From a virus: 64,000 nucleotides of DNA. Position numbers and translations under genes: made by a program. Positions 1 through 64,000 of this stretch are shown here, piece after piece (the stretch's first letter is position 1; each line of letters starts with the position of its first letter). The notes under the pieces are model-generated. The model ran no database searches. It had not been told where the DNA came from and saw nothing but the letters and a program-made list of their open reading frames with translations. The stretch spans positions 20,386 through 84,385 of the IMG/VR virus record IMGVR_UViG_3300006914_000013; one strand, written 5' to 3'.

Positions 1-2
1 AG

Positions 3-2747
3 CTCGCCGCTGGCCAGCAGATCACCATTATGCAAATGGCCTCGCAGGTTTGGGCGGACCTGGTGCGTTCCAAAGGCGGCGCGGGCTTCCTGCAGGAAGA
101 GGCCAAGATGCAGGCCGACGCCCTGCTGCTGAAAATCAAGGCGCTTTCGCTGACCCGCAACAAGGACACCGCCGAGGTCGACATCCGGCTGGCCATCCAG
201 TCGCTGGAAACCGAGAACAAAAAGCTCGGCAAGGCTGCTGTCGACCGCATGCAGCAGATCAAGGACTTCCTGATCGCCGCCGCCGACAAGCTGGACCCGG
301 GGGCCAACAAGAGCCTGCTGGAAACCGGGGTCAAGGAAATCACCAAGGGGCAGGAAATCACCGGCGCCAAGTCGGTGGCCGAGATTGACGCCCGGGTCAA
401 GATCAACAACGAACTGTTTGAGAAGGTCCGCACCAACCCGGATTTCCGCACCAACCTGTTGCAGATGCCGGACACCACCGTGGGCCGTGAGGCGGCGCTG
501 TCCTACACGGAGCCGGGCAGCCAAGGCATTCCGATGGAGGATGTGCTGAACGGCACACAGGAATACAAGGACTTCCTCGATCTGGCCAAGACGTTCAACG
601 ACACCTACCTGAAGCAGATCGAAACCCGTAAAGCCTACGCGGCGGAACTGAAGCGGGGCCAGGCGCTGGGCGATGCCGTGGAGAAAGCCACCACGGAGTT
701 CAACGACTTCAGGACCAACAAGCAGTTTCCTCAAGCCCGCGGGGCGCTGAACGCCAAGATCAACGCACAGATCGCGGTCGAGAATGACAACCTCGCCGAG
801 GCGGAACGCCAGCGCGTGGCCAACCTGTCGAACACGGACATCGACAAAGACAAGACCATTCTCAAGAACGAACTGGACGCCAGGGCGCGCATCGCCAAGC
901 TGGAAATCGAGCGCGCCAAGGAACTGGAGCAGATCAACCGCGAAGAGGCCAAGGTCGAGCTGGGCCGTGGCCAGCGGCAGAAGGCAGGCGAGCAGGCGCG
1001 GCTCAAAGGCACGCTGGACAACGCCACCAACCTGACCCCGCAAGCAGCGATTGACTCGACGATCGACCAGTTCGACAAGGTCAACGCCGAACGGCTGGCC
1101 CTGTTTGAGGAACAACTGCGGCAGCAAGGCACCCTGACTGACCTGTCGGACGCCGAGATTGAGGAAAAGCGCAAGTCGCTGGCCCCGTACAAAGAGCAAG
1201 CGGCCTACCTAGAGCTGGTGTTCCGTCGTGAGCGCCAAGTGCGCGACGACATCGACGCCCAGCTCGCGCTCACCCTGAGCAGCGGCAACTTGATCAATGA
1301 CGCCCGGCTGGAAGACAAGGGCCTGGCCCCCGGGGACCGCACACAGCGCCGCGACTTCCTGCTCAACCAACGCAACCTGCTGCTCGACAAGCGCGACAAC
1401 GCAATCAACACACTGGGCATTGCCCAGGGCAAAGTTCAGGACCTGGTCCCCAAATCCTTGGCCGACCCGGACAACCGGAACGTGGCCGAGTCGCTGCGCG
1501 TGGCGCGGGCGGAAGTCCACGACCTGACAGCGGTGATCGCCGACGCCAACACGGCGCTGGGGCAGACCGGTCTGGAACTGGAGCGCGTCACCGGCACTTG
1601 GGAGACGGGGTTCAAGCGCGCCTTCGACCCGAACGTCATCATGCGCAGCCTGGAACAGTCGGAGTCGTCGTTTGAGCACTTCGGCGAGGTCATCAATGAC
1701 CATGTGGTCGGCGCCATCGAAGGCATCGGCGATGCCTTTGCCGATGCCGTGGTGGAAGGCGAAAGCCTCGGCCACGCCATCGACGATGTGTTCTCGTCGC
1801 TCACCAAAGAGACCATGCGCACGCTGATCAAGACGCTCAGCAACGAGACGATCGGCAGCCTCACCGGCACCCTGTTCGGCAGCAAGGAGCCGGGGCAACA
1901 GGGCCTCTTGCCGAGCCTGTTTGCGCGCTTGGGGCTTGGCGGTGGGGCGAAGAAAGGCGAAGCCACCCACACCACGGCGCAAGCCACCCAGCCGGTGGGC
2001 TTCGTTGACCGGGTGGTCAGCTCGCTGACCTTCGGCAGTTCAGAGGTCGAGAAAGACGGCAGCTGCCTGCCGCCAGAAACCGCCGAGGCGATGAAGAAAG
2101 TCGCCGCTGGCCCGGGGCTGGACAAGCTGGTTGCCGCCGAAGGCAAAGGCTTTTTCGAGGAACTGGGCGGGGGCTTCGTTGGCCTGCTGGACGATGTCAC
2201 TAGTGGTTTCGGCAAGGTGTTCGGCAACCTCGGCGGGCTGCTCGGGCTGGGCAGCTCCAGCGGCGCGGGCCAGGCCACCGGCCTATTCAGCCTCGGCACC
2301 ATGGTGGCTGGCATGTTTGCTGGCGGCGCGGGCGGGGCCGCCACCTACAAGGGTGCCTATGGCTTCGCCGGTGGCGGCATCATTCACGGGCCAGGCACTG
2401 GCACCTCGGACTCGATCCCGGCCTACCTGACCGGCCCGAGCGGCCAGCACACAGAACTGCGCGTGTCCAATGGCGAAGCCATCCTGAACGCCAAGGCCAC
2501 CGCCGCACTGGGCGCGGACTTTATCCACTCGGTGAACAACGGGCGGATGCTCAGCGCCCGCTCCAGCGCGGTGATGACCGATCAAGCCCAGCTGACCGGC
2601 TCGATGCCGGCGGCGCCGGTGTCCACCAACGGCCGCCCCGGCGGCGGTTCGGACATCTACAACGTCCACGTCACCCCGGCGCAGATGCGCATGCGCATGG
2701 GTGACTGGCTGGATCAGCAGATCCTCAACGAGAGGGCCAAGCGATGA
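3..2747 (+). CDS. Tail tape measure protein (5'-truncated by window edge)
   Basis: The frame is open from the first bases, so the N-terminus lies upstream; the first in-window Met is at 30. At least 914 residues are visible. The protein is long, charged and helical (Lys/Glu/Gln/Ala-rich) over its first two thirds, followed by Gly/Ala-rich hydrophobic stretches near residues 670-780. The C-terminus carries the typical tape-measure signature GGGIIHGPGTGTSDSIPAYL and then GEAILNAKA. Tape measure proteins set tail length and occupy the tail lumen of siphophages. It is followed by an ATGA-overlapping small tail gene, consistent with a tail operon. Confidence 0.9.
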   Translation, partial: LAAGQQITIMQMASQVWADLVRSKGGAGFLQEEAKMQADALLLKIKALSLTRNKDTAEVDIRLAIQSLETENKKLGKAAVDRMQQIKDFLIAAADKLDPGANKSLLETGVKEITKGQEITGAKSVAEIDARVKINNELFEKVRTNPDFRTNLLQMPDTTVGREAALSYTEPGSQGIPMEDVLNGTQEYKDFLDLAKTFNDTYLKQIETRKAYAAELKRGQALGDAVEKATTEFNDFRTNKQFPQARGALNAKINAQIAVENDNLAEAERQRVANLSNTDIDKDKTILKNELDARARIAKLEIERAKELEQINREEAKVELGRGQRQKAGEQARLKGTLDNATNLTPQAAIDSTIDQFDKVNAERLALFEEQLRQQGTLTDLSDAEIEEKRKSLAPYKEQAAYLELVFRRERQVRDDIDAQLALTLSSGNLINDARLEDKGLAPGDRTQRRDFLLNQRNLLLDKRDNAINTLGIAQGKVQDLVPKSLADPDNRNVAESLRVARAEVHDLTAVIADANTALGQTGLELERVTGTWETGFKRAFDPNVIMRSLEQSESSFEHFGEVINDHVVGAIEGIGDAFADAVVEGESLGHAIDDVFSSLTKETMRTLIKTLSNETIGSLTGTLFGSKEPGQQGLLPSLFARLGLGGGAKKGEATHTTAQATQPVGFVDRVVSSLTFGSSEVEKDGSCLPPETAEAMKKVAAGPGLDKLVAAEGKGFFEELGGGFVGLLDDVTSGFGKVFGNLGGLLGLGSSSGAGQATGLFSLGTMVAGMFAGGAGGAATYKGAYGFAGGGIIHGPGTGTSDSIPAYLTGPSGQHTELRVSNGEAILNAKATAALGADFIHSVNNGRMLSARSSAVMTDQAQLTGSMPAAPVSTNGRPGGGSDIYNVHVTPAQMRMRMGDWLDQQILNERAKR

Positions 2748-2965
2748 GCCTACACGCTCTGACCGGCACCCTAGTTCGCACGGATGGCAGCTGCGTGATC
2801 GTGTTCACTGGCCCGCCCTTCCGGGCGATCCAGTGGACGCTGGCTGGCTCCGGCACCCTGACCCTGATCAGCGAAGTCACCGACGCCCAGGGCGTTGCGC
2901 TGGCCCGCTACAACCCCGGCACGGCAGGCGACACCCCGACTGTCTCTGTGCATTACGTTCCGTGA
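2744..2965 (+). CDS. Small tail-module protein, beta-rich, unknown function
   Basis: A 73-aa protein whose ATG overlaps the tape measure stop (ATGA), implying translational coupling. It is rich in Thr, Val and Gly, with a pattern of alternating strands and the ending TPTVSVHYVP, like an immunoglobulin-type or other small beta domain. I do not recognise a family. Its position between tape measure and tail-tip genes suggests a tail-tip component, which is inference. Confidence 0.7.
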   Translation: MSLHALTGTLVRTDGSCVIVFTGPPFRAIQWTLAGSGTLTLISEVTDAQGVALARYNPGTAGDTPTVSVHYVP

Positions 2966-2972
2966 GGTGGGT

Positions 2973-3515
2973 ATGCCCCTTTTGACCGCAACGACCAACT
3001 TCACCATCCTCGACGCCAGCCCGGTGATCGAGAGCATTGTCCTGTCGGTGGTGGCCGCCGCTGCGCCGGGTACCGGCAAGGGCCGGATGATCCACCCGAC
3101 GCTGGGCACGCTGGACTACACGCTGGCCCCGCACGAATGGACCAACATGGCCGAGGACGCGATCATCGCGCCGATCTGGACCTCGCAGATGACCCTGTCG
3201 TCGGCGTCCAACACCCTGTGGCCGGGCAGCCTGCGCGACGTGGCACCAGAGGAACGCTGGATTCCCAGCGCTGGCCTGTCGATGCCGCTGGACATGCTCA
3301 AGGCGTTGATTGCCTTCTGGATGAACCCGCCCGATCCGGCGGTGGGGTACATCGAGTGGCACCCCTCCTACGTCACCAGCCTGAAGTTCAGCGTGATCAT
3401 CGTCGGCATAGAGGTCGGGGGTGCGCCCATGACCATGTCCCCGCAATCGGTCGGCACCGACCTGGTGGAATACCCGGTGACGGTCAAACTGCGCATCGTC
3501 GGCAGGGTGGCCTGA
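2973..3515 (+). CDS. Tail-tip protein, probable (180 aa)
   Basis: The frame is open from an earlier Met at 2895, but the ATG at 2973 lies 7 nt after the previous stop and has a GAGGTGGG ribosome-binding site, so this start is preferred. The 180-aa product is rich in Trp, Pro and hydrophobics (WIPSAGLSMPLDMLKALIAFW) with beta-rich ends. Its location directly after the tape measure corresponds to the distal-tail or tip slot of siphophages. No clear family was recognised; the assignment is positional. Confidence 0.6.
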   Translation: MPLLTATTNFTILDASPVIESIVLSVVAAAAPGTGKGRMIHPTLGTLDYTLAPHEWTNMAEDAIIAPIWTSQMTLSSASNTLWPGSLRDVAPEERWIPSAGLSMPLDMLKALIAFWMNPPDPAVGYIEWHPSYVTSLKFSVIIVGIEVGGAPMTMSPQSVGTDLVEYPVTVKLRIVGRVA

Positions 3516-3516
3516 C

Positions 3517-4476
3517 ATGGCCCTGCGTCTGCTGGCCGGGCCGTTCCCGATGAAGGACATCGACGGCAACTATGCGCGCTGCTTTCACAAGCCGTCGTGG
3601 TTCGATTCGCTGATGGCGATGGCAGCCGTGACCGTCATTCACAAACCCACCGGCGATTCGCTGCAGAGCGGCACCCTGATTCAGCTCGACGGCTTTACCG
3701 GCGTGCGTAACCCGTCATTGACCGCTTACGACCTCTACTGCCACGACACGCAGAACACCGGCATCGCCGTGGCGTCGGCGGGCTTCACCTACATGGTCAA
3801 GCGCTCCGTGCATCCGGTGACCCTCTACCCCGAGGGGGTGGACATCCCAGACTCCAGTTGGCTGGCCGGTGGTGCTTACTTCCTGGCGGAACGGGTGTTG
3901 TTCATGGGACTGCGCAGTCGTCTGCACAGTGAAACCGGCAGTGGTGCCATCGAAGCCACCCTGCCCACCATGAACGCCGGGGGCATCGGCTACACCTACA
4001 GCCCGGGGCCTGCCGCCGGAACAGTGTTTGTATCGGCGATGGATTCCGCCGTGCTGTACGACCACGTCAACCGGGAAATCGTCAGCTGGCATCGCAAGCT
4101 GGGGTTCGACGCGGCCTACCCGCCGACCTACTCCCCGGCTCTCGGGGTCTGGTTTGTGCTGCGCCAGGAACTTAGCCCCGAGGTGCATCACACCATCAGT
4201 ATTTACGCCGATGAGCCAATGCCCACGTCCCTGTCCGCCCCTGTGGCGCTCGGCATCGTAGGCCAAGGCAGCTCGGTCGAATACCGCACCCGCCTGCTTG
4301 GCGCCAGTGGCGAACCGTGTGCCGGTGTACTGGTGGACTGGTCCAGTACCACGCCGGGGGTGGTGCAGATCGCGCAATCAACCACCGACGTGGACGGCTA
4401 CGCCCGCACCCGGGTGACCCTGCCGATCGGCAGCACCGGCCTTAACTTCAACCTGACCGCAGGGGTGCTGCTCTGA
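3517..4476 (+). CDS. Tail protein with C-terminal Ig-like domain
   Basis: A 319-aa protein starting 1 nt after the previous stop. The last ~85 residues look like a bacterial Ig-like fold: the pattern VEYRTRLLGASGEPCAGVLV, then W-S-S-T-T-P-G-V-V and D-V-D-G-Y-A-R-T-R-V-T, as in Big_1-type domains of invasins and phage tail proteins. The N-terminal part is beta-rich with many aromatic residues. It ends in a TGATG overlap with a gene of similar design, so the pair may form adjacent tail-tip subunits that contact the host surface. Confidence 0.65.
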   Translation: MALRLLAGPFPMKDIDGNYARCFHKPSWFDSLMAMAAVTVIHKPTGDSLQSGTLIQLDGFTGVRNPSLTAYDLYCHDTQNTGIAVASAGFTYMVKRSVHPVTLYPEGVDIPDSSWLAGGAYFLAERVLFMGLRSRLHSETGSGAIEATLPTMNAGGIGYTYSPGPAAGTVFVSAMDSAVLYDHVNREIVSWHRKLGFDAAYPPTYSPALGVWFVLRQELSPEVHHTISIYADEPMPTSLSAPVALGIVGQGSSVEYRTRLLGASGEPCAGVLVDWSSTTPGVVQIAQSTTDVDGYARTRVTLPIGSTGLNFNLTAGVLL

Positions 4477-5612
4477 TGCCCATCAAACAGGTTTTTGAGT
4501 CAGACGTAGCGGTCTACCCGCTAACCCACCGGGCCGTGCCCCGCGTTGGGGTTTTCCCTGGCGACGGTATCAGTTACTTCTGGTACAGCCCCATCGAAAC
4601 AAACTTCACATGCAGCATGTACATCGACTTTTTCCGCGGGCTGTTCACGGTCAAAGACCCGAACTACCCCGGCGAATTTGAGGTGCATCTGTTGTGCGTG
4701 ATGCGCCAGGACGAGTGGCCGAGCTGGAGCGTACAGACGTTGGTGTGGGATGGCCGCTCTGGTGCGTTCAAGGGCATGCGCCAGAACATCACGTCTTTCA
4801 TGATCGCGTTCATGTTTTCCGCCCCTGACGGAACAATCTGGGCCACCAGTCTCTACGACTACGGGTTTTTTAAGGTGGACCCGGTTACATGGTTAATGAC
4901 CATGCACCCGGTGCTGTTCACCGACTTGGGGGCCAACATCGGCAGCATCGGCGGCGCTCCCGGTACCAGCGCCATTGCCATTGACCCCACTCGGGACGTG
5001 GTGATCACCCGCCTGCACGAAAACACTTCGTCACAGTTGTCGGTCTGCCGGCTTTCCAACGGGGACTGGCTGCGCACGATCAACGTGGCCGGCAACATCG
5101 AGTTCTTGTTCATTGCCGAACCGCCGATGGCCTACGCCGTGGAAACCAACGGCAACCTGACCGCCTTCAACTATGAAACCGGCGAAGTGACCGGCGTGCT
5201 GCACACCGGGCTGGTCAGTGGCGGCTTCACCTGGGCCAACACCGCGTTCACCTGGGACCCGTTCATGCGCCGGGTGATGTTCTGCTTCAACTCGCCTGAC
5301 ACCCTACCCGACTGCATTTGCACCACCAAACTCAAAGGCTTCTACCCTGTGGCGTTGCCCGTTGGCATGACCCCGCCGATCCCCCTGCGCTCTCCGCAGA
5401 AGGGCAAGACTGTGCCGGTGCTCAATCGGGTGTATGGCGGCGCGGGTGAAGGGATCGTAGGTCAAGAGCTGACCTACACTGTAGGGAATGATTCAGCGGC
5501 AACCGTGAGCCCTGGCAGGAAAGCCAGCGAGAACAACGGAACCGTGCAAGTCCAACTGGCCGGCGTACTTGCTGGCGCAAATTCCATCGTTAGTGAAACT
5601 TCGGTGCCCTAA
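4476..5612 (+). CDS. Tail protein, propeller-like, with C-terminal Ig-like segment
   Basis: A 378-aa protein overlapping its upstream neighbour by one base (TGATG). The body shows repeated hydrophobic strands with Trp/Phe/Tyr-rich blocks (IWATSLYDYGFFKVDP, YAVETNGNLTAFNYETGEVTG) that resemble beta-propeller blades. The last ~60 residues (GEGIVGQELTYTVGNDSAAT) again suggest a small Ig-like domain. It is probably a tail-tip or receptor-contact protein. I recognise no named family; the propeller reading is inference. Confidence 0.6.
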   Translation: MPIKQVFESDVAVYPLTHRAVPRVGVFPGDGISYFWYSPIETNFTCSMYIDFFRGLFTVKDPNYPGEFEVHLLCVMRQDEWPSWSVQTLVWDGRSGAFKGMRQNITSFMIAFMFSAPDGTIWATSLYDYGFFKVDPVTWLMTMHPVLFTDLGANIGSIGGAPGTSAIAIDPTRDVVITRLHENTSSQLSVCRLSNGDWLRTINVAGNIEFLFIAEPPMAYAVETNGNLTAFNYETGEVTGVLHTGLVSGGFTWANTAFTWDPFMRRVMFCFNSPDTLPDCICTTKLKGFYPVALPVGMTPPIPLRSPQKGKTVPVLNRVYGGAGEGIVGQELTYTVGNDSAATVSPGRKASENNGTVQVQLAGVLAGANSIVSETSVP

Positions 5613-7093
5613 TGCTTACGGAATTCCCGTACCTGCGCTACCCGAGCGAGGACGTTGTGCGCAACGTCCAGCTGGTGCATTACAAGGCGACCAGCACCAC
5701 CTGGGCGCAACTGGTCGGCGGCACCGCCACCATGTACCAGGACCTAAGCCCCTTTGCCGACAACATCACCCAGTCCGAGACTGGCCTGACCGTGGGCCTG
5801 GTGTTCTATCAGGAACTGTACGGCGTGGCGCAGCCCAAGATCGGCGACTTGATCCAGGTGCGCCTCGACGGCCTGCCGCTGTTCAACGGGCAGATCGAGG
5901 ACTTGTCGGACTACCGCGAGAGCCGTGGCGAGCGCGCCATGTCCCTGACCGTTCGCAGCCGGGACAGCAACAGCCTGTGGCGACAGACCAAGTGGGTCGG
6001 CAACGTCTATCCCGCTGGCAGCGAACTGGGCGTTATTGCCCGGGACGTGCTCACCGCCATCGGCCTGACCACCTCGGAAATCCGTGGCTCGCTGGTGCTG
6101 GGCATCGCAACCGTGCATGGCGACACCCAACTGGCCGACACACCGGCATGGGACATGCTGACCGACATCCTGCAGGTCGCTGGCCTTGAGCCGTGGGTCG
6201 ACGCCTTGGGGCGCTTTAAGCCAATCTCCCGCGACATCGTGCGCCCTGCCGACCTAGTGCTGGAGCCGTACCAACTGCTGCGTATCAGCGGTTCGCGCAA
6301 CAAGACCGCCGTAACCTCCGTGATTCTCAAGTGGCTCGACCCGAACCTGAGCAAGAGCTTGCAGCAGGCTCAGGTGCTGGCTCGCGAGTCGATCACCGCC
6401 GGGTTCTTCAAGCTCAAGCAGGAACGCGAGTTGTACTGGTCGGACGACCGCCGGCAGCGCGCCGACAACACCTGGATGAAGACCATCACCTCGGTCAACG
6501 ACGGCCTGCTGCCGGTCGGCGATGAGGACTACGAACAGAAAAGCGAGTTCAGCGGCGAAATAACCGTGACCAGCAAGGCGTGGGTACCGACCCTAGCCAC
6601 CGCCGCCCTCGCCGCCATGCTGTACGCCGCCACCGACCCGGATGTGGTGCAGGTAGGGCCAACCGGAACCGGCTTCACCATCCCGATCGGGCGGATCGCC
6701 GAGGCCGCCGGGCAGATCGCGTTCTTCCTGATCATCATGTCCCTCGGCACCGGGGTGTATGAGATTTGGGGTGAACCCTACGACTACGTCCACGAAACCA
6801 ACACCACCGAAGCCTACAACGACAGCACGCCAGAATGGATGCGCCTGGAAGAAGGTCTTGACTCGGACTTCGTGATGAACGAAGGCCACGCCCAGCAGAT
6901 CGCCGTGCGCGAACTGCTGTACCGCTCCCTGTCGGCCATCACCTGGAACGTCGACATCATTGACCACCCGGCGCTGGAGCGCGGCGACATCCTGCAACTG
7001 CCGGACGGTTCGCGCCTGTACGTGCTGACGTTCTCCCGCGACCTGACCCGTGGGTCGGCGGCCATGCTCTCGGTACAGGGGTTCCGCGTCTGA
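5612..7093 (+). CDS. Tail hub / baseplate hub-like protein
   Basis: A 493-aa protein, start overlapping the previous stop by one base. It contains the hub-like pattern TPAWDMLTDILQVAGLEPWV followed by DALGRFKPI, which recurs in gp27/gpD-type tail hub proteins, and an N-terminal region describing a small beta-barrel (GDLIQVRLDGLPLFNGQIED). One hydrophobic segment lies near residues 353-375 (IAEAAGQIAFFLIIMSLGTG). Its position between tip proteins and fibres fits a hub that closes the tail tube. Confidence 0.6.
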   Translation: MLTEFPYLRYPSEDVVRNVQLVHYKATSTTWAQLVGGTATMYQDLSPFADNITQSETGLTVGLVFYQELYGVAQPKIGDLIQVRLDGLPLFNGQIEDLSDYRESRGERAMSLTVRSRDSNSLWRQTKWVGNVYPAGSELGVIARDVLTAIGLTTSEIRGSLVLGIATVHGDTQLADTPAWDMLTDILQVAGLEPWVDALGRFKPISRDIVRPADLVLEPYQLLRISGSRNKTAVTSVILKWLDPNLSKSLQQAQVLARESITAGFFKLKQERELYWSDDRRQRADNTWMKTITSVNDGLLPVGDEDYEQKSEFSGEITVTSKAWVPTLATAALAAMLYAATDPDVVQVGPTGTGFTIPIGRIAEAAGQIAFFLIIMSLGTGVYEIWGEPYDYVHETNTTEAYNDSTPEWMRLEEGLDSDFVMNEGHAQQIAVRELLYRSLSAITWNVDIIDHPALERGDILQLPDGSRLYVLTFSRDLTRGSAAMLSVQGFRV

Positions 7094-7605
7094 TGGCCGG
7101 CTTACTGACCTACCTCATTCGTGGCGAAATTGACCAGTCGATCAGGGAGATTGACGGCACCATCCTGACCCGCCCGACCCTGCTGGTGACTGACGGCCTC
7201 GCCCTGACCTACGGCTGCGATGTCGACGTGGGCCTCAAGTCGTTGGACAGCAACACCGGCGATGAAGTGGTGGCACCGCTGCGCAACGTGGCGATCGCGG
7301 CCAACAGCCGGGATCTGATCTACGCCGACGCCGGCACCGCCGTGCGCCTGCGCCGTTCGGAAACCGGGCGCTGGGAAGTCACTGGCCTGTCGAAGCGCCG
7401 CCCCGGTTCGTACACCCGCACCCCGGTTCACATTCCCGACCCTAGCTTTGGCCCGATTGCCTACGACCTCGGCACCACCGTCGATGTCGGCCTGGTCGCC
7501 CGCGCCCTGACCTATGACGAACTCGCCAGCTTCGGCGGCTACGGCGTTGTGCCTTACGGCGCGACAGGGATTTTCCGTGGCGGCGTCCTGATCGAACTGA
7601 GGTAA
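7093..7605 (+). CDS. Baseplate / tail-tip assembly protein, probable
   Basis: A 170-aa beta-rich protein beginning in the TGATG overlap with the hub gene. It has an internal VRLRRSETGRWEVTGLSKRR strand pair and a C-terminal segment (AYDLGTTVDVGLVARALTYD) typical of small baseplate components that sit between hub and fibre. No catalytic motif is visible. The call rests on position and composition. Confidence 0.55.
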   Translation: MAGLLTYLIRGEIDQSIREIDGTILTRPTLLVTDGLALTYGCDVDVGLKSLDSNTGDEVVAPLRNVAIAANSRDLIYADAGTAVRLRRSETGRWEVTGLSKRRPGSYTRTPVHIPDPSFGPIAYDLGTTVDVGLVARALTYDELASFGGYGVVPYGATGIFRGGVLIELR

Positions 7606-7607
7606 GC

Positions 7608-9950
7608 ATGACTATTACATTGCAGCGCCTTGCGACCACCGGGGAAACGGCCTACATCCCCAAACACAACGCCAACTATGACGCGATCGAAGCCGCGATC
7701 AACGTGATGTCCGGCACGGTCGACACGTTGAGCAGCGCGGCGGCCAGTCCGACCAACCTGTTCAACATCGGCAAGGCGATGTTCGGCCCGATCGCCGTGG
7801 CGCTGGTCGGCGAGACTTCATTCGCCGAAAGCACGTCAGGCACCAACCTGACCTTGCAGCCGGGCTTCTTTTGGAGTGCCAGCGCCGCGCAGATGGCGTA
7901 CAAGTCGACCACCACGGTGATTCCGTTCAGTGGCGCCGCCGCCGGTACCTATTACATTCGCATGGGCATCGACGGCATTCCGTACCGCGACACCAGCAGC
8001 GCCGCCGCACTGTACTCGGTGGTGTGGTCCGGCACGGCGTTCACTTCGGTCAACAAGCTGGCCACCTATGCCCCGGGCTACCAGGATCTGCTCGACCTGC
8101 TCAGCAGTGGCTACTCGGGTCTGACCTACGCCAGCCCGGACAAGCGGATCGAAGCCACGGAAAAGGCCTTTAGCGCCCTGCTGAGCAAGAGCATCACCAC
8201 CGCCGACGTGACCTTGACCACCGCCGAAGCCATGGAACAGGGGGTGATCCGCCTGAGCGGCACGCCAACGGCGGCACGCAACCTGATCGTGCCGGCGAAG
8301 GCCAAGGTTTATTTCATCGACAACGATACGGCTGGCGCGTTTGCCGTGACGGTTAAGACCCCGTCCGGTACCGGTGTGGCTCTGCCGTCCGGCACCAACG
8401 GCGCGCTGTTCTGCGACGGGGTCAACGTGGTGTCGATCGCCTCGGGCACTGGCGGCGGTGGCGGTGCCTCGGCCTTCACCGGGTTGTCCGACGTACCGGC
8501 CAGCTACTCCGGCCAGGCCAACAAAATGGTCAAGGTCAAGGCTGACGAATCCGGCCTGGAGTTCTCCACCGGCGCCGCTCCCACAGTGTTTACCGGGCTT
8601 ACCGACGCCCCCGCGAGCTACACCGGGCAGGCAGGCAAGGTGCCGGTGGTCAACCTGGCAGAGACTGGCCTTGAGTTCGGCAGCCCGGTGTCCAGCTACC
8701 TGGCCCTGTCCGACACCCCGAACGCCTACACCGGCCAGGCGTTTCGCGTGGTGTCGGTCAAGGGCGATGAGTCCGGGCTGGAATTCAGCGCCGCCGCCGC
8801 ACCGTCGACCCTGCTCGCCCTGTCCGACACCCCTGACACCTACGCCAGCCAGGCGCTGAAAGTGCTGCGGGTCAACGCCGCCGGCACCGGGGTCGAGTTT
8901 GCGATCGGCAGCGGCCCGGCGAACTTCCTGGAACTGCCGGACGCCCCCGACACCTACGCCAGTCAGGCGCTGAAGTTCGTCCGGGTCAATGCGGCGGCGA
9001 CAGGGTTGGAGTTCGCCCCTCTGGCTACCACCACCCTGCTCGCCCTGACCGACACGCCAGATACCTACGCCGGTTCCGCCTTCAAGGTGATCACGGTCAA
9101 GGGGGATGAGAGCGGCATCGAGTTCTCGGCAGCAGCCACCCCCACAAGTTTCATTGGGCTCACGGACGCGCCCACCAGTTACACCAGCCAAGGCGGCAAG
9201 ACGGTCAAGGTCAAGTCGGATGCCTCGGGCCTGGAGTTCGTCACGGTGCCGGCGGGCATCACTGCATTTACCGGCTTGAGCGATGTGCCAGCGAACTACA
9301 CCGGCGCGGGCGGCAAGAAGGTCAAGGTCAAGGCCGATGCCTCGGGCCTGGAGTTCGTCACCGACACGTCCGGCGCGACCGCCTTCACCGGCCTGAGCGA
9401 CGTGCCTGCCAACTACACCGGCGCCGCCAACAAGAAGGTCCGGGTCAACTCGGCAGGGACCGGCTTAGAGTTCGTCACCGACACCACTGGCGCCACGGCG
9501 TTTGTCGGCCTGTCTGACGTACCGGCCAGCTTCTCCGGGCAGGCGCTGAAAGGCGTGCGAGTCAACGCAGCAGCCAACGCGCTGGAGTTCTATGACGAAC
9601 CGGTGGTGATCGGTGTGGCGTGGAACGGTGTGCCGGCAGCCAACCAGGTGCTCGGCCTGTTCACCGCGCCGTATGCCATCGACTTCGCCGCCGCCATGGC
9701 CGGCTCCAGCGGGATCGCCCTGGTCGCGGCCACCGCGCAGACCGACATCACCGTCAACAAGATCGCCGCCAGCGGCCACGGCGTCACGGCAGTGGGCACC
9801 GTGCGCTTCGCCGCAGCCGGTGCGGCGCCGACCTTTATCGCCGCTTCGGCGTTCAGCCTGGCGGTTGGTGACGCCTTGCAATTCAAGGCCCCGGGCACGG
9901 CCGACGCCACGCTCGCGGACTTTTCATTCTCTGTCGTAGGGGTGCGCTGA
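7608..9950 (+). CDS. Tail fibre protein with ten tandem repeats
   Basis: A 780-aa protein, 2 nt after the previous stop. The N-terminal ~285 residues are unique and probably attach to the baseplate (the start THNANYDAIEAAINVMSGTV-like pattern is common in fibre N-termini). A Gly-rich hinge (GTGGGGGA) leads into ten repeats of about 37 residues with consensus FTGLSDVPASYTGQAGK-x-VKV and then GLEF. The last ~120 residues form an Ala/Thr-rich beta domain (AANQVLGLFTAPYAIDF) common at the tips of phage fibres. It likely forms a trimeric host-recognition fibre. Confidence 0.85.
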   Translation: MTITLQRLATTGETAYIPKHNANYDAIEAAINVMSGTVDTLSSAAASPTNLFNIGKAMFGPIAVALVGETSFAESTSGTNLTLQPGFFWSASAAQMAYKSTTTVIPFSGAAAGTYYIRMGIDGIPYRDTSSAAALYSVVWSGTAFTSVNKLATYAPGYQDLLDLLSSGYSGLTYASPDKRIEATEKAFSALLSKSITTADVTLTTAEAMEQGVIRLSGTPTAARNLIVPAKAKVYFIDNDTAGAFAVTVKTPSGTGVALPSGTNGALFCDGVNVVSIASGTGGGGGASAFTGLSDVPASYSGQANKMVKVKADESGLEFSTGAAPTVFTGLTDAPASYTGQAGKVPVVNLAETGLEFGSPVSSYLALSDTPNAYTGQAFRVVSVKGDESGLEFSAAAAPSTLLALSDTPDTYASQALKVLRVNAAGTGVEFAIGSGPANFLELPDAPDTYASQALKFVRVNAAATGLEFAPLATTTLLALTDTPDTYAGSAFKVITVKGDESGIEFSAAATPTSFIGLTDAPTSYTSQGGKTVKVKSDASGLEFVTVPAGITAFTGLSDVPANYTGAGGKKVKVKADASGLEFVTDTSGATAFTGLSDVPANYTGAANKKVRVNSAGTGLEFVTDTTGATAFVGLSDVPASFSGQALKGVRVNAAANALEFYDEPVVIGVAWNGVPAANQVLGLFTAPYAIDFAAAMAGSSGIALVAATAQTDITVNKIAASGHGVTAVGTVRFAAAGAAPTFIAASAFSLAVGDALQFKAPGTADATLADFSFSVVGVR
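8475..9590 (+). repeat. Ten tandem ~110-bp coding repeats in the tail fibre
   Basis: Ten in-frame units of about 36-39 codons run without interruption. Each begins with F/L-x-x-L-S/T-D-x-P and ends with G-L/V-E-F. Units 8 and 9 are the most alike at protein level. Array length could change by recombination. Confidence 0.85.
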
Positions 9951-9951
9951 C

Positions 9952-11031
9952 ATGGCTTGGGTAACAAATTTTCTGGATGGCTTCGATCATTACACCGCAG
10001 CGGATGTAGGGGCCAAGTGGGATAACGCCGACCTCAACCCATCCATTTCCACCACGACCTTCCGTAACAGTGGGCAATCCCTGAACATCGGCAGTGGTCC
10101 GGCCGCCCAACAAATGAGCAAGCGGCTGAATATCGCGGCGCGCAACATCGTGTTTGGGATGGGTATTCGGTTTGGGTCCGCGCCTACTGGGACGGCCTTT
10201 TCTGGGTCCGGGGCTTTCGCTGTGTTGACCAACGAGCAGACCTACGGGACCACCACGCAACTCGCCTTCACCTTTGCCTCTGATGGCAAGTTGCATGTCG
10301 GGCGCTGCACGTCTACGGGCTTGTCGTTTGTGGGTGCAACGGACAACTGGGTGGGGACCACCGTTTTTGCCGCAAACACTTGGTATTACTTGGAAGTCCG
10401 GGTCTACATCCACGACACCGCAGGGGCTATCGAAGTTCGGGTCAACGGCGTGGCTGAGATTACGGTTACAGGCGCCGACACCAAGGCCCACGCCACCCTG
10501 GATGCCGCTGAATACTTCCAGATTCGCGGGCTGTCGGTGACTTCCTTCATTGATGATTTTTATGTGCGCACTGAAGCGTCGTCCACCGAAGTCACCGGCG
10601 GCTTTTTGGGCGACATCAAGATCAAACCGTACTACCCCAACGCAGACGGCACGTACACCGCGATGACGTGCAGCACCGGCACCACGCACAACACGCTGGT
10701 GGACGAAACCACGCCCAACACCACCGACTACGTCAGTTCCAGCACCGCCCTGACAAAGGATTCCTACGGTTTCCAGGACGCTTCGGAAACCGGGTCGATC
10801 AAAGCGGTGCAGGTGAGCGCCTACTGCTACAAGGCGGACGCGGGTTTCCGTGGGGCCGAGGTGTTCATCAAATCCGGGGCAACGGAAGTTTTCGGCACCT
10901 CACAGCCGCTGTCCACCAGCGCCAAGTACGTGCAGAAGGTGTTTGAGCAGGACCCCAACACCTCGGCGGACTGGTCGCAGACCAATTTGAACGCGGCCGA
11001 ATTCGGCGTGCGGATCTCGGCGGACGTCTGA
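9952..11031 (+). CDS. Tail protein with concanavalin A-like lectin/glucanase fold
   Basis: A 359-aa protein directly after the fibre. The start (FLDGFDHYTAADVGAKWDN) and the pattern of strands with TWYYLEVRVYIHDTAGAIEV are typical of LamG/concanavalin A-like jelly-roll domains of phage tails. A second beta domain of about 130 residues follows after residue 220 (FLGDIKIKPYYPNADGT). It is probably a receptor-binding or virion-decorating protein. The family call is by recollection of this sequence style. Confidence 0.65.
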   Translation: MAWVTNFLDGFDHYTAADVGAKWDNADLNPSISTTTFRNSGQSLNIGSGPAAQQMSKRLNIAARNIVFGMGIRFGSAPTGTAFSGSGAFAVLTNEQTYGTTTQLAFTFASDGKLHVGRCTSTGLSFVGATDNWVGTTVFAANTWYYLEVRVYIHDTAGAIEVRVNGVAEITVTGADTKAHATLDAAEYFQIRGLSVTSFIDDFYVRTEASSTEVTGGFLGDIKIKPYYPNADGTYTAMTCSTGTTHNTLVDETTPNTTDYVSSSTALTKDSYGFQDASETGSIKAVQVSAYCYKADAGFRGAEVFIKSGATEVFGTSQPLSTSAKYVQKVFEQDPNTSADWSQTNLNAAEFGVRISADV

Positions 11032-11032
11032 C

Positions 11033-11920
11033 ATGACCACCTACTCGACCAGTTTTGACAGCTACACGGCCGACGTTCAGCCGTCCGACTGGACGGCGCG
11101 GTGGGTCACCACCTCCACCACCTGGCTAACGCGCAGCAAGGCCGCCACGGAAGGTGGCAAGGTGTTGGAGCATACCGCGAGTTCTCAAGCTCGCCACCTG
11201 CTGACCTGGAATGCAATCGACGCCGATGCCAACCGGGCCAACGTCGAGATTCTGGCGAGGGTTCGCCCCAGCACCAGCTCGGTCGAGCTACCGCAACTGA
11301 CGGTCAGGGGCTCAGGGGCAGCGGCGGCCGAGAACGGTTACCTGATCAAGTTCGACCCCAGTAGCATCGGTTACAAGCTGCAAAAATTCGTGGCCGGGGC
11401 CAACACTGACCTGGGCACGTTCGTCAGTTTCAGTCCGACGGCGAACGCTTGGTATTACATCCGTTTCCGGGCCAACGGCACCACCGTGCAGATGCGGATC
11501 TGGAAGGACGGCGAAGTAGAACCCACCGCCTGGAGCGTCACGGTAACTGACTCATCGGTTACGGCGGCCGGGTGGGTGGGGGTAACCCAAATTAGCGCCA
11601 CCGGCACACGAGACATCGACTGGTTCAGTGTCGGCACTAACGGTGACACCGCCCCACTCCCTACCAGCACCGCGACCCAAATCCGGGTCTCGCAGGTGGT
11701 AAATGAGGCGATTCACGCCACCGTAGCGCAAGGCCGCGTCTCGCAGGTGGTAACCGAAGTTATTCACCACACCGTGGCGCAAGCCCGCATTTCGCAGCTG
11801 GTCACCGAAGTGGCGATCAGTGCCCCAATCGACGGCCGTATCAGCCAGATGGTGGTCGAAGTCGCCTTCAGTAACGCCGTCGCCGTCACCCAACAACCAC
11901 GCATGATTGTGTTGACCTGA
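11033..11920 (+). CDS. LamG-like tail protein with C-terminal RVSQVV repeats
   Basis: A 295-aa protein, a shorter relative in style of its upstream neighbour: start FDSYTADVQPSDWTARW, then jelly-roll strands with AWYYIRFRANGTTVQMRIWK. Residues ~220-285 contain four short repeats R-V/I-S-Q-V/L/M-V-x-E-V/A at about 20-residue spacing. These may be a small beta-helix or an adaptor for another tail protein. It closes the tail region before the lysis-type genes. Confidence 0.65.
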   Translation: MTTYSTSFDSYTADVQPSDWTARWVTTSTTWLTRSKAATEGGKVLEHTASSQARHLLTWNAIDADANRANVEILARVRPSTSSVELPQLTVRGSGAAAAENGYLIKFDPSSIGYKLQKFVAGANTDLGTFVSFSPTANAWYYIRFRANGTTVQMRIWKDGEVEPTAWSVTVTDSSVTAAGWVGVTQISATGTRDIDWFSVGTNGDTAPLPTSTATQIRVSQVVNEAIHATVAQGRVSQVVTEVIHHTVAQARISQLVTEVAISAPIDGRISQMVVEVAFSNAVAVTQQPRMIVLT

Positions 11921-11937
11921 CCCAAGGGGGAGCGCCT

Positions 11938-12321
11938 ATGACAATTGAAGAACGTCGTGCAGCGGGGTATTCACGCCTAGCCCGAGTGGTTACGGCCGTG
12001 TGCAGCGCACTGTGTGTCGCCATCTTGGTCGGGTTCCTGAGCAGCATTCAGGACCTGGTAAAGCAGGCGCCTCTGCTCGCCCTGCACATGGCCACGACCA
12101 ACCAGAAGCTGGACGCCATTGAGAACGAACAGGCGCAAGCCAAGCTGGCGATCGCCTCCCTGACCAAGGACTACACGTCGCGGGAACAGTTACAGAGTGA
12201 GCTAGAAAAGCTCAACGACAAGATCCGCGCCTTGCAGATGCAGCAGGCCGTGATCGAAATGATTTTGAAATCGGGGAAGGCCGGGCCAACCCGGCAGGGG
12301 GGTGGGTATGGGCAGTCCTGA
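11938..12321 (+). CDS. Membrane-anchored coiled-coil protein, lysis-associated candidate
   Basis: A 127-aa protein preceded by AAGGGGGAG. One hydrophobic segment (residues ~18-38, VVTAVCSALCVAILVGFL) is followed by a charged helical domain rich in Glu/Gln/Lys, a layout like phage inner-membrane spanins or pre-holin proteins. It overlaps the holin-like gene downstream. It could be an i-spanin, although no o-spanin was found nested with it. Confidence 0.55.
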   Translation: MTIEERRAAGYSRLARVVTAVCSALCVAILVGFLSSIQDLVKQAPLLALHMATTNQKLDAIENEQAQAKLAIASLTKDYTSREQLQSELEKLNDKIRALQMQQAVIEMILKSGKAGPTRQGGGYGQS

Positions 12322-12562
12322 AGCACGACAAGCACTGTTGAACTTGCTGATGCGCTACCTGCAACAGCCGTCAACCTGGCAGGGGCTGGCTTTGGGCCTC
12401 GGCTCCCTGTCGGCCTACCTCGGGGTGCCGGTGGAACAAGCGGCGGCGGGGGTCGCCCTGGTCATCGCGTTGATCCTGATCTTTCGCGACGAGCGCAAGC
12501 CGACCGAGGTGATCGAGGACGCGGTGGCCAAGGCGCTGGATGACAAGGTCGACAAGTCATGA
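12308..12562 (+). CDS. Holin-like small membrane protein
   Basis: An 84-aa protein; a GTG at 12302 is in frame, but the ATG at 12308 is better spaced from the AGGGGGG purine run at 12295-12300. Two hydrophobic segments (residues ~24-42 and ~47-61, GVALVIALILIF) are followed by a charged C-terminal tail ending DDKVDKS, the usual topology of small phage holins that permeabilise the inner membrane at lysis. No endolysin gene was recognised nearby. Confidence 0.55.
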   Translation: MGSPEARQALLNLLMRYLQQPSTWQGLALGLGSLSAYLGVPVEQAAAGVALVIALILIFRDERKPTEVIEDAVAKALDDKVDKS

Positions 12563-13017
12563 GCGCCTTCCAGTTCATCAGCCTGCTCAACTTGCAGGAA
12601 TACACCCCACGCGGGGTGCCCGTACCAGATGAGTGGGTGGTGACTGACCCGCTGATCGGGCTGCGCACCTACGCCGGCAAGGTCGACAAGATCATTGCCC
12701 CCCGGGGCTTTATCACTGACCTAGCGTCGATCCCGCGCCCGTTCCGTGGGGTGTTCAACGTCAACGGGCTGTTGCGTGCCCCGGCGGTGCTGCATGACTG
12801 GCTGTACTGTTCGCAGCGCTACAGCCGGGCCGAGGCGGACGCGATCTTTCTGGAGGCCATGGAGGCCCGGGGCATCGACAAGGCCACCCGCTACGCCGTG
12901 TATGCGACCGTGCGGGCGTTCGGCTGGCGCTACTACAACAAACGTAAAGCAGCCCTCGGCCTGAGCGCCGAGGATTTTGTACCGCCGGGCTACTTCACCG
13001 TCGCAAGTGCGACATAA
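12559..13017 (+). CDS. DUF1353 family phage protein
   Basis: A 152-aa protein overlapping the holin-like stop (ATGA). The motif IAPRGFITDLASIPRPFR followed by A-V-L-H-D-W-L-Y and R-x-x-A-D-x-I-F matches the DUF1353 family, a common but functionally unassigned phage protein. It is the last + strand gene of the late module. Its 3' end overlaps by 23 nt the end of a gene on the opposite strand, so the late and early modules converge here without an obvious intrinsic terminator. Confidence 0.85.
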   Translation: MSAFQFISLLNLQEYTPRGVPVPDEWVVTDPLIGLRTYAGKVDKIIAPRGFITDLASIPRPFRGVFNVNGLLRAPAVLHDWLYCSQRYSRAEADAIFLEAMEARGIDKATRYAVYATVRAFGWRYYNKRKAALGLSAEDFVPPGYFTVASAT

Positions 13018-13213
13018 CCCGGCGTTCATGGTCCATGCGACAGTCCACATCGCAATAGCGCCCCTCCGTGATGGGCGCCTCGCAGTTCAAACACTCCCCC
13101 GTACACGTCGCCATCACCTTCTGGTGGTGAGCGGCGGCTGCCCGGTGCTGGCGCAGCAGCAAGTCCTCGATCAGTTCCTGTTCATCCCCGGCGGCATCGG
13201 CGGCATCGGTCAT
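12995..13213 (-). CDS. Small zinc-ribbon protein
   Basis: A 72-aa protein downstream of sbcC. An in-frame TTG at 13219 exists, but the ATG at 13213 has GGAG eight bases upstream. Two pairs of cysteines (CLNC, then CDVDC) with basic residues around them suggest a single zinc ribbon similar to small DksA/TraR-like or HNH-less phage zinc proteins. The role is unknown; it probably binds nucleic acid or RNA polymerase. It overlaps the end of the DUF1353 gene tail to tail. Confidence 0.65.
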   Translation of the reverse strand: MTDAADAAGDEQELIEDLLLRQHRAAAAHHQKVMATCTGECLNCEAPITEGRYCDVDCRMDHERRVMSHLRR

Positions 13214-13215
13214 GG

Positions 13216-15423
13216 TCAAATCTCCAGCGTGTTGTCGAATACGGTGGCGTCCATTTCCCTGTGCGTCACCATCACCACCTGTTTGCCGCTGCCAGCGAGC
13301 AGGGTACTGAAAGCCAGCGCACGCTCCGGGTCCATGTCGGCGGTCGGTTCATCCATCAGCACCAGGTTCAGCGGCGACAGCGCAGCGGCATCGAGCGCCA
13401 GTTGCACGGCGGTGCCGATGATCGCCAGCTGGGCGCCCGAGGCTTCGGCCTGCTCCATTTCGAAACCGTCCTCGACGAAGGTGAAGGCGCCGTCTTCGCC
13501 CCGGCTGATTGACTCGATCACCCCGCCGGTGGCGTTGCTGGCGAACATCGAGGCGCTGGCCATGAACACGTCCCATACCTGTTTGCTGTAGCGATCACGG
13601 TTGCTGCGGATGTGCCCCAGCAGTTCGGTGAGCAGGCTGACCTTCTGCGCCGCCTGTTCGTGCTGGCGATTGCGCTCGACCACGGTGGCCAGCGTGCGTT
13701 CCAGCGCGACCCGCTGTTCGTGGATGCCGTGCTTGAGGTTGGACAGAACCCCGATCTGTTCCTGCAGGCGGCGGATCTGGCCATCGCAGGCGTCAACCTT
13801 CTCGCGGTGATGCCGCAGGGCGGTGGGCAGGTCGACCCCAACCACCTGGTGCTGGATTTCGGTCTGGTGCAGCTCGGCTTTGGCGTTGGCCAGCCACTGA
13901 TTGCGCTGCGTGGCGTTGCCTTCGGCCACGGCCAGCGCCTGGCGCAGGGTGGCTTGGCGCTGCGCGTCCTGCCGGCCGGTGCTGATCTGCGCGTCCAGCG
14001 CCTCGATCTGCGGCGCGAGCGATTCAGCTGGCGGCATCGTCAGGGAGTCACGGGCGGCCTGATCGAGCTGGTCGCTCAGCCGGTTGCACGTCACCTGGTG
14101 CAGATGCACCGAGTTTTCTGCCTGACGCAGACCTTCTTCGACACGGGCCAGGTTCTGGCGGTAGTTGGTTTCGGCCTGCAAGGCGTCCCGGGCCAACTGG
14201 GCCGCCGCCAGTTTCTCGCGCCAGGTCTCTTGGTGCTCGCGCACCTGCTCGGCGTGATCATGGGGGTTGAAGGCGTCAAACGGCCGCTTGCATCCACTGC
14301 ACACGCCATTCTTGCCCGCCTCGATCAGCGCTTCCAGCCTGTCGCCTGCGCTTTGCTTGTCGGCCTCGGCCTGCGCGGCGACCATGCGCAGTTCCTCCAG
14401 ATCCGCCCCGCCTTCGCGGCGAAACGCCTTGAGGTCGTCGCGGTAGGGCGCGGCTTTCCTGACCGCCGCCTGCAACTCCACCTGGGCTGACTCCAGATCC
14501 TGCTGCAACTGCTTGACCAGGTTGCGCGCCTGCTTGCCTTCCATGGCCTGCTCGCGCAGATCCTTGAGCTGTAGTTCCAGATCCACCAGGCTTTCGGTGG
14601 TCAGCGGGTGCCCGCGGAACTGCGCGAGCTGCTGCTGGGCGCCTTCCAGTGCGGCCTGACTGGCGGTTGCCTCGCGCTCGGCCTGGCGCAGCGTGGTCAC
14701 GGCGCCGAACACAGCGGTTTGCGCCTGAGACAGGCGGCGTTCGTTGTCTTCGCTGATGCCTCGCTGGCGTTTGGCCTCGGTCAGGTCGCTGTTCAGCTGC
14801 GTCAGGTCGATGGCCAGCTGGGTTTCCTCGCCCAGCCAGTTCATCACCTGCACCTGCTGTTCGTCGATGTCGGTCAGGGTCGTTTCATCCTGCAAGAGTT
14901 TCCAGGTCTTGAGCTGCCCCCCTACCCGCTCCATCACCTGACTGACCCGCTCCAGCCCGGTCAGCTCGGTGATGATCTTGAACAACTCAGTGCTGCCCAC
15001 TTCCAGCAGGGCGCTGGCCTTGCGCTGCTTGGCGTACTTGATCTGCGCGAAGCGCTTGAGCGGCATGCCCAGCAGGCGGGCGACTGCCTGATTCACTGGC
15101 GTGGTGCCGGTGGCCACCGGCTGTTCAGTGCCGTCCGGGCACAGCTCGGTCAGGCTGGCGCCGGTCTTGGTGCGCTCGATCCGGTACCGGCCGATGTTGC
15201 CGAAGGACAGCCACAGCGATTGTTTGAACCCGGTGTTGGTGCCCCGGGTTTGCAGACGGGTGCCGGGGACCAGCCGCGCCCCACCCAGGCAGTACAGAAT
15301 CCCGTACAGCACGGTGGTTTTGCCCCGGTAGTTCGGCCCTGTCACCCCATTCAACCCAGCGGTGAAGTCCAGCACCAGGTGCTCATGCTTCTTGAAGTTG
15401 TTGAGTTCCAGGCGCTCTAACAT
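13216..15423 (-). CDS. sbcC: SbcC/Rad50-like ATPase subunit of recombination nuclease
   Basis: A 735-aa SMC-type protein. Walker A is at residues 29-37 (GPNYRGKTT); long coiled coils flank a zinc hook CSGC near residue 375; the C-terminal head has the signature region near 660, Walker B LVLMDEPTADMD near 690 and an H-loop VTHRE. This is shorter than bacterial SbcC and close to T4 gp46-type subunits. With SbcD encoded upstream it should form an ATP-dependent Mre11-Rad50-like complex that processes DNA ends and hairpins during phage recombination-dependent replication. It lies at the end of the replication operon, one base from the small P-loop gene. Confidence 0.92.
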   Translation of the reverse strand: MLERLELNNFKKHEHLVLDFTAGLNGVTGPNYRGKTTVLYGILYCLGGARLVPGTRLQTRGTNTGFKQSLWLSFGNIGRYRIERTKTGASLTELCPDGTEQPVATGTTPVNQAVARLLGMPLKRFAQIKYAKQRKASALLEVGSTELFKIITELTGLERVSQVMERVGGQLKTWKLLQDETTLTDIDEQQVQVMNWLGEETQLAIDLTQLNSDLTEAKRQRGISEDNERRLSQAQTAVFGAVTTLRQAEREATASQAALEGAQQQLAQFRGHPLTTESLVDLELQLKDLREQAMEGKQARNLVKQLQQDLESAQVELQAAVRKAAPYRDDLKAFRREGGADLEELRMVAAQAEADKQSAGDRLEALIEAGKNGVCSGCKRPFDAFNPHDHAEQVREHQETWREKLAAAQLARDALQAETNYRQNLARVEEGLRQAENSVHLHQVTCNRLSDQLDQAARDSLTMPPAESLAPQIEALDAQISTGRQDAQRQATLRQALAVAEGNATQRNQWLANAKAELHQTEIQHQVVGVDLPTALRHHREKVDACDGQIRRLQEQIGVLSNLKHGIHEQRVALERTLATVVERNRQHEQAAQKVSLLTELLGHIRSNRDRYSKQVWDVFMASASMFASNATGGVIESISRGEDGAFTFVEDGFEMEQAEASGAQLAIIGTAVQLALDAAALSPLNLVLMDEPTADMDPERALAFSTLLAGSGKQVVMVTHREMDATVFDNTLEI

Positions 15424-15713
15424 TACGCGGCCTCCACGACGTGGATGGTCAGGTCGATGTCCATGCGTTCGCCGATTTCCCGGATCGCCCGGCGCAGGCG
15501 CTTCAGCGTCTCGGCGTTGCAGTCATCGAGCGTCACGGCCGAGTAGCCCTGCAGGCTGGCGAGCACGATGCGGCGGCGGATGTAGGCCAGGGTCGCGGTC
15601 GGGCCGATGTCCAGCACCGCCTTGCCGTTGGCCACGTAGTCCGCGGTGAGCTGGCGCAGCTTGGTGGTTTTGCCGCTGGCCCGTGGGCCACTGATGATGT
15701 CCAGTTTCATCAT
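15423..15713 (-). CDS. Small P-loop NTPase between sbcD and sbcC
   Basis: A 96-aa protein whose ATG overlaps the sbcD stop (ATGA). The Walker A motif GPRASGKTTKL is at residues ~7-17, and LDDCN near residue 60 could supply a Walker B acid. It looks like a truncated AAA/RecA-type fold. Its invariant coupling between sbcD and sbcC suggests it works with the complex or regulates it, which is inference. The stop shares one base with the sbcC start. Confidence 0.75.
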   Translation of the reverse strand: MMKLDIISGPRASGKTTKLRQLTADYVANGKAVLDIGPTATLAYIRRRIVLASLQGYSAVTLDDCNAETLKRLRRAIREIGERMDIDLTIHVVEAA

Positions 15714-16801
15714 GCTTCCTCTTCTTGCAGGGAGGGCGCGGTGTCGGCCCAAAAGGCGTCAAACAGCTCGACCAGCTCGGGGCGCTTGATCAGCTCGGCG
15801 CGGATCTGCATGTCCAGCTGGTGGAAATCGTGGTCGGCCAGCGTCTCGCCGGTGCCCGGCTTGATCACCTCGGCGGTGTTGCGCACGGCCAGCGGTGCCC
15901 AGCTCTGCCAAATCTTGCGCACGGCGCGGGCCAGATCCATCACCTGACTGGCCTGCAACTCGCCGCTGATTTCGATGAACTGCGCGCCGTTTTCCTCATC
16001 GAAGTTGAAGTCCGGGGCGACCAGGTCGTTCACGTCCAGGTGCAGGTAGCCAGAATCGCGGTGCCATACCGTGTGGAATTCGTGCTTGCCGTCCGGGCGG
16101 ATCAGCATCACGCGCTTGTCGGTGATGTCGCCGAAGCCGGTCGGGTGGGTGTTGCCGAGGATCACCACGCGGCCATCGAAGTCCTCGCGGGGATGGTGGT
16201 CGTGGCCGACCAGGATGTAATCGAAGCCAGCATCGAGCAGCTGCTTGGCCTGCTTGCGGCTGAGCGACAGCGCGGTGTCGTCGGTGGCAAAGCCCGAGTC
16301 GTAGTTGCAGTGGACACACAGGTAGGCCTTGGTCCCGGCCACCTTGCCGCGCACCCAGTTCTCGGCGGCGGCCAGCGATTCATGGAAAAGCTTGTCGGTG
16401 CTGTGGTGCGGGATGAACAGGAAGGACACCCCGGGGCGCACGTCGTGAAGAAAGCCCCGGGCCTCGCCGAACGGTGTCAGCTGGATCACCCCCGGCCGGG
16501 CCTTGTCCATCAACTGCAAGGTGCCGAGGCGGCCCCGGTCGTTCACCAGGTCGTGGTTGCCCGCCATGATGTAATCCACCATGTCGGCCAGGCGCATCCC
16601 CTGCCAGATCACGTCTTCCGGGTTGGTGAAGCGGTCGAACAGGTCGCCCAGGCAGGCCTTGATCGCATGCGGAAAGCTATCGACCAGCCCACGGTTGTGG
16701 TAGTAGATCCCGTCCCGTAACCGGCGGCGGCTGTCCAGGGTGGTGTGGGACACCAGATTCTTGCCCAGGTGCGGGTCGGTGAAGACAAGGATGTCGGTCA
16801 T
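15710..16801 (-). CDS. sbcD: SbcD/Mre11-like nuclease subunit
   Basis: A 363-aa calcineurin-type metallophosphoesterase. Metal-binding motifs are in order: DPHLG (residues 9-13), GDLFD (52-56), GNHD (81-84), and GHDHHP near 202. These coordinate two metal ions, normally Mn2+, for exo/endonuclease activity. It pairs with the SbcC-like ATPase encoded two genes downstream. The start overlaps the stop of the upstream nuclease gene. Confidence 0.92.
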   Translation of the reverse strand: MTDILVFTDPHLGKNLVSHTTLDSRRRLRDGIYYHNRGLVDSFPHAIKACLGDLFDRFTNPEDVIWQGMRLADMVDYIMAGNHDLVNDRGRLGTLQLMDKARPGVIQLTPFGEARGFLHDVRPGVSFLFIPHHSTDKLFHESLAAAENWVRGKVAGTKAYLCVHCNYDSGFATDDTALSLSRKQAKQLLDAGFDYILVGHDHHPREDFDGRVVILGNTHPTGFGDITDKRVMLIRPDGKHEFHTVWHRDSGYLHLDVNDLVAPDFNFDEENGAQFIEISGELQASQVMDLARAVRKIWQSWAPLAVRNTAEVIKPGTGETLADHDFHQLDMQIRAELIKRPELVELFDAFWADTAPSLQEEEA

Positions 16802-17295
16802 CTGAAAACCTTCTTCGCGGTGTACCGCGGGTTGTGCAAAAGTGCGGCGGTAAAGGCAGCCTTGAACGCCTCAAAGTCGGGGAAGGTGTCGCAGATCCCT
16901 TCGGCCTTGAGGCGCATGTGGGGCGCGTGGCGGACGTGGGCGACGGCTTCCCCGTCCCACAGCTCGATCGCCCCGGTGCTTTGCTGCCAGAACAGAACGT
17001 GGGTACTGGCGCCGGCTCGCGCCCAAATTTTCAGGTGGGCGGCCTGGTGGTTGCCCAGCAGCTTCGACAGGCCGGCGGTCAGGCTGCTATGCACCTCGCT
17101 CGACTTCAGTTCGAACAGGTGGCAGATCCCCCTGAAACAGGCGATCGTGTCGCCCGGCTGGTCCGGCAGGAAGGCGCCGGCCGAGTGCGTGTCATAGAAC
17201 CGGGCGCTGGCCAGTGGGTGTTTCTGCATCAGTTCCTTGAGGAACAGCCGAAACGCTTCTTCGAACTCCTTGCCCTTCTCTTGAGGTGTCTTCAT
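16798..17295 (-). CDS. PD-(D/E)XK-type nuclease / Holliday junction resolvase candidate
   Basis: A 165-aa protein; the ATG at 17295 overlaps the helicase stop (ATGA), so an earlier in-frame Met at 17346 is not needed. An N-terminal KGKEFEEAF helix precedes G-D-T-I then H-L-F-E-L-K-S-S, which resembles the D...ExK core of RecU/Hjc-type resolvases and other restriction-fold nucleases. In the replication operon such a gene would resolve branched DNA. The family is inferred from the motif, not from a search. Confidence 0.65.
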   Translation of the reverse strand: MKTPQEKGKEFEEAFRLFLKELMQKHPLASARFYDTHSAGAFLPDQPGDTIACFRGICHLFELKSSEVHSSLTAGLSKLLGNHQAAHLKIWARAGASTHVLFWQQSTGAIELWDGEAVAHVRHAPHMRLKAEGICDTFPDFEAFKAAFTAALLHNPRYTAKKVFR

Positions 17296-18572
17296 TTGCT
17301 GATCGCCAGAATCCGACGTGGGCGGGTGCAGGCCACGTTCAGGCACTGCAAGGATTCGATGTAGTTTCGGTTGAGCAGGATGTCGGCCGAGTCCACGAAC
17401 ACACTCTCGTAGGTCGACCCCTGTGCGCGGTGCGCGGTGATGGCGTGGCTGGGGCGCACGTCATGGATGACTTCCTTGGCCTTCCAGAAGGCTGGCCAGC
17501 CCCCGCTGCCGGTCTTGGCGCGTTCCGACAGTTCGTTGAGCAGGCGCTTGTAAGCCCGTTCGGATGTCTGGTGGATGACCCAGCAGGTCACCAGCATGTG
17601 GTCATCCATTTCCGGGCGGACTTCGACGCGGTAGCAGGTCAGTTCGCTGTACATCGGGTGCTGCTGCACGTCGATGGAGAACACCGTGCCTTCCTCGTCG
17701 GTGGTCATCAGCGTCTCTTTGCCGTCCACCGACATGATCGGCTGGCACACCACCACCCGTTCGCCCGGCTGGAACGGCGCCTCGGCGGCCAGCTTGGCGC
17801 CGTACATGGCATCCCGGATCAGGGCGTTGTACATGGCCACGGTGTCGTTACGCCACGCGATCACCTTGATCGAGCCCGGATCGGCCCGGTAGCTGTCGCT
17901 GTTGAACGCATCCACCGCCTTTTTCCGCAGGCGCTTGTAGTCGAGCAGGTAGACCCCGCCGCGTTCATCGTTGGCGCTGAACAGGTTCAGGGCCTCGCCG
18001 TGCAGGATGCAGTCGCGCATGTGCGTGGCAAAGGTCAGGATCTGGTTGTCGTGGCGCTCGACCTTGTCCAGCTGCCAGCGGTTCTCGATGTCGAACACCT
18101 CTGAGCGTTCTTCTCCCACTGGCGGCAACTGGGTCACGTCGGCCATGAACAGGAACTTGACGCCTTCGTTCTTGGCAGTGCGCTTGATGTGGTACATCAG
18201 CCCCGAGTTCGACATCGAGCCTTCATCGACCACCACCACCTGGTAGTTGCTGGCCTGGTTGAAGGCGTCGGCGGCTCGCACCTGGCGCACTTCCCCGCTG
18301 TTGTCCATGCGCAGGCCGAGCAGGGAGTAGATCGTGCGGCACGGGACCAGCCCCTGCAGCTCGGTCTCGCACATCTGCTTGAGCACCTTGGTCGCCTTGT
18401 TGGTCGGCGCGGTGAACACCACGCTTTGGTCCGTCTCGCGGGCGAAGGTCTGCGCGCTGGTGGACTTGCCGGTACCGGCGCGGCCATCGAGCAGGAAGAA
18501 CGAATCGTCGCTCTCGGCAAACTCCAGCATGCGGTCGACGCCGCCGCGCTGGTCACTGTTCAACTGGATCAT
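17292..18572 (-). CDS. SF1 DNA helicase, RecD/Dda-like
   Basis: A 426-aa protein; start ATG at 18572 overlaps the polymerase stop. Walker A GRAGTGKST is at residues 30-38, motif Ia TAPTNKA follows, the Walker B region VVVVDEGSM is near 115, and the C-terminal motif AITAHRAQGSTYESVFVD is near 380, typical of UvrD_C_2 in RecD2 and T4 Dda helicases. It would unwind 5'-3' and help replication start-up or recombination. It is coupled to the polymerase upstream and the nuclease downstream. Confidence 0.88.
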   Translation of the reverse strand: MIQLNSDQRGGVDRMLEFAESDDSFFLLDGRAGTGKSTSAQTFARETDQSVVFTAPTNKATKVLKQMCETELQGLVPCRTIYSLLGLRMDNSGEVRQVRAADAFNQASNYQVVVVDEGSMSNSGLMYHIKRTAKNEGVKFLFMADVTQLPPVGEERSEVFDIENRWQLDKVERHDNQILTFATHMRDCILHGEALNLFSANDERGGVYLLDYKRLRKKAVDAFNSDSYRADPGSIKVIAWRNDTVAMYNALIRDAMYGAKLAAEAPFQPGERVVVCQPIMSVDGKETLMTTDEEGTVFSIDVQQHPMYSELTCYRVEVRPEMDDHMLVTCWVIHQTSERAYKRLLNELSERAKTGSGGWPAFWKAKEVIHDVRPSHAITAHRAQGSTYESVFVDSADILLNRNYIESLQCLNVACTRPRRILAISK

Positions 18573-21500
18573 GCTAACCACCCCTCTTTGGCCCACTTGT
18601 CGAACAGCGCTTCAACCTTGCGTTGCGACGGTCGATCCCCCAGTTCGTTTTTGCTCGCGTCGTACCAGTTCCGGCCGACCGACACCTCGGCCAGCATCGG
18701 GATCGGGTGCCCCGGCGGCGTGATGTTCATGATGTCTTGGGCGCGCTGGGCGAATTCGAAGACGTTGTCGATCGGCACGCTGTTGACCAGCTCGTCGTAC
18801 ACCGGCGCGATCAGGTGGGACTGGGTTTCTTCGTAGAGGCGGGTGTGGTGGGCTTTGGTCAGCACCACTTTCAGGGTGTCGGCGGCGGCGCCCTGGATCT
18901 TGTGGTTGACGGTTTGGCGCTCGGCCCGGGACCGCAGCGAGCCGTCGCGGCTGAGAATGTTGGGGTCGACATGCTTGCGCGTGCCGAAGGCGGTGGTGAT
19001 GTACCCCAGCCGCTTGGCCTGGTCGGTGGTTTCCTTCTGCCACGGTGCCAGGCGCGGGTAACCGGCGAACACGCCGTCGATGATTTGCTGGGCGAAGCGC
19101 TCAGGCACCCCGAGTTTCAGGGCCATCGAGAACGCCTGACCGCCGTAGATAATCAGGAAGTTCACGGTCTTGGCCATCTTGCGGATCTTGACGATGGTTT
19201 TGCCCAGCGGCAGCGCCAAGTCGCCGACCAGCTCATAGACGTGGTCGCCTTCCTGCAGCAGGCTGACGAACTGTTCATAGTTCATGCTGCCGGTTTCATC
19301 GAACGCCAGGCGCTTGAGGATTTCCGGCCCCATGGCCTGTTCCAGCACCTTGCCAGCGAAGGTACAGGCGGTGACCGAGTGGATGTCCTTGAAGATCGAG
19401 CGGGTCATGCCGTGGTCGTCGACGTAACTGCCGCCGCCGGTGTAGGCCTCGATCAACACCGGGTCGCGGGCTTCACTGCCAGCCAGGCGCAATTCCTGCC
19501 CGCTGAAGTCCAGGGCGACGATCACATGCCCCTTGAACCGCGGCAGAAAGATCGAGCGCAGCGGCCCTTTGCTCACGGCGAGGATGTTCAGGCTGGAACC
19601 CGCCGGGCGGCGGGTCTTGGTGCCACAGTTGCGGGTACCCGGGTGGACCACGCCAGTGCTCGGGTGCCGCCAGTGCGGGTACTTGGCGTAGTACAGGGAC
19701 TGGCGGGTCATGCACTTCTTGGTGTCGATCAGCAGCGTCAACAGCTCGCGGCGCCAGTCCCCTTCCGGGCAGTCCTCGGCGATCGCCGCGTTCATCGCGT
19801 CTTCGTTGGTCGACGGGTTGCCTTCCAGACCCAGCTGATCGCGCTGGCTGTCCTTCTGCGGGAAGGTGCGCAGGCGCACCGGCAGCTGCAACTTGCAATA
19901 CAGCAGTTCCTGCATCTGCTTGGGGCTGCCGAGGTTGAGTTCGTCACCCTCGATCACGCGCACGCCGTCCTGGTGCAGCACCTCGGTTTCAATGAAGGCT
20001 TTCAGGGCCAGGAACGCCGCGCCTTGGCGCTTGCGAATCTCCCCCGCCGCTTCCTGCACCAGGTCGACCAGCGTGCGGGCACGCGGATCGGTGCTGCCGT
20101 GCTGTTTCAGGTGGTGCCGACTGGACATCAGCCAGGCGGTGACGCCCTTGCCGCTGACACTCTCCATCGTGATCGGCAGCCCGACCTTCTCGGCCACGCG
20201 GGTAAACCCCTTCTCCGTGGCGATGAACTCGGCCGGGGTAAAGGTCTCGGTGTACGGGTGATAGACCGAAGCCAGCCGCCAGCGCTCATAGGATTCCGCC
20301 ACCTTGGCCTGCGCCTGTGAGCGGTTCAGCCCGGCAAACAGGTGCAGCTTGAGCAGGTTGTCGCCCTCGGCCTTCTTCAAACCTTCGGCGCCGACATTGC
20401 TGATCTGGCTGCAATGGGTGGCCAACAGGCCATGGATGGCCGTGGTGTTCCCTGCCACCCGCGCCGCGTCGGCCTCGGCCAGTTCGCTCAAGGTCTCAAA
20501 GCCCAGCTGCACGCCGACCTCAAAGCTGCGGTTGAAGCGGTGCAGGGTGTAGCGATCCTCTTCGTAGGCGAACACCCATTGCTTTTCCAGCTTGAGGATC
20601 AGCCAGAACAGGGTGGCCAAGCGCGCCGCGACGAAGCTGTCATCACAGGCGTAGTGGGTGACCTGCTCGCCGGTGAGGTCGCGCATGTCGCGGGCGCCGT
20701 ACTGCGCCAGCAGATCCTTGTACTCGACCTGGTCGTACTTCAACCAGTGCCGGGCGTGCGCCTTCAAGCCCTGCTCCAGGTTCTCATCGACATAGCTGCC
20801 GAGCATCTGCGTGCAGACTGGGCCGTCGAGCTGGAAATTCAGGCACTGCTTGGTGACCTGTTCTTCGAACCGGGCGTTGTGCGCGACGAAGTCCAGGCGG
20901 GCGTCCTCGATGTCGACCAGCAGGTTGACCAGTTCGCCCTGGTCCAGGTTGTCGGTGTTCTTGTGCAGCACCGGCAAGTAGAAGGTGTGTTGCAGGTTGC
21001 TGCCGTAGGTGAACGACCCGCCGGTCAGGCGCTGCGACAGCACGTCGACGTAGCCACGGGCGGTGTCCGGCAGGGCTGCCGACCAGTCATGCCCGAGGCT
21101 GTCGTAGGTTTCATAGTCGAAGCTGGCCAGCGGGGTGTCGCGCAGGCCTTCGACGTAGGCGGCGTGTACCTGCGGCCAGTTCTCCGGCGTCACCAGGGTC
21201 ATGGTCGGCATGTGCGGGGCGAAGTGTTCGAACAGGCTCGGGTCGCCAGCCAGGGTCAGCAGGTCCTGCACCTTGGTCGCGTCCGGTAGGCGCACGTACC
21301 ACTCCGGCCGGATGATCGTGCGACCCTGCGCCCCATACAGCAGCTCCGGGTGCAGCCCGGCGAGGGTGTACATCAGGCGCCAGGTGCCGCGGCTCTCGTA
21401 GATTTTGCGCAGCACCTTGCAGCTGGTGGCTTCACACGCTTCCAGCAGAAAGGTGTAGTCGTTGCTGGCCACGCAGGCTTCCAGCTGCTCGATGCCGTCC

Positions 21501-22135
21501 CAGCCGTAGGTGTCGACCAGGAACTTGAACGCCACCGGCCCGACCTGCGGCACGCCGCCGTATTCGTCGGTCTTGTCCCCCACCAGGGACTTGTAGATCC
21601 GCACGTAGCGGGTTGGGTAGCCTTCGAAATCGTCCGCCGGGAGGTTCTTCACCAGCACGGTGGTGTTGTCGTCGTTGAGCTGGGACAGGTCGCGGTCGAC
21701 CGTATGCACCAGCTTGAGCACTTCCGGGAACTGGCGGCAGAAGGCGCCAATCACGTCGTCCGCTTCCACGCCTTCGACGCGCACGTTGAAGGCGCCAGCG
21801 TAGGCCAGCAGTGCCTTGGCCATGTCGAACATCTTTTTCAGCTGGGCTTCGACCGCCGGGTCTTTCTCTTCGGCGTGACGCTTGGCCTTGTATTCCGCGA
21901 ACAGGCTTTCGCGGAAGGTGTTGCCCCCATCCCACACCGCAATGATGTTGAGGGGGGAGAAATCAGACAGCAGGGGAATGATGTAGGTGTCCAGGAACCC
22001 GCGCAAACCGTAGCCGGCAGAGTTCACCGGCTTGTCAGTCAGGGGGCTGAGTTTTGCGTCGGGGTCAGTGCCCCGGTGGTAGGCGTGCAGCAGCAAGCCG
22101 CGCACATCGAGCAGAGCAAGTCCATTCAGTTTCAT
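18569..22135 (-). CDS. polA: Family A DNA polymerase with 5'-nuclease, proofreading and polymerase domains
   Basis: 1188 aa from the ATG at 22135 (GAGGAA upstream); an upstream in-frame Met at 22195 is less likely. An N-terminal FEN-like 5'-nuclease domain (residues ~1-290) contains EADDVIGAF near 125 and GDKTDEYGGVPQVGP near 190. A 3'-5' exonuclease domain begins with FDYETYD near 339. The polymerase domain has motif A LDFSGQELRL near 876, motif B with K-x3-F-x3-YGG near 990, and motif C as VYDE near 1113 where family A usually has HDE. It is the replicative polymerase of this element. Fusion of all three domains is like bacterial Pol I, whereas T7 and T5 encode the 5' nuclease separately. 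Confidence 0.93.
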   Translation of the reverse strand: MKLNGLALLDVRGLLLHAYHRGTDPDAKLSPLTDKPVNSAGYGLRGFLDTYIIPLLSDFSPLNIIAVWDGGNTFRESLFAEYKAKRHAEEKDPAVEAQLKKMFDMAKALLAYAGAFNVRVEGVEADDVIGAFCRQFPEVLKLVHTVDRDLSQLNDDNTTVLVKNLPADDFEGYPTRYVRIYKSLVGDKTDEYGGVPQVGPVAFKFLVDTYGWDGIEQLEACVASNDYTFLLEACEATSCKVLRKIYESRGTWRLMYTLAGLHPELLYGAQGRTIIRPEWYVRLPDATKVQDLLTLAGDPSLFEHFAPHMPTMTLVTPENWPQVHAAYVEGLRDTPLASFDYETYDSLGHDWSAALPDTARGYVDVLSQRLTGGSFTYGSNLQHTFYLPVLHKNTDNLDQGELVNLLVDIEDARLDFVAHNARFEEQVTKQCLNFQLDGPVCTQMLGSYVDENLEQGLKAHARHWLKYDQVEYKDLLAQYGARDMRDLTGEQVTHYACDDSFVAARLATLFWLILKLEKQWVFAYEEDRYTLHRFNRSFEVGVQLGFETLSELAEADAARVAGNTTAIHGLLATHCSQISNVGAEGLKKAEGDNLLKLHLFAGLNRSQAQAKVAESYERWRLASVYHPYTETFTPAEFIATEKGFTRVAEKVGLPITMESVSGKGVTAWLMSSRHHLKQHGSTDPRARTLVDLVQEAAGEIRKRQGAAFLALKAFIETEVLHQDGVRVIEGDELNLGSPKQMQELLYCKLQLPVRLRTFPQKDSQRDQLGLEGNPSTNEDAMNAAIAEDCPEGDWRRELLTLLIDTKKCMTRQSLYYAKYPHWRHPSTGVVHPGTRNCGTKTRRPAGSSLNILAVSKGPLRSIFLPRFKGHVIVALDFSGQELRLAGSEARDPVLIEAYTGGGSYVDDHGMTRSIFKDIHSVTACTFAGKVLEQAMGPEILKRLAFDETGSMNYEQFVSLLQEGDHVYELVGDLALPLGKTIVKIRKMAKTVNFLIIYGGQAFSMALKLGVPERFAQQIIDGVFAGYPRLAPWQKETTDQAKRLGYITTAFGTRKHVDPNILSRDGSLRSRAERQTVNHKIQGAAADTLKVVLTKAHHTRLYEETQSHLIAPVYDELVNSVPIDNVFEFAQRAQDIMNITPPGHPIPMLAEVSVGRNWYDASKNELGDRPSQRKVEALFDKWAKEGWLA

Positions 22136-22215
22136 GTTGCACCCCGTTCCTCGGACGACAAGAGAGAGTGCCAGCGGGCAAACGCCCGCTGGCAAACCAC
22201 AGCTAGCCGTGAGGC

Positions 22216-23007
22216 TTAGGAGTTCAATTCAACAAACTTGAAATCCCACGGGTAGAACGGGAACTTGGCGGCCGTGACCTTTTCGCCACGGATGAACAGG
22301 GTTTTGTAGCCGTTCGGGAGGCAGCCGGTGCGGCTCTGCATCTTGAACTTGTAGCCCGCCCAACGACCGATCGACATCGGCGATACCTGCACCACGACGG
22401 CGTCCCCTTCCAGCTCCTTGCATTCCCCGGCGTGGATCTTGTCGACCATGACAAAGAGTTCGGCGTATTCCTTCAGCTCGGGCTTCAGGTTTTCCGCACG
22501 CCACTCGGCCACCTTGGCCCCGGCTTCGGTTTCCACGTCGTTGAATTCCGCCTTGCTGTAGGCGAAGGTCACATCGGCGTCGTCGTCGTTGCCCACACGC
22601 ATCGCCCATTTGGCGCGAGCCTGCAGGATGGTGCCGGTAAACCCTTCGGTCGCGGAAAACGACTTGGTGGTGCCGACCAGTTGGAATTCGCCATCCTTGA
22701 GCACGATGTTGGTGAAAGACGTGAAGTCAATGTGACCGCCGCCGAAGCCGGCGTCTTCCATTTCCTGCATGGCTTTCATCTGGCCGCCATTGCTGCGAGC
22801 CACAGGCGCATCGGCGCGAGGGGCGACAGCGTTGGAGGTAGAGGTGGGTTGAGCCGCAGGCTGCGCAGCCGGTTCAGGGTCCAGGACAGCCGGCTCATCC
22901 AACACGGAGGCCTCTTCCTGCAGGGTTTCGGAGTTTTGTGCGGCGCTCGCTTCTGCGGTTTCCACCGCGTCCTTGCTTACGGCGCTACCATCTTTGATCA
23001 GTGGCAT
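22216..23007 (-). CDS. Probable single-stranded DNA-binding protein
   Basis: 263 aa from the ATG at 23007, which sits 6 nt after AGGGGA; an ATG at 23013 abuts the same site and is too close. The first ~75 residues are acidic, Ala/Pro/Gln-rich and disordered. The rest is a compact alpha/beta region rich in aromatic and Lys residues (WAGYKFKMQSR, FPFYPWDFKFVEL) that could be an OB-like fold. Its position just upstream of the polymerase, in a complete replisome operon otherwise lacking SSB, supports an SSB role; this is inference without a diagnostic motif. Confidence 0.5.
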   Translation of the reverse strand: MPLIKDGSAVSKDAVETAEASAAQNSETLQEEASVLDEPAVLDPEPAAQPAAQPTSTSNAVAPRADAPVARSNGGQMKAMQEMEDAGFGGGHIDFTSFTNIVLKDGEFQLVGTTKSFSATEGFTGTILQARAKWAMRVGNDDDADVTFAYSKAEFNDVETEAGAKVAEWRAENLKPELKEYAELFVMVDKIHAGECKELEGDAVVVQVSPMSIGRWAGYKFKMQSRTGCLPNGYKTLFIRGEKVTAAKFPFYPWDFKFVELNS

Positions 23008-23102
23008 TGTCATTCCCCTAGTCTTTGAACTTCAAAATGTCATTCAAATTGCGGCTGTACCGCCGCTTGTTATTCCAGTCCCCTGGAATTCGTGCCGTCG
23101 TC

Positions 23103-24635
23103 TTATGCGACGTTGTAAAAGTGCCGCAGGGTGCGAGGGTCGAGGGTCACTTGCCCGATGTCCCCGTCACGCTTGAGCATGTTGCGGATCGCGTTGGGCG
23201 CTAGGGTTTCCAGCGCCTTCAACACGTAAATGTTGCATTGCCAGAGCTGGCCCGGCCGGACCACACGGTCCATGGCCTGCTTGAATTCCCCCGGCGAGCC
23301 AGTCGGTTCGGCAAAGATCACCGTGTGACTGACCCCTTGAAAGTTGAAGCCCGCCCCGGCGGATCGTGGGTTGGCCACCAGCAGGCGGCAGGTCGGGTCG
23401 TGCAGAAACTTCTCGGTCATCGCCTTGCGCTGAGTCGGGGACAGGTCACCGTTCATGGTCGCCGGGTTCAGGTCGGCGAAGAACTCGGCGTACCGCGCCA
23501 CGGTCTCGCGGAAGTTGACGAACAGGATCACCTTGGAATCCGCAGTGTGCGCCGTGGCCAGATCGCGGCAGGTGGCGAGCACCTGGTTGTCGACCTTGCT
23601 GCCCTCGGGCAGGAACAGTTCCGGGCAGGTGACGATCTGCAACGTCTTCTGGCGCAGTTCCTGTTCCTGCAGGGCGGAAAGAATGGTGCCGTCGCCGAAG
23701 TCGATGAAGCGCTCGATGGTGAGTCTGCGGTACACCTCGCGGTGTGCCGGGCTCAGCCTGACCGCTACTTCGGTGATGATTGGCTCTTTCAGGTCGCGCA
23801 GTTCCGGGATCTGGCTTTTCAGCACACGTCGGCAGCGGGCATACAGGTTGGCCGACAGCTCGGCGTGCCGCTGGTAGCCCACCAGTTCCTTGACCCGGCT
23901 GATGCGCTTGCCGCTGGTGGTGACTTTCGGCACCTTCAAGCGGATCAACTTGTAGCGGCAGTGCCGGCGGCAGAAGTGGTCGTAACTCAGGTACGCCCCA
24001 GGGCTCATGAAACTCAGCAGGGTGTAGCAGTCGGTCAGGTAGGTGTGCATCGCCGTGCCGGTCATGGGGAAGAACGCGGTGTCCGGCTGGGCCGGGTCGC
24101 CGACGTACTCACCAATGCGCTTGGCCAGCGTGCTTTCCGGCGCCTTCCACTTCTGGCTTTCGTCCGTGATCAGCACGTCGTAGCCCTTTTCCTTGAGCAG
24201 CTTGCACAGCTTCTGGTGGGCGAACAGCTCGTAACTCATGACCACCATTTCTGGCCAGCCTTCGTTGTCCCACTTCTCGATCAGCTTGGCGCGTTTGGCC
24301 GGTGGCTCATCGAGCACATGGACCCGCACGTACTTGTCGACGCCCTGGAACTCTTCGATCACCGACTCGGCGAACTGGTAGATCAGGGTGGCCAGCGTCA
24401 GCACCACAACCTTGTTGCCCAGCCCGATGTAGTGCAGGGCCGCACCCACCACGGGAATCGACTTGCCTGCACCGGTTTCGTCGAGCAGGCCGAACCACTG
24501 GTAATGCACGCACAGGCTCAGGCCTTCGACCTGCGACTGGAACGGGGTGTGCTTGAGCTGCACGAACGGGGCGAACGATGGGTACCGCTCGATGCCAGCG
24601 CGCTGGAAGTATTCAGCTAGTGTAGGAGCCGTCAT
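23103..24635 (-). CDS. SNF2-like SF2 DNA helicase
   Basis: 510 aa from the ATG at 24635, preceded by GGGGGAGG at good spacing; it overlaps the primase gene end by 23 nt. Walker A DETGAGKS is at residues 52-59, Walker B-type ITDESQKW near 160, motif III-like PMTGTAMH near 195, and C-terminal RecA-like motifs ANPRSAGAGFNFQG and AMDRVVRPGQ near 440-460. This layout matches phage SWI2/SNF2-type helicases. It likely acts in origin remodelling or branch migration during replication. Confidence 0.85.
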   Translation of the reverse strand: MTAPTLAEYFQRAGIERYPSFAPFVQLKHTPFQSQVEGLSLCVHYQWFGLLDETGAGKSIPVVGAALHYIGLGNKVVVLTLATLIYQFAESVIEEFQGVDKYVRVHVLDEPPAKRAKLIEKWDNEGWPEMVVMSYELFAHQKLCKLLKEKGYDVLITDESQKWKAPESTLAKRIGEYVGDPAQPDTAFFPMTGTAMHTYLTDCYTLLSFMSPGAYLSYDHFCRRHCRYKLIRLKVPKVTTSGKRISRVKELVGYQRHAELSANLYARCRRVLKSQIPELRDLKEPIITEVAVRLSPAHREVYRRLTIERFIDFGDGTILSALQEQELRQKTLQIVTCPELFLPEGSKVDNQVLATCRDLATAHTADSKVILFVNFRETVARYAEFFADLNPATMNGDLSPTQRKAMTEKFLHDPTCRLLVANPRSAGAGFNFQGVSHTVIFAEPTGSPGEFKQAMDRVVRPGQLWQCNIYVLKALETLAPNAIRNMLKRDGDIGQVTLDPRTLRHFYNVA

Positions 24636-27435
24636 AGCCACCTCCCCCGCCGAGCAGGCTGATGTCGATGTTCTTGCCCTGCATTTCTTTGAGGGACAGG
24701 TAGAGCATCGCACGGCCCCCGCCTAACCCGGCGTGTGGCGCGTATTTGATGAAGTAGGGTTCTTCGTTGATCAATTTGGTGAACTGCGCCCCGCTGCTGA
24801 TCACTGGCGCGGTGCGTTCCTCGACGGTGCAGTAGCGGGTGTAGGCGGCGTGACCCAGCACCGGGTCGAGGATCAGGTACTCCGGTGTCACTGCGTAGTG
24901 TAGGCCTTCCACCAGATGCACGTAGCCCTGCCCCGCTTCCTGTGTGCTGCGCGAAATGGCCACGATGATCGCGAGCTTTTGCAGCACCAGGTCGATTTCG
25001 CTCTGCACATAACCCTGGTCCGGGGCATCGAAGCGGCCGATCACCGCGTCAATGATTGGCCCCAAAGTTTTCAGTGACTGGAACAGGTGCAGTTCCTCGC
25101 ACACCGCCTGCAACAGCCACAGCCCGACCAGCACCACCTGCTGCGAGTAGCGCGGGCGGTCGTCCATTTCCCGGGGCAACAGGGCCGACGCCTTGTTCAT
25201 CAGGGCTTCGATTTCCTCGGGCGTGGTGGTCAGGGACTTGGCCATGAGTGCCTTGCCGAGTCGGCGCAGGTGTTGACGCCCCTCGCTGGCCTTAAAGAAC
25301 GGCTCGCGGCAGTTGCCACGCTTCTGCTTGGTCAGGTGTACGCGAATGCTGCGTTCCTGAATCGCGGGGATTTCAATCTCTTGCTCGGAAATCACCAGCA
25401 GCGGCGAGGACAGGGGGATGGCCACCGCTTCGGCGCCGGTGCGGCCCATGCCCCGGCCGAGCCGACCTTTCAAGGTGGACTCGGCGTTCCACGCCTGCTT
25501 GATCCGTTCGCCCACGTCCTTGTAGGCATGGCTGGTCATCTTGGATTTGTTGAATTCTTCGATGATCCGGGGAACCGTGGTGGTGCTCGACAGGTAGTCG
25601 AGCATCCCGTAGGGCGAGGTCGACGGGGCGCTGACCCCGGAGTCCTTGAGCATGTAGTCGGTGCCGTTGAGCCAGGTGACCAGGCCTGCGGTCTTCGACT
25701 TGCCGGAACCGGCGCTGCCCCACAGGCACAGGATCGGAAACTGGCTGTAGAGGTACATCAGGTGCGTCTTGAAATGCGCCGCGATGCTCCAGCCGATCAT
25801 CATGCCGACTTCGTGCCTCTGGTTGATCCTGAGCAGGTTGTCCAACGTCTTGTCCACGTCCTGGTCCGCCCGTTCGGGCATGGTGGTGTGCGCGAGGTAA
25901 GGACGGGCCACCAGGTTGCCGAGAAACTGGTGGGTGCCGCGCACCTTGACCGTGTTCACCGACATATCGGGTTCGACATAGGTGAACAGCGGGATGTCAT
26001 CGACGAAGTCCATGTGAACCCCGGCGGTGTAGACCTGGAAAATTTCTCCCACGTCCTGAGCCTCCCGGAAAATTGCGAGTTTGATTTTCTGAATCTCCAG
26101 ATCGGACCCCTGAAACGTCAGGTCAGTGAGGCCTTCCAGCTCTTTCAGAAACGCCGAGCGGCTGGCGAAGGCCGCTTCTTTGAAAAGGATCTTGGCCAGC
26201 TCGTTGCCGTCCTTCATCACCGACATGCGGGTGCCGACCCGGCGCGGGGCGGTGCCGTCCTGCGGCACGTCAATGAACACGTCAATCGGCAGCATGGTGA
26301 AGTTGCTGATGCGGCGCTTGCCGTCGCCGAGGCGGATGTAATAACCGTCCGGTTCAACCACGGCGCACAGCCCGGCGTCCTGATCGCCGCCCTTGTTCGC
26401 CCCGGCCTCGATCGCGCAGCCTTCACACGGGCGCTTGCTGAGCAGGGCGCGGATCGCGTTGCAGCCAAAGCTGAACGTCGGGGTGTGCTCGACGTAGCGG
26501 ATCTGCGCCTCGATGTGGTCGCGGCGCAACTTGGCGGTGTTGTACTTGCTCGACTTCGCGCTGCTGGCCAGCCGCGCCGCGAGGCTTTCGCTCACCGTCT
26601 GCGACACCCCGGCGCGCACGATGTACGCCGCCAGTTGGGTCGCGGCCTGGTTGTAGGACGCATCGGCTTTCAGGGAATCGCTGTCACACAGCATCTGGAT
26701 GCAGGTCGGTACCGGCTCGCGGATCGCTTCCATGTCGGCGGATGACGCTATGATCACCAGCTTCGGCTTGGCGTTGACGCGCTTCTTGGCCTCTTCAAAC
26801 ATGGCCTTGAGTTCATGCACCACCAGCCCCTGCGGGTCGTCGACTTCCACCACGCGGGGCGCCTTCACCAGTTCGCGGTAGCCGTCCACCGTCAGCTGTT
26901 CTAGTTCCTCGGCGCTGACCGGCACCCGGTACTTACCGTCATGGCGTTGCAGGTTGACGATGCGGAAGCTGTTGCCCCGGCCGCTGCTGTACACGGAATA
27001 GTCGAGGCCGATCACGAACAGGTCGCGGGCCATTTCCTTGTAGATTTCCGGCAAGCGCAGGGTGAAGCGGCGGGCACCAAACAGGCTTTCGTTGACCAGG
27101 ACGTGCAGGCCCTTGCTACCCGAGAGAAAGATTTCGATGCAGCCTTTCGGCACGCCCATGCGGGTCAGCTTGCCGATCAGTTCCTGCCCGCTGGCGATGG
27201 CCTGGGCCAGGTCATCCTTGCAGTCGATGTCGAAGTACAGCGGGCCACGGTAGCCGATCTTGTCGCGGTTGCGCGGCAGCTCGGCCTCGGTGCCATCGTT
27301 GACCATCTGGTTCAGGGCGAGGATGGTCAGTTTCTTCGCACCCTGCGCCTTGGCCAGCTCCACCGGGTTCTCTTCACCCTGGCTGGAGAGCAGAAACCAG
27401 GCGTCGTGTTCCGAACGCTGATAGTAATGGTACAT
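24613..27435 (-). CDS. Bifunctional primase-helicase (AEP primase plus AAA/SF3-like ATPase)
   Basis: 940 aa from the ATG at 27435. The primase domain has catalytic acids in YFDIDCKD (D69, D71) and the nucleotide-contact motif SGSKGLHV (105-112), as in archaeo-eukaryotic primases. A CxxC pair (CEGC near 337) may bind zinc. The C-terminal ATPase has Walker A GSAGSGKS near 575 and an acidic IIEEFN near 623. Such fusions prime and unwind at plasmid and phage origins. It is the first enzyme of the replication operon, preceded by a small HTH gene. Confidence 0.85.
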   Translation of the reverse strand: MYHYYQRSEHDAWFLLSSQGEENPVELAKAQGAKKLTILALNQMVNDGTEAELPRNRDKIGYRGPLYFDIDCKDDLAQAIASGQELIGKLTRMGVPKGCIEIFLSGSKGLHVLVNESLFGARRFTLRLPEIYKEMARDLFVIGLDYSVYSSGRGNSFRIVNLQRHDGKYRVPVSAEELEQLTVDGYRELVKAPRVVEVDDPQGLVVHELKAMFEEAKKRVNAKPKLVIIASSADMEAIREPVPTCIQMLCDSDSLKADASYNQAATQLAAYIVRAGVSQTVSESLAARLASSAKSSKYNTAKLRRDHIEAQIRYVEHTPTFSFGCNAIRALLSKRPCEGCAIEAGANKGGDQDAGLCAVVEPDGYYIRLGDGKRRISNFTMLPIDVFIDVPQDGTAPRRVGTRMSVMKDGNELAKILFKEAAFASRSAFLKELEGLTDLTFQGSDLEIQKIKLAIFREAQDVGEIFQVYTAGVHMDFVDDIPLFTYVEPDMSVNTVKVRGTHQFLGNLVARPYLAHTTMPERADQDVDKTLDNLLRINQRHEVGMMIGWSIAAHFKTHLMYLYSQFPILCLWGSAGSGKSKTAGLVTWLNGTDYMLKDSGVSAPSTSPYGMLDYLSSTTTVPRIIEEFNKSKMTSHAYKDVGERIKQAWNAESTLKGRLGRGMGRTGAEAVAIPLSSPLLVISEQEIEIPAIQERSIRVHLTKQKRGNCREPFFKASEGRQHLRRLGKALMAKSLTTTPEEIEALMNKASALLPREMDDRPRYSQQVVLVGLWLLQAVCEELHLFQSLKTLGPIIDAVIGRFDAPDQGYVQSEIDLVLQKLAIIVAISRSTQEAGQGYVHLVEGLHYAVTPEYLILDPVLGHAAYTRYCTVEERTAPVISSGAQFTKLINEEPYFIKYAPHAGLGGGRAMLYLSLKEMQGKNIDISLLGGGGGYDGSYTS

Positions 27436-27449
27436 GGCCCCGCCCCCGC

Positions 27450-27701
27450 TTACTTGCTGCCCTTGACTTTGCCCAGTTGCAATTGGTCGAGCAGGCGGTC
27501 GAACGCCCGGACAGGCACGGCGCGATAGCGCGGCGAGGTCTTTTCGGTGAGCCAACCGGACACGCTGTCACGGGCATAGCCGGTGAACCGAGCCAGGTCG
27601 ACATGGGTGAGGTTGTGCTTTTCGATGATGTGACGGATGAACAAAAGGCGTTCGTCGTCAGTCAATTTTTCGCCGGTCGTAGGAAGGAAATGCGGATTCA
27701 T
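27450..27701 (-). CDS. Small HTH (XRE-like) DNA-binding protein
   Basis: An 83-aa protein heading the replication operon, 14 nt before the primase gene. The segment NLTHVDLARFTGYARDSVSG followed by W-L resembles a Cro/XRE-type helix-turn-helix (residues ~30-50). The following LTEKTSPRYRAVP pattern also fits an XRE domain. It may autoregulate the replication operon. Confidence 0.7.
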   Translation of the reverse strand: MNPHFLPTTGEKLTDDERLLFIRHIIEKHNLTHVDLARFTGYARDSVSGWLTEKTSPRYRAVPVRAFDRLLDQLQLGKVKGSK

Positions 27702-27763
27702 TAAGCGCCCCGGTCAACCCCCCAAAACGGGAGGACAATGTGCCCAGCACAGAAGGTCGAGGG

Positions 27764-27788
27764 AAAAAAACGCCCGGTTTCCCGGGCG
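27764..27788 (-). terminator. Rho-independent terminator (minus strand)
   Basis: On the minus strand a 7-bp GC stem (CGCCCGG paired with CCGGGCG, four-base loop) is followed directly by seven T residues. It lies about 60 nt after the stop of the 174-aa gene and insulates the replication operon from the upstream accessory genes. Confidence 0.85.
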
Positions 27789-27848
27789 ATAAAATTTGAG
27801 TGCCGTCCTTTCGCCTGGGCCGGTCACTCGCACGCTTACCCTCAAGAC

Positions 27849-28373
27849 TCAAGTATTAACCACGTTCCCATTTCCTGCCGAAAACTCGTCTACAGGCCCC
27901 GGTTTTACTGGGTTTTCAACTCGCAACAGGGGGGACTCGGCGCCGCGCACTTCGGCCTCTTTTGCGAGCAGCGCCGCCTCGGTCGGGAAGGGTTGAATGG
28001 GGACCATGCGGGTGTTGGTCAGGCGTTGAATGGCCACCGGGCGTTTGTTGCTGCGGTAGCGAATTCCGTTCTCGTCGACGGTCGGACGGAACAGGCGATA
28101 GTCCGCTTCCTGCACACCCCTGGCCCTCAAATGCTTGCGCAAATTGAACAGCGATGGGTTGTTCGGCAGGCTGATCAGGAACAGGTCGCCGGGAACACAC
28201 TGGTTGTACCGCAGCGCGACGGAGTCGTAGAGGATGGTGGCGGGCTGGCCATGCGAGCCCTTCACCCGACCTTGGCTGGTCACGGTCTCAAACGCCATGG
28301 TGCCTTGCTTGATAATCTTGAAGTGAGTGTCGTCTTTTGACCACTCGGTCAGGGGAGTGCGCCTTTTGGTCAT
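27849..28373 (-). CDS. Hypothetical protein, 174 aa
   Basis: A start with AGGAAG upstream. The protein is basic with a beta-rich centre (PATILYDSVALRYNQCVPGD, LFLISLPNNPSLFNLRKHL) and a low-complexity C-terminus. I recognise no family. It is the last gene before an intrinsic terminator, so it ends the accessory transcription unit. Confidence 0.7.
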   Translation of the reverse strand: MTKRRTPLTEWSKDDTHFKIIKQGTMAFETVTSQGRVKGSHGQPATILYDSVALRYNQCVPGDLFLISLPNNPSLFNLRKHLRARGVQEADYRLFRPTVDENGIRYRSNKRPVAIQRLTNTRMVPIQPFPTEAALLAKEAEVRGAESPLLRVENPVKPGPVDEFSAGNGNVVNT

Positions 28374-28422
28374 AGCTGCTTCCTGGTGGTATGAGCGACG
28401 GTGATCCTCCGTCGCATACCTT

Positions 28423-28881
28423 TCAGCTTAGCCGGTAAAACCCTGACATCGGCAGGGTCAGCAAGGGTTTGAATACCTCCGGCGAACCTTGCTCATCCAC
28501 CGCTGGCACCACACGCAGGGTGTCGCAGTCCATTCTAAATTCCAGCGACTGCCACGGCCCTTTGGGGGGGCCGAGCCGACTGACTCGGACCTGCAACACT
28601 TCCTCCCCCTGGTCACCGATGGCGAAGAACTGGAAGCGTGCGGCGTCGTCGACCGGGTGCCCTTCCTGTTCGGCCCACTGGACGATCGCCTTGGCGCAGC
28701 GGCCCGCGAGGACACGCAGCGCAGCGAGCGGTTGGACCGAGCTGTCACGGCAGGGGTCAAACTTTCGGTACCGGGCGACAACCCGTTCCAGCGGGCTGCG
28801 GGGATCGCGGCACACAGGCGGCGGGAGTCCACGCTTGGCACGGTGGTTCGCAAGGCTCAGGACATTACTTTGGCTCATCAT
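28423..28881 (-). CDS. Hypothetical protein, 152 aa
   Basis: Starts with two consecutive ATGs; AAGGAA lies seven bases upstream of the first. The start overlaps the end of the 248-aa gene by 17 nt. The protein has a basic N-terminus (LANHRAKRGLPPPV) and a beta-rich C-terminal half with EEVLQVRVSRLG. No family recognised. Confidence 0.7.
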   Translation of the reverse strand: MMSQSNVLSLANHRAKRGLPPPVCRDPRSPLERVVARYRKFDPCRDSSVQPLAALRVLAGRCAKAIVQWAEQEGHPVDDAARFQFFAIGDQGEEVLQVRVSRLGPPKGPWQSLEFRMDCDTLRVVPAVDEQGSPEVFKPLLTLPMSGFYRLS

Positions 28882-29611
28882 GGTGGTATTCCTTTTCAGG
28901 TGGGTTTAACAACCGCAAGACCCAGTGCTCTTTGAACAGCTGCTTGCGGGTGGTGGGGTCGGGATCGACCGTGACGCCGGGTTGCGGGGCGAGGAACTGA
29001 ATGCGTTCCAGCGGGACCGCGTTGGGGTGTTCCAGTTTCAGCACGGGCCGGGGCAGCCCGAGCAGCGGGCTTCGTTCCTGCAGGTAGGCGGCTCGTTGAA
29101 ACGGGTCCTCCAGCTGCACGGCCAGTTGTTCCAGTTCGTACTCGTTGTAGTCGCTGGCGAGGAACCACAGCACCGTCCAGCTCTCACCTGGTAGAGCCAG
29201 TCCGAGCAGGTCGGTGGCGCAGTACAGGGCGAACTCGGCTTCCTCGGGCTCCAGCAGCACCCCCTCTGGCCAAGTCTTGTCGATTTCCGAGAGGGGGAAC
29301 AGCGCACCCGACCAGCTGCTGCGAGCCATGGCGCGCAAGGTGTAGGCAGCCCAGCGGTCACCGGTGAAACCCAGCGCCAGGGTCCACACGCCCGGCTCCA
29401 GTTCCGACAGGCCCACCGATTGCAAACGGCGCAGGGCTTCCGAGCGCATCCAATACGTCAGGAAGGTTTCCCCGGCGTCCCCGGGTTTGACTTCGATCCA
29501 CTCATCCCCGTCGCCGTCCTGCGGCTCGATCTTGAAGGCCCGGCACGGTGAATGGTCATAGGTAAGCGCCGCGAGCCGTTGTTCCTGCTCGCGGATCTGT
29601 TCAGGGGTCAT
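28865..29611 (-). CDS. Hypothetical acidic protein, 248 aa
   Basis: The ATG at 29611 has AGGAA seven bases upstream; the longer frame to 29746 would run into the previous gene. The protein is Trp/Leu/Glu-rich and probably globular (WIEVKPGDAGETFLTYWMR, WTVLWFLASDYNEYELEQL). No motif or family was recognised. It is coupled between the WYL_2-like gene and the 152-aa gene. Confidence 0.7.
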   Translation of the reverse strand: MTPEQIREQEQRLAALTYDHSPCRAFKIEPQDGDGDEWIEVKPGDAGETFLTYWMRSEALRRLQSVGLSELEPGVWTLALGFTGDRWAAYTLRAMARSSWSGALFPLSEIDKTWPEGVLLEPEEAEFALYCATDLLGLALPGESWTVLWFLASDYNEYELEQLAVQLEDPFQRAAYLQERSPLLGLPRPVLKLEHPNAVPLERIQFLAPQPGVTVDPDPTTRKQLFKEHWVLRLLNPPEKEYHHDEPK

Positions 29612-29612
29612 A

Positions 29613-29876
29613 TCAAAGTTCCTCAATGAGTACGGGCACTTCCAGCAAGCGGTCAACGCTAAAGCTGCGCAAGCCCTGGGCTTCGGTGTCCCACACCAGC
29701 AGGTTGCCCGCAGGCATCGGCCGCCCCGGTTTCGCCTCGGCGTCAACCGGTGGCGGGGGTGGCATGCGGGAGGGGTGGAGGGTCGCGAGCAGGGTGCGCT
29801 CGCTGTTGTCGGCTTTCAGAAAAACTATGCGGGTCACGCCTTTTTCCAGCAGCGCACGCAGTTCTTGAATGTGCAT
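29613..29876 (-). CDS. SH3-like beta-barrel protein (WYL_2/DUF2693-like)
   Basis: An 87-aa protein with AGAGG upstream. The pattern G-V-T-R-I-V-F-L-K-A-D, then R-T-L-L-A-T-L, and NLLVWDTEAQGLRSFSVDRL matches the small phage WYL_2 (DUF2693) family, which has an Sm/SH3-like barrel. The function is not established; the fold often binds nucleic acid or peptides. Confidence 0.65.
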   Translation of the reverse strand: MHIQELRALLEKGVTRIVFLKADNSERTLLATLHPSRMPPPPPVDAEAKPGRPMPAGNLLVWDTEAQGLRSFSVDRLLEVPVLIEEL

Positions 29877-30014
29877 CGGGCACCTCTTCTCGGGCGTCTT
29901 AGATCACCTGAGAGTAGCCGAGAGGTTTGGAATTCTGGATTCCCTGCCACACTTAGAGGGGGCTTGTGCCCTTCCCTCTTTTCAGCTGAGCCCGTTGCGG
30001 GCCTGGAGAACGCC

Positions 30015-30221
30015 GTGAGCAACCCCCCTACCCCTGTCCCAGCGAAGAAGGTCAAGCCTTGGCCGGAAGCGCACGCCACCAACGGCGCGTGGGAGAGTAA
30101 TTCGAACACTGGCCGGGCGCAGACCTGCATCCAGTTCCTGCAGGCCCACGGTTTCCTCAATGACCATCAGGCCGATGCGCTGCGCACGCAGGTAACGGAA
30201 CGCAGCGCCGCCACCGACTAG
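30015..30221 (+). CDS. Small + strand protein, 68 aa
   Basis: A GTG start four bases after GGAGAA; the frame stays open further upstream but has no better start. The C-terminal half [20 protein letters not shown] resembles the core motif of the paralogue array at 55.9-58.7 kb (short helix, G-L/F-L-T/N-D, helix). It converges with the Arc-type gene, overlapping by 4 nt. It is the only + strand gene in this region, which makes it a likely small, differently regulated gene. Confidence 0.45.
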
Positions 30222-30652
30222 TCCGCGCCGAGCTGCGCCCGCAGCTCCTTGATCGCTTCCTTCGCGTTGGGGTGACGTTGGGCCAACAGGTCCAGCGTCT
30301 CCCCGATGGCGTTGCTGCTGATGCGTTCCTGAATGGACAGCTCGCGTTCCGTGGCCTGCAACATCGACCACATCAGCGTCTGCCGGTCCATCCACCACTC
30401 CATCGCCACCAGGCATTCCGAGTTCATGCTGCGTAAATGCACGCGGGCGTAGCGCGCCATGCGGTGGCGCATGTCGTCCGGCATGCGCACCACGAACTTG
30501 TCTGCTGTCCGGGAGTCACCACCGCCGTAGTTGGTACGCGGGATCGGCACCGGCACTTCCTTGGGCAGCACCTGGAAGAACGATTGCGACGCAGGTTCTG
30601 GCCTCTGCAACGCGGCACGGGCACGGGTCAGCAGGCTATCAATGTCACTCAA
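30218..30652 (-). CDS. Arc-type ribbon-helix-helix transcription regulator
   Basis: 144 aa. No ATG is available; the TTG at 30652 overlaps the upstream stop as TTGA and has GGAG eight bases upstream. Residues ~50-90 ([20 protein letters not shown], then S-M-N-S-E) match the Arc repressor family: a beta strand that enters the major groove followed by two helices. A C-terminal helical tail of ~55 residues is added. Candidate controller of phage promoters, possibly of the dispersed repeats described below. Confidence 0.8.
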
Positions 30653-30879
30653 AACCAAGTCTCCACGATGTCGGGGGCGTCACAGTCCGCTCTGCCCATA
30701 GGGTACAAACCAAAGGGCAGCAGGGCGCGCACGCCCTCCAGGGTTGTCGCTGAAACGGTTTCCCCGGTCGGCACCACCTGCCCCGCGATCGCCAGCGCTT
30801 TGTGGGCGATGTATATCTCGGGGTGGTTGGCCGGGCGTAGGTACACCGTCCACATGGCCAAGTAGCGATCCGCTCCCAT
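30649..30879 (-). CDS. Hypothetical protein, 76 aa
   Basis: Starts with ATG eight bases after AGGGG. A small alpha/beta protein ([20 protein letters not shown]) whose stop overlaps the TTG start of the Arc-type gene, so the two are co-translated. No family recognised. Confidence 0.65.
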
Positions 30880-30890
30880 TCATGCGCCCC

Positions 30891-31307
30891 TCAGAGAAAA
30901 GTGCAGGGGCGCCAGGTCGGCGCCCGCTTCGGTTTGGGGAAGCGCAGGTAGCGGTCATGCAGGCGCAGAGCATCGTAGCGCTGCATGCGCAAGACGTAAG
31001 CCTGCACCACCTCGACCATGTCCTTGTGCCCGGCTTCCGCTTCGGCCCAGGTGCAATAGCGCATCTGTTCTTCGTTGAGAAACCCGCCGCCGAAGACCAT
31101 GGTTTCAAACAACACTGGCGGGTGGTTGGGGCCGTACCAGTTGTGGTCAATGCTGAGAAACACCGTGCTGATCCACACCTTGCCAACATAGTCTGCGGCT
31201 ACCCGGCGGACCTCCCGCGACGTTTCATACCACTTGGCCCACTCCATCAGGTCGCGGACCTTCACGGGCGTGTGACCGTCCAGGATGTACTTGTCGTCGA
31301 CGAACAT
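30891..31307 (-). CDS. Conserved phage hypothetical protein, 138 aa
   Basis: The pattern KYILDGHTPVKV, VWISTVFLSIDHNW, PVLFETMVFGG and YCTWAEAEAGHKDMV recurs, from memory, in many unrelated phages as an uncharacterised protein. The ATG overlaps the last base of the upstream mvaT-like stop (TGATG), so it is translated with that gene. Confidence 0.75.
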   Translation of the reverse strand: MFVDDKYILDGHTPVKVRDLMEWAKWYETSREVRRVAADYVGKVWISTVFLSIDHNWYGPNHPPVLFETMVFGGGFLNEEQMRYCTWAEAEAGHKDMVEVVQAYVLRMQRYDALRLHDRYLRFPKPKRAPTWRPCTFL

Positions 31308-31714
31308 CAGCCGCGTTTCATCCAGGTCAGGACCGTCTCTAGCCCGTACTGTTCAGTCCACGCCAAGAGAGTCTTGTGATCGCGGCGTCTGGACATCACG
31401 GTTTCCCCGGTGTGCGGGTTGGTCCAGAGCTTGTCCTTATGGGCGTCGTACCCGGCCTTCACTCTGCTGGCTCTGCCTGTTTTAGTCAGGGCCGGGGTTT
31501 TTACTTCCGCTTCCTTGGCGGCCCCATACTGCGCTTCAAGGAAGCCGTACAGCTTCGCTTTGCTGAACGAATGCTTGGTCAGCAAGGCCTCTAACTCAGA
31601 ACTGAACTCTAACTCCCGCTTCAACTCCGGGTCGTTCTTGAGTTCTTCAAGGGCGGTAACTTGTTTCGCTAGCGCTAATTCCGCCGCAGTGTACAGGGCA
31701 ATTTTCTCAAACAT
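31307..31714 (-). CDS. MvaT-like nucleoid protein, copy 1
   Basis: 135 aa from the second of two ATGs (six bases after AAGGAA). An N-terminal coiled coil with LEELKNDPELKRELEF matches the oligomerisation helix of Pseudomonas MvaT/MvaU. The C-terminal domain W-T-N-P-H-T-G-E-T-V then HKTLLAWTEQYG matches the MvaT DNA-binding domain. MvaT proteins coat AT-rich foreign DNA and silence it. A phage or plasmid copy may silence its own genes in the host or co-oligomerise with host MvaT. Confidence 0.88.
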   Translation of the reverse strand: MFEKIALYTAAELALAKQVTALEELKNDPELKRELEFSSELEALLTKHSFSKAKLYGFLEAQYGAAKEAEVKTPALTKTGRASRVKAGYDAHKDKLWTNPHTGETVMSRRRDHKTLLAWTEQYGLETVLTWMKRG

Positions 31715-31747
31715 CATAACTTCCTTAGTATTGAATTAGCGCCGGAC

Positions 31748-32116
31748 TTATTCTTGCAGCCAAGTATGCACGACAACTTCGCCGTACTTTTCTGCCCACT
31801 CCCTGTACTTAGAATGGCTAAGACGTTTGATCGTCAGGCGCTCTCCGGTGTGCGGGTTAAGAAAAGTCTTGGCTGGCTCGCGATTGACCACCTTGCGCTT
31901 GCCGCCCGTGGCTTTACCTTCTGCTGGCCGAGGCTCCACACCTAAGAGGGCCGCCACCGTTTCGCGGCTAACATCGAAGTCTTCCATCAGACGAGTTAAT
32001 GCAGCTTCGAACTCTAACTCGCGCTTGAGCGCGATGTCGTTTTTAAGTGCTTCAAAAGCCGCGAGTTGTTTGCCCAGCTCTAGTTCCGCAGCGCGGAACT
32101 CTGCAATTTTAGACAT
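31748..32116 (-). CDS. MvaT-like nucleoid protein, copy 2
   Basis: 122 aa from the ATG at 32116 (AAGGAA, seven bases). It has the same architecture as the downstream copy: helix with FEALKNDIALKRELEFEA, a basic linker (KATGGKRKVV), and the DNA-binding segment FLNPHTGERLTIKRLSHSKY ending in W-A-E-K-Y-G. The two genes are 33 nt apart and are clear but diverged paralogues. Two versions could form hetero-oligomers with different DNA affinity. Confidence 0.88.
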   Translation of the reverse strand: MSKIAEFRAAELELGKQLAAFEALKNDIALKRELEFEAALTRLMEDFDVSRETVAALLGVEPRPAEGKATGGKRKVVNREPAKTFLNPHTGERLTIKRLSHSKYREWAEKYGEVVVHTWLQE

Positions 32117-32136
32117 GACCGATTCCTTACTACTCA

Positions 32137-32166
32137 AATAAAACGGGCTGCCAATACGGCAGCCCG
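32137..32166 (-). terminator. Rho-independent terminator or attenuator upstream of the mvaT pair
   Basis: On the minus strand a perfect 9-bp stem (CGGGCTGCC with GGCAGCCCG, five-base loop) is followed by TTTTATTTG. It follows the 205-aa gene and lies 27 bases before the first mvaT-like start, so the mvaT pair needs read-through or its own promoter inside this short gap. Confidence 0.75.
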
Positions 32167-32182
32167 GCGCAGGGTGTGTGAC

Positions 32183-32800
32183 CTAAGCCCGGTGTTCGCA
32201 GACTTCTTCTTTGATGCTGATCTGGATCGTGGAAAGCACCGTGAAGCCGTAGCTACGCGCCTTGCGGCCCGCTGCCAGTTCGGCTTCCAACTGGCTGCCC
32301 TGGAGTTCTTCGTGGAAGAACGGCAGTTCCAGACCGTCCGGTCGGCGGATGCGCAACAGCACTTCGACGCGACGTTTGAGGACACTGAATTCAACGCGGG
32401 GCTTAACTGGAACCGGAACGCTAGGCTTAGCAATTAGCGGCTTGATAGCAGCTTTAGCTTTAGGTTTCGGTGGGGGGACGGCAGAGGATATAACGGTGTC
32501 GATGCCTAACGCTAAGCGCATCTGTTGCTCAAGCTCATCACGCTCGGCTTGCTGCTTAGCGGCTGGCGTTAGCTGCTGATCAGGGGCGGTGAAGGAAAAA
32601 ATTAACTCTTCTAAGGGGGCATCACGGAGAGCGGCTAACTCCCGTTCCTGCGCTTCACGTAGGCGGCGAGCTTCTTTTTTCTTTGAGACGAAGTGCTGGT
32701 GTTTAGGGGTAGGTTCTTCAACGTAGGCAGCTAACATCGCCTGTATTTGAGAGTCCATTTCCGCCAGCTTACTAAATCCTGATCCCGCATTTAAAGCCAT
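32183..32800 (-). CDS. Hypothetical helical protein, 205 aa
   Basis: The ATG at 32800 has TAGGAG nine bases upstream. The first ~130 residues are highly charged and helical (KKKEARRLREAQERELAALR). The C-terminal ~60 residues contain a beta-rich segment (VEVLLRIRRPDGLELPFFHE). No family recognised. It is the first gene after a plausible sigma-70 promoter. Confidence 0.65.
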   Translation of the reverse strand: MALNAGSGFSKLAEMDSQIQAMLAAYVEEPTPKHQHFVSKKKEARRLREAQERELAALRDAPLEELIFSFTAPDQQLTPAAKQQAERDELEQQMRLALGIDTVISSAVPPPKPKAKAAIKPLIAKPSVPVPVKPRVEFSVLKRRVEVLLRIRRPDGLELPFFHEELQGSQLEAELAAGRKARSYGFTVLSTIQISIKEEVCEHRA

Positions 32801-32857
32801 TCGTTGGCTCCTAATTGTAATGTTGCCAGTCAGTCCGTGGGTTGTAAGGTGCCTATC

Positions 32858-32885
32858 ATTTAAAAGAATATCAAGCCCTTGACAA
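32858..32885 (-). promoter_or_regulatory. Putative sigma-70 promoter
   Basis: Minus strand TTGTCA (32885-32880), 16 bases, TTAAAT (32863-32858). It lies in the AT-richer 160-base gap upstream of the 205-aa gene, between it and the 88-aa gene. It would drive the 205-aa gene and, past the attenuator, the mvaT pair. Confidence 0.5.
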
Positions 32886-32961
32886 CAAAATGCTATCAAC
32901 CTCGCGCAATGGAAAACCTCGGCTACACTACGCCGAAAATTTCCCACCCTGTTGGGTTAAC

Positions 32962-33228
32962 TCACAGCAGTGCGAGCGAGCTACCACTTAGGTCCCATTC
33001 CTGCGCAGCCCACAACAGCACGTCTTTCATGGGCAGGCCGGTCTGTTCCGCCACCGGGCGGTAGCGTTCGAACAGGGTCTGTGCGCCCGCTTCCCGAAAG
33101 TGAAACTCGGTGCCGGCACCGCGGTTGTACAGCACCGAGGGCAGCATAAAGTCGATGTCCAGGTACTGCCCTTCCCCGCGAGCTTTTCGACAGGCGGTGA
33201 GGATCTGCGTGGCCAACGGTGCGTTCAT
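32962..33228 (-). CDS. Hypothetical protein, 88 aa
   Basis: The ATG at 33228 overlaps the upstream stop (ATGA). A small alpha/beta protein (GQYLDIDFMLPSVLYNRGAG). No motif recognised. It is the last gene of the methyltransferase transcription unit. Confidence 0.65.
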   Translation of the reverse strand: MNAPLATQILTACRKARGEGQYLDIDFMLPSVLYNRGAGTEFHFREAGAQTLFERYRPVAEQTGLPMKDVLLWAAQEWDLSGSSLALL

Positions 33229-33617
33229 GGCTGGTCCTCGATCGGCGGGATTTCGTCGTCGCAGCATTCACACTGCAACGGTTCTGAGTACCGCAGCTCC
33301 GTGGCCACCACCCGGAGCAGGTAACTTTCCGGGTGGCGCAGGCCGTAGAGCAGATCGCGCAGCAGCACGCGCATGCAGCGCCGACAGATCGCCCGGCCTT
33401 CGTCGGTGATGCAGACGAAGCGCCGGCCTTCCACGGCGTCCTCCAGAAAGCGCAGCGTGGCGCGCAGCTGGTGCCCGTCGCTGATCTGGTAGAACACGTC
33501 ACGGTAACCGGTGCGCAGGCGCTTGCCGGTGCGCCGGTCGTACAGATCGCCGTGGACCTCTTCGTAGTGCCCTGGCTGTGGAAACAGGTCGAGCTGGTTA
33601 CGCGACGGATACCCCAT
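33225..33617 (-). CDS. Small Cys-rich protein, 130 aa
   Basis: Begins inside the 3' end of the methyltransferase gene (20-nt overlap). Two cysteine pairs, CRRC near residue 80 and CECC near 118, could form a zinc site. The start NQLDLFPQPG is reminiscent of phage proteins with a clamp-binding-like QLDLF motif. Function unknown; it may be linked to the methyltransferase or to replication. Confidence 0.6.
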   Translation of the reverse strand: MGYPSRNQLDLFPQPGHYEEVHGDLYDRRTGKRLRTGYRDVFYQISDGHQLRATLRFLEDAVEGRRFVCITDEGRAICRRCMRVLLRDLLYGLRHPESYLLRVVATELRYSEPLQCECCDDEIPPIEDQP

Positions 33618-34740
33618 GACCTGCCCCCTCGGCGTCCATGAACGCTTCTATGAAGACTTGAGCCGCTTGCGCGTTGACGGCATTGCCATAGCCGCGCAGG
33701 CGTCCCACTCGGCCGGGTATCCCATGAGCCAGCGGGAATGTTCCGGCCTCAACTGGCCGCCACTTTCCATCCCGGCAGCCGAGCCAGTCAGCAGTTCGCC
33801 AGAAGCCGTTAACCGGGCCGGGGTGCAGAGGTACGCCTGCCTCGGGAGCTGGTCGTTCCGTTCCCGGCCGTCCCGGGTGGCCACCATGCCCGGGGTGTCC
33901 TTGTGGTCCCGGGTGGTCGGCGTGGTCCAGCCGCACAGGTGATACGACACGACTTCCACCGTCTTGCGGGAGCTGTCGTTGTTCCCCGCTGCGTTGTTGC
34001 CGTTCTGCGCTGGCGTCCCGGCCATCGGCGTCGGCCAGCCCGCGAGCTGGGTGCAAGTGTGCAAGGCCATCCCGCCCTGCTTGTTCGCCGAGTTCCCCGG
34101 GCCGTTGGTGTCCGAGGTCTTGGGTGTCGGCCAGCCTGTCAGCGTTACCGCTGCCGCCAAGTCCGGCCCGTGATTGCGCATAGCTTCCCGCAGACCACCC
34201 TCGGGTGAACGCACTCCCTTGTCGGCCAGGCTGGCTGTTGGCGTAGGCCACCCAGTACAGTCGGTCACGAATGTGCGGCGCACCGACCCCCGCAGACGGG
34301 AACGGGACGGCCCCAAAGGCGTAATCCAGGGCTTCCAGGTTAGCGTGTACAAGGTCGACCCAAGGGTCGACAGCCTTGCTCGCAACTTGCTCTCCAAAAA
34401 CGACTGAAGGCTTTGACTGCTCGATGAGCCAGGCAAAACTTGGCCAGAGGTGTCTTGGGTCCTCAAACCCCGCTCCAATGCCTGCCGCGGAGAAAGGCTG
34501 ACACGGACAAGATCCAGTCCAAACAGCCCGGTCATCAGGCCATCCGGCGGCACGCAGGGCATAAGACCAGCCGCCAAGGCCGGCGAAGAAATGGCACTGG
34601 GTGAAGCCGAACAGGTCACGGGGTTCGACATCCTCGATACTCCTTTCATCCACGATGCCGGGGGCGATCAGGCCCTCGGCGATCAGGTTGCGCAGCCATT
34701 GCGCAGCGTAAGGGTCAATCTCGTTGTAATACGCGGCCAC
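33598..34740 (-). CDS. C5-cytosine DNA methyltransferase
   Basis: 380 aa from a GTG start directly after the neighbouring stop. Motif I is FFAGLGGWSYAL near residue 50, the catalytic Pro-Cys is in GSCPCQPFS near 80, the motif VI equivalent is FGEQV, motif VIII RDRLYWVA near 165, and motif X GNAVNAQAAQVFIEAF near the end. Between residues ~180 and 320 the sequence is low complexity (Gly, Gln, His, Asp) where a target-recognition domain is expected. It probably protects phage DNA or regulates genes by methylation. A second long frame overlaps most of the gene. Confidence 0.9.
   Translation of the reverse strand: MAAYYNEIDPYAAQWLRNLIAEGLIAPGIVDERSIEDVEPRDLFGFTQCHFFAGLGGWSYALRAAGWPDDRAVWTGSCPCQPFSAAGIGAGFEDPRHLWPSFAWLIEQSKPSVVFGEQVASKAVDPWVDLVHANLEALDYAFGAVPFPSAGVGAPHIRDRLYWVAYANSQPGRQGSAFTRGWSAGSYAQSRAGLGGSGNADRLADTQDLGHQRPGELGEQAGRDGLAHLHPARGLADADGRDASAERQQRSGEQRQLPQDGGSRVVSPVRLDHADHPGPQGHPGHGGHPGRPGTERPAPEAGVPLHPGPVNGFWRTADWLGCRDGKWRPVEAGTFPLAHGIPGRVGRLRGYGNAVNAQAAQVFIEAFMDAEGAGHGVSVA
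33648..34649 (-). CDS. Overlapping-frame ORF within the methyltransferase gene (333 aa)
   Basis: A 333-codon frame shifted relative to the methyltransferase, lying almost wholly inside it. Its product is not random: SLQSFLESKLRARLSTLGS, then T-L-T-W-K-P-W, four spaced G-W-P/T-T-P motifs, and the end HSRWLMGYPAEWDACAAMAM. I recall the same text in many database proteins linked to phage cytosine methyltransferases. Either it is expressed as a second protein, or the locus keeps both frames for another reason. A start in this frame is plausible at 34649 or 34631. Confidence 0.4.
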   Translation of the reverse strand: MKGVSRMSNPVTCSASPSAISSPALAAGLMPCVPPDGLMTGLFGLDLVRVSLSPRQALERGLRTQDTSGQVLPGSSSSQSLQSFLESKLRARLSTLGSTLYTLTWKPWITPLGPSRSRLRGSVRRTFVTDCTGWPTPTASLADKGVRSPEGGLREAMRNHGPDLAAAVTLTGWPTPKTSDTNGPGNSANKQGGMALHTCTQLAGWPTPMAGTPAQNGNNAAGNNDSSRKTVEVVSYHLCGWTTPTTRDHKDTPGMVATRDGRERNDQLPRQAYLCTPARLTASGELLTGSAAGMESGGQLRPEHSRWLMGYPAEWDACAAMAMPSTRKRLKSS

Positions 34741-34743
34741 GGG

Positions 34744-34962
34744 TCACCCCCACTTCTGCAATTGGACCGAAATGACTTGGTCCGTGGGGTAGTGCTGGGC
34801 CAGCCAGAGATAGGCCGCGTCGTAGTCGGCCGCCAACACCGGCACCTGCCAGCGCCACCCGTTGGGCTGTTCCAGGGTGACCAGGTAATAGTTATGCCGC
34901 AGGGCGAAGTGCTTCGCCCACCAGGCTTCCAGACACGACTTGGCTTGCAGAATCCAGAACAT
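34744..34962 (-). CDS. Hypothetical Trp-rich protein, 72 aa
   Basis: A compact protein with seven Trp in 72 residues and a WQVPVLAADYDAAYLWLAQH helix-strand pattern. It is 3 nt upstream of the methyltransferase GTG start, so it is probably co-transcribed. No family recognised. Confidence 0.65.
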   Translation of the reverse strand: MFWILQAKSCLEAWWAKHFALRHNYYLVTLEQPNGWRWQVPVLAADYDAAYLWLAQHYPTDQVISVQLQKWG

Positions 34963-34971
34963 GCCCAGCCC

Positions 34972-35505
34972 TCATGCGTTGGCCAGCAGCTCATTGATTC
35001 GTTCAACCAGCACGGTGGTGGACACCTGCTTGCGCGAGCCCTTCACCAGCTTCACCTGGATCAGGTTGCACAGCTGGCGCAGCAGCGGTTCGACGCTGCC
35101 ATAGGTGCGTTCCAGGCGGCGGGTCAGCGAGGTTTCCGGGAATTGCCAGTCGGTGTACTCGCGGCCGTTGACCAGGCGCATGGTCGGCGGCAGGGGCGGC
35201 CATACCGCTTCCTGCGCCTGACTCTCGGCGTTGTAGACCTTCGGGGTGTACGCCGCGCTCACGCTGCGCGGCATCATTGAGCCTTCGGCATCCCGGCCGC
35301 CGCCTTCAAACCCGGGCAGGGCCACGATGCTGTACGTCAGTTCACGATGTTTGACCTGCACGGCCACCGCCAGAATCTCGGTTCCGCACGGCAAGGTGCG
35401 CCGCAGGGTGCGCAGGGTCAACGGCGTGGCCGTGCCTGCTTTAGGGGTGGCGGGGGAGGAATTGACGGGGGGTTCCATGCAAACCAATGGATTCATCATG
35501 AACAT
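34972..35505 (-). CDS. Hypothetical protein, 177 aa
   Basis: The first Met has GGAG seven bases upstream. A Pro/Thr-rich N-terminus is followed by a basic helical C-terminal half (SLTRRLERTYGSVEPLLRQL, KQVSTTVLVERINELLANA) that could bind DNA. No clear family. Confidence 0.65.
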   Translation of the reverse strand: MFMMNPLVCMEPPVNSSPATPKAGTATPLTLRTLRRTLPCGTEILAVAVQVKHRELTYSIVALPGFEGGGRDAEGSMMPRSVSAAYTPKVYNAESQAQEAVWPPLPPTMRLVNGREYTDWQFPETSLTRRLERTYGSVEPLLRQLCNLIQVKLVKGSRKQVSTTVLVERINELLANA

Positions 35506-35546
35506 GTCAGGCTCCGAGGCTGATCATTCAGCCGTTTAGTTATGTC

Positions 35547-35831
35547 CTAGTGCAGCTGGTGAATCGTGACGCTGTCTGCCAGCCCATCGGTCGCCCACAA
35601 AGCGACCGGGCAGGATTGAACCTTCGGGTCAAACAACCCGAACAGGATTCGTGGGTCCACAGGGGGTGCGCCGTTCTGCAGGCGGTAGCCGGTAAGCGCG
35701 GCCAGCACAGCAGGGAAATCGGCGCATTGGATTACGGTTTCGGTGAAGGCTACACAGCCTGTGTCGACCTGCCACCGCTTCTTACTGACTACATGCACGT
35801 CGATTCTCCGATCAACTTGCGCCCTAGTCAT
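35547..35831 (-). CDS. Hypothetical protein, 94 aa
   Basis: A small alpha/beta protein (VQSCPVALWATDGLADSVTI) with a weak ribosome-binding site. A dispersed TGTGAA-type repeat lies about 67 nt upstream of its start. No family recognised. Confidence 0.55.
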   Translation of the reverse strand: MTRAQVDRRIDVHVVSKKRWQVDTGCVAFTETVIQCADFPAVLAALTGYRLQNGAPPVDPRILFGLFDPKVQSCPVALWATDGLADSVTIHQLH

Positions 35832-35897
35832 TTAACGATAGTCGGGGTTCCCAAACCCGATGTTAGAAACCCGAAAATCTGATTGCAGATTGCCATT

Positions 35898-35922
35898 TGT
35901 GAATTGTGAACTGTGAATTCAC
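35898..35922 (-). repeat. Dispersed TGTGAA...TTCAC element, copy 1
   Basis: Three tandem 7-8-base GTGAAYT units ending in an inverted TTCAC. It sits between the stop of the 54-aa gene and the 94-aa gene. It is one of six related copies, all just upstream of gene starts. Confidence 0.7.
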
Positions 35923-35924
35923 GG

Positions 35925-36089
35925 TCAATCGTACTCCTTGACCTGGAACCGGTAGTTGCTGTCTTCGGGGCCGCCTGAGCCCTCGCGCTTGCCTGCCTTG
36001 ATCCGGGTCACGGCCTCGTCCAGGGCGTCATCCAGGTCACTCTCTTCCTCGCCTTCCAGCTCGATGGTGATGCTGCGTTTCAGGGTCAT
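35925..36089 (-). CDS. Small acidic protein, 54 aa
   Basis: The ATG at 36089 is preceded by the leader GAAGGAATGACACC. Strongly acidic (EGEEESDLDDALDEAVTRIK), beginning with a strand-like MTLKRSITIEL. It could be a small antitoxin-like or inhibitor protein, but nothing diagnostic is seen. Confidence 0.55.
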   Translation of the reverse strand: MTLKRSITIELEGEEESDLDDALDEAVTRIKAGKREGSGGPEDSNYRFQVKEYD

Positions 36090-36093
36090 GGTG

Positions 36094-36336
36094 TCATTCC
36101 TTCTCAGGTGGTGGGGGTACTTCGCCATGCACAGTGGCCCAGCAGTCGAGCAGCAGTTCGGCGACTCGTAGCGGGTACCGGCTTTGCATGATCTTGCGTA
36201 CACCAGGGCGATCAGCGACCGGCAACTGGTTCACGATGTTGCGGGCCACCGCACGCACGGCGGCGTCGGTCTTGTGGATGCGGGCGGCGAGGACGATCAG
36301 CAGCACGGCGTCGACCGCGTTGTACCGGGCGGCCAT
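36094..36336 (-). CDS. Hypothetical helical protein, 80 aa
   Basis: Ala/Val/Arg-rich helices (LLIVLAARIHKTDAAVRAVA). The ATG shares a base with the upstream stop (TGATG). No family recognised. Confidence 0.6.
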   Translation of the reverse strand: MAARYNAVDAVLLIVLAARIHKTDAAVRAVARNIVNQLPVADRPGVRKIMQSRYPLRVAELLLDCWATVHGEVPPPPEKE

Positions 36337-36554
36337 CAGCTGAGCCCCACGGTTTGCATGGTCTTGCTGCGCACGCGCTGGGGTTCGATCCGGTAGGTGA
36401 CCAGCGGGTTCTTGGCGCGCTGCTTACGCAGGCAGGCGTCCGCTTCGTCGCGGTCAAAGGTGCTGAGCAGGGACACCCAGCCGTGACCGACGTAGAGGCC
36501 CTGCACATGGTAAAGGTCGTAGGTGATGCGGCGGGACGGACGGGGGGAACGCAT
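36336..36554 (-). CDS. Hypothetical protein, 72 aa
   Basis: The ATG at 36554 follows AAGGAAG. The product has a small alpha/beta pattern (YDLYHVQGLYVGHGWVSLLS) with a D-R-D-E-A-D helix. Coupled to the next gene. Confidence 0.6.
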   Translation of the reverse strand: MRSPRPSRRITYDLYHVQGLYVGHGWVSLLSTFDRDEADACLRKQRAKNPLVTYRIEPQRVRSKTMQTVGLS

Positions 36555-36622
36555 GGGGGCTTCCTTGTTCTTGGAATTCTCCCCACACATTGCCTTGGTT
36601 GCAGGTGGCCAGCAACTGCGAG

Positions 36623-36868
36623 TTAAAGCCCCCCGTAGCCGTCTTTTTCCAGCGCGACCTTGATCAGCCCGCTGATGGTTTTCGGCCCGGCGGCGGTGTC
36701 CTTGTTCGACAGGCGGCGGGTTTCCAGTTCACGGATCATCGACTTCGGCAAGCTGATGGTGATCGAGGCCGGGACATCTTTCTCGCCGTCCCCCGCCACA
36801 CCCGCCAAGCGTTTGGCCAAGTCCCCAGCGATCTGCGCTTGGCTTTTCTCTGCCTCTGCCTTACCCAT
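36623..36868 (-). CDS. Partition DNA-binding protein, ribbon-helix-helix type (ParB/ParG-like)
   Basis: 81 aa, start overlapping the parA stop by 8 nt. The segment PASITISLPKSMIRELETRR (residues ~33-52) has the strand-helix spacing of MetJ/Arc folds, with a flexible charged N-terminus. In type Ib partition systems a small RHH protein encoded after ParA binds the centromere and stimulates the ATPase. This is the natural partner of the ParA here. Confidence 0.7.
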   Translation of the reverse strand: MGKAEAEKSQAQIAGDLAKRLAGVAGDGEKDVPASITISLPKSMIRELETRRLSNKDTAAGPKTISGLIKVALEKDGYGGL

Positions 36869-37502
36869 AAAACACCTCGTCCAGTAGTTCGTTGATTTCT
36901 TCTTTGGCTTTGTTGCTGCCGCACTCCAGCACCGACAGCCCCTTTTTCATGCTGCTTTTGTAGATTTTGCGGTAGCGCCCGACGCTGTTCAGCACCTCAA
37001 ACTCGGGGTACGGCAGCAGGGCTTCAAGGAATTCCGCACGCTCGATGACCCTGCCTTGGGCGTGGGTTTCGCCGAACGTCTGATAGATCAGGACGCGCAG
37101 TTTCGGGTTCGACGGCGAAATCTCGGCGTACTGCTTGCGCAGGCGCTTGAGCGTGTCGGTGTCCAGTTCACTGCATTGCAGCGGGCAGATGACTATGTCC
37201 GCCACGCACATCGACGTGATCAGTTCCGTGCTGTTGTGCCCGGCCACGTCGATCAGCACATGCTCGTACTTGTCGGCCAGGTTGGCGACGGCGTTCACCA
37301 GGTTGCCGTACTTCTGCGCGTGCGGGACCACCGGCTGGTGTTCGGCGGCTGCCCGGTTGCCGTGCCAGAGGTGACAACTGCCCTGCCCATCACCATCGAG
37401 CACGACCACGTCCTTGCCTCTAATCGTCAGACCGATCGCGAGGTTCATGCAGGTGGTCGTCTTGCCCACCCCACCCTTGTTGCTGCCCACGACAACTTTC
37501 AT
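36861..37502 (-). CDS. parA: ParA family partition ATPase
   Basis: 213 aa; the first Met with a GAGG site is at 37502 (a longer frame reaches 37583). The deviant Walker A NKGGVGKTT is at residues 8-16, Walker A' DGDGQGSCHLW near 40, and Walker B HVLIDVAGH near 85. It is short and lacks the N-terminal HTH of type Ia ParA, fitting type Ib. It segregates plasmid copies at cell division, strong evidence that this phage is maintained as a plasmid. The upstream region carries nested inverted repeats. Confidence 0.92.
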   Translation of the reverse strand: MKVVVGSNKGGVGKTTTCMNLAIGLTIRGKDVVVLDGDGQGSCHLWHGNRAAAEHQPVVPHAQKYGNLVNAVANLADKYEHVLIDVAGHNSTELITSMCVADIVICPLQCSELDTDTLKRLRKQYAEISPSNPKLRVLIYQTFGETHAQGRVIERAEFLEALLPYPEFEVLNSVGRYRKIYKSSMKKGLSVLECGSNKAKEEINELLDEVFYG

Positions 37503-37512
37503 AAAATTGGCC

Positions 37513-37556
37513 CTCACCAGTTTTAAAACCCGTTGGTACACAGTACCGCTGGTGAG
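37513..37556 (-). promoter_or_regulatory. Nested inverted repeats upstream of parA (operator candidate)
   Basis: Outer arms CTCACCAG (37513-37520) and CTGGTGAG (37549-37556) enclose GGTAC-ACA-GTACC (37535-37547). The sequence starts 11 bases upstream of the parA start, so it could be a binding site for the RHH protein and act as centromere or autoregulatory operator. The inner element recurs at 55,440. Confidence 0.6.
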
Positions 37557-37569
37557 CCTAGCGTCCGCG

Positions 37570-37604
37570 CCATGAATACGCAATTCATGTATGTGAATTC
37601 ATGG
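37570..37604. repeat. ATGAATT-type inverted repeat upstream of parA
   Basis: CCATGAAT (37570-37577) and ATTCATGG (37597-37604) flank a further CAATTCATG. Together with the adjacent GGTAC palindrome it forms a dense cis-acting block. The gap from 37605 to 37794 beyond it shows no gene. Confidence 0.55.
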
Positions 37605-37794
37605 AAAGTGGCGTCTGTCGGCAGGCTTTGCTCGGCGGGACAGGGTGATCTAGAGTTCTAGCGAGGGGCAAAGGTGCTGCCGGACGAATTCTCCCCATAA
37701 GCCGGCACTCACGCAGAACGGACGGGGTTGCGTCTACCGCGCTGAAAGATGCGCGATTAGCCAGAGCGGACAGACACGGCCTTTGCCCCTCCCC

Positions 37795-38415
37795 TCACCC
37801 CTTCGGGAAAAAGTCGCGGATGTCCGCGTGCATCGACCCGAGCGTCATCATGAACAGCGCCGCGTCGACGCCGTGCAGGTTGAGCGACGGCACTAGGCTG
37901 TTCTGCGGGGCGATCGCCGTGGAGCAGAAGAACGGGTCGTCGGCCATGTTGAAGTGCAACCGGCAGGCCAGCGGCCGAACCTCGTAGATCGAGCAGCGCC
38001 CACCCTTCAAGAAGGTGCAGGGCACGCCAAAGTATTTGTCCTGGATGGCCACGACATCCGCCGGAAACGCGCCGGTCTTCACCGGCTTGCGCCCGATCAC
38101 TTCGCCGATGCGCCGCGCTTCGACATCCGACATCAGCACGGCGATGTTGCAGCAATGACTACAGCCCTTGCGGCAGGCGGTGAACGGCAGGATTTCTTCG
38201 CTGGCCTCATCCACCAGCTTGACCAGCTTGTTGTAACGAATGCGCTGGCTCAGTGGCAGTCGCGCTATCTCCATCGCTTCATCGCCGAGGCGGCCCGCTG
38301 CGGCGGTCTTGGCGTTCAGGCGGGCGACGTTGACTTGGGCTTGGGCCTCGGCCTGCTCGCGCAGGGCGGGCAGTTGCTCAACCGGGATCAGGGTCGCAGG
38401 GTCGGGGCGTTTCAT
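37795..38415 (-). CDS. YkgJ-type CxxCxxCC metal-binding protein
   Basis: 206 aa from the ATG at 38415, overlapping the upstream stop (ATGA). The cluster CRKGCSHCC near residue 85 and later PCTFLKGGRCSIYEVRPLAC match the YkgJ family (zinc or iron chelating, PF03692). The biological role of the family is poorly defined. It is the last gene before the partition region and is followed by a ~290-base gap to parA containing only repeats. Confidence 0.8.
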   Translation of the reverse strand: MKRPDPATLIPVEQLPALREQAEAQAQVNVARLNAKTAAAGRLGDEAMEIARLPLSQRIRYNKLVKLVDEASEEILPFTACRKGCSHCCNIAVLMSDVEARRIGEVIGRKPVKTGAFPADVVAIQDKYFGVPCTFLKGGRCSIYEVRPLACRLHFNMADDPFFCSTAIAPQNSLVPSLNLHGVDAALFMMTLGSMHADIRDFFPKG

Positions 38416-38741
38416 GCCTTGTCCTCCACCCACCAGACGCTCTCGATTTCCAGCAGCGGGTCACCGTGGCGCGGGTGCCCTTCCTCCATCTTGCCGGTGG
38501 CTTTGCTGCGGTACGGCGGGTTATCGAAGCGGGTCAGCGTGACACCGGCCACCCCGTTGGCTTCCAGCAAGCCCTTGGCCTGGCGCAGGCGGCTGGCCTG
38601 TTCCTCCCGGGGCAGCCCGGTGGGCGCTTCCAGGTACACGGTGCAGAAGTGCCCGCCGTGGCGGCGGGTGTCGATGGTCAGGCCCAGGTGTTCGGCCTCG
38701 CGTCTTATTTCAGCGACGACTTCAGCGTCAGTCAGAGACAT
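38412..38741 (-). CDS. Hypothetical protein, 109 aa
   Basis: An acidic N-terminal helix (LTDAEVVAEIRREAEHLGL) followed by strand and helix (FCTVYLEAPTGLPREEQA). Coupled to the YkgJ-type gene. A 7-bp inverted repeat GGTAAAC/GTTTACC lies in the 87-base gap upstream (38773-38791). No family recognised. Confidence 0.65.
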   Translation of the reverse strand: MSLTDAEVVAEIRREAEHLGLTIDTRRHGGHFCTVYLEAPTGLPREEQASRLRQAKGLLEANGVAGVTLTRFDNPPYRSKATGKMEEGHPRHGDPLLEIESVWWVEDKA

Positions 38742-38828
38742 GGCAGTTTCTCTCAGGGGTAAGGGGCGGCGGGGTAAACCGGCAGTTTACCAGCCGCGTC
38801 CGGGGTGGGTGGAACAACTGTCGAGCGG

Positions 38829-39227
38829 TCAGGCCGTGGCCTGTAGCGCGGGCGGGCTGGTGTTCTGGAACGGCTTTTCCCAGGTGCCGAAGGTCAGGTC
38901 GATGTAATGCCCCACGTCGAAGTAGTCGGTCATGGGGTCGCTGTTGTCGTGGTTGTCGTGGTTCATCGCGTCGATGATCTTGCCAACCTGCTCGCGCAGG
39001 GCTTCGTCTTTGATGTGGTCCTTGTACCAACAGGTGTTGACGTTGTAGTAGGTCTCGTTGCGCAGGGGCTGGCCCATCAGGCCCAGTACGTCGACCGGCG
39101 CGGAATACACGGTGCAGATCAGCGTGCTGTGGTGCCGCACCCTCAGGCTGTACTTCCAGTCTTTGGGGATCACCTCTTTCAGCAGTTTGGCGATTTCGGC
39201 TTTGTGCGCCTGGCTCATGTAGGCCAT
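38829..39227 (-). CDS. Conserved phage hypothetical protein, 132 aa
   Basis: The start AYMSQAHKAEIAKLLKEVIP followed by W-K-Y-S-L-R-V-R-H-H-S-T is a pattern I recall from several large-phage and plasmid proteins without known function. The C-terminal half is rich in His, Asp and Tyr (DYFDVGHYIDLTFGTWEKPF). Confidence 0.7.
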   Translation of the reverse strand: MAYMSQAHKAEIAKLLKEVIPKDWKYSLRVRHHSTLICTVYSAPVDVLGLMGQPLRNETYYNVNTCWYKDHIKDEALREQVGKIIDAMNHDNHDNSDPMTDYFDVGHYIDLTFGTWEKPFQNTSPPALQATA

Positions 39228-39254
39228 GACGTTCTCCTTTGTACGGGCGTGAGC

Positions 39255-39281
39255 GGGCCTGCCGGGATGGTTGGCTGGCCC
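39255..39281. repeat. Intergenic repeat, copy A
   Basis: GGGCCTGCCGGG followed by TTGGCTGGCCC, with GGGCC/GGCCC ends inverted. A near-identical copy lies at 39727-39752 in the next intergenic gap. Each sits upstream of a phage hypothetical gene. Confidence 0.65.
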
Positions 39282-39311
39282 GCGGGGGTGGGGTTTCAGG
39301 GGTGTGGGGCG

Positions 39312-39698
39312 TCAGGCTTTCTTGTAGTAGCGTTCCGCGTCCGTCTCTTTCAACTTGTAGCGCTTGCCCTCGGCGTTCTCGATGATCCACGGGTATTCCG
39401 AACTGCGGCTGTTGTACTTGACCAGGCGGCTGACGCCGATGCGCGGGATGTCAGGGCGCAGGGCCGGGTCGAGGCCGTACATCGTGGCGTACTGGATCGC
39501 CATGGTTTCTTCCATGCTCATCTTGCCCTTCACCTGGAATTCCACCTTGAGCGAGCAGGAACCCTCGGAAAAGCTGATGTTGCCCGGCTTGACCTCGATC
39601 ATCGGGTCAAGGTCTTTGAGCGCCACGTCCACCATGGCGCGCAGCAGTTTCAGGTTGGCCTTGTTGAAGCCGTCTTTGAATGCGGAAGTGTCTGACAT
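39312..39698 (-). CDS. Hypothetical protein, 128 aa
   Basis: Preceded by AAAGGAG. Helical N-terminus (FNKANLKLLRAMVDVALKDL), central strands (SCSLKVEFQVKGKMSMEET), basic C-terminus ending YKKA. No family recognised; flanked by the two copies of the GGGCCTGCC repeat. Confidence 0.65.
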   Translation of the reverse strand: MSDTSAFKDGFNKANLKLLRAMVDVALKDLDPMIEVKPGNISFSEGSCSLKVEFQVKGKMSMEETMAIQYATMYGLDPALRPDIPRIGVSRLVKYNSRSSEYPWIIENAEGKRYKLKETDAERYYKKA

Positions 39699-39726
39699 GG
39701 TGTTTCTCCTTTCTACAGGCAGGGGT

Positions 39727-39752
39727 GGGCCTGCCGGGGTGTTGGCTGGCCC
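39727..39752. repeat. Intergenic repeat, copy B
   Basis: Second copy of the GGGCCTGCCGGG...TTGGCTGGCCC sequence, one base shorter than copy A. It lies 29 bases upstream of the 128-aa gene start. Confidence 0.65.
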
Positions 39753-39785
39753 ATAAGGTTGGGGGTTTACGGGGTGCGGCGGGGG

Positions 39786-40181
39786 TTACTCGGGGTTAGC
39801 CAGATCCACCTTTGTGGTCTCGCCGGTGAGGGAGTCAACCACGGTGAACACGCAGGCGGTGTCCGGTTCGCCTAAGCGGATGCGCGACTGGAAGTAAGCG
39901 TCCGCCGCGTCCTGCGCCGCCATCCTTGGGTTGTCGGCTTCCTGGTCCACTTCCCAGCGCACCACGTACTCTGGAACGGTGCGGCAGTCGTCCGCGTCGA
40001 GGTTGAAGAACCAGGCGTTGGCGCTGTGGCCACAGTCCTGACAGGTCATGGGGGATTCCGCGTCAAACTCATGGTCGCCGTCGATTTCGGTTTCGAAGTT
40101 GTCCGCAGATTGAATCAGGTTGGCGGTGGTCATGATGGCCACCTGCAAGCTGGTTGATTTGCATTTTGGGCATTGCCACAT
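39786..40181 (-). CDS. Zinc-ribbon protein, 131 aa
   Basis: An N-terminal CPKC (residues 4-7) pairs with CQDC near residue 47 to form a probable zinc ribbon, interrupted by an acidic loop. The C-terminal part is an acidic alpha/beta domain. It might bind nucleic acid or a host protein. Confidence 0.65.
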   Translation of the reverse strand: MWQCPKCKSTSLQVAIMTTANLIQSADNFETEIDGDHEFDAESPMTCQDCGHSANAWFFNLDADDCRTVPEYVVRWEVDQEADNPRMAAQDAADAYFQSRIRLGEPDTACVFTVVDSLTGETTKVDLANPE

Positions 40182-40204
40182 GGTTGCGATCCTCTAGGGG
40201 TGGG

Positions 40205-40399
40205 TTAGTTACTGGCGCGCTCGGCGAACCAGGCTTGCGCCGCCGGTTCGCATTCTTCCAGGGTGTCGACGGCGCCGACGTAGTCCAGACATTCCTCGCT
40301 GGCGAACAGCTCATAGACCGGCACGGTGGGGTCGTACACGGCCCACACCTCCAGCCCGTTCTTGCGGCCGTCCGTGGCAATCAGGATTGGCTTGTTCAT
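40205..40399 (-). CDS. Hypothetical protein, 64 aa
   Basis: The ATG at 40399 overlaps the upstream stop (ATGA), which excludes longer starts. Pattern ILIATDGRKNGLEVWAVYD, then an acidic Cys-containing helix. No family recognised. Confidence 0.65.
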   Translation of the reverse strand: MNKPILIATDGRKNGLEVWAVYDPTVPVYELFASEECLDYVGAVDTLEECEPAAQAWFAERASN

Positions 40400-40686
40400 G
40401 CCGAGTCCTCCGGCAGTTTGATCAGCAGGGTCACGCCGTGGCGGCTGCCGCCGAGCCCGGAACGGCACAGCTCGCATTCCTGCCAGCTGAACTCGTCGTT
40501 GCCGTAGCCTTCGGGGTCGTCCTCGGTCGGGGCGACCCCACAGTTGAAGTGGGCGTCTTTGCCGTCCACTTCCCGGGCGATCGCCTCGGTAAACTCGCTC
40601 TCCTGGCGATCCTCGGGCACATCGCCGTTGGCGATGTACAGCAGGCAGTCTTGGCAGACGCTGTATTCGATGGTGTCGAAGTTCAT
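40396..40686 (-). CDS. Cys-pair protein, 96 aa
   Basis: The ATG at 40686 overlaps the upstream stop. CQDC near residue 11 and CELC near residue 71 suggest a zinc-binding unit with an acidic insert. Part of a run of overlapping small genes. Confidence 0.65.
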   Translation of the reverse strand: MNFDTIEYSVCQDCLLYIANGDVPEDRQESEFTEAIAREVDGKDAHFNCGVAPTEDDPEGYGNDEFSWQECELCRSGLGGSRHGVTLLIKLPEDSA

Positions 40687-40964
40687 GGTTGACCCCTCCA
40701 GGCCAAGTATCTGGCTTTCTGTTCGTCGCTGAGCCAGTGGCCCCGGTCCAGCTTGTCGACCCACACATCCCCGTCCGCGTCCACGCTGGCGGTGATGCAG
40801 TTGAACCATTCGCAGATCCCGTCCTCGTCGTCCGGGGTGATGGTCACCTCAACCAGCGCGTCAAACTGCGCCTGCTGGTCGCCTTCCCAGTCAGACATTT
40901 CAGAGCGCCAGTTGTCCTCAGTGTCGACCGAGCCGGTGGCGGTGTTCATCAGGTAACGGGTCAT
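40683..40964 (-). CDS. Hypothetical acidic protein, 93 aa
   Basis: Strongly acidic and Trp-rich (WRSEMSDWEGDQQAQFDALV, ITPDDEDGICEWFN). It starts 1 nt after the upstream gene ends. No family recognised. Confidence 0.6.
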   Translation of the reverse strand: MTRYLMNTATGSVDTEDNWRSEMSDWEGDQQAQFDALVEVTITPDDEDGICEWFNCITASVDADGDVWVDKLDRGHWLSDEQKARYLAWRGQP

Positions 40965-40965
40965 G

Positions 40966-41523
40966 TCACACCTCGCTGAGTGGGCCGATCCAGTAGCCCT
41001 TGACGGTGACGCTGCCCTTCTCTTGCAGTTCCTTCGTCGCCGCGTCGGCCCTGGCGATGTGCGCCGGGGTCCCGCCGCCCTCGATCTGCAACAGCGTCAG
41101 GTTGAGGGCGTGCTTCTTGACGCAGCCGATCTTGCCGTTGGGTCTACGCATCCCGTAATACTCAACGCCTTTGTCCGCATCGGGGACCTCGTAGGCGTCG
41201 ACGCAGATTTGCGACGACTTGACCTTGATTTCGATGCACAGCAGGTTGGGGATTTCCAAGTAGCGCTGCAAATCGGAGAGGGGCATGTGCTCGCCGAAGT
41301 CATCGCCGCCGAACTTGGCGTGGCAGGTGTCATACCAGTCTTCATCCTTGCTCGGGTCGCAGCCCGGGAAGTAGATAATGCACTTCGGCGCCGGGTCCAT
41401 GCCCAGGGACATTCCGAGGTAGGCGCCCTGATCCTTGGCGATGAACCACTGGTCTTGCTTGTGCTCGATGCCGAAATCAACCAGCTGTTGAACCTGACGT
41501 TTGGACAATTCAATGGAGTGCAT
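40966..41523 (-). CDS. DUF3085-like plasmid/phage protein, 185 aa
   Basis: The segment QWFIAKDQGAYLGMSLGMDP resembles the DUF3085 family found on conjugative plasmids and integrative elements. The rest is an alpha/beta domain with several Cys. Function unknown. The family link is from memory and moderate. Confidence 0.55.
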   Translation of the reverse strand: MHSIELSKRQVQQLVDFGIEHKQDQWFIAKDQGAYLGMSLGMDPAPKCIIYFPGCDPSKDEDWYDTCHAKFGGDDFGEHMPLSDLQRYLEIPNLLCIEIKVKSSQICVDAYEVPDADKGVEYYGMRRPNGKIGCVKKHALNLTLLQIEGGGTPAHIARADAATKELQEKGSVTVKGYWIGPLSEV

Positions 41524-41586
41524 GACGGTTACCTTCTTAGGGTTGGGGGGGTGTTACGGGGGTTATCGGCACCCTGATGGGTGGGG

Positions 41587-42120
41587 TTACAGGTTAGCGG
41601 CGCCCTTGACGATGCGAATGTTCGCTTCGCGGATGATCCGGCACAGCGCCTCTTCGTGGTCGCTGCCGTCGAATTCCTGGTCGATCTTTTCGAACACGGC
41701 GTTGGCCATGTCCATGATCTCGGTCATTTCGTTGGTGTCGCCTACCAGGGGGATGTCGAGCAGGTCCACCCACGCCACCGTCTGCCCGCCGATCCGCAAG
41801 CCGAGGATGCCCCGGATCGGCTTCTTGGTGGTGTCCGGGGTGTAGCAGCCGGACGGGTCAGTGATCCACAGTTCGCGGCCGTCGTCGGTGTCCACGCACA
41901 GGGCCTCACAGCCGCCGCCGGTGTCGATGACCACGAAACCGTAGTCTTTCACCGGGTCCGCTTCGAAGCGTCCGCACTCGCTGATGAAGGGGTTGCGGCA
42001 CTCGTCGCCTTCATGGATGAAGGCCAGCAGGTACGGGCTGTAGGCCACGCTTTCCGGCTGTTCGAACAGGTACATGCGGCCGTAGTTGGGAGTGATCAGT
42101 TTCGGGATGGAGTTTTTCAT
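41587..42120 (-). CDS. Hypothetical protein, 177 aa
   Basis: A beta-rich acidic protein (YGFVVIDTGGGCEALCVDTD, GRELWITDPSG) with a helical C-terminus. No family recognised. Followed closely by the next gene. Confidence 0.6.
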   Translation of the reverse strand: MKNSIPKLITPNYGRMYLFEQPESVAYSPYLLAFIHEGDECRNPFISECGRFEADPVKDYGFVVIDTGGGCEALCVDTDDGRELWITDPSGCYTPDTTKKPIRGILGLRIGGQTVAWVDLLDIPLVGDTNEMTEIMDMANAVFEKIDQEFDGSDHEEALCRIIREANIRIVKGAANL

Positions 42121-42124
42121 GGGG

Positions 42125-42658
42125 TTATTCCTGTTCAGCGATGCGTTTGAGTTCGTCCAGGGTTACTTGCTCCAGCCACTCCGGGCCGAAGTGATTGCGC
42201 AGGTATTGCAGGTGGCCACCGTCCGCGCCGTCTTTCGGGTAGCTGGCGCGGTACCAGCAGCGGTGCAGTTCCGCCTTCCACTTGCCGCCCTCACGGTTGG
42301 CGAAGACCAGCACGGCGGCGGCCTGTTCTTTGGTCGGCCGCCGCCCGAAGGCGACCACGGGCGGCGGGGCTTTCGGCGCGTAGTCGGGGAACGACTGGCG
42401 GGCGAACTTCTGCACGTCCGGCGGCAGGTCGTCCCACTTCACCCGTTTGCCCAGGTGCGGGCCTGGTGTGGCCGCGCCGTGCTGGCCGAAGCCTTGCGGA
42501 TGGAACGGGTGCTCACTGGCGCCGATGCTGTTGAAGGTGCCGTCGCGCTCGCGTTCTTCCTTGGCCCAGCGCGGCGGGACCACGGTGTAGCGATCCCAGG
42601 TCCCGCCGCCGTTGTCGTAGCAGCGCAGGACGGTGCCGTAGCGTTCGAAGATGGTCAT
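42125..42658 (-). CDS. Hypothetical protein, 177 aa
   Basis: The ATG at 42658 follows GAAGAGGA, which lies inside the end of the upstream gene. Contains Gly/His/Pro-rich loops in the middle and a helical C-terminus (FGPEWLEQVTLDELKRIAEQ). No family recognised. Confidence 0.6.
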   Translation of the reverse strand: MTIFERYGTVLRCYDNGGGTWDRYTVVPPRWAKEERERDGTFNSIGASEHPFHPQGFGQHGAATPGPHLGKRVKWDDLPPDVQKFARQSFPDYAPKAPPPVVAFGRRPTKEQAAAVLVFANREGGKWKAELHRCWYRASYPKDGADGGHLQYLRNHFGPEWLEQVTLDELKRIAEQE

Positions 42659-42660
42659 GG

Positions 42661-42885
42661 TCAGTCCTCTTCGGGGTGGGTTACAGACAGCTCCCACCAG
42701 CCGCGCCACATCACGCCGCCGAGGTCTTCCAGCAGTTCGCCTTCGTTGAAGCCCTCGCTGGCCAGCTGGATTGCCCGGGTAAACCCGGCTTCTTCCAGAC
42801 ATTCCCAGTGGCTCTTGGGTGGGTCGCTGGCGTCTTCCGGGTGCTGCCAGCGCAGGGTGATGGTGTATTTGCTTTCGTAGGCCAT
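42661..42885 (-). CDS. Hypothetical protein, 74 aa
   Basis: Trp-rich beta-alpha-beta pattern (KYTITLRWQHPEDASDPPKS, GGVMWRGWWELSV). Its 3' end doubles as the ribosome-binding site of the downstream gene. Confidence 0.6.
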   Translation of the reverse strand: MAYESKYTITLRWQHPEDASDPPKSHWECLEEAGFTRAIQLASEGFNEGELLEDLGGVMWRGWWELSVTHPEED

Positions 42886-42887
42886 GG

Positions 42888-43163
42888 TCAGTTCTCCAGG
42901 GCGAAGCGTGGCAGGAAGTGGCCGGTCAACCGGCCGGTGGTGCGGTCGATGTGATCGCGGATGCCGCAGGCGTCATGCAGGAAGTTGAAATTGTTGGAGG
43001 AATAGAGCGCCACCAGATCCAGCGGGCAGCCGTTGGCGTGGCAGGCGGTGAAGTCCATGGAGGCTTCCTGCCAATCGGCCTTGGGGTAGAACGCGCAATA
43101 GCGCCGGGTGATGTCATGCAGCAGCTTGGCGTCCCCCTCGGTGACCTCGAAATTGACGGTCAT
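42888..43163 (-). CDS. DUF6874-like phage protein, 91 aa
   Basis: The motif MDFTACHANGCPLDLVALYS followed by F-N-F-L-H-D-A-C-G-I-R and the end LTGHFLPRF is, from memory, the signature of the DUF6874 family found in phages and plasmids of Proteobacteria. No function is known. Confidence 0.7.
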   Translation of the reverse strand: MTVNFEVTEGDAKLLHDITRRYCAFYPKADWQEASMDFTACHANGCPLDLVALYSSNNFNFLHDACGIRDHIDRTTGRLTGHFLPRFALEN

Positions 43164-43777
43164 GGCTTGTTCGCTCCCACAGGGGCCGAGGCAGGGGCCA
43201 GCCCGGCTTCGGCTTCCTTGGCCAAGGCGCGCAGCACGTCGACCGGCTTGGTGTAGATCGAGGTCGGCGAGCCGCTGGCGATCAGGTCGGCCTTGCTGCG
43301 GGCGCCTTCGGCGATGTCGCGCAGGCGTTTCTCCAGATCCGCGATCCGGGCCGGAGTGGCCAGCCGATCAAGGCGAAACGATGCCTCGGGAAAGCGTTGT
43401 TTCTCGGCAGCCAGCACGCTGCGCGCCTCGGCTTCGGTGTACAGCGGGACCAGCACCGGGTCGGTGGTCAGGGGCAGCGGCCCCTCGTCGTCTTCGTCGC
43501 TGCGCTGTTGCAACCAAGTGGGGCGCGGCAAGCCGTACAGCGCAATGGCGTACTCCCGGGGTAGGGTGTTATGGGTCGGCCCGGTGTCCTCGTCGTCGAC
43601 CAACTCGTCCACGAAGGCGCCGGTGGTAACGCTCAGGCCGTGATTGAGTGCTTCGTAGACCGCGCCGCCGTTGGGCGCCGGATGGCTGCCCAGCAGTTGC
43701 AGCGCTTGTTTGGCCGCCTCGCGCAGCTCGGCCAGGTTGTCCGCGTCGAGGCGCACGTAGTTGATGGTGTCAGTCAT
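43160..43777 (-). CDS. Hypothetical protein, 205 aa
   Basis: The ATG at 43777 gives a clean start; earlier in-frame codons extend into the acetyltransferase gene. Helical and acidic with an Arg-rich helix (LATPARIADLEKRLRDIAEG). Overlaps the DUF6874-like gene by 4 nt. No family recognised. Confidence 0.6.
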   Translation of the reverse strand: MTDTINYVRLDADNLAELREAAKQALQLLGSHPAPNGGAVYEALNHGLSVTTGAFVDELVDDEDTGPTHNTLPREYAIALYGLPRPTWLQQRSDEDDEGPLPLTTDPVLVPLYTEAEARSVLAAEKQRFPEASFRLDRLATPARIADLEKRLRDIAEGARSKADLIASGSPTSIYTKPVDVLRALAKEAEAGLAPASAPVGANKP

Positions 43778-43808
43778 GGTTTGTTCGCTCCTACAGTTAG
43801 GGTTTGGC

Positions 43809-44186
43809 TCATCGTGGTATCTCCTTGTACAGGGTGTCATGGGTATGGCCCACCGGCCGGTAGCCCCGGCGCAGCAGGAAGGGCATCAGGTGTGGGTTGA
43901 TCACGTTCTCGGCCACCACCGCCTGCAGGCCGAGGGCGTCGGCGCGGCCTTCCAGTCTGCTCAGCAAGGTGCTGAACAGGCCCTGGCGCTGCGCCGACTC
44001 GGCGATCTGGCAATCCACCAACACCAGCGCGATCAGCATCTGGCCTTGGCACAGGCGCGGGTTGATCCGCACGTAGAGGTCAATCGCTTCGCTGCGCAGC
44101 CGGGCACGCACCAGGGCGTGCGGGCTGTCGCGTTCTTCGGCGAGGATGGTCAGCTGGTCGAGGATGGAGTCGATCATGCGCGACAT
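43809..44186 (-). CDS. GNAT-like N-acetyltransferase
   Basis: 125 aa with GGAGG four bases upstream. LIALVLVDCQIAESAQRQGL followed by F-S-T-L-L-S-R-L matches GNAT motif A, where Q-R-Q-G-L is the acetyl-CoA pyrophosphate loop; the C-terminus has the V-x-N-x-x-L-x-x-F-L-x-x-R-G-Y motif B pattern. It is short and may acetylate a small protein or metabolite. The target is unknown. Confidence 0.7.
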   Translation of the reverse strand: MSRMIDSILDQLTILAEERDSPHALVRARLRSEAIDLYVRINPRLCQGQMLIALVLVDCQIAESAQRQGLFSTLLSRLEGRADALGLQAVVAENVINPHLMPFLLRRGYRPVGHTHDTLYKEIPR

Positions 44187-45535
44187 TCTTCCTCCGTCGA
44201 ATGCTCCAGCCAGTGGTCCAGCACGTCACGCACCAGCTGGACGTGCGGGGCCGGTACGTTGCGCTTGGCGCGGACATCGTCGGCCATCCGCTCCAGCAGC
44301 AGGCCGAGGGCTAGGCTGTAGCCTGCCACCGCGTCCAGATCCCGCACGGCGCACTGCTCGGCCAGCCATTCGATGCCGGCCGCCAAGTTCTCGCCGCCCA
44401 CGGCCTTGAACGGGTAGCCCGCGCTGTATTGGAATTCGCGGGCCTCGCCGCACAGCAGCACCTGGGCGATGTTGGCCAGCCCGGCCTGAGACGCCCGGAC
44501 TTCTTCATAACTCAGGTGGTCTTCGCCCTGATAACTCAGTTCGTCCTCCCAGTACGGCGTCACGCACACCGAACTGCTGGCGTCGTGGTGCAGCAGGCCG
44601 CAGCGCAACTCGGCGTTGCCGTCCTGATAGCACAGCAGGCGGCCGTTGCTGATCATGAACTGGCTGTCGACCCGCATCGTCTCGGCCAGCTTCTTGCCGT
44701 CGAACCGGCACTCGGCCCACGCATCCCGGCCGCGCCAGTCGGCGTGTCCGATGTCCAGACGCAGGCCGTCCGGTTCCGGCAGCCCGTGCTTCACCAGATG
44801 CGCTTTCAGCTCGCCCAGCAGGTATTCCAGGTGGTCGTGGTACTGCTCCCAGTCCTCGGCGCCGTCCTCCCCCACGTACTTCCAGCCCTCGTCCGGCAGG
44901 GTCTCGGCCGGGGCGACCGTGGCCCGGTTGACCGCGCCGCATTCGTTGCAGCGGCCGTAGGGGCCGCTCAGGTGCAGCCAGCCTTTGTCCTCCAGATCCG
45001 CTTCATTGGCTTCGATAAAGGCCTCGGCGCTGTCGCCACCCAGTTGCTCGCGGATCGAGAATTCATGGTGGCAGGCGCCGCACTCCACCACGGTCCAATA
45101 CTCCAGCTCCCCTTCCCCGTCGTTCTCGCCGTAGCTGAAACCGCCCTGCTTCACCGACTTGACGGTGTCGGCTTCAAAGTAGAACTCGGTGTTCAGCGCT
45201 TCCTTGTCGACCATGTCCGACAGGTCGCTGGCACCGGCCCGGAACGCCTGCACCAGCCGCTGGCCGAGGTCACGCGGCAGCGGCTGGTGTCGCTGCGCCC
45301 AGCTCAGCGAGTGCCAGAAGTGGCGCCCGGCCTGCTGGATCGCCTTGGGTTTGTTCTTCGCCCAGTTGCGCAGGACCAGATAGGCCAAGCCGGGGTGCTG
45401 CTCGATCAGGCGCATGTCGCGCAGGTTGCCCAGCGGGCAGTGGTAGAAGTTCAGCACTTGCGGCACGGCCCACCAGGTGCAATCGGGGTGGCCGAAAAAG
45501 CGCGCAGCGCTCAGTTGAGGGTGTTTGCGGGTCAT
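44174..45535 (-). CDS. Hypothetical protein with zinc ribbon, 453 aa
   Basis: The largest product of the accessory region, ATG at 45535 (the longer frame enters the next gene). An N-terminal ~110-residue helical part is Trp/His/Leu-rich, the centre has CGACHHEF and CNECG forming a probable zinc ribbon (residues ~155-210), and the C-terminal half is acidic alpha/beta. No family recognised. Confidence 0.6.
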   Translation of the reverse strand: MTRKHPQLSAARFFGHPDCTWWAVPQVLNFYHCPLGNLRDMRLIEQHPGLAYLVLRNWAKNKPKAIQQAGRHFWHSLSWAQRHQPLPRDLGQRLVQAFRAGASDLSDMVDKEALNTEFYFEADTVKSVKQGGFSYGENDGEGELEYWTVVECGACHHEFSIREQLGGDSAEAFIEANEADLEDKGWLHLSGPYGRCNECGAVNRATVAPAETLPDEGWKYVGEDGAEDWEQYHDHLEYLLGELKAHLVKHGLPEPDGLRLDIGHADWRGRDAWAECRFDGKKLAETMRVDSQFMISNGRLLCYQDGNAELRCGLLHHDASSSVCVTPYWEDELSYQGEDHLSYEEVRASQAGLANIAQVLLCGEAREFQYSAGYPFKAVGGENLAAGIEWLAEQCAVRDLDAVAGYSLALGLLLERMADDVRAKRNVPAPHVQLVRDVLDHWLEHSTEEECRA

Positions 45536-45539
45536 GGCG

Positions 45540-46088
45540 TTATTCCTCTTCGTCGTCGTCACGGTTGTCGTCAATGAACAGGCCGCCCTGCCTGCGCATG
45601 TGCTGCTCCATTTCTTCCCGGTCGACCCCTTGCAGCTCGTAGGGGCTGACCGCCACGACGGCGTAGCCGTTATCGCGGGCTTCGGCGAGGATGGTGTCGA
45701 GGCGGGCCTGTAGGCTGAACGCTTGCGGCACCGGGGCGTAGACCAGCCCTTCCCCGTTCGGCCCCATCAGGATCACCGCATCCGCCGGTGCCGGTTTGCC
45801 GTCGCCGGGCTTGGCGCCGGTGGGGTTGAAGCCGGCGGGCGGCCCGTCCAGTTCATAGGTGAACTTCGGCGAGCCGTAGCGCTTGACGGCGTCCAGCACC
45901 TGGTTGGGGTGGTGGCACTGATCGAGGGCGAATTTCAGCGCCTTGATCTGTTTCTCGCTGATGCCGGAACACAGGTGGACCCAGCTGAAGGTGCAGTGCC
46001 AGCCGTGCAGGTGGTGCAGGTACTGCGCGTCACCGTAGGGGTCAGTGATCTTGACCACGGCGGCGTGCGCGGGGTTGAGGACGGCCAT
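45540..46088 (-). CDS. Hypothetical protein, 182 aa
   Basis: Residues 10-60 are His/Trp-rich (AQYLHHLHGWHCTFSWVHLC), the middle has a G-P-N-G-E-G-L-V-Y loop, and the end is poly-acidic (DDNRDDDEEE). No family recognised. Confidence 0.6.
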   Translation of the reverse strand: MAVLNPAHAAVVKITDPYGDAQYLHHLHGWHCTFSWVHLCSGISEKQIKALKFALDQCHHPNQVLDAVKRYGSPKFTYELDGPPAGFNPTGAKPGDGKPAPADAVILMGPNGEGLVYAPVPQAFSLQARLDTILAEARDNGYAVVAVSPYELQGVDREEMEQHMRRQGGLFIDDNRDDDEEE

Positions 46089-46089
46089 G

Positions 46090-46473
46090 TCAAAACGTCC
46101 TTGTTTGGGCGGCCATGCGCAGGCCGCGCTCGTTCTTCACCAGCCAGCGCTGCACCACCCGGCCGACTTCGTCTTCCAGGTCCGCCACCGTGTGATCATC
46201 CTCGGCGGCCAGCACGGTCAGCCAGTAGGCCAGCGAATCCGTTTCGGTGTCCGCCAGAATGTCGATCCAGACGCAGCCGTCCCAGTTGTCGCCTTCATCG
46301 CAGTAGCCGGGCAGCAGGCGGGTCGCCAGTTCGGCGACGTGGTCGATCTGGCCCCAGGCGTCGGGCAACATCAGGTTGTCGCCCTCGTCGTCGGGTGTGC
46401 CAGCACACTCGAACATGCTGGCGGACAGCCGGACCTTGTCGCAGGGGTCGTAGTGCCATGGTTGAATGATCAT
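46090..46473 (-). CDS. Hypothetical acidic protein, 127 aa
   Basis: The ATG at 46473 has AAGAAGGAA upstream. Acidic, with a helical C-terminal part (VADLEDEVGRVVQRWLVKNE). It starts 30 bases after the 57-aa gene. No family recognised. Confidence 0.6.
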   Translation of the reverse strand: MIIQPWHYDPCDKVRLSASMFECAGTPDDEGDNLMLPDAWGQIDHVAELATRLLPGYCDEGDNWDGCVWIDILADTETDSLAYWLTVLAAEDDHTVADLEDEVGRVVQRWLVKNERGLRMAAQTRTF

Positions 46474-46502
46474 GGTTCGGTTCCTTCTTAGGGAGGTGAG
46501 GG

Positions 46503-46676
46503 TTAGTTGGTGCGTTTGCCGTCCTGCACAGTCCAGCCGCGCTCTTGGGCAGCCTTCTGCGCCGAGGCGTAATCGCGGTGCTTGTGCGCCTTCCACTCGT
46601 CCGCGAGGACGTTTTCCAGCTGCTTGTTGGTCAGGCCTCGGCAGAACTGCACGAAGTTTTCGTCGATAGGGTTCAT
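46503..46676 (-). CDS. Small basic helical protein, 57 aa
   Basis: The ATG at 46676 overlaps the upstream stop (ATGA). The product begins MNPIDENFVQFCRGLTNKQL and ends W-T-V-Q-D-G-K-R-T-N: a compact two- or three-helix protein with many Lys and Arg. It fills exactly the gap between its neighbours and follows the overlap pattern of the operon, so I regard it as real. Confidence 0.7.
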   Translation of the reverse strand: MNPIDENFVQFCRGLTNKQLENVLADEWKAHKHRDYASAQKAAQERGWTVQDGKRTN

Positions 46677-46978
46677 TGCGGGGGTTCCTGTTCAGGGTTG
46701 TCCACGGCCAGCAGGTACGGGGTGTAGTCGTCGACCCGTTCGAACTCGTAGTCCTCGGGGTTCTCGAAAATTGCCTCGTTGTTCTGTTCCAGCGACTCTT
46801 GCAAGTCGCGCCACAGCTCTGGATTCAGTGGCTGGAACCGGCCGTCCACCGCGCCGGGTGGAATCAGTCGGGCCTGACACAGCTCGGCGTCTTCCAGATC
46901 GAGGACGATGAAACAGACGCACTTGAAGCCAGCGAACGAGTGTTCCAGCTGGCCTACGGCATAGCGGGGGGTGGGCAT
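46673..46978 (-). CDS. Hypothetical protein, 101 aa
   Basis: An N-terminal strand-rich part (KCVCFIVLDLEDAELCQARL) and acidic C-terminus (ENPEDYEFERVDDYTPYLLA). A dispersed TGTGAA element lies 26 bases upstream of the start. No family recognised. Confidence 0.6.
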   Translation of the reverse strand: MPTPRYAVGQLEHSFAGFKCVCFIVLDLEDAELCQARLIPPGAVDGRFQPLNPELWRDLQESLEQNNEAIFENPEDYEFERVDDYTPYLLAVDNPEQEPPQ

Positions 46979-47004
46979 GCTTGCGGTTCCTTCTCAGGTG
47001 GGTT

Positions 47005-47030
47005 TGTGAACTGTGAATTGTGAGTTCACA
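47005..47030 (-). repeat. Dispersed TGTGAA...TTCACA element, copy 2
   Basis: TGTGAAC and GTTCACA arms enclose TGTGAATTGTGA. It lies in the 62-base gap upstream of the 101-aa gene and is followed by the leader CCCACCTGAGAAGGAACC. Confidence 0.75.
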
Positions 47031-47040
47031 GCGCGGTGGC

Positions 47041-47442
47041 TTACTGGGAGGTGAGCGCGTGGTGGACCCACGCCCAGTACCCGAGCAGCGTGTCTTCGAT
47101 GTGGACCATTTCCCGCCAGTCCTCCCGCGGGTAGTCCGGGTGCTCGCCGCCTCCGGCCGGGCTGTACTTCTGTTCCAGCTCGTCGGCGCTCAGGTCTATG
47201 TCGGCGCCCACCGGGTTGACCTCGATCACCGTGACATCCACGTCGTGGCTTTCGAGGGTGCCGTAGGTGTCGCCGGTGATCAGGCCGTTGCCGATGATCA
47301 CTTCGTTGACGGCGTAGTACAGGTGCTGGTTCAGCTCGTTTTCGGTCATCGGCTGGACGTTCGGGGCGTGTTCGAACCCCCCGAGCGGGTTGACCACCCC
47401 GGTCAGGGACAGGGTGAAGTGCAGGCGGGTGTGCTTGTTCAT
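47041..47442 (-). CDS. Hypothetical protein, 133 aa
   Basis: Beta-rich (HTRLHFTLSLTGVVNPLGGF, DVDVTVIEVNPVGADIDLSA), acidic, with a Trp-rich C-terminal helix. Its leader is almost identical to that of the 101-aa gene, including the repeat. Confidence 0.6.
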   Translation of the reverse strand: MNKHTRLHFTLSLTGVVNPLGGFEHAPNVQPMTENELNQHLYYAVNEVIIGNGLITGDTYGTLESHDVDVTVIEVNPVGADIDLSADELEQKYSPAGGGEHPDYPREDWREMVHIEDTLLGYWAWVHHALTSQ

Positions 47443-47468
47443 GCTTGCGGTTCCTTCTCAGGTGGGGT

Positions 47469-47494
47469 TGTGAACTGTGAATCGTGAATTCACA
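47469..47494 (-). repeat. Dispersed TGTGAA...TTCACA element, copy 3
   Basis: TGTGAACTGTGAATCGTGAA followed by TTCACA. It lies directly between the klcA stop and the start of the 133-aa gene, 26 bases upstream of the latter. Confidence 0.75.
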
Positions 47495-47499
47495 GGGAT

Positions 47500-47910
47500 T
47501 CAGTCAATGGCCTGGTAAATCTCTTCCCACTCCGGGTGCTGCGCAGCGTATTCGCGCAGCCAGTGGTAGGCCTGAATCAGCGAGTCTTCTTCGGTGGTGT
47601 TGGCCAGCTCGCACAGGGCGTACAGGCTGGCGGTGATCCCGGCCGCGTCGGCGGACATTTCGCCTTCGTAGTAGTTGCCGCCCCAGCGCATCTGGTAGCG
47701 CTGCTCGCCGCTCGGCGCCATGTACCAGCCGCCGTTGCTCAGCTCGTAAAACTCCCAGTAGCCGCCCTTGTAGTCGACACTGAGTTTGTCGAGGTAGGCC
47801 GGGAACAGGTTCTGCCCGATCCACAGGTTCTGTGTGCCGAGGTGCTTGGGCAGGAAGGCGAGGCGTTCGTCGCCGGGCACCTTGGTGCGGGTGATTTCTT
47901 CTTCGTTCAT
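47500..47910 (-). CDS. klcA: KlcA/ArdB-like antirestriction protein
   Basis: 136 aa, slightly shorter than plasmid KlcA (about 142). ERLAFLPKHLG, then K-L-S-V-D-Y-K-G-G-Y-W-E-F-Y-E-L-S-N-G-G and WYMAPSGEQ, followed by MSADAAGITASLYAL, match the antirestriction family PF03230. These proteins protect incoming DNA from type I restriction in vivo. The gene is typical of IncP and other broad-host plasmids and gives the element an anti-defence function. It has its own upstream TGTGAA element. Confidence 0.92.
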   Translation of the reverse strand: MNEEEITRTKVPGDERLAFLPKHLGTQNLWIGQNLFPAYLDKLSVDYKGGYWEFYELSNGGWYMAPSGEQRYQMRWGGNYYEGEMSADAAGITASLYALCELANTTEEDSLIQAYHWLREYAAQHPEWEEIYQAID

Positions 47911-47937
47911 GGGGGTGGCTCCCTTCGCGGGTGGGTT

Positions 47938-47963
47938 TGTGAATTGTGAATTGTGAGTTCACA
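47938..47963 (-). repeat. Dispersed TGTGAA...TTCACA element, copy 4
   Basis: TGTGAATTGTGAATTGTGAG followed by TTCACA, 28 bases upstream of the klcA start. This links the repeat family to an early anti-defence gene. Confidence 0.75.
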
Positions 47964-47966
47964 GGC

Positions 47967-48398
47967 TCAGCCGAGCAGGGTGCGGGCCTTGGCCAAGCGA
48001 TCGAGGTGCGGCAGGTTGGCGATGTCGCGGAACGAGCAATAGCGCTTGCCCAGGCGCACGTAGATGCGGGTGATCCGGCCGCTGTAATACTCCATCATGA
48101 CGAAGGATTCCCCGCCGCCAGCGTGCTGCCAGCTCTCCGGCGGCAGCACTTCCAGGGCTTCCCACCATTGCGCCTCGGTGATTTCTTCGGGGGCGGTGAT
48201 CAGGCTCTTTTCGTCCTGTTCAACCCACGCATCGAACTCGCCCAAGACGATGTCCGGGCGCTCGTCGCGCAGTTGCATGAGGTTCTGCTTGCTGTGCAGG
48301 CTGATGTATTCACCGGCTTCGTTCTTGACCGCCACGTCAACGATGCAGTGTTGACCGGGCACGTAGAAGCAGTGGGTGATGTCGCTGAGTTTGATCAT
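47967..48398 (-). CDS. Hypothetical protein, 143 aa
   Basis: The ATG at 48398 follows AAAAGGA. An alpha/beta protein with Trp pairs (ITEAQWWEALEVLPPESWQH) and a basic end (DRLAKARTLL). No family recognised. Confidence 0.6.
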   Translation of the reverse strand: MIKLSDITHCFYVPGQHCIVDVAVKNEAGEYISLHSKQNLMQLRDERPDIVLGEFDAWVEQDEKSLITAPEEITEAQWWEALEVLPPESWQHAGGGESFVMMEYYSGRITRIYVRLGKRYCSFRDIANLPHLDRLAKARTLLG

Positions 48399-48427
48399 GG
48401 CAGTGATCCTTTTCGGGGTGGGGTGGG

Positions 48428-48625
48428 TTACTTGGCGCTGGATTCCTCGACGCACTCGCCGTCGCGGCCGATGTACACGGCGGCGTAGTAGCGCCCGCCA
48501 TCCGCGAGGCGCAGCATTTCTTTGGTGGCTTCCTTGCGGCTGTCGGAAAACACCACTTCCAGTGGCTTGGCGCCGTCGAGTGCGTCCTGCCGACGGTGGT
48601 TCTGTTCGATGCGGTAGCGTTGCAT
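48428..48625 (-). CDS. Hypothetical protein, 65 aa
   Basis: A basic N-terminal half followed by RKEATKEMLRLADGGRYYAA and V-Y-I-G-R-D-G-E-C. Likely a small alpha/beta fold. No family recognised. Confidence 0.6.
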   Translation of the reverse strand: MQRYRIEQNHRRQDALDGAKPLEVVFSDSRKEATKEMLRLADGGRYYAAVYIGRDGECVEESSAK

Positions 48626-48650
48626 GGTTGTTGCTCCCTTCTCGGGTGGG

Positions 48651-49100
48651 TTACTCGGTGGCCTTCAACAGCGTCTCAATGCGCTGGCGCACGGCGGCCG
48701 GGTTGGTGTGCTGGCTGGCCGGGTACTTCTCGTAGTCAAACAGGTGGAAGGCCTGCCACGGGGTCAGGCCGAAGAACAGCACCACCGCGTCCCACGCCAG
48801 CCACCGCTCACCCACGCACTCGTAGGTCGGCGGCATGCAGTGCAGCTCGCTGGCGCCGAACTGGGTGAACAGGCCTTCGGCGTTGAAGCGTGCATCCAGA
48901 CAGGCGTGGCCGATGGCACAGGCGCTGAAGCCGCAATCGGGGCGCACCAGGATCAGCCATTCGTTCAGGTCGAACAGATGCTCGGGGCGCCAGCGGTACG
49001 GCAACGGCTGGCCGTCACGCTTGGTGCCGGTGGGTTGCCAAGTGCCGGCTTCGACCTCGGCGAGCAGGGTACACATCAGTTGCAGGCGTTCGCGTTGCAT
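48651..49100 (-). CDS. Hypothetical protein, 149 aa
   Basis: The ATG at 49100 has TGAGG upstream; an earlier in-frame Met (49130) would overlap the neighbour by 26 nt. Rich in Trp, Cys and Phe (GFSACAIGHACLDARFNAEG, WLAWDAVVLFFGLTPWQAFH). No family recognised, but the G-F-S-A-C-A-I-G pattern recurs in phage proteins of this size. Confidence 0.6.
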   Translation of the reverse strand: MQRERLQLMCTLLAEVEAGTWQPTGTKRDGQPLPYRWRPEHLFDLNEWLILVRPDCGFSACAIGHACLDARFNAEGLFTQFGASELHCMPPTYECVGERWLAWDAVVLFFGLTPWQAFHLFDYEKYPASQHTNPAAVRQRIETLLKATE

Positions 49101-49104
49101 GGCC

Positions 49105-49824
49105 TCAGTCCTCGGCGGCGTCGTCTTCATCGACCGGTTGAAAGTAGTCCTTTTCCAGACAGCCGCTGTCGAAGCAGGCGTAGGGCACCTTGACCTGATC
49201 GTCGGTGATGTCGTAGTCGCGCAGGCCCACGCCCTGCCCCATGGCCTGCATCGCGGCGTAGTGGCCCCATTGCTGCGGGTCGTCGGTGGTGCCGGGGTGG
49301 CGGGTGTACAGCTCCAGCAGCGGGCAGCCGTTGACCCGTTCCAAGTCGAAATGCAGGGTGGTGGCGGCGTGCAGCGCCGCCGGGTCTATCTCGTCCGGCA
49401 GCTGGTTCATGATTTCCCCGGACAGCGGCTGGCCGCACTCGTCGGCCTGATCGGCGTAGGTGCAGGCAAAGAACGCGAGGGCCATGCCGCGCAGGATGGC
49501 GGCCTGCACGGCGTCCGCTTCCATGGGCGCGAAGGTGGCCTTGGGGTACTGTGCCGCAGCGGCGGCCTCGGCCTCGGCGCGGTTGGTGGCGCGCAGGTAG
49601 AAGTCGACCAGTTCGCCGTCTTCCAGCTCGGCGTAGGCGCGCCACACCGTGGCCGGGGCGCCCCAGTAGGCGCCGCCTTCGTCGTAGGCGCCATCGACAA
49701 AGCGCAGGCGCACCAGTTCCAGGTGCGGGTAGACATGGGTGCGGTCGTAGTGGGGGTGAATGTCCGGGCGCCCCATCGGGGCACCTCGGGCGCTGCTCAC
49801 GTTGGTGAGCGGGGGCATGGACAT
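49105..49824 (-). CDS. Hypothetical protein, 239 aa
   Basis: The ATG at 49824 is preferred over upstream in-frame codons that enter the next gene. Ala/Glu-rich helices (TNRAEAEAAAAAQYPKATFA), Cys-containing C-terminus and an acidic tail. No family recognised. Confidence 0.55.
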   Translation of the reverse strand: MSMPPLTNVSSARGAPMGRPDIHPHYDRTHVYPHLELVRLRFVDGAYDEGGAYWGAPATVWRAYAELEDGELVDFYLRATNRAEAEAAAAAQYPKATFAPMEADAVQAAILRGMALAFFACTYADQADECGQPLSGEIMNQLPDEIDPAALHAATTLHFDLERVNGCPLLELYTRHPGTTDDPQQWGHYAAMQAMGQGVGLRDYDITDDQVKVPYACFDSGCLEKDYFQPVDEDDAAED

Positions 49825-49885
49825 GGCAGTGTCTCCTTCAAGGGCGATCAGTGTACGGCGGTGGCGGGGTTGGCTGAAAGGCGCG

Positions 49886-50359
49886 TTACAGCACCCGGCC
49901 ACTCATGGCGTGGACGTTGCGGCCCTCGACCTGCGGGGCGCGGCTGCGCTTGGCCTCGTTGTGGTGCAGGCGCGAGCCCGGCTGGTTACTGACCCGCTCG
50001 CGGTAGTAGGTCAGCGCCGTGGTGTCCTCGTCGTTGAAGCCGGACAGGCTGCCGTTCTCTTCATAGACGTAGTCGAAGCGCTCGACGTGCAGCAGGGCGA
50101 ACACCATCAGATCCAGCATGGTGTCGCGGGCCAGCATCACGCTGCCCACCGCCTTGGCCTCGCCGACGTAGCCGTTCCAGTTCTCCGGGAAGGCGCGGCA
50201 GGCGTCGGTGGTGTGGGTCAGGCCGAAGTAGGCGGTGAGCAGAATGACCCCTTCATCACTGAGGTCGCACAGGGTGCGGCGGCTGTAGGCGTCGGCTTCG
50301 CCGGTCAGGGGCTTGAGGCCGTAGTCGGTGAGGTCGTTGAAGGTGTTGAGGGTTTTCAT
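49886..50359 (-). CDS. Hypothetical protein, 157 aa
   Basis: Helical with an Asp/Tyr-rich centre (LLHVERFDYVYEENGSLSGF) and a basic C-terminus (SRLHHNEAKRSRAPQVEGRN). A TGTGAA element lies 18 bases upstream of its start. No family recognised. Confidence 0.55.
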   Translation of the reverse strand: MKTLNTFNDLTDYGLKPLTGEADAYSRRTLCDLSDEGVILLTAYFGLTHTTDACRAFPENWNGYVGEAKAVGSVMLARDTMLDLMVFALLHVERFDYVYEENGSLSGFNDEDTTALTYYRERVSNQPGSRLHHNEAKRSRAPQVEGRNVHAMSGRVL

Positions 50360-50377
50360 GGTGTGGTACTCCGGTTT

Positions 50378-50401
50378 TGTGAATTGTGAACTGTGAATTA
50401 C
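50378..50401 (-). repeat. Dispersed TGTGAA element, copy 5 (right arm degenerate)
   Basis: TGTGAATTGTGAACTGTGAA followed by TTAC instead of TTCAC, upstream of the 157-aa gene. A GTTCATG lies six bases further on. Confidence 0.65.
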
Positions 50402-50417
50402 GGGTTCATGTCGCAGG

Positions 50418-50651
50418 TCAGGCGTCGAGGTCGTCGCGCAGCTGGGACAGGCGCCGGTTGAGGCGCCGGTTGAGGTCGCGGCGGTCCTTCCAGGTGAACC
50501 ACAGGGACATGGTCGCGAGGACCAGCAGGGCGACGAACATCGGCCACATCAGGGCCAGCACGGCGACCAGCTCGCGGGGCAGGTGCGGCAGCAGCGCGTC
50601 GTAGATCAGCTGGGCGATGCGTTCCCAGTGGTACATGAGGGTGGCGAACAT
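50418..50651 (-). CDS. Small membrane protein, 77 aa
   Basis: The ATG at 50651 follows GGAAGGAACC. One strong transmembrane segment (residues ~28-52, LVAVLALMWPMFVALLVLAT) is followed by a highly basic, helical tail (DRRDLNRRLNRRLSQLRDDL) expected in the cytoplasm. It might be an exclusion-type or lysis-related protein; no family recognised. Confidence 0.6.
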   Translation of the reverse strand: MFATLMYHWERIAQLIYDALLPHLPRELVAVLALMWPMFVALLVLATMSLWFTWKDRRDLNRRLNRRLSQLRDDLDA

Positions 50652-50671
50652 GGGGTGGTTCCTTCCTGTGG

Positions 50672-50699
50672 ATGGTCCCCTCACCAATGAGGGGACCAT
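50672..50699. repeat. Perfect 12-bp hairpin between two genes
   Basis: ATGGTCCCCTCA and TGAGGGGACCAT with a CCAA loop. It follows the stop of the 85-aa gene by 6 bases and precedes the membrane protein start by 20. No T-run follows on either strand, so it is more likely an mRNA processing or stability element, or a weak terminator. Confidence 0.6.
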
Positions 50700-50705
50700 G
50701 GGGGT

Positions 50706-50963
50706 TTACTCGGGCATGCCGACCAGTGCAGTCAGGCGGCTGTACTCCACCAGCGGGATGTCGTAGCCGCCGCCGACCTTCATCAGGTACGCCAGCTGGT
50801 GGACGATCAGGCGCAGCGCCGGGTCGTCGAGGATCGCTTGCGTGTCGAGGCTGGTCTGCTCGGCGCGCAGCTCATCGAGCCCGTCACTGAGGGCGCGGAT
50901 GATCGGGATCGGGTTGCAGGCGCCGAGCTGGGCGGCGATGGCGTTCTTGTTGCGTTGGGACAT
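50706..50963 (-). CDS. Hypothetical protein, 85 aa
   Basis: A helical protein with an Ala/Leu-rich centre (ALRLIVHQLAYLMKVGGGYD). It is preceded by the longest repeat element and a 19-bp palindrome, so it is likely tightly regulated. No family recognised. Confidence 0.6.
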   Translation of the reverse strand: MSQRNKNAIAAQLGACNPIPIIRALSDGLDELRAEQTSLDTQAILDDPALRLIVHQLAYLMKVGGGYDIPLVEYSRLTALVGMPE

Positions 50964-50977
50964 GGCTGGTTCCTCTC

Positions 50978-51015
50978 TGTGAATTGTGAACCATGAACTG
51001 TGAGTTCATGGTTCA
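50978..51015 (-). repeat. Dispersed TGTGAA element, copy 6, with 12-bp inverted repeat
   Basis: TGTGAATTGTGAACC continues into perfect 12-bp arms TGAACCATGAAC (50987-50998) and GTTCATGGTTCA (51004-51015) separated by five bases. It ends 14 bases upstream of the 85-aa gene start. Confidence 0.75.
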
Positions 51016-51020
51016 TGTCG

Positions 51021-51039
51021 TACCACGTAGTACGTGGTA
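51021..51039. promoter_or_regulatory. 19-bp perfect palindrome (operator candidate)
   Basis: TACCACGTA-G-TACGTGGTA, nine-base arms around one central base. It lies between the RadC-like stop (51066) and the repeat copy 6, upstream of the 85-aa gene. The geometry suits a dimeric repressor. Confidence 0.65.
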
Positions 51040-51065
51040 TGTAGCGTATGTACTTCGAACCCTTC

Positions 51066-51512
51066 CTAGACCAGCCCCTGCTCGGCCAGGCTGACGATGG
51101 TGCGCCCGACCACGAAGTGATCGAGCAGCTGGATGTCGACCATGGCCAGCACCTCCTTCAAGCGCTTGGTCAGGGCGATGTCGCCCCGGCTGGGGTCGGG
51201 GTTGCCGCTGGGGTGGTTGTGGAACACCAGACAGGCCGCCGCGTTGTGCGCGATCCCGGCCCGCACCACCACCCGCGGGTGGACGCTGGCCGAGTCGATC
51301 GAGCCGGTGGCCAGCACCTCGGTGTGGACCAGTTCATGGGCATTGGTCAGCCACATCACACCGAACGCTTCCTCGGTCAGGCGGCTCGCCCACACCCGCA
51401 GGTAGTCGCTCACCACCTGCGGGCTGGTGAGGATGTAGCCGGTGTAGGTCAGGCGCCGTTCGGCGATCTGCAGGGCGGCGGACAACACCGCGTCGTCGTC
51501 TTCATAGGTCAT
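51066..51512 (-). CDS. radC: RadC-family JAB-domain protein
   Basis: 148 aa. The metal-binding motif FHNHPSGNPDPSRGD, an upstream LATGSIDSASVHPR and LDHFVVG are diagnostic of the RadC JAB/MPN domain. The N-terminal helix-hairpin-helix of chromosomal RadC is absent, as in the many short RadC copies on plasmids and islands. Its role is unclear despite the name. Confidence 0.88.
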   Translation of the reverse strand: MTYEDDDAVLSAALQIAERRLTYTGYILTSPQVVSDYLRVWASRLTEEAFGVMWLTNAHELVHTEVLATGSIDSASVHPRVVVRAGIAHNAAACLVFHNHPSGNPDPSRGDIALTKRLKEVLAMVDIQLLDHFVVGRTIVSLAEQGLV

Positions 51513-51527
51513 GGCAGGGACTCCGGG

Positions 51528-51728
51528 TTAGCCGATCAGGGCGAACTGGCGCAGGGCAGCGGTGCGGCCGAGGACCTGTTCACCTGGGCGGTGGCGGTTG
51601 CGCAGGAAGGCCAAGGCATCGCGGCGGTGCTTGAAGCTGGCCAGCAGCTTGGCGAAGGGTTTGCCCGTGCTGTCGGTGGCTTCCTGCGGGGCGAGCAGGA
51701 CGAACTGGCCTTTGGGGTCTTGGGTCAT
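51528..51728 (-). CDS. Hypothetical protein, 66 aa
   Basis: A small basic protein (KLLASFKHRRDALAFLRNRH). Start ATG with GGAG upstream. It precedes radC by 15 bases and is probably in the same transcript. No family recognised. Confidence 0.6.
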   Translation of the reverse strand: MTQDPKGQFVLLAPQEATDSTGKPFAKLLASFKHRRDALAFLRNRHRPGEQVLGRTAALRQFALIG

Positions 51729-51755
51729 GGCAGTGACTCCGGTGGGGTGGTTGGG

Positions 51756-52061
51756 CTACAACGCCTCGGCCGCCGCCTTCAAGGCCAGGCGCAGGTCCTG
51801 ATCCATGATGCGGCTCATGAAGTTGCACAGGTCGTAGTGCTGCATCAGCAGGGTGTTGGTCACTTCGGCGCCGGGGGCACCGAGCAGCAGCAGCTCGCCG
51901 TCGACCATCCGGTCCACGTCGTAGAAGGCGACATGGATCGCCGAGTAGCCCAGCTCGGTGGGCAGGCGCGGCAGCTCGGCCCACGCGATGCGCTGGCCCT
52001 TGGTGGTGTAGGTGCGGTGGGAATTGAAAGCGTGGATCTTGGGGGTGGCGGTGGTGGCCAT
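51756..52061 (-). CDS. Hypothetical protein, 101 aa
   Basis: The ATG at 52061 has AAGGAA seven bases upstream; in-frame Mets at 52103 and 52247 lack that. Residues 8-45 contain AFNSHRTYTTKGQRIAWAEL, a pattern seen in small phage proteins. It is the first gene of the long minus-strand accessory region. No family recognised. Confidence 0.6.
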   Translation of the reverse strand: MATTATPKIHAFNSHRTYTTKGQRIAWAELPRLPTELGYSAIHVAFYDVDRMVDGELLLLGAPGAEVTNTLLMQHYDLCNFMSRIMDQDLRLALKAAAEAL

Positions 52062-52655
52062 GGTCGTTTCCTTCGTGGGTGGGGCGGGGTTTGTCGCCTT
52101 CATAGGCCGTTGCCTCGAAATCGAGGCAATTTCGGCCGGGTAGAAGGTGGGTGAAAAAGGAATGGCGGTTTCGCGGGGCGGAAGCACCGGGGCGGATAAA
52201 TCGTCAAGGTGGCGCAAGGTAGGCGCTTGTAATGGCGGACGATTCATGAGTCGAAAAATCGCCTTCTACGTCAACGCCTCCGGGGGTGGTGGGGGCCATC
52301 CCCTGCTACCCGACGCTACCCGTTGATTTCTTTGGATATTTTTCGGATTTTGGCGAAGGGGTCGGGGGAAAATTGGAGAGCAAACTAGTGATCTAGTTTG
52401 GTTTTCAAACTAGACAACTAGATTTTTGTTGATTTTCCGGTCAACTTTTTAAAATGTTCGAAGCGGTTAAAAAAAGACGGAACCCGTACCGTCTATAAAA
52501 AATAAAAAATTATTTCTTTAATACAGAGGGCAAAGGGGCGCCTCCGGCCAGGTCCCCACGGCCTGCCGGTTCCAAAAATGGGCGGATTGATCCCTTCAAA
52601 GGTAGGGGGGCTTTCGCCCCCTGGAAAACGGGCCAAACGATCCGTTCATAGCTGA
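52062..52655. other. Intergenic region rich in A and T with short inverted repeats
   Basis: About 590 bases without a convincing gene. It holds CAAACTAG-TGAT-CTAGTTTG (52381-52400), another CAAACTAG at 52406 and ACAACTAG after it, suggesting an operator for a dimeric regulator; the resolvase terminator at 52469-52494; and a GGGGGC/GCCCCC hairpin near 52606-52621 just after the resolvase stop. It probably contains the promoter for the 13-gene stretch to its left. Confidence 0.6.
52469..52494 (-). terminator. Rho-independent terminator downstream of the resolvase
   Basis: Minus strand AGACGG, eight-base loop, CCGTCT, followed by seven T residues (52475-52469). It ends the resolvase transcript. 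The + strand also has A/T-rich sequence after the stem, so it may work in both directions. Confidence 0.75.
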
Positions 52656-53327
52656 TTAGGCTGGGGCCAGGTCCTTGGGCGCCATGCTCAACTTGATTTT
52701 CTGAACGGTGGTTTTCGAGCACTCGCAGACCTCGGCCACCTTGCGAATGGCCATGCCGGATTTCAGGCAGGCTTTCACCCTGGCGTGCAGGGCTTCGTCG
52801 GCCTTGCGCCCGGTGTACTTGCCTTCGATCCCTTTGGCTTTCTCGATGCCCTCGATCGTCCGGCGGCGCCGGTCCTCATAGTCCTTGCGCGCAATGGCCG
52901 CGAGCATGTCGAGCAACAGGTCGTTCATCGCCGAGAGCATCCAGCCAGTGAACGAGTGTTCGGCCTGCGGATTCATCAGCGGGTGCGAAGTCGGCAGATC
53001 GAGCGACACGATATGCAGGCCCTTGGATTTGATGACCCCGCGCAGAGTGTCCCAGTCGTTCTGGTTCAGCCTGCTGAGCCGGTCGATCTGTTCGCAGAGA
53101 ATCACGTCGCCGGGTTGGGAATCCTCCAGCAGCCGGAAAAGTTCCGGGCGGTTGAGTTTGGTCCCGGTTTCGTTCTCTGGGTAAAAAGTAGCGATCCGTT
53201 GGCCATAACTCTCGGCGAATGCAAGCAGCGCGCCTTTTGCGCGCATCGCGTCCTGGGCGATGGTCGATGCGCGCAGGTAGGCGCGAACCATGGGTGTGGG
53301 CGGCAATTTTGCCTCTTGAGCGCTCAT
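52656..53327 (-). CDS. Serine recombinase (resolvase/invertase family)
   Basis: 223 aa with AAGGAGG upstream. The catalytic serine is in YLRASTIAQ (S21), followed by ILCEQIDRLSRL near 75 and the E-helix region; the C-terminus has GKYTGRKADEALHARVKACL and an HTH of the Hin/Tn3 type (residues ~185-212). It most likely resolves plasmid multimers to monomers, supporting ParA-based inheritance. A set of inverted and direct repeats lies immediately upstream. Confidence 0.9.
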   Translation of the reverse strand: MSAQEAKLPPTPMVRAYLRASTIAQDAMRAKGALLAFAESYGQRIATFYPENETGTKLNRPELFRLLEDSQPGDVILCEQIDRLSRLNQNDWDTLRGVIKSKGLHIVSLDLPTSHPLMNPQAEHSFTGWMLSAMNDLLLDMLAAIARKDYEDRRRRTIEGIEKAKGIEGKYTGRKADEALHARVKACLKSGMAIRKVAEVCECSKTTVQKIKLSMAPKDLAPA

Positions 53328-53339
53328 AGCGCCTCCTTT

Positions 53340-53404
53340 GTACCAGTTAGAAGTGCCAGTTGATGTTGTACCGGTTAGAGTCGGTTATTTCCACTAACTG
53401 GTAC
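53340..53404. promoter_or_regulatory. res-like site of the serine recombinase
   Basis: GTACCAGTTAG (53340-53350), TGCCAGTTGATG (53354-53365), GTACCGGTTAG (53368-53378) and the inverse CTAACTGGTAC (53394-53404). The outer two are exact inverted repeats of 11 bp. This spacing of half-sites resembles Tn3-type res subsites. It begins 12 bases upstream of the recombinase start, so binding would also repress the gene. Confidence 0.7.
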
Positions 53405-53476
53405 GGAATACGGGGCGAAATTTTGGGCCAGCCCAGCCATGGCCATTGTTACCCCCGTAAACCGGGGGTTTCGGGT

Positions 53477-53800
53477 TTAGTCCCGTTGTTTGGCAAACGC
53501 CTTTCGGAAAGCGGCGCCCATCGCGGTTTTCGAGTTCGCCAGCCGTTCGGCCTTAATCCGGTCCTCGACCGGTTTCGCCCGACTGCGCTGGGCGTGCGCT
53601 TCCAGTTGCGCCACTTTCCGCGCCTGCCGGGCGCGCCAGGCCGATTGGTCGGCCGCTTCGACCTTGGAAAATTCGCGGCTCGCGAGTTGGGATTCCCACA
53701 AACTCTGGATAGACCGATCCCCCTGGGAATCGCCCCATATGCCGACCGTGCTGGAATAGTGGGCGCGATCAAGCGCGCCCTTCGAATCGTCGAAAGACAT
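53477..53800 (-). CDS. Hypothetical charged protein, 107 aa
   Basis: AAGGGG lies upstream of the ATG. A Ser/Asp-rich N-terminus and an Arg/Ala/Lys-rich helical C-terminus (ARQARKVAQLEAHAQRSRAK). No family recognised. The opposite strand also holds a long open frame, but it lacks a good start context. Confidence 0.55.
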   Translation of the reverse strand: MSFDDSKGALDRAHYSSTVGIWGDSQGDRSIQSLWESQLASREFSKVEAADQSAWRARQARKVAQLEAHAQRSRAKPVEDRIKAERLANSKTAMGAAFRKAFAKQRD

Positions 53801-53846
53801 ACGAACCCCTTCGCGCCCTGGGCGCGCAAAAATAGACAGGCACGCG

Positions 53847-53871
53847 AAAGCCCCCGGCTAGCGGGGGCTTT
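53847..53871. terminator. Bidirectional intrinsic terminator-like hairpin
   Basis: AAAGCCCCC, seven-base loop, GGGGGCTTT: a 9-bp stem with A and T flanks. It follows the stop of the 337-aa gene by 14 bases and is the likely end of that operon. Confidence 0.75.
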
Positions 53872-53884
53872 CCGTTTCGGCGTT

Positions 53885-54898
53885 TTACAGACCGGCTACG
53901 CGACGACCACGGCTAGCAGCCGCTTCCATGTCGCTTTCCTGTTCTGGCGTTACGCCTTGCGATTTCAGGTCGTCAAGGTGTTTAGCCGCGTCAAGCGCTT
54001 CACGGCTAGCCGTCCCGACACTAGCCAAGTCAGTTGGTTTGCCGTCAACGTGCGATTCCAGCGACTCAACAGCGCCCTCTTTATGCTCTTTATCCTCGGT
54101 TGCCGTCGCAATTTGCGCGGCCTTTTCAGCGCGCTCAATAGCGTTTTTAATCGTCGCCCGTGTGGTCGGCTCTAACGCCAGAATCGCGTCTATTGCGCCG
54201 TCTGGTGAATGCTTGAAAGCAGACGCGATAGACTTAGCCGCTTTCTGCGCGTCTGAATCAACCGTCTTTTCCTTTACAGGAACAGACGTAACTTCCAACT
54301 TTTTCCAGTCAACATAAAGGCCGTATTTATTCAGGTCGCGTTTCAACATGGCGACAATCGCCTCACGCGCATTTTTTGCCATGTTTCCCTTTTCTGCTAG
54401 GCACCATGTCGAGCTGGCCAGCGCTTCGGCCTTTTTCTGCGCGGCCTTGATACCGGCGGACACTACGCCACACAAAAGGCGAAAGTCAGTCAGCGACTCG
54501 ACTACAAAAAACGCTTCCTTTGCCGCCAGTTTGGCGACTGCGCAGGCGTCAACTTCGGCCTGAGAACCCCCCTCGAATAGCGCGCTTTCCAGCGTATCGA
54601 ATTCACCATAAAGCGCTTTCGCTTTTTCAGTCAGCTCCACCATAAGGTGCGCAGTGATAGGCGTTTTGAGCGCGACGGCAATACCCGCGACAGACGCCAC
54701 TTTATCCGCGACGACATGCCAGATATTTTGCCCGACATCTTTAAGAGCGACAGCGCCCTCAATGTCACCAGCGGACTCAACTTTAGTCAGCAACTTGCGC
54801 CACTCTTTAGAGTCAACGGCACGCGCAACCACAAGATCAATAAGATCCTGAGAATAACCGCCAGTCAGGTCAACTTTTACAGATTTAGAATTTTTCAT
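53885..54898 (-). CDS. Unknown Ala/Lys-rich helical protein, 337 aa
   Basis: A start with GGAG nine bases upstream. It is helical and Ala/Lys/Glu/Asp-rich (AIERAEKAAQIATATEDKEH), without Trp/Cys clusters or catalytic motifs. Codon choice is richer in A and T than in the neighbouring genes. An upstream 45-aa membrane peptide is translationally coupled (ATGA). Possible roles include a scaffold or a DNA/membrane adaptor; nothing decides between them. Confidence 0.75.
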   Translation of the reverse strand: MKNSKSVKVDLTGGYSQDLIDLVVARAVDSKEWRKLLTKVESAGDIEGAVALKDVGQNIWHVVADKVASVAGIAVALKTPITAHLMVELTEKAKALYGEFDTLESALFEGGSQAEVDACAVAKLAAKEAFFVVESLTDFRLLCGVVSAGIKAAQKKAEALASSTWCLAEKGNMAKNAREAIVAMLKRDLNKYGLYVDWKKLEVTSVPVKEKTVDSDAQKAAKSIASAFKHSPDGAIDAILALEPTTRATIKNAIERAEKAAQIATATEDKEHKEGAVESLESHVDGKPTDLASVGTASREALDAAKHLDDLKSQGVTPEQESDMEAAASRGRRVAGL

Positions 54899-55032
54899 TT
54901 TGTGATACTCCGGGACTGTAACGACAGAGCGTCTGTAATCTTGCCAATGCTAGCGCTAACACCAGCGCCCACCTGTACCGCCAACATGGCAGTGATAGCG
55001 AGCACAACTAAAGAGGCGATGATATGGCGCAT
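54895..55032 (-). CDS. 45-aa membrane peptide coupled to the 337-aa protein
   Basis: MRHIIASLVVLAITAMLAVQ is a single transmembrane or signal-like helix, followed by a short Gly/Ser/Ala segment and the end SRSITK. GGAG lies eight bases upstream of the ATG, the same spacing and sequence (GGAGTATC) as for the downstream gene. Its stop overlaps the next ATG (ATGA). It is too short for routine ORF calling but has every sign of a real coding unit. It could also work as a leader peptide. Confidence 0.7.
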   Translation of the reverse strand: MRHIIASLVVLAITAMLAVQVGAGVSASIGKITDALSLQSRSITK

Positions 55033-55088
55033 AACAGATACTCCGTGTTAGGTGTGGGCAAAGGCGCTGCGCCTCGACATCCACAAAA

Positions 55089-55105
55089 CGCGACATTTTG
55101 TCGCG
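55089..55105. terminator. Attenuator-like hairpin in the leader of the 45-aa gene
   Basis: CGCGACA-TTT-TGTCGCG; on the minus strand it is followed by TTTTGT (55088 onward), and on the plus strand by a T run. It lies between the -10 box and the gene start, so it could terminate early transcripts. Confidence 0.5.
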
Positions 55106-55221
55106 CATTTTTTGCTAGGCGAGCTTTCCCCCTGGGCCACTTGCGCGGCTCACTGGGCGCGCCCCCCTGCGGGGGCGACTCGACTAGCAGCTACTTTTTA
55201 AAGAACGGGTACTACACTGAA

Positions 55222-55227
55222 ATTATA
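55222..55227 (-). promoter_or_regulatory. Perfect -10 box (TATAAT) upstream of the 45-aa gene
   Basis: On the minus strand TATAAT at 55227-55222, with no good -35 hexamer at the right distance, so the promoter may need an activator. GTACC half-sites lie on both sides (55211 and 55241). A ~180-base leader with two hairpins separates it from the gene. Confidence 0.5.
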
Positions 55228-55439
55228 GACGATAGCCAATCTGGTACACGGTTTTATCAATAATATTATTGCATAGCCTATATAACCAACAATACGCACC
55301 ATGTAAGAGCATGTAGACCTGGAAATAAACATGCCAATAAGCCTGGCAATGGACCCCGACCACACTTTTTCCCGACGAACGGCTGCCTGGCCCTAACCTT
55401 AGACCCCCTTTCCATACCCAACCCCCCCAAAATCCCAGC

Positions 55440-55452
55440 GGTACAGTGTACC
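55440..55452. promoter_or_regulatory. GGTAC-AGT-GTACC operator-like element
   Basis: It shares AGCGGTAC-(A/T)-GTGTACCA with the element upstream of parA (minus orientation there, 37535-37547). Single half-sites GTACAC recur at 55242 and 55532. The two full copies suggest a common regulator of partition and of the divergent operons. Confidence 0.55.
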
Positions 55453-55896
55453 AGGCCCCCGAAACCGCCCAATCCACCGGAAAATACCGTGCCAACTAAC
55501 GCAACACGTTAACCCACGCTGTAGCCCATAATGGTACACACCCCCACCCCGAAAATGCCCACCCCCGGCATTGCCCAGGGCGTCACTGGTGCCTCCCACC
55601 CCGCCCGTGCTAACGTCGCCGTAACGGGTCCAGTGCATTGGCAGATCGCTGCTCCCGTCGAGCCGCCCGCTGGCTTTCCGGGACAGCGGGCAGCTCACCC
55701 TCCCCGAACACCACCGCCCCAAAAACACCCCCAGCCCCCTATTCCAGCGCCCCCAGCCCGCGTGCTACCGTGCGCCGACGCTGCCGTTTGCCTGACCCCA
55801 CCCCAGGCAGGTACGTCCCGGGCGGCCGTGTCGATGCCCTCACCGTCGACACAGGCCCCCACCTATTCGCACCACCATCCGCAAGGAGCGCCGCCG

Positions 55897-56208
55897 ATGT
55901 CTGCCAGCCATTCCCTCGACGCCGAAATTGCCGGCGCCGGTCGCCCCGACCTCAGTACCCGCCAAGGCCGCGCCACCCACCGCACGCACGTCCTGTCGAC
56001 GGTCGTGCGGCGCATGCAGGTCCTCGACCGCCTGACCCCGGCCGACGCCATGGGCTTGTTCCCCGCCATCCTCAAGCACCTGTATGCCCTGCACGCCATC
56101 GGCCTGCTGACCGACACCGAACTGCGGCTGGGCTTCGCCGACCTGCGCCGCACCTACGCCCGCGAGCAGCCGACGCTGGTGGATCTACTGCCTGAAAAGG
56201 ACGCCTGA
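55897..56208 (+). CDS. Array protein 1: small helical protein, 103 aa
   Basis: The ATG at 55897 has AAGGAG eight bases upstream; the frame is open much further but the preceding text is Pro-rich and unlikely to be coding. The core VRRMQVLDRLTPADAMGLFP then HAIGLLTDTELRLGFADLRR then T-Y-A-R-E-Q-P is shared with array protein 2. All helix, no catalytic residues seen. First gene of a nine-gene coupled run. Confidence 0.75.
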   Translation: MSASHSLDAEIAGAGRPDLSTRQGRATHRTHVLSTVVRRMQVLDRLTPADAMGLFPAILKHLYALHAIGLLTDTELRLGFADLRRTYAREQPTLVDLLPEKDA

Positions 56209-56210
56209 CC

Positions 56211-56516
56211 ATGGCCACCACCGAAACCCTCGACGAAGCCATCAACCGCCTGCACCTGCCGGACCTGACCGACGCCCAGGCCACCGCCGACTACCGCGCC
56301 GCCGTGCTGGTGGCGATCGTCCGCCAGTTGCAGGTCCTGCACCTGCGCCCGGCCGACGCCGCCCTGCACCTGCACACGCGGATCGTCAAACACCTGGAAG
56401 CGCTATGGGGCATTGGCCTGCTGACCGACGAACGCTTCCAGCTCGGCCTTGCCGACCTGACCCGCGCCTACGAGCGTGAACACCCCGGACTGCTGGAGAG
56501 CGCCCGCCATGGCTAA
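56211..56516 (+). CDS. Array protein 2: paralogue of protein 1, 101 aa
   Basis: Two bases after the previous stop. Shared features with protein 1: L-P-D-L-T start, V-R-Q-L-Q-V-L, R-P-A-D-A-A, KHLEALWGIGLLTDERFQLG, L-A-D-L-T-R-A-Y-E-R-E-H-P. About half of the core positions are identical by eye. A clear tandem duplication that has since diverged. Confidence 0.78.
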   Translation: MATTETLDEAINRLHLPDLTDAQATADYRAAVLVAIVRQLQVLHLRPADAALHLHTRIVKHLEALWGIGLLTDERFQLGLADLTRAYEREHPGLLESARHG

Positions 56517-56868
56517 CGTCACCCCCGGGCAACGCGCCGCGCTGGATGCGCTGATCCAGCACCTGTCCGACCCGCGCCCCGACCTCCACACCGACCGTGG
56601 CCGCCTCGACTACCGCGACCTGCTGCTGGCACAGAACGCCCGCGCCCTGTGTGACCTGCAGGAACTGAACCCGGACGCGGCGGTGTTCCTCTACCACCTG
56701 GCGTGCGAGCGCTTGCGTGAGTTGTTGACCATGCAGCTGCTCAGCGAGGCCCGCGCCAAAGACCTGATCGGCGAGCTGGTCACGCTCTACGGGGGGTACC
56801 GCCCCGAGCTGCTGCCGCGCATCCTGACCGAAGCCAAACACAATACGGAAGGGACTCTAGATGCCTGA
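56509..56868 (+). CDS. Array protein 3: diverged paralogue, 119 aa
   Basis: The ATG at 56509 overlaps the end of gene 2 by 8 nt. It retains R-P-D-L-H-T, D-Y-R-D-L-L-L, the L-N-P-D-A-A segment and the C-terminal LRELLTMQLLSEARAKDLIG with an Y-x4-P-E-L-L end, aligned with proteins 1 and 2. The longer frame to 56476 is disfavoured. Confidence 0.72.
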   Translation: MANVTPGQRAALDALIQHLSDPRPDLHTDRGRLDYRDLLLAQNARALCDLQELNPDAAVFLYHLACERLRELLTMQLLSEARAKDLIGELVTLYGGYRPELLPRILTEAKHNTEGTLDA

Positions 56869-57169
56869 AATGACCCTGACCCTCGATTCCCCGCAACTGG
56901 TCGCACTGTCCGCCTTTGGCGCACGCTTCCACGCTTACGCCGACCTCAAAGACCCGCTGTTGGCCATCACCGAAGCCGCCCGCCTCAAGGGCCGGTTGGA
57001 GGTGCTGGTGCAGCTGGAGCTGTACACCCCCGAGGAAGGCCTAAAGGCCCGGCAGATGATCGACTTGCTGCTGGCCTCGATCCTCGAAACCTACCTCGAC
57101 GAGCGTTATGACACCGCCCCGGTGCGCGGCCTGCTGACGACCCAGCACGACCATGTGAAGGGCTTCTGA
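56861..57169 (+). CDS. Array protein 4: small helical protein, 102 aa
   Basis: Overlaps gene 3 by 8 nt. The centre LKGRLEVLVQLELYTPEEGL followed by K-A-R-Q-M-I-D-L-L-L resembles the helix-turn-helix-like core of the array but much diverged. Helical throughout. Confidence 0.68.
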   Translation: MPEMTLTLDSPQLVALSAFGARFHAYADLKDPLLAITEAARLKGRLEVLVQLELYTPEEGLKARQMIDLLLASILETYLDERYDTAPVRGLLTTQHDHVKGF

Positions 57170-57170
57170 C

Positions 57171-57497
57171 ATGCCGGAATACACCCAACACGAACTGAAC
57201 CAGCTGCACGCCATCGCTCGACAGCAGATCCGCTTTGTCACCATGGCCCAAGACGCCCAGGCGGCGAGCAACCGGCGTTTCAATGTCCTCGGGGTGTTCC
57301 AGGGCTTGGTGCTCTGCGGCGCGCTGACCGACGAGCAGGCCCACGCGCTGGTGGTCGAACTGCAACAGACCACCGTGGGCCGGATCGACGAACTGACCCA
57401 GCAGGTGCTGCACGACACCTTGGCGCCAGGCGGCGTGCATTGCACCGGCCACGTCGACTACGACCCGAGCAGCCGCAAGCCGGAGGGGAAGCCATGA
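57171..57497 (+). CDS. Array protein 5: small helical protein, 108 aa
   Basis: One base after the previous stop. The core FQGLVLCGALTDEQAHALVV matches the G-x-L-T-D-E-x-x-x-L motif of the array. The C-terminal 30 residues are an unrelated, polar tail with a CTGHVDYDP segment. Confidence 0.68.
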   Translation: MPEYTQHELNQLHAIARQQIRFVTMAQDAQAASNRRFNVLGVFQGLVLCGALTDEQAHALVVELQQTTVGRIDELTQQVLHDTLAPGGVHCTGHVDYDPSSRKPEGKP

Positions 57498-57760
57498 GTG
57501 ATATTTTCCCCGGGGCGCGGCTGTTCCAGATCAAGGCCACCCACGGCGTGCCGCTGGACATCACACTGGACCTCCTGTTCAGCCGCCACCTGCGCGTGGA
57601 CTGGCAGGGCTTCGTCGACGAAGCGCGGCGCAACCACTGGTGGGACTTCCAGACCCTGGACGTGGTGCAGAACGCCTTGGCCGAGGTGCTGGACCACACG
57701 GACCAGCAGGCCATCCTGCTGCGGCTCAAGCGCTACATGCTGGAGAACCGACTGCCATGA
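57494..57760 (+). CDS. Array protein 6: small Trp-containing protein, 88 aa
   Basis: The ATG overlaps the previous stop (ATGA). The start FPGARLFQIKATHGVPLDIT and the WWDFQTLDVVQNALAEVLDH helix differ from the paralogue core, so this is a different protein inserted in, or far diverged within, the array. Confidence 0.68.
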   Translation: MSDIFPGARLFQIKATHGVPLDITLDLLFSRHLRVDWQGFVDEARRNHWWDFQTLDVVQNALAEVLDHTDQQAILLRLKRYMLENRLP

Positions 57761-58155
57761 CCCCCCTTGAAGACATCATTAACCGCAACATCGCCGCCAT
57801 CCTCGACGCCTTGCAGGCGCGGTTCGAAGCCCGGCCGCTCGACCCCGAGTTGCAGGCGTTGTTCGAACTTGCCGCGACCTCGGTGAGCCTGGTGTTCCCG
57901 GCCAACGCCGAGCAGGCCACCGAAGAACAGCGCGCCGGCTACGTGGCCAGCCTGAAAGCGCGGATGGACTCGCTGGGGCCGCTGTTCCGCTCCAGCCGCG
58001 ACCCGGCCCGCGCCCTGCGCAGCCTGGTGATCTGCTGGCACTGCATTGACCGGCTGGAGCAGGCGCAGTACCTCGACCGCGAGCAAGGTAACGCCATGAA
58101 GGGCGAGGTGCTGGCGCATTACGCGGTGTACGCGCCGATTGAGCCGCCGCAATGA
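57757..58155 (+). CDS. Array protein 7: helical protein, 132 aa
   Basis: ATGA overlap at the start. A longer helical N-terminal part (LDALQARFEARPLDPELQAL), then CIDRLEQAQYLDREQGNAMK, which keeps the spacing of the array core, and the end Y-A-V-Y-A-P-I. Confidence 0.68.
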   Translation: MTPLEDIINRNIAAILDALQARFEARPLDPELQALFELAATSVSLVFPANAEQATEEQRAGYVASLKARMDSLGPLFRSSRDPARALRSLVICWHCIDRLEQAQYLDREQGNAMKGEVLAHYAVYAPIEPPQ

Positions 58156-58394
58156 CCGCCGAGCCCGACCGTGGCCCGGTCTACACCGCGCTGCTGGAAC
58201 ACCTCGACCACCTGCTCGACCACCTGCTGCCGCTGGCCAGCGACGACGGCGCGTTTCAGATCCTCACCGCCGGCCGCGCTACGGTGCGCAGCCTGTACGG
58301 CCAGGGGTTGCTCGACGACGCCGAGGCCGAGGCCCTGATGGATCGCGTGCATGGTGCCTACCGCAATCACAGCCCCGGAGGCTTCCTGCAATGA
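58152..58394 (+). CDS. Array protein 8: small helical protein, 80 aa
   Basis: ATGA overlap at the start. His/Leu/Asp repeats near the N-terminus (LLEHLDHLLDHLLPLASDDG), then VRSLYGQGLLDDAEAEALMD and V-H-G-A-Y-R-N-H-S-P, closely following the core motif of proteins 1 and 2. Confidence 0.7.
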   Translation: MTAEPDRGPVYTALLEHLDHLLDHLLPLASDDGAFQILTAGRATVRSLYGQGLLDDAEAEALMDRVHGAYRNHSPGGFLQ

Positions 58395-58654
58395 CCCACA
58401 AAGAACTCCAGCAACAGACCCTGGGCAACCTGCGCCGCGGCCTGTTGTTCCTCCACGACAGCAGCGAGGAAGCCGCCATGCTGGTGATCGGCATGCACAT
58501 CACCGCGCTGGGTGTGCTGCGCCGCCACAAGTACCTGACCGTCGATGAACTGATGGAGGAAATGCGCACGCTCTATGTGGCCGTCGAAGAGACGCACCCG
58601 GGTAAGTGGGAAGCGTTCGGCGGGCCGCGCCTGCCCGACACCTTGAAGGCCTGA
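58391..58654 (+). CDS. Array protein 9: small helical protein, 87 aa
   Basis: ATGA overlap at the start. The core LGVLRRHKYLTVDELMEEMR followed by T-L-Y-V-A-V-E-E-T-H-P fits the array motif. Last of the coupled run; a 43-base gap follows. Confidence 0.7.
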   Translation: MTHKELQQQTLGNLRRGLLFLHDSSEEAAMLVIGMHITALGVLRRHKYLTVDELMEEMRTLYVAVEETHPGKWEAFGGPRLPDTLKA

Positions 58655-58697
58655 CCTACACTAAAAGGGGTCAGCCACCAAAAAGTGAAGACCCCCG

Positions 58698-59123
58698 ATG
58701 AACGCACCCGCCGCCGCTGTTGCTGCCCCGATCCCCTCCCTGTACCACCGCCCCGAAATGATCGCCATGCCGGCCACCCTACCGGAGTGCGAGACCCTGC
58801 GCGTCGAGCTGGATTCGACGATCATCGAGCTGAGCAACAAGCTCGACCTGGTGCGCCGTCGCAGCAAGACCGAGGGCACGTTCGCCGATTCCGAGTGGTA
58901 CAGCCGGGCGACCGCCAAGCTGCGTTATCTGCGCCGCGACCAGCAGCGCCTGATGCGCCACGTCGCCGAGCTGCACAAGGCCGAACGGATGGACGCCAAC
59001 AGCGTCGACCTGGTGCTGCTGCGCGAGCTGCGCAAGACGTTGGGGGAGGAAGCCTATCAGGCCCGCTGTGCGCAGGCCTTGGCGGTGCTGCTGGGGCCGG
59101 TCACTCAGGATCAGACGGCTTAG
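58698..59123 (+). CDS. Hypothetical coiled-coil protein, 141 aa
   Basis: A helical, Arg/Leu/Glu-rich protein (TIIELSNKLDLVRRRSKTEG, RYLRRDQQRLMRHVAELHKA) with an Ala/Pro N-terminus. It does not share the array core. The 3' end overlaps the rep gene tail to tail by 23 nt. It probably belongs to the array transcript. Confidence 0.65.
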   Translation: MNAPAAAVAAPIPSLYHRPEMIAMPATLPECETLRVELDSTIIELSNKLDLVRRRSKTEGTFADSEWYSRATAKLRYLRRDQQRLMRHVAELHKAERMDANSVDLVLLRELRKTLGEEAYQARCAQALAVLLGPVTQDQTA

Positions 59124-59727
59124 GGTCGCCGAGGGCCAACCTGCCTTGGTTGGCCTTCAACTGCTCCAGTTCCAGCTGCTTGGCCGCCTTGGTCCCGGCG
59201 CGCACGTAGTCATGAACGATGCGGATGCGGTCGCCCTTGTAGAACAGGTTCGGGTTGACCCAGTACAGGCTGTCCATCCCTTCGACCGGGGCGATGAAGC
59301 CTTTCACACACAACTCGTTGGTGCCGTTGTTGAAGCTCGCCCGCGACTTATCGAAGCCGTAGTACAGGCGCACCATTTCGTGGTTGAAATACAGTTGGTC
59401 CGGCTGATTTTTCTGCTCAAGGTAGACGTTCATAATCGCCTTGAACACGTCCTTCGCCGGTTTGGTCAGCTCAAACACTTCCATGATCCCGGCGCCGAAG
59501 AATTTCACGAATTCCTCTTTGTCGACGATCTTTTGCACCCCCACTACGGCAATATCACTGGTCACCTCGCCGGTGGATCGGTTGATCAGGTCGTGTTGCG
59601 AGGTGGCGAAGCCAGTAACCTTGCGACCCTTCTTGATCGTATGCACCAGTTCACCGGCCCACGGGTTAACCCGGGTGGGGGTGATTTCTGCACGGGTCGT
59701 GTAATACCCTTTTTTCTCATCGGCCAC
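59101..59727 (-). CDS. repA: Plasmid replication initiator (Rep)
   Basis: 208 aa from a GTG start (an in-frame TAA lies directly upstream). DIAVVGVQKIVDKEEFVKFF, a central winged-helix region and S-L-Y-W-V-N-P-N-L-F-Y-K-G-D-R-I-R-I-V are, from memory, typical of RepL/RepA-like initiators of small Proteobacterial plasmids. It faces away from a dense iteron array just upstream, the classical arrangement of iteron plasmids in which Rep binds the repeats to open the origin and repress its own promoter. The GTG start would keep expression low. Confidence 0.82.
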   Translation of the reverse strand: MADEKKGYYTTRAEITPTRVNPWAGELVHTIKKGRKVTGFATSQHDLINRSTGEVTSDIAVVGVQKIVDKEEFVKFFGAGIMEVFELTKPAKDVFKAIMNVYLEQKNQPDQLYFNHEMVRLYYGFDKSRASFNNGTNELCVKGFIAPVEGMDSLYWVNPNLFYKGDRIRIVHDYVRAGTKAAKQLELEQLKANQGRLALGDPKPSDPE

Positions 59728-59768
59728 TTAGCTGTAAACCCCTGTTTTTACGCTGCTTCTGGCAGCCG

Positions 59769-60051
59769 TTCTACCGGTCTGGTGTGAATACTAGTCACTT
59801 TTCTACTAACAGGGTAGAAAAGACCTATCTTTTTCTGTCTAAGTCCGCAGACTTTCTAACAAAACGCCAGAAAACGCCGGGGCATTTCTACCTCGACGGT
59901 AGAAAACACCCCTAGTTTTCTACGATTTCACGCAGAAATTCTAACGAACCGTCTTGAATCCCGTTAGAATTTCTACCAGACCAGTAGAAAAAGACTGTGT
60001 ATTTCTACCGAAACAGTCTCAAATTCTACCGACTCAGTGTGAAATTCTACC
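59769..60051. repeat. oriV: Iteron origin of replication (oriV)
   Basis: Six direct TTCTACC cores (59769, 59886, 59971, 60003, 60024, 60045) and two inverted GGTAGAA (59813, 59898), plus at least six variants (TTCTAAC, TTCTACT, TTCTACG, GTTAGAA, AGTAGAA). The last three lie exactly 21 bp apart, two helical turns. The region is AT-richer than its surroundings and has no gene. The rep start is 40 bases to the left. Confidence 0.85.
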
Positions 60052-60163
60052 AACTGCCCTTGAAAACAAAGGCCTCCAGAGCAGGCTTTCTTAATCTTAG
60101 ATATAGGGGTGTTTCAGACGCCCTCAAAAGCCTGACGCCTCGCTTCGCTCGTTGTCGGGTCAA

Positions 60164-60457
60164 TCAAGCCCCGGGGCGGTGAAGCTGCCCCGGATCTTGC
60201 TCGACCTCCCTGCACAGCTCAGCCACTTTCAGCGCTCCAGCGGCCAGCCCGCCGATGTTCAGGCACAGCACCTGGCACAAGCGGGCGACCAGCATGAACG
60301 AAGGCGCTGCCTGCCCGTGCTCGATCTCCCACAGGTAGGATTTCGAGGTGCCTGCCTGCTTGGCCACTTCGTCCAACGTCAGGCGCATGGCCTTGCGCTG
60401 GACGAACATGAACTGGCCCAGGTATTCCGTTTCCGGTGTTGCTTTGGTCCCGCTCAC
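60164..60457 (-). CDS. XRE-family transcription regulator
   Basis: 97 aa from a GTG that overlaps the upstream stop (GTGA). The HTH LTLDEVAKQAGTSKSYLWEI with E-H-G (residues ~26-48) is a standard Cro/CI-type domain, followed by a helical C-terminus. It sits next to oriV and may control replication or lysogeny genes. The 110 bases to its left contain no gene. Confidence 0.82.
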   Translation of the reverse strand: MSGTKATPETEYLGQFMFVQRKAMRLTLDEVAKQAGTSKSYLWEIEHGQAAPSFMLVARLCQVLCLNIGGLAAGALKVAELCREVEQDPGQLHRPGA

Positions 60458-60714
60458 CGTTCGAAGGGTACTTTGATTTCCAGGCCCTCCGTGGAGCCGA
60501 CGATCGCACTGATCAGCACAGCGTGCAGACCGCGCAGGTTGATTTCGGTGTCCATCGCCAAGCGTTCGCCGGGCTTTTCCAGCACCCGTTTCAACGCCAG
60601 GGCGTAGAAAAAGGCGTTGTCACCGCGAATGAACACCCCGGGCCAGTCGTTACCAAATTGCAGCGCGCCGGATTCCACGCGGTCTTCTTGTTCGGGGAGT
60701 AGCTGAATTGTCAT
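60454..60714 (-). CDS. Hypothetical phage protein, 86 aa
   Basis: The ATG overlaps the upstream stop (ATGA). A small alpha/beta protein (DWPGVFIRGDNAFFYALALK) with a C-terminal E-G-L-E-I-K-V-P. Similar uncharacterised proteins occur in phages, from memory. Confidence 0.65.
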   Translation of the reverse strand: MTIQLLPEQEDRVESGALQFGNDWPGVFIRGDNAFFYALALKRVLEKPGERLAMDTEINLRGLHAVLISAIVGSTEGLEIKVPFER

Positions 60715-60953
60715 GGGTCATTCCCTTGGTTGCTTGGTTGTTCATCAGCCTCGCGCACGGCCTTGATCAGGTCGCGGCGAGTGTTCTTGCGTGCGTGGCG
60801 ACAGCTCGGGGTGTAGGAGGCCCATACCGCCCGCGTCCCCGGACGGCGAAAGGCCAACTGTGTGCTGCCGGTGACTTCGCAGGTGAAACCCAGCTCCTTG
60901 GCGAAATCAATCAGCTTGCGCAAATCCGAACCGCCGCGCTGCGGCGCGCTCAT
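60711..60953 (-). CDS. HicA-like/dsRBD-fold small basic protein, 80 aa
   Basis: The ATG at 60953 shares a base with the upstream stop (TGATG); a GTG precedes it. LRKLIDFAKELGFTCEVTGS, F-R-R-P-G-T-R and N-T-R-R-D-L-I-K-A-V-R resemble the HicA mRNA-interferase fold, but the catalytic His of HicA (G-S-H) is replaced by G-S-T, so it is probably a non-toxic RNA-binding relative. No HicB partner was seen. Confidence 0.6.
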   Translation of the reverse strand: MSAPQRGGSDLRKLIDFAKELGFTCEVTGSTQLAFRRPGTRAVWASYTPSCRHARKNTRRDLIKAVREADEQPSNQGNDP

Positions 60954-61621
60954 CACGCACCTTTTTGCGCTTTGGCTTTCTTCTTCGGGGTCGTCGTGGC
61001 GGCCTGCTCAGCCAGCGCATCCCGCAACGCCAGCACATCCTCCACGGCGGCCTCCGGCCCGGAACGCAAGCTGCGCGTCATGTTGCTCACGGCTGCGTAG
61101 CCCTGCGAAACCCCGGCCCCGGTGGCGGCGAAGGTCTGCGCGTGGGCACCGCTCATGCCGTAGAACTTGGCGGTGGCGAAGGCATCCTGGTTGGCCGCGA
61201 GGAACACGAACACCCAGCCCTTGGCCTCGGCCTCCGTGACCAGCTGGCGCACCATCGGCGCGGTGAATTCCTTGCTTTGGTTCTCACCGCCATCGGTGGT
61301 GATGCAGACGATGACTTTCTCGGCCCAGCCCTCGGCCTCGATCCGTGCCCCTTCCACCTGCAACGTGCGCCCGATCGCGTCCATCAGTGCCGTACCGCCT
61401 CGCGGTACGAAGGTCATGTGCGTCAGGGGCTGGGCCTCGGCCAACGGCGTGGCGGCGTACAGCAGATCGTATTGGTCATCGAACAGCGCGACGGTGATGC
61501 GGGCTTCGCCGTCGACGCTCTGCTGGTCCTTGAGGAAGGTGTTGTATCCGCCGATCGCGTCCGCCGCGATGGTGGCCATGGAACCGCTACGGTCGAGAAC
61601 CGCGAGAATTTCAGTCTTCAT
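60953..61621 (-). CDS. VWA-domain protein
   Basis: 222 aa. The metal-ion-dependent adhesion site is intact: D-R-S-G-S-M (residues 10-15), a central Thr in GGTALMDA and ITTDGGEN. The C-terminal ~50 residues are basic and helical (TTTPKKKAKAQKGA). VWA proteins mediate metal-dependent protein contacts; in phages they often occur with AAA or tellurite-like genes, none of which are adjacent here. Confidence 0.85.
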   Translation of the reverse strand: MKTEILAVLDRSGSMATIAADAIGGYNTFLKDQQSVDGEARITVALFDDQYDLLYAATPLAEAQPLTHMTFVPRGGTALMDAIGRTLQVEGARIEAEGWAEKVIVCITTDGGENQSKEFTAPMVRQLVTEAEAKGWVFVFLAANQDAFATAKFYGMSGAHAQTFAATGAGVSQGYAAVSNMTRSLRSGPEAAVEDVLALRDALAEQAATTTPKKKAKAQKGA

Positions 61622-61911
61622 GCTTCATTCCTTTGCTCGATGGTGGGGGTGTCGAAAACTTCGAACAGGTGCCACACGAAGGCGCCGGTCTGGAAAGTGG
61701 CCAGGTACTCGCCGGGGTCGTCCGGCATCGGGTTGCCGGTGCCGTGGATCGCCAGCCGCCGTGGTTCCAGCGGCGCGTTGGCATCGCACAGGCACCAGAT
61801 GTGCGGCTCGCCACCCTGCAGCTGTACGTCCAGCCACAGGGCGCCGATCGGCAGGTTCAGGGTTTGTTCGTTGAGCATTGCCAAAGGCCATTTCCAGATG
61901 CGCGTTGCCAT
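61618..61911 (-). CDS. DUF7352-like phage protein, 97 aa
   Basis: IWKWPLAMLNEQTLNLPIGA, H-I-W-C-L-C-D, I-H-G-T-G-N-P and GAFVWHLFEV match, from memory, a small phage family (DUF7352) of unknown function. ATGA overlap with the VWA gene downstream. Confidence 0.68.
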   Translation of the reverse strand: MATRIWKWPLAMLNEQTLNLPIGALWLDVQLQGGEPHIWCLCDANAPLEPRRLAIHGTGNPMPDDPGEYLATFQTGAFVWHLFEVFDTPTIEQRNEA

Positions 61912-61941
61912 GTCTTATTCCTTCGCATGGTTGGGGGTGAA

Positions 61942-62214
61942 TCAGGGGAAAATGCGCTGGTACTGCTTGGTGGGAATGTAGAGTTTCCTGACGTGGCACA
62001 GCCGCGCCTGGCCCGGGTACAGCTCCTGAAACAGGGCGAAATCGCGGGTGGCGGTGGCCGATGTCACGCCGAAATACTCGATCAAGTGTTTGCGGGTGAT
62101 GCCGCCCCAGTGGAACAGGATGAAGTCGATGAAGCGCATCCGTTGCTCCATGGCGTAGGTCAACTTCGGCCGCCCGCACGGGGTCAGGCCCACCACAACC
62201 TGGTCTATCTCCAC
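61942..62214 (-). CDS. Solitary winged-HTH protein, CapW/BrxR-like N-domain (copy 1)
   Basis: 90 aa from a GTG with AAGGAA seven bases upstream. The segment EQRMRFIDFILFHWGGITRK, H-L-I-E-Y-F-G-V-T-S-A-T-A-T-R-D-F-A-L-F and a beta hairpin matches the winged helix-turn-helix of CapW/BrxR-type regulators, which normally carry WYL domains behind it. Here the protein ends at residue 90, so no WYL sensor is present. It is paralogous to the next gene. Confidence 0.65.
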   Translation of the reverse strand: MEIDQVVVGLTPCGRPKLTYAMEQRMRFIDFILFHWGGITRKHLIEYFGVTSATATRDFALFQELYPGQARLCHVRKLYIPTKQYQRIFP

Positions 62215-62248
62215 GAACAGTTCCTTCTATTTATAGTTGTCTTGTCGG

Positions 62249-62476
62249 TCAGGAATACTGGGGTTTGAAGGTCGCGGAACGCACCCAGCGCTTGCTCTTG
62301 AAGTCGTAGTCGGCGTTCCCCGGGTTGGCCTCCCGGTATAGCGTTAGGTCGTTCGACGCACAGGGAATGCTGATCCCGAAAAAGTCGCACAGCTCGGGGC
62401 GGCCGACGTGGCCGTAGTGCTCCAGCAGGAAATCAATCAGACGCAGGCGCTGCTCGATCGCGTAGTTCGGACTCAT
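62249..62476 (-). CDS. Solitary winged-HTH protein, CapW/BrxR-like N-domain (copy 2)
   Basis: 75 aa. EQRLRLIDFLLEHYGHVGRP, E-L-C-D-F-F-G-I-S, N-D-L-T-L-Y-R and the wing Y-D-F-K-S-K-R-W-V-R followed by F-K-P-Q-Y align with copy 1 and with the N-terminal domain of CapW/BrxR. It lacks any further domain. Two tandem WYL-less copies suggest a DNA-binding-only function. Confidence 0.65.
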   Translation of the reverse strand: MSPNYAIEQRLRLIDFLLEHYGHVGRPELCDFFGISIPCASNDLTLYREANPGNADYDFKSKRWVRSATFKPQYS

Positions 62477-62922
62477 GGCGTCCCACCTCCAGCCTCCATT
62501 GCCTCACGCGCCGCCAAGACGGCATCGCCCAGGCGCCGAAGCACCAGACGCGATTCTTTGTTGTGAGGCTTCCAGTGCAGCGCGATGTCATCGAACACGG
62601 CCATCAGCAGCATGGAGAGCCCATCGCGTTGACCACGCACCAGGGCGATGTCGCTGATCGCGGCGGCCAGATCCAGGCGAAGCACTTCGGTGCGCCGATA
62701 CAGCGATTCCAGCGGCTCTTGCATCATGCCGCCCTTGGGGATCGGCGCTGACAACGCTTCCTCCCAGCGCGTGGCCACGCCTATGCGACCGTCATCCTGC
62801 CCGGCCCAATACTGCGCGTTCGATTCGTCGTGCCGGCAGACCTCCAGCTCCAGCGTCAGCCGCTCGATCTGGTCCTGTAGGGCCTGCATTTCGCTGGCCC
62901 AGGTGTCAGGCGGCTGGCTCAA
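62473..62922 (-). CDS. Hypothetical helical protein, 149 aa
   Basis: The preferred start is a TTG that overlaps the upstream stop (TTGA), as at the Arc-type gene; the first ATG is at 62889 and would shorten it by 11 residues. Coiled coil at the start (LQDQIERLTLELEVCRHDES), then mixed helices (RTEVLRLDLAAAISDIALVR). No family recognised. Coupled to copy 2 downstream. Confidence 0.6.
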   Translation of the reverse strand: MSQPPDTWASEMQALQDQIERLTLELEVCRHDESNAQYWAGQDDGRIGVATRWEEALSAPIPKGGMMQEPLESLYRRTEVLRLDLAAAISDIALVRGQRDGLSMLLMAVFDDIALHWKPHNKESRLVLRRLGDAVLAAREAMEAGGGTP

Positions 62923-63368
62923 TTCTTCTGTTCCCGCTGGTGCTGGTTCCACATGTCCTGGGCGCGGCAGTGCGGGCAAATCTTGTCCCACTGGGTCACC
63001 GAGGTCAGGTGCGACGTGATTTGCTCGGCCATTTCGCCGGACACCGTGGTGTCCCAGGCGGTGAAGCTGTCGCGCCAGGCCTGCAACTGCTCGACCGGTA
63101 CCGGCACGCGATCATTGGGGTTGTAGATCGCCGGGGTGAGGACGGCCCGCGGCGCTTCGCGCTCCCAGGTCATCGGGTCGGTCTGACCGGTCCAGATATT
63201 GGAGAAAATTTCGTGGGTGGTGAGCGTCTTGGGGAACGCTTTGTGATGCCAGCCATGGACCATGAACGGGCAATCGCCCTCGCCCCGGATAAAGCAATAC
63301 ACATGGGTGAACTCGGGGTCGCGAGTGTCAAAGCGCAGTTCGTCGTAGTAGGTCGTGCATTTGCCCAT
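62919..63368 (-). CDS. Hypothetical protein with C-terminal Cys pair, 149 aa
   Basis: The ATG at 63368 is followed by KCTTYYDELRFDTRDPEFTH, C-F-I-R-G-E-G-D-C-P-F-M-V-H-G-W-H and, near the end, C-P-H-C. It could bind zinc. No family recognised. Confidence 0.62.
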   Translation of the reverse strand: MGKCTTYYDELRFDTRDPEFTHVYCFIRGEGDCPFMVHGWHHKAFPKTLTTHEIFSNIWTGQTDPMTWEREAPRAVLTPAIYNPNDRVPVPVEQLQAWRDSFTAWDTTVSGEMAEQITSHLTSVTQWDKICPHCRAQDMWNQHQREQKN

Positions 63369-63370
63369 GG

Positions 63371-63781
63371 TCAGGACTCCTTGGCGTTGGGTTCGGGGGT
63401 ACGGCGGGACAGCGGGCCGACCAGGTGGCTTGGTGGGACGGGGCACATTTGGCCGAGCGGGCGCCACATATGCAGGCAGTGCGGATGAAAATTTACATAA
63501 AGGCGCTCTGGCGGGTGGTACTGCATCACCCAATCATCTGGCCCCCAGAACAGGTCTTTGATCGTACACATCACATCCCAGGACGGGGTTTTGCTCTGGA
63601 AACTGACGCTGACGTGCTCCCAGCCCTCTTGATCGGAGGCAATCACCCGCGCCTGCAGCACGGCTTGGGTGGCGGGGTCACGCAGCGGAATCATGAACGC
63701 GCCGTTGTTGCCGTGGGTGGCCTTGGCACTGGCCAGCATGCCGGCGGTGACGCGGAATCGCTCGGGGACTTTGAAAGCCAT
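63371..63781 (-). CDS. DUF7694-like phage protein, 136 aa
   Basis: GNNGAFMIPLRDPATQAVLQ, GWEHVSVSF, D-L-F-W-G-P-D-D, Q-Y-H-P-P and YVNFHPHCLHMWRP match, from memory, a widespread small phage family (DUF7694). Function unknown. Confidence 0.7.
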   Translation of the reverse strand: MAFKVPERFRVTAGMLASAKATHGNNGAFMIPLRDPATQAVLQARVIASDQEGWEHVSVSFQSKTPSWDVMCTIKDLFWGPDDWVMQYHPPERLYVNFHPHCLHMWRPLGQMCPVPPSHLVGPLSRRTPEPNAKES

Positions 63782-63796
63782 GGGGCATCCTTGTTT

Positions 63797-64000
63797 TTAT
63801 TGTTTGTTGATCAGCTGCAACATCGCCTCGACCTGTTGCTGGTGCGCGGCCTCGGCCGCTTCGGCGGCCCGGTGCAGGCAATAGCTCAGGCCATCCACCC
63901 GGTGGTGCCAGAACTCGGTGATCAACTGGTCATTGATTTGCAGGCGGTAGTGGTGCCCCTTCTTCGGGTGCCGCTTGCCGGTGTTGATGATCGCGATCAT
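63797..64000 (-). CDS. Hypothetical protein, 67 aa or longer (touches window edge)
   Basis: An ATG coincides with the last three bases of the window, so the gene may be complete or may begin beyond it. KKGHHYRLQINDQLITEFWH followed by a helix with A-E-A-A-E-A-A-H. No family recognised. Confidence 0.55.
   Translation of the reverse strand: MIAIINTGKRHPKKGHHYRLQINDQLITEFWHHRVDGLSYCLHRAAEAAEAAHQQQVEAMLQLINKQ

Follow-up and report, generated by a model that had tools for sequence, protein, structure and literature searches.

A phage genus with plasmid-type functions appears to carry an accessory cassette of small recombining genes, which would be read from a single structured leader RNA. We describe this array in the window, the whole stretch of 64,000 nucleotides that was analysed, which comprises bases 20386-84385 of a virus record of 84,385 bases. 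The results establish the anatomy of the array, its core protein family, the turnover of its genes, the seams between them, the hairpins of its leader and the AlaRS-like fold predicted for one of its proteins, A6. As the best explanation we tentatively propose, with slightly less than even confidence, that the cassette recombines and encodes proteins which interact with the host early on and have a helical docking core in common.

Organization of the Array and Its Setting

The original prediction listed nine short plus-strand open reading frames of 80-132 amino acids (aa), and all of them are present: A1 (55897..56208, 103 aa), A2 (56211..56516, 101 aa), A3 (56509..56868, 119 aa), A4 (56861..57169, 102 aa), A5 (57171..57497, 108 aa), A6 (57494..57760, 88 aa), A7 (57757..58155, 132 aa), A8 (58152..58394, 80 aa) and A9 (58391..58654, 87 aa). 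The junctions from A1 to A9 are coupled as had been described, with spacings of +2, -8, -8, +1, -4, -4, -4 and -4 nt, and the coding status of the nine genes is backed by codon-usage scores and by comparison with orthologues, most of which gave dN/dS values below 1. A tenth plus-strand gene, A10 (58698..59123, 141 aa), had been missed. It begins 43 bases after A9, has the array on one side and a RepL-like gene on the other, and belongs to a separate family with a weak match to phrog_6158. The locus was found on seven further contigs (L007, L017, L018, L019, L020, L048 and L049, the last being the same contig as L044); A10 follows the array in the window, L017, L018, L019 and L048, and a 79-aa gene takes its place in L020 and L049. 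The C-terminal tail of A5, GGVHCTGHVDYDPSSR, is also present in unrelated proteins of two Pseudomonas phages.

The virus record shares 120 identical bases between its two ends (direct terminal repeats) and encodes virion-type genes (terminase, tail) as well as a DNA polymerase. Its RepL-like replication gene (59101..59727, minus strand) has best plasmid matches that carry the annotation RepL, and iteron-like repeats with TTTCTACC / GTAGAAA (59799..60052, strand not assigned) lie upstream of it. A ParA gene (phrog_164, 4e-40), a resolvase, an HTH regulator (60164-60457, near the array), RadC and CsrA are also encoded. RepL-like, ParA and terminase genes thus occur on the same element, and a phage-plasmid lifestyle is likely for this phage. 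The nearest cultured relatives by terminase and polymerase are Maxrubnervirus PMBT3 and Lana, both Pseudomonas phages, and SHOU24-like Vibrio phages, with about 32-36% identity and a similar genome size.

A Structured Leader RNA Precedes the First Gene

Directly 5' of A1 on the plus strand lies a structured leader RNA (55761..55896), which had also been overlooked. Every array whose start was covered has such a leader of about 136 nt, with an invariant GTGCTACCGT at its start and a Shine-Dalgarno site at its end; in the window, the base directly before CGTGCTACCG is a G. The leader contains an outer stem (55762-55774 with 55880-55891) that would cover the Shine-Dalgarno site, and two hairpins (55777-55817 and 55820-55860). 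A covariance model built from six sequences (R1) matched array starts only when the window and its relatives were searched. E values of the matches ranged from 1e-12 to 1e-34. In the model alignment, 92% of the cells pair, and 11 pairs are altered on both sides yet kept; the covariation score was reached by 0 of 500 shuffles; and sliding the partner by 1-3 columns cut pairing to 38-45%. The statistics lean in favor of this model, since it was built from the same sequences and these effectively represent three clades; even so, six pairs of the second hairpin are changed on both sides. For the covariation counts, a minus-strand row from L049 (E 0.78) was left out of the alignment.

In the outer stem, the invariant GTGCTACC, which can pair with the first Shine-Dalgarno site, is matched with GGAGCGC. 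Because the stem is invariant, covariation neither supports nor refutes its role in occluding that site. It is weak in L049, and the predicted mean openness of the leader Shine-Dalgarno is 0.19-0.34. The leader probably limits translation of the first gene, with GTGCTACC pairing with, and presumably occluding, its Shine-Dalgarno. Rfam gave no match up to E=1 across 53300-60500. A looser leader pattern returned three extra contigs; these lie in unrelated contexts, none of them received a score from R1, and they were taken as chance. Upstream, a GTGCTAACG element (55607..55615, plus strand) stands ahead of two further hairpins. We also considered GTGCTANCG as a genome-wide promoter motif and rejected it, its two copies in the window being not above chance.

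A Helical Core Is Shared by Six of the Nine Proteins

A1, A2 and A3 had been called paralogous by eye, and sequence comparison bears this out (phmmer 1e-20 for A1-A2, 6e-6 for A1-A3 and 1e-4 for A2-A3; profile-profile 95-99%). We built a core profile from the A1, A2, A3, A8, A9 and V groups, orthologues included, and scored the members leave-one-out, which gave probabilities of 97% for A1, 98% for A2, 91% for A3, 87% for A8, 70% for A9 and 94% for V. Groups outside the profile reached 88% (Y), 57% (the C-terminal half of A7), 53% (Z) and 44% (U), and the 67 other proteins of the genome, used as a control, reached at most 2.9%. A shorter form of the core had been proposed for proteins 4, 5, 7, 8 and 9. 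This was borne out for A8, A9 and the C-terminal half of A7 and not for A4, which scored at control level (2.2%) and has orthologues in L020, L048 and L049. The membership of A5 is doubtful on these scores; its probability is 7%, and it is also reached by an iterated profile, which risks drift. Since the later rounds of this iterated profile took in a control protein as well as a shuffled sequence, it was used as a hint alone and the leave-one-out tests decide membership. A6 had correctly been placed outside the family and, like A10, scored about 0. By these profiles, the core is common to six of the nine genes (A1, A2, A3, A8, A9 and the C-terminal half of A7), and the array is not a single family homologous to A1-A3, with A4 and A6 falling outside. 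Tandem duplication with divergence, likewise anticipated, is seen in A1-A3 of the window and in A5a/A5b of L020.

The predicted model of A2 (pLDDT 82, pTM 0.67) has three long helices, at residues 22-41, 48-67 and 73-90, and short helices that flank them; the GLLTD motif sits in the turn that leads into the third long helix. This core fold is a generic helix bundle, and a fold search with A2 found no significant relative in the PDB or among viral models; hits such as ribosomal protein S20 were non-significant and are generic helix bundles. The core profile had no match in the A6-carrying jumbo phages, PMBT3, Vibrio phage K45 or Cygsa01, a difference that sets PMBT3 and K45 apart from this phage, and within the sequences searched the core family looks lineage-specific and confined to this phage group. 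The array DNA showed no similarity to phage and plasmid records. When the concatenated array proteins were searched, phages gave matches for A6 and the A5 tail alone and plasmids gave nothing, and two scans of a one-per-species set of bacterial genomes gave neither a relative nor a host genome. No array protein matched a family of known function at or above the curated Pfam or NCBIfam cut-offs, and there was no convincing match in PHROGs or in PADLOC, which covers defence and not counter-defence. A known defence-system inhibitor was sought in Pfam, PHROGs and NCBIfam with no convincing family match; matches to AstE, MIT, LAO-binding and BrxE fell below cut-offs and were taken as chance.

Gene Content Turns Over between Close Relatives

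L007 is nearly identical to the window (99.87% over 8.3 kb). In L017, L018 and L019 the gene order is A1 A2 A5 A8 A9 A10; L020 has A1 A2 A4 A5a A5b X Y Z and the 79-aa gene; L048 has A3, the leader, and A1 A2 A4 A5 X V A9 A10; and L049, a 12-gene version, has A4 A3 A5 W A7 U, a 291-aa X-A8 fusion in which A8 is the C-terminal domain, Y Z V A9 and the 79-aa gene. Terminase identity to the window is 96-97% in L017, L018, L019 and L048, 86% in L049 and 83% in L020. The contents thus differ despite similar terminases, which indicates that array content changes far more quickly than this gene for virion assembly. The array thus shows rapid turnover at a fixed place in the genome, which is a trait of anti-defence islands.

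These comparisons bear on the proposal that the genes encode fixed, co-translated subunits of one hetero-oligomeric assembly. The overlaps would provide co-translation, A1-A3 are paralogous and the core is shared; however, relatives with 96-97% terminase identity have five plus one genes or other sets versus nine plus one in the window, A3, A4, A6 and A7 are absent or substituted in close relatives, and the same gene set and order expected of a fixed multi-subunit operon was not found in them. We therefore regard a single fixed assembly as highly improbable. A smaller complex is possible, for example of A1 and A2, which are adjacent in all relatives but L049. Loss of conserved order and partners, named in the original prediction as evidence against it, was found in part: A3 and A4 are swapped in L049, A3 lies upstream of the leader in L048, and single genes are absent in several relatives. 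The alternative proposal, of adaptors with different targets, fares better than one assembly, given that the extra modules attached to the core differ (the N-terminal half of A7, U and the C-terminal extension of V) and is fused to one in the X-A8 protein of L049. With the core combined in these ways, a docking module with variable effectors fits better than a fixed complex.

A special role in maintaining this replicon had also been suggested, and a function in plasmid maintenance or copy control, exerted jointly with the neighboring replicon, would agree with the ParA, resolvase and RepL-like genes on the same genome and with the replication gene that adjoins the array in relatives where that side was read. 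In L048, however, a Rep_3 initiator (1e-31) adjoins the array in place of the RepL-like gene, which shows that the array is not bound to a single replicon, and its content varies freely. On this evidence such a role is improbable.

Seams, Allele Replacement and Selection

Among 46 junctions, 18 are 4-nt overlaps, 9 are 8-nt overlaps, 2 are 11-nt overlaps and 17 are gaps. The 8-nt seam ATGCCTGA, within which the downstream gene starts and the upstream gene stops, is common to five gene pairs across the relatives (A3/A4, A2/A5, A2/A4, A4/A5 and A3/A5). The slot between A5 and A7 is occupied by A6, with ATGA at both sides, in the window and by W in L049. The A9 allele was replaced between L017 and L019, being only 64% identical compared with 91-99% for the other array genes compared and 100% for Rep. 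A8 of L019 starts with MIIPVEGFEYPE, which is similar to MIKTVDGFEYPD at the N-terminus of the fusion in L049; this A8 therefore looks like a fusion whose middle has been lost. From these patterns we infer that short seams which preserve coupling may serve as exchange points.

Median dN/dS in the array exceeds that of the flanks in L048 (0.75 vs 0.34, p=0.0005) and L020 (0.70 vs 0.35, p=0.0025); the excess in L019 is non-significant (p=0.11). Some other accessory genes of the same phage, at 48.6-51 kb, also have high dN/dS. The values of 0.4-1.2 in many array members, along with gene gain and loss, would suit a relaxed, nearly dispensable ORFan locus under weak selection whose members lack a common purpose. 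We consider this rather unlikely, as dN/dS is mostly below 1, which points to constrained genes, reading frames and coupling overlaps are intact in every array copy, A2 is 76-90% identical across the set, and the structured leader is conserved. Allelic turnover beside the HTH regulator among phages of one genus could instead reflect superinfection exclusion or immunity-group specificity, in which each version of the array would mark or exclude a rival phage; a by-eye check revealed no hydrophobic membrane segments and no known exclusion family was found, and we judge this reading quite unlikely.

A6 Resembles a Segment of Alanyl-tRNA Synthetase

A6 matches Pfam tRNA-synt_2c (4e-5) and the NCBIfam AlaRS model (1e-4), both below cut-off, and aligns with profile positions 380-423 of 552 alone in the Pfam model. 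Two phages, XaC1 and Totoro, encode proteins annotated 'alanine-tRNA ligase' that share 45-46% identity with it, and its family is present in jumbo phages, with Totoro UQT03023.1 as one example. The predicted model of A6 (pLDDT 93) has an AlaRS-like fold: the PDB structures that match it best are catalytic fragments of AlaRS, the tightest of which cover 44-47 aligned columns at 1.5-1.8 A (probability 0.91-0.99, E 0.27-1.1). In structural alignment, A6 corresponds over ~45 residues, with 30-34% identity, to the last part of the catalytic fragment's tRNA-recognition region.

In AlaRS, a peptide in this region reads the acceptor stem of tRNA-Ala, and its Asp/Glu reads G3-U70 (PMC6451123). The ungapped alignment places residues 14-18 of A6, KATHG, on E. 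coli YDTYG, and all 23 phage relatives read [KV][AT]THG, so that Tyr is replaced by Lys/Val and Asp/Glu by Ala/Thr, with Thr-His-Gly kept. Unlike AlaRS, A6 thus lacks the Asp/Glu of the acceptor-stem-reading peptide and, at 88 aa, the catalytic aminoacylation domain. These features suggest a stand-alone binder of the acceptor stem, or of a similar helix, without alanine specificity.

Discussion

The recombining cassette that we tentatively favor would operate as follows. The small three-helix core of most members would act as a common docking module, and the private extension of each protein may engage a different component of the host or of a competing phage. The proteins would act early after entry or during plasmid residence, in counter-defence or host take-over. 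Genes would be gained, lost, duplicated, fused or replaced at the start/stop seams (ATGCCTGA, ATGA), and since these seams keep translational coupling, the gene set could be retuned to the host. A6 would be a captured foreign member, predicted to bind the minor groove of a tRNA acceptor stem without G3-U70 specificity. A broader proposal, which we regard as unlikely, is a dedicated cassette-exchange system of this phage genus, in which one leader sets expression of the whole array, the seams allow swaps without uncoupling, and the common core plugs the proteins into one host- or phage-side hub, in addition to captured genes such as the AlaRS-derived acceptor-stem binder.

Phage early accessory regions are clusters of small, fast-changing genes at a fixed place that are gained and lost between close relatives. 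The array shares these traits with plasmid leading-region anti-defence islands (PMC11541004) as well. It differs from both in containing no recognized inhibitor family, in the helical core that many of its members share and in the structured leader RNA that precedes it. The element as a whole resembles phage-plasmids (PMC11652158) in its RepL-like initiator, ParA, iteron-like repeats, terminase, tail genes and direct terminal repeats. By analogy with the small, clustered, fast-changing genes of plasmids (PMC11541004) and with small phage proteins (reviewed in PMC11323111), the array would most likely serve anti-defence or host take-over.

Many proteins for host control and counter-defence have come from variable clusters of tiny phage genes, which usually share nothing recognizable. 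Here, a common core, a conserved leader RNA and visible seams offer ways to search for members by structure and to test them as a set, and with the A6 family it can be asked directly whether the part of AlaRS that reads tRNA has been put to new use by jumbo and other phages, as a protein that stands alone.

Genes and elements flanking the array

The accessory region of the window contains a RadC-like JAB gene (51066-51512, - strand; 4e-37), which is adjoined by a small gene (51528-51728, - strand) with unusually high conservation, the copy in the relative contig L019 being 98% identical. The control region is flanked by a 337-aa gene (53885-54898, - strand) that gave no match in Pfam or PHROGs; genes comparable to it in position and composition are found in relatives L017, L019 and L020. 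Upstream of the structured leader RNA that precedes the array, a second GTGCTAACG element is followed by two strong hairpins in the window (55605-55700 for element and hairpins) and in L048, and the hairpin prediction was not above shuffles in every relative.

At the other end, an inverted repeat, GGGGTC...GACCCC (58667-58695), lies immediately 5' of the A10 start and is also present in L017, L019 and L048. It is preceded by a CCTGACCTAAACTCAAGG-like stretch, which in the window reads CCTACACTAAAAGG. In L048, the replication module has been exchanged for a Rep_3 type (L048:3572-4600) with GGGACAGATTCGCGGTTTAAA iteron-like repeats; the terminase of this phage is 96% identical.

The A5 tail and possible CsrA control

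The end of array protein A5 carries VHCTGHVDYDPxSR (57417-57485). In two Pseudomonas syringae phages this stretch is found internally in proteins otherwise unrelated to A5 (L015:2686-3126 and L063:1243-1857; Cygsa01, E 2e-3; QdP_Psa3, a weak match of 16 aa), and it is possibly a short motif common to A5 and these proteins.

The phage has its own csrA gene (L002:1255-1449, - strand; Pfam 6e-25) and the Shine-Dalgarno sequence of the leader, CAAGGAG, resembles a CsrA site, thus it is conceivable that the array is under CsrA control.
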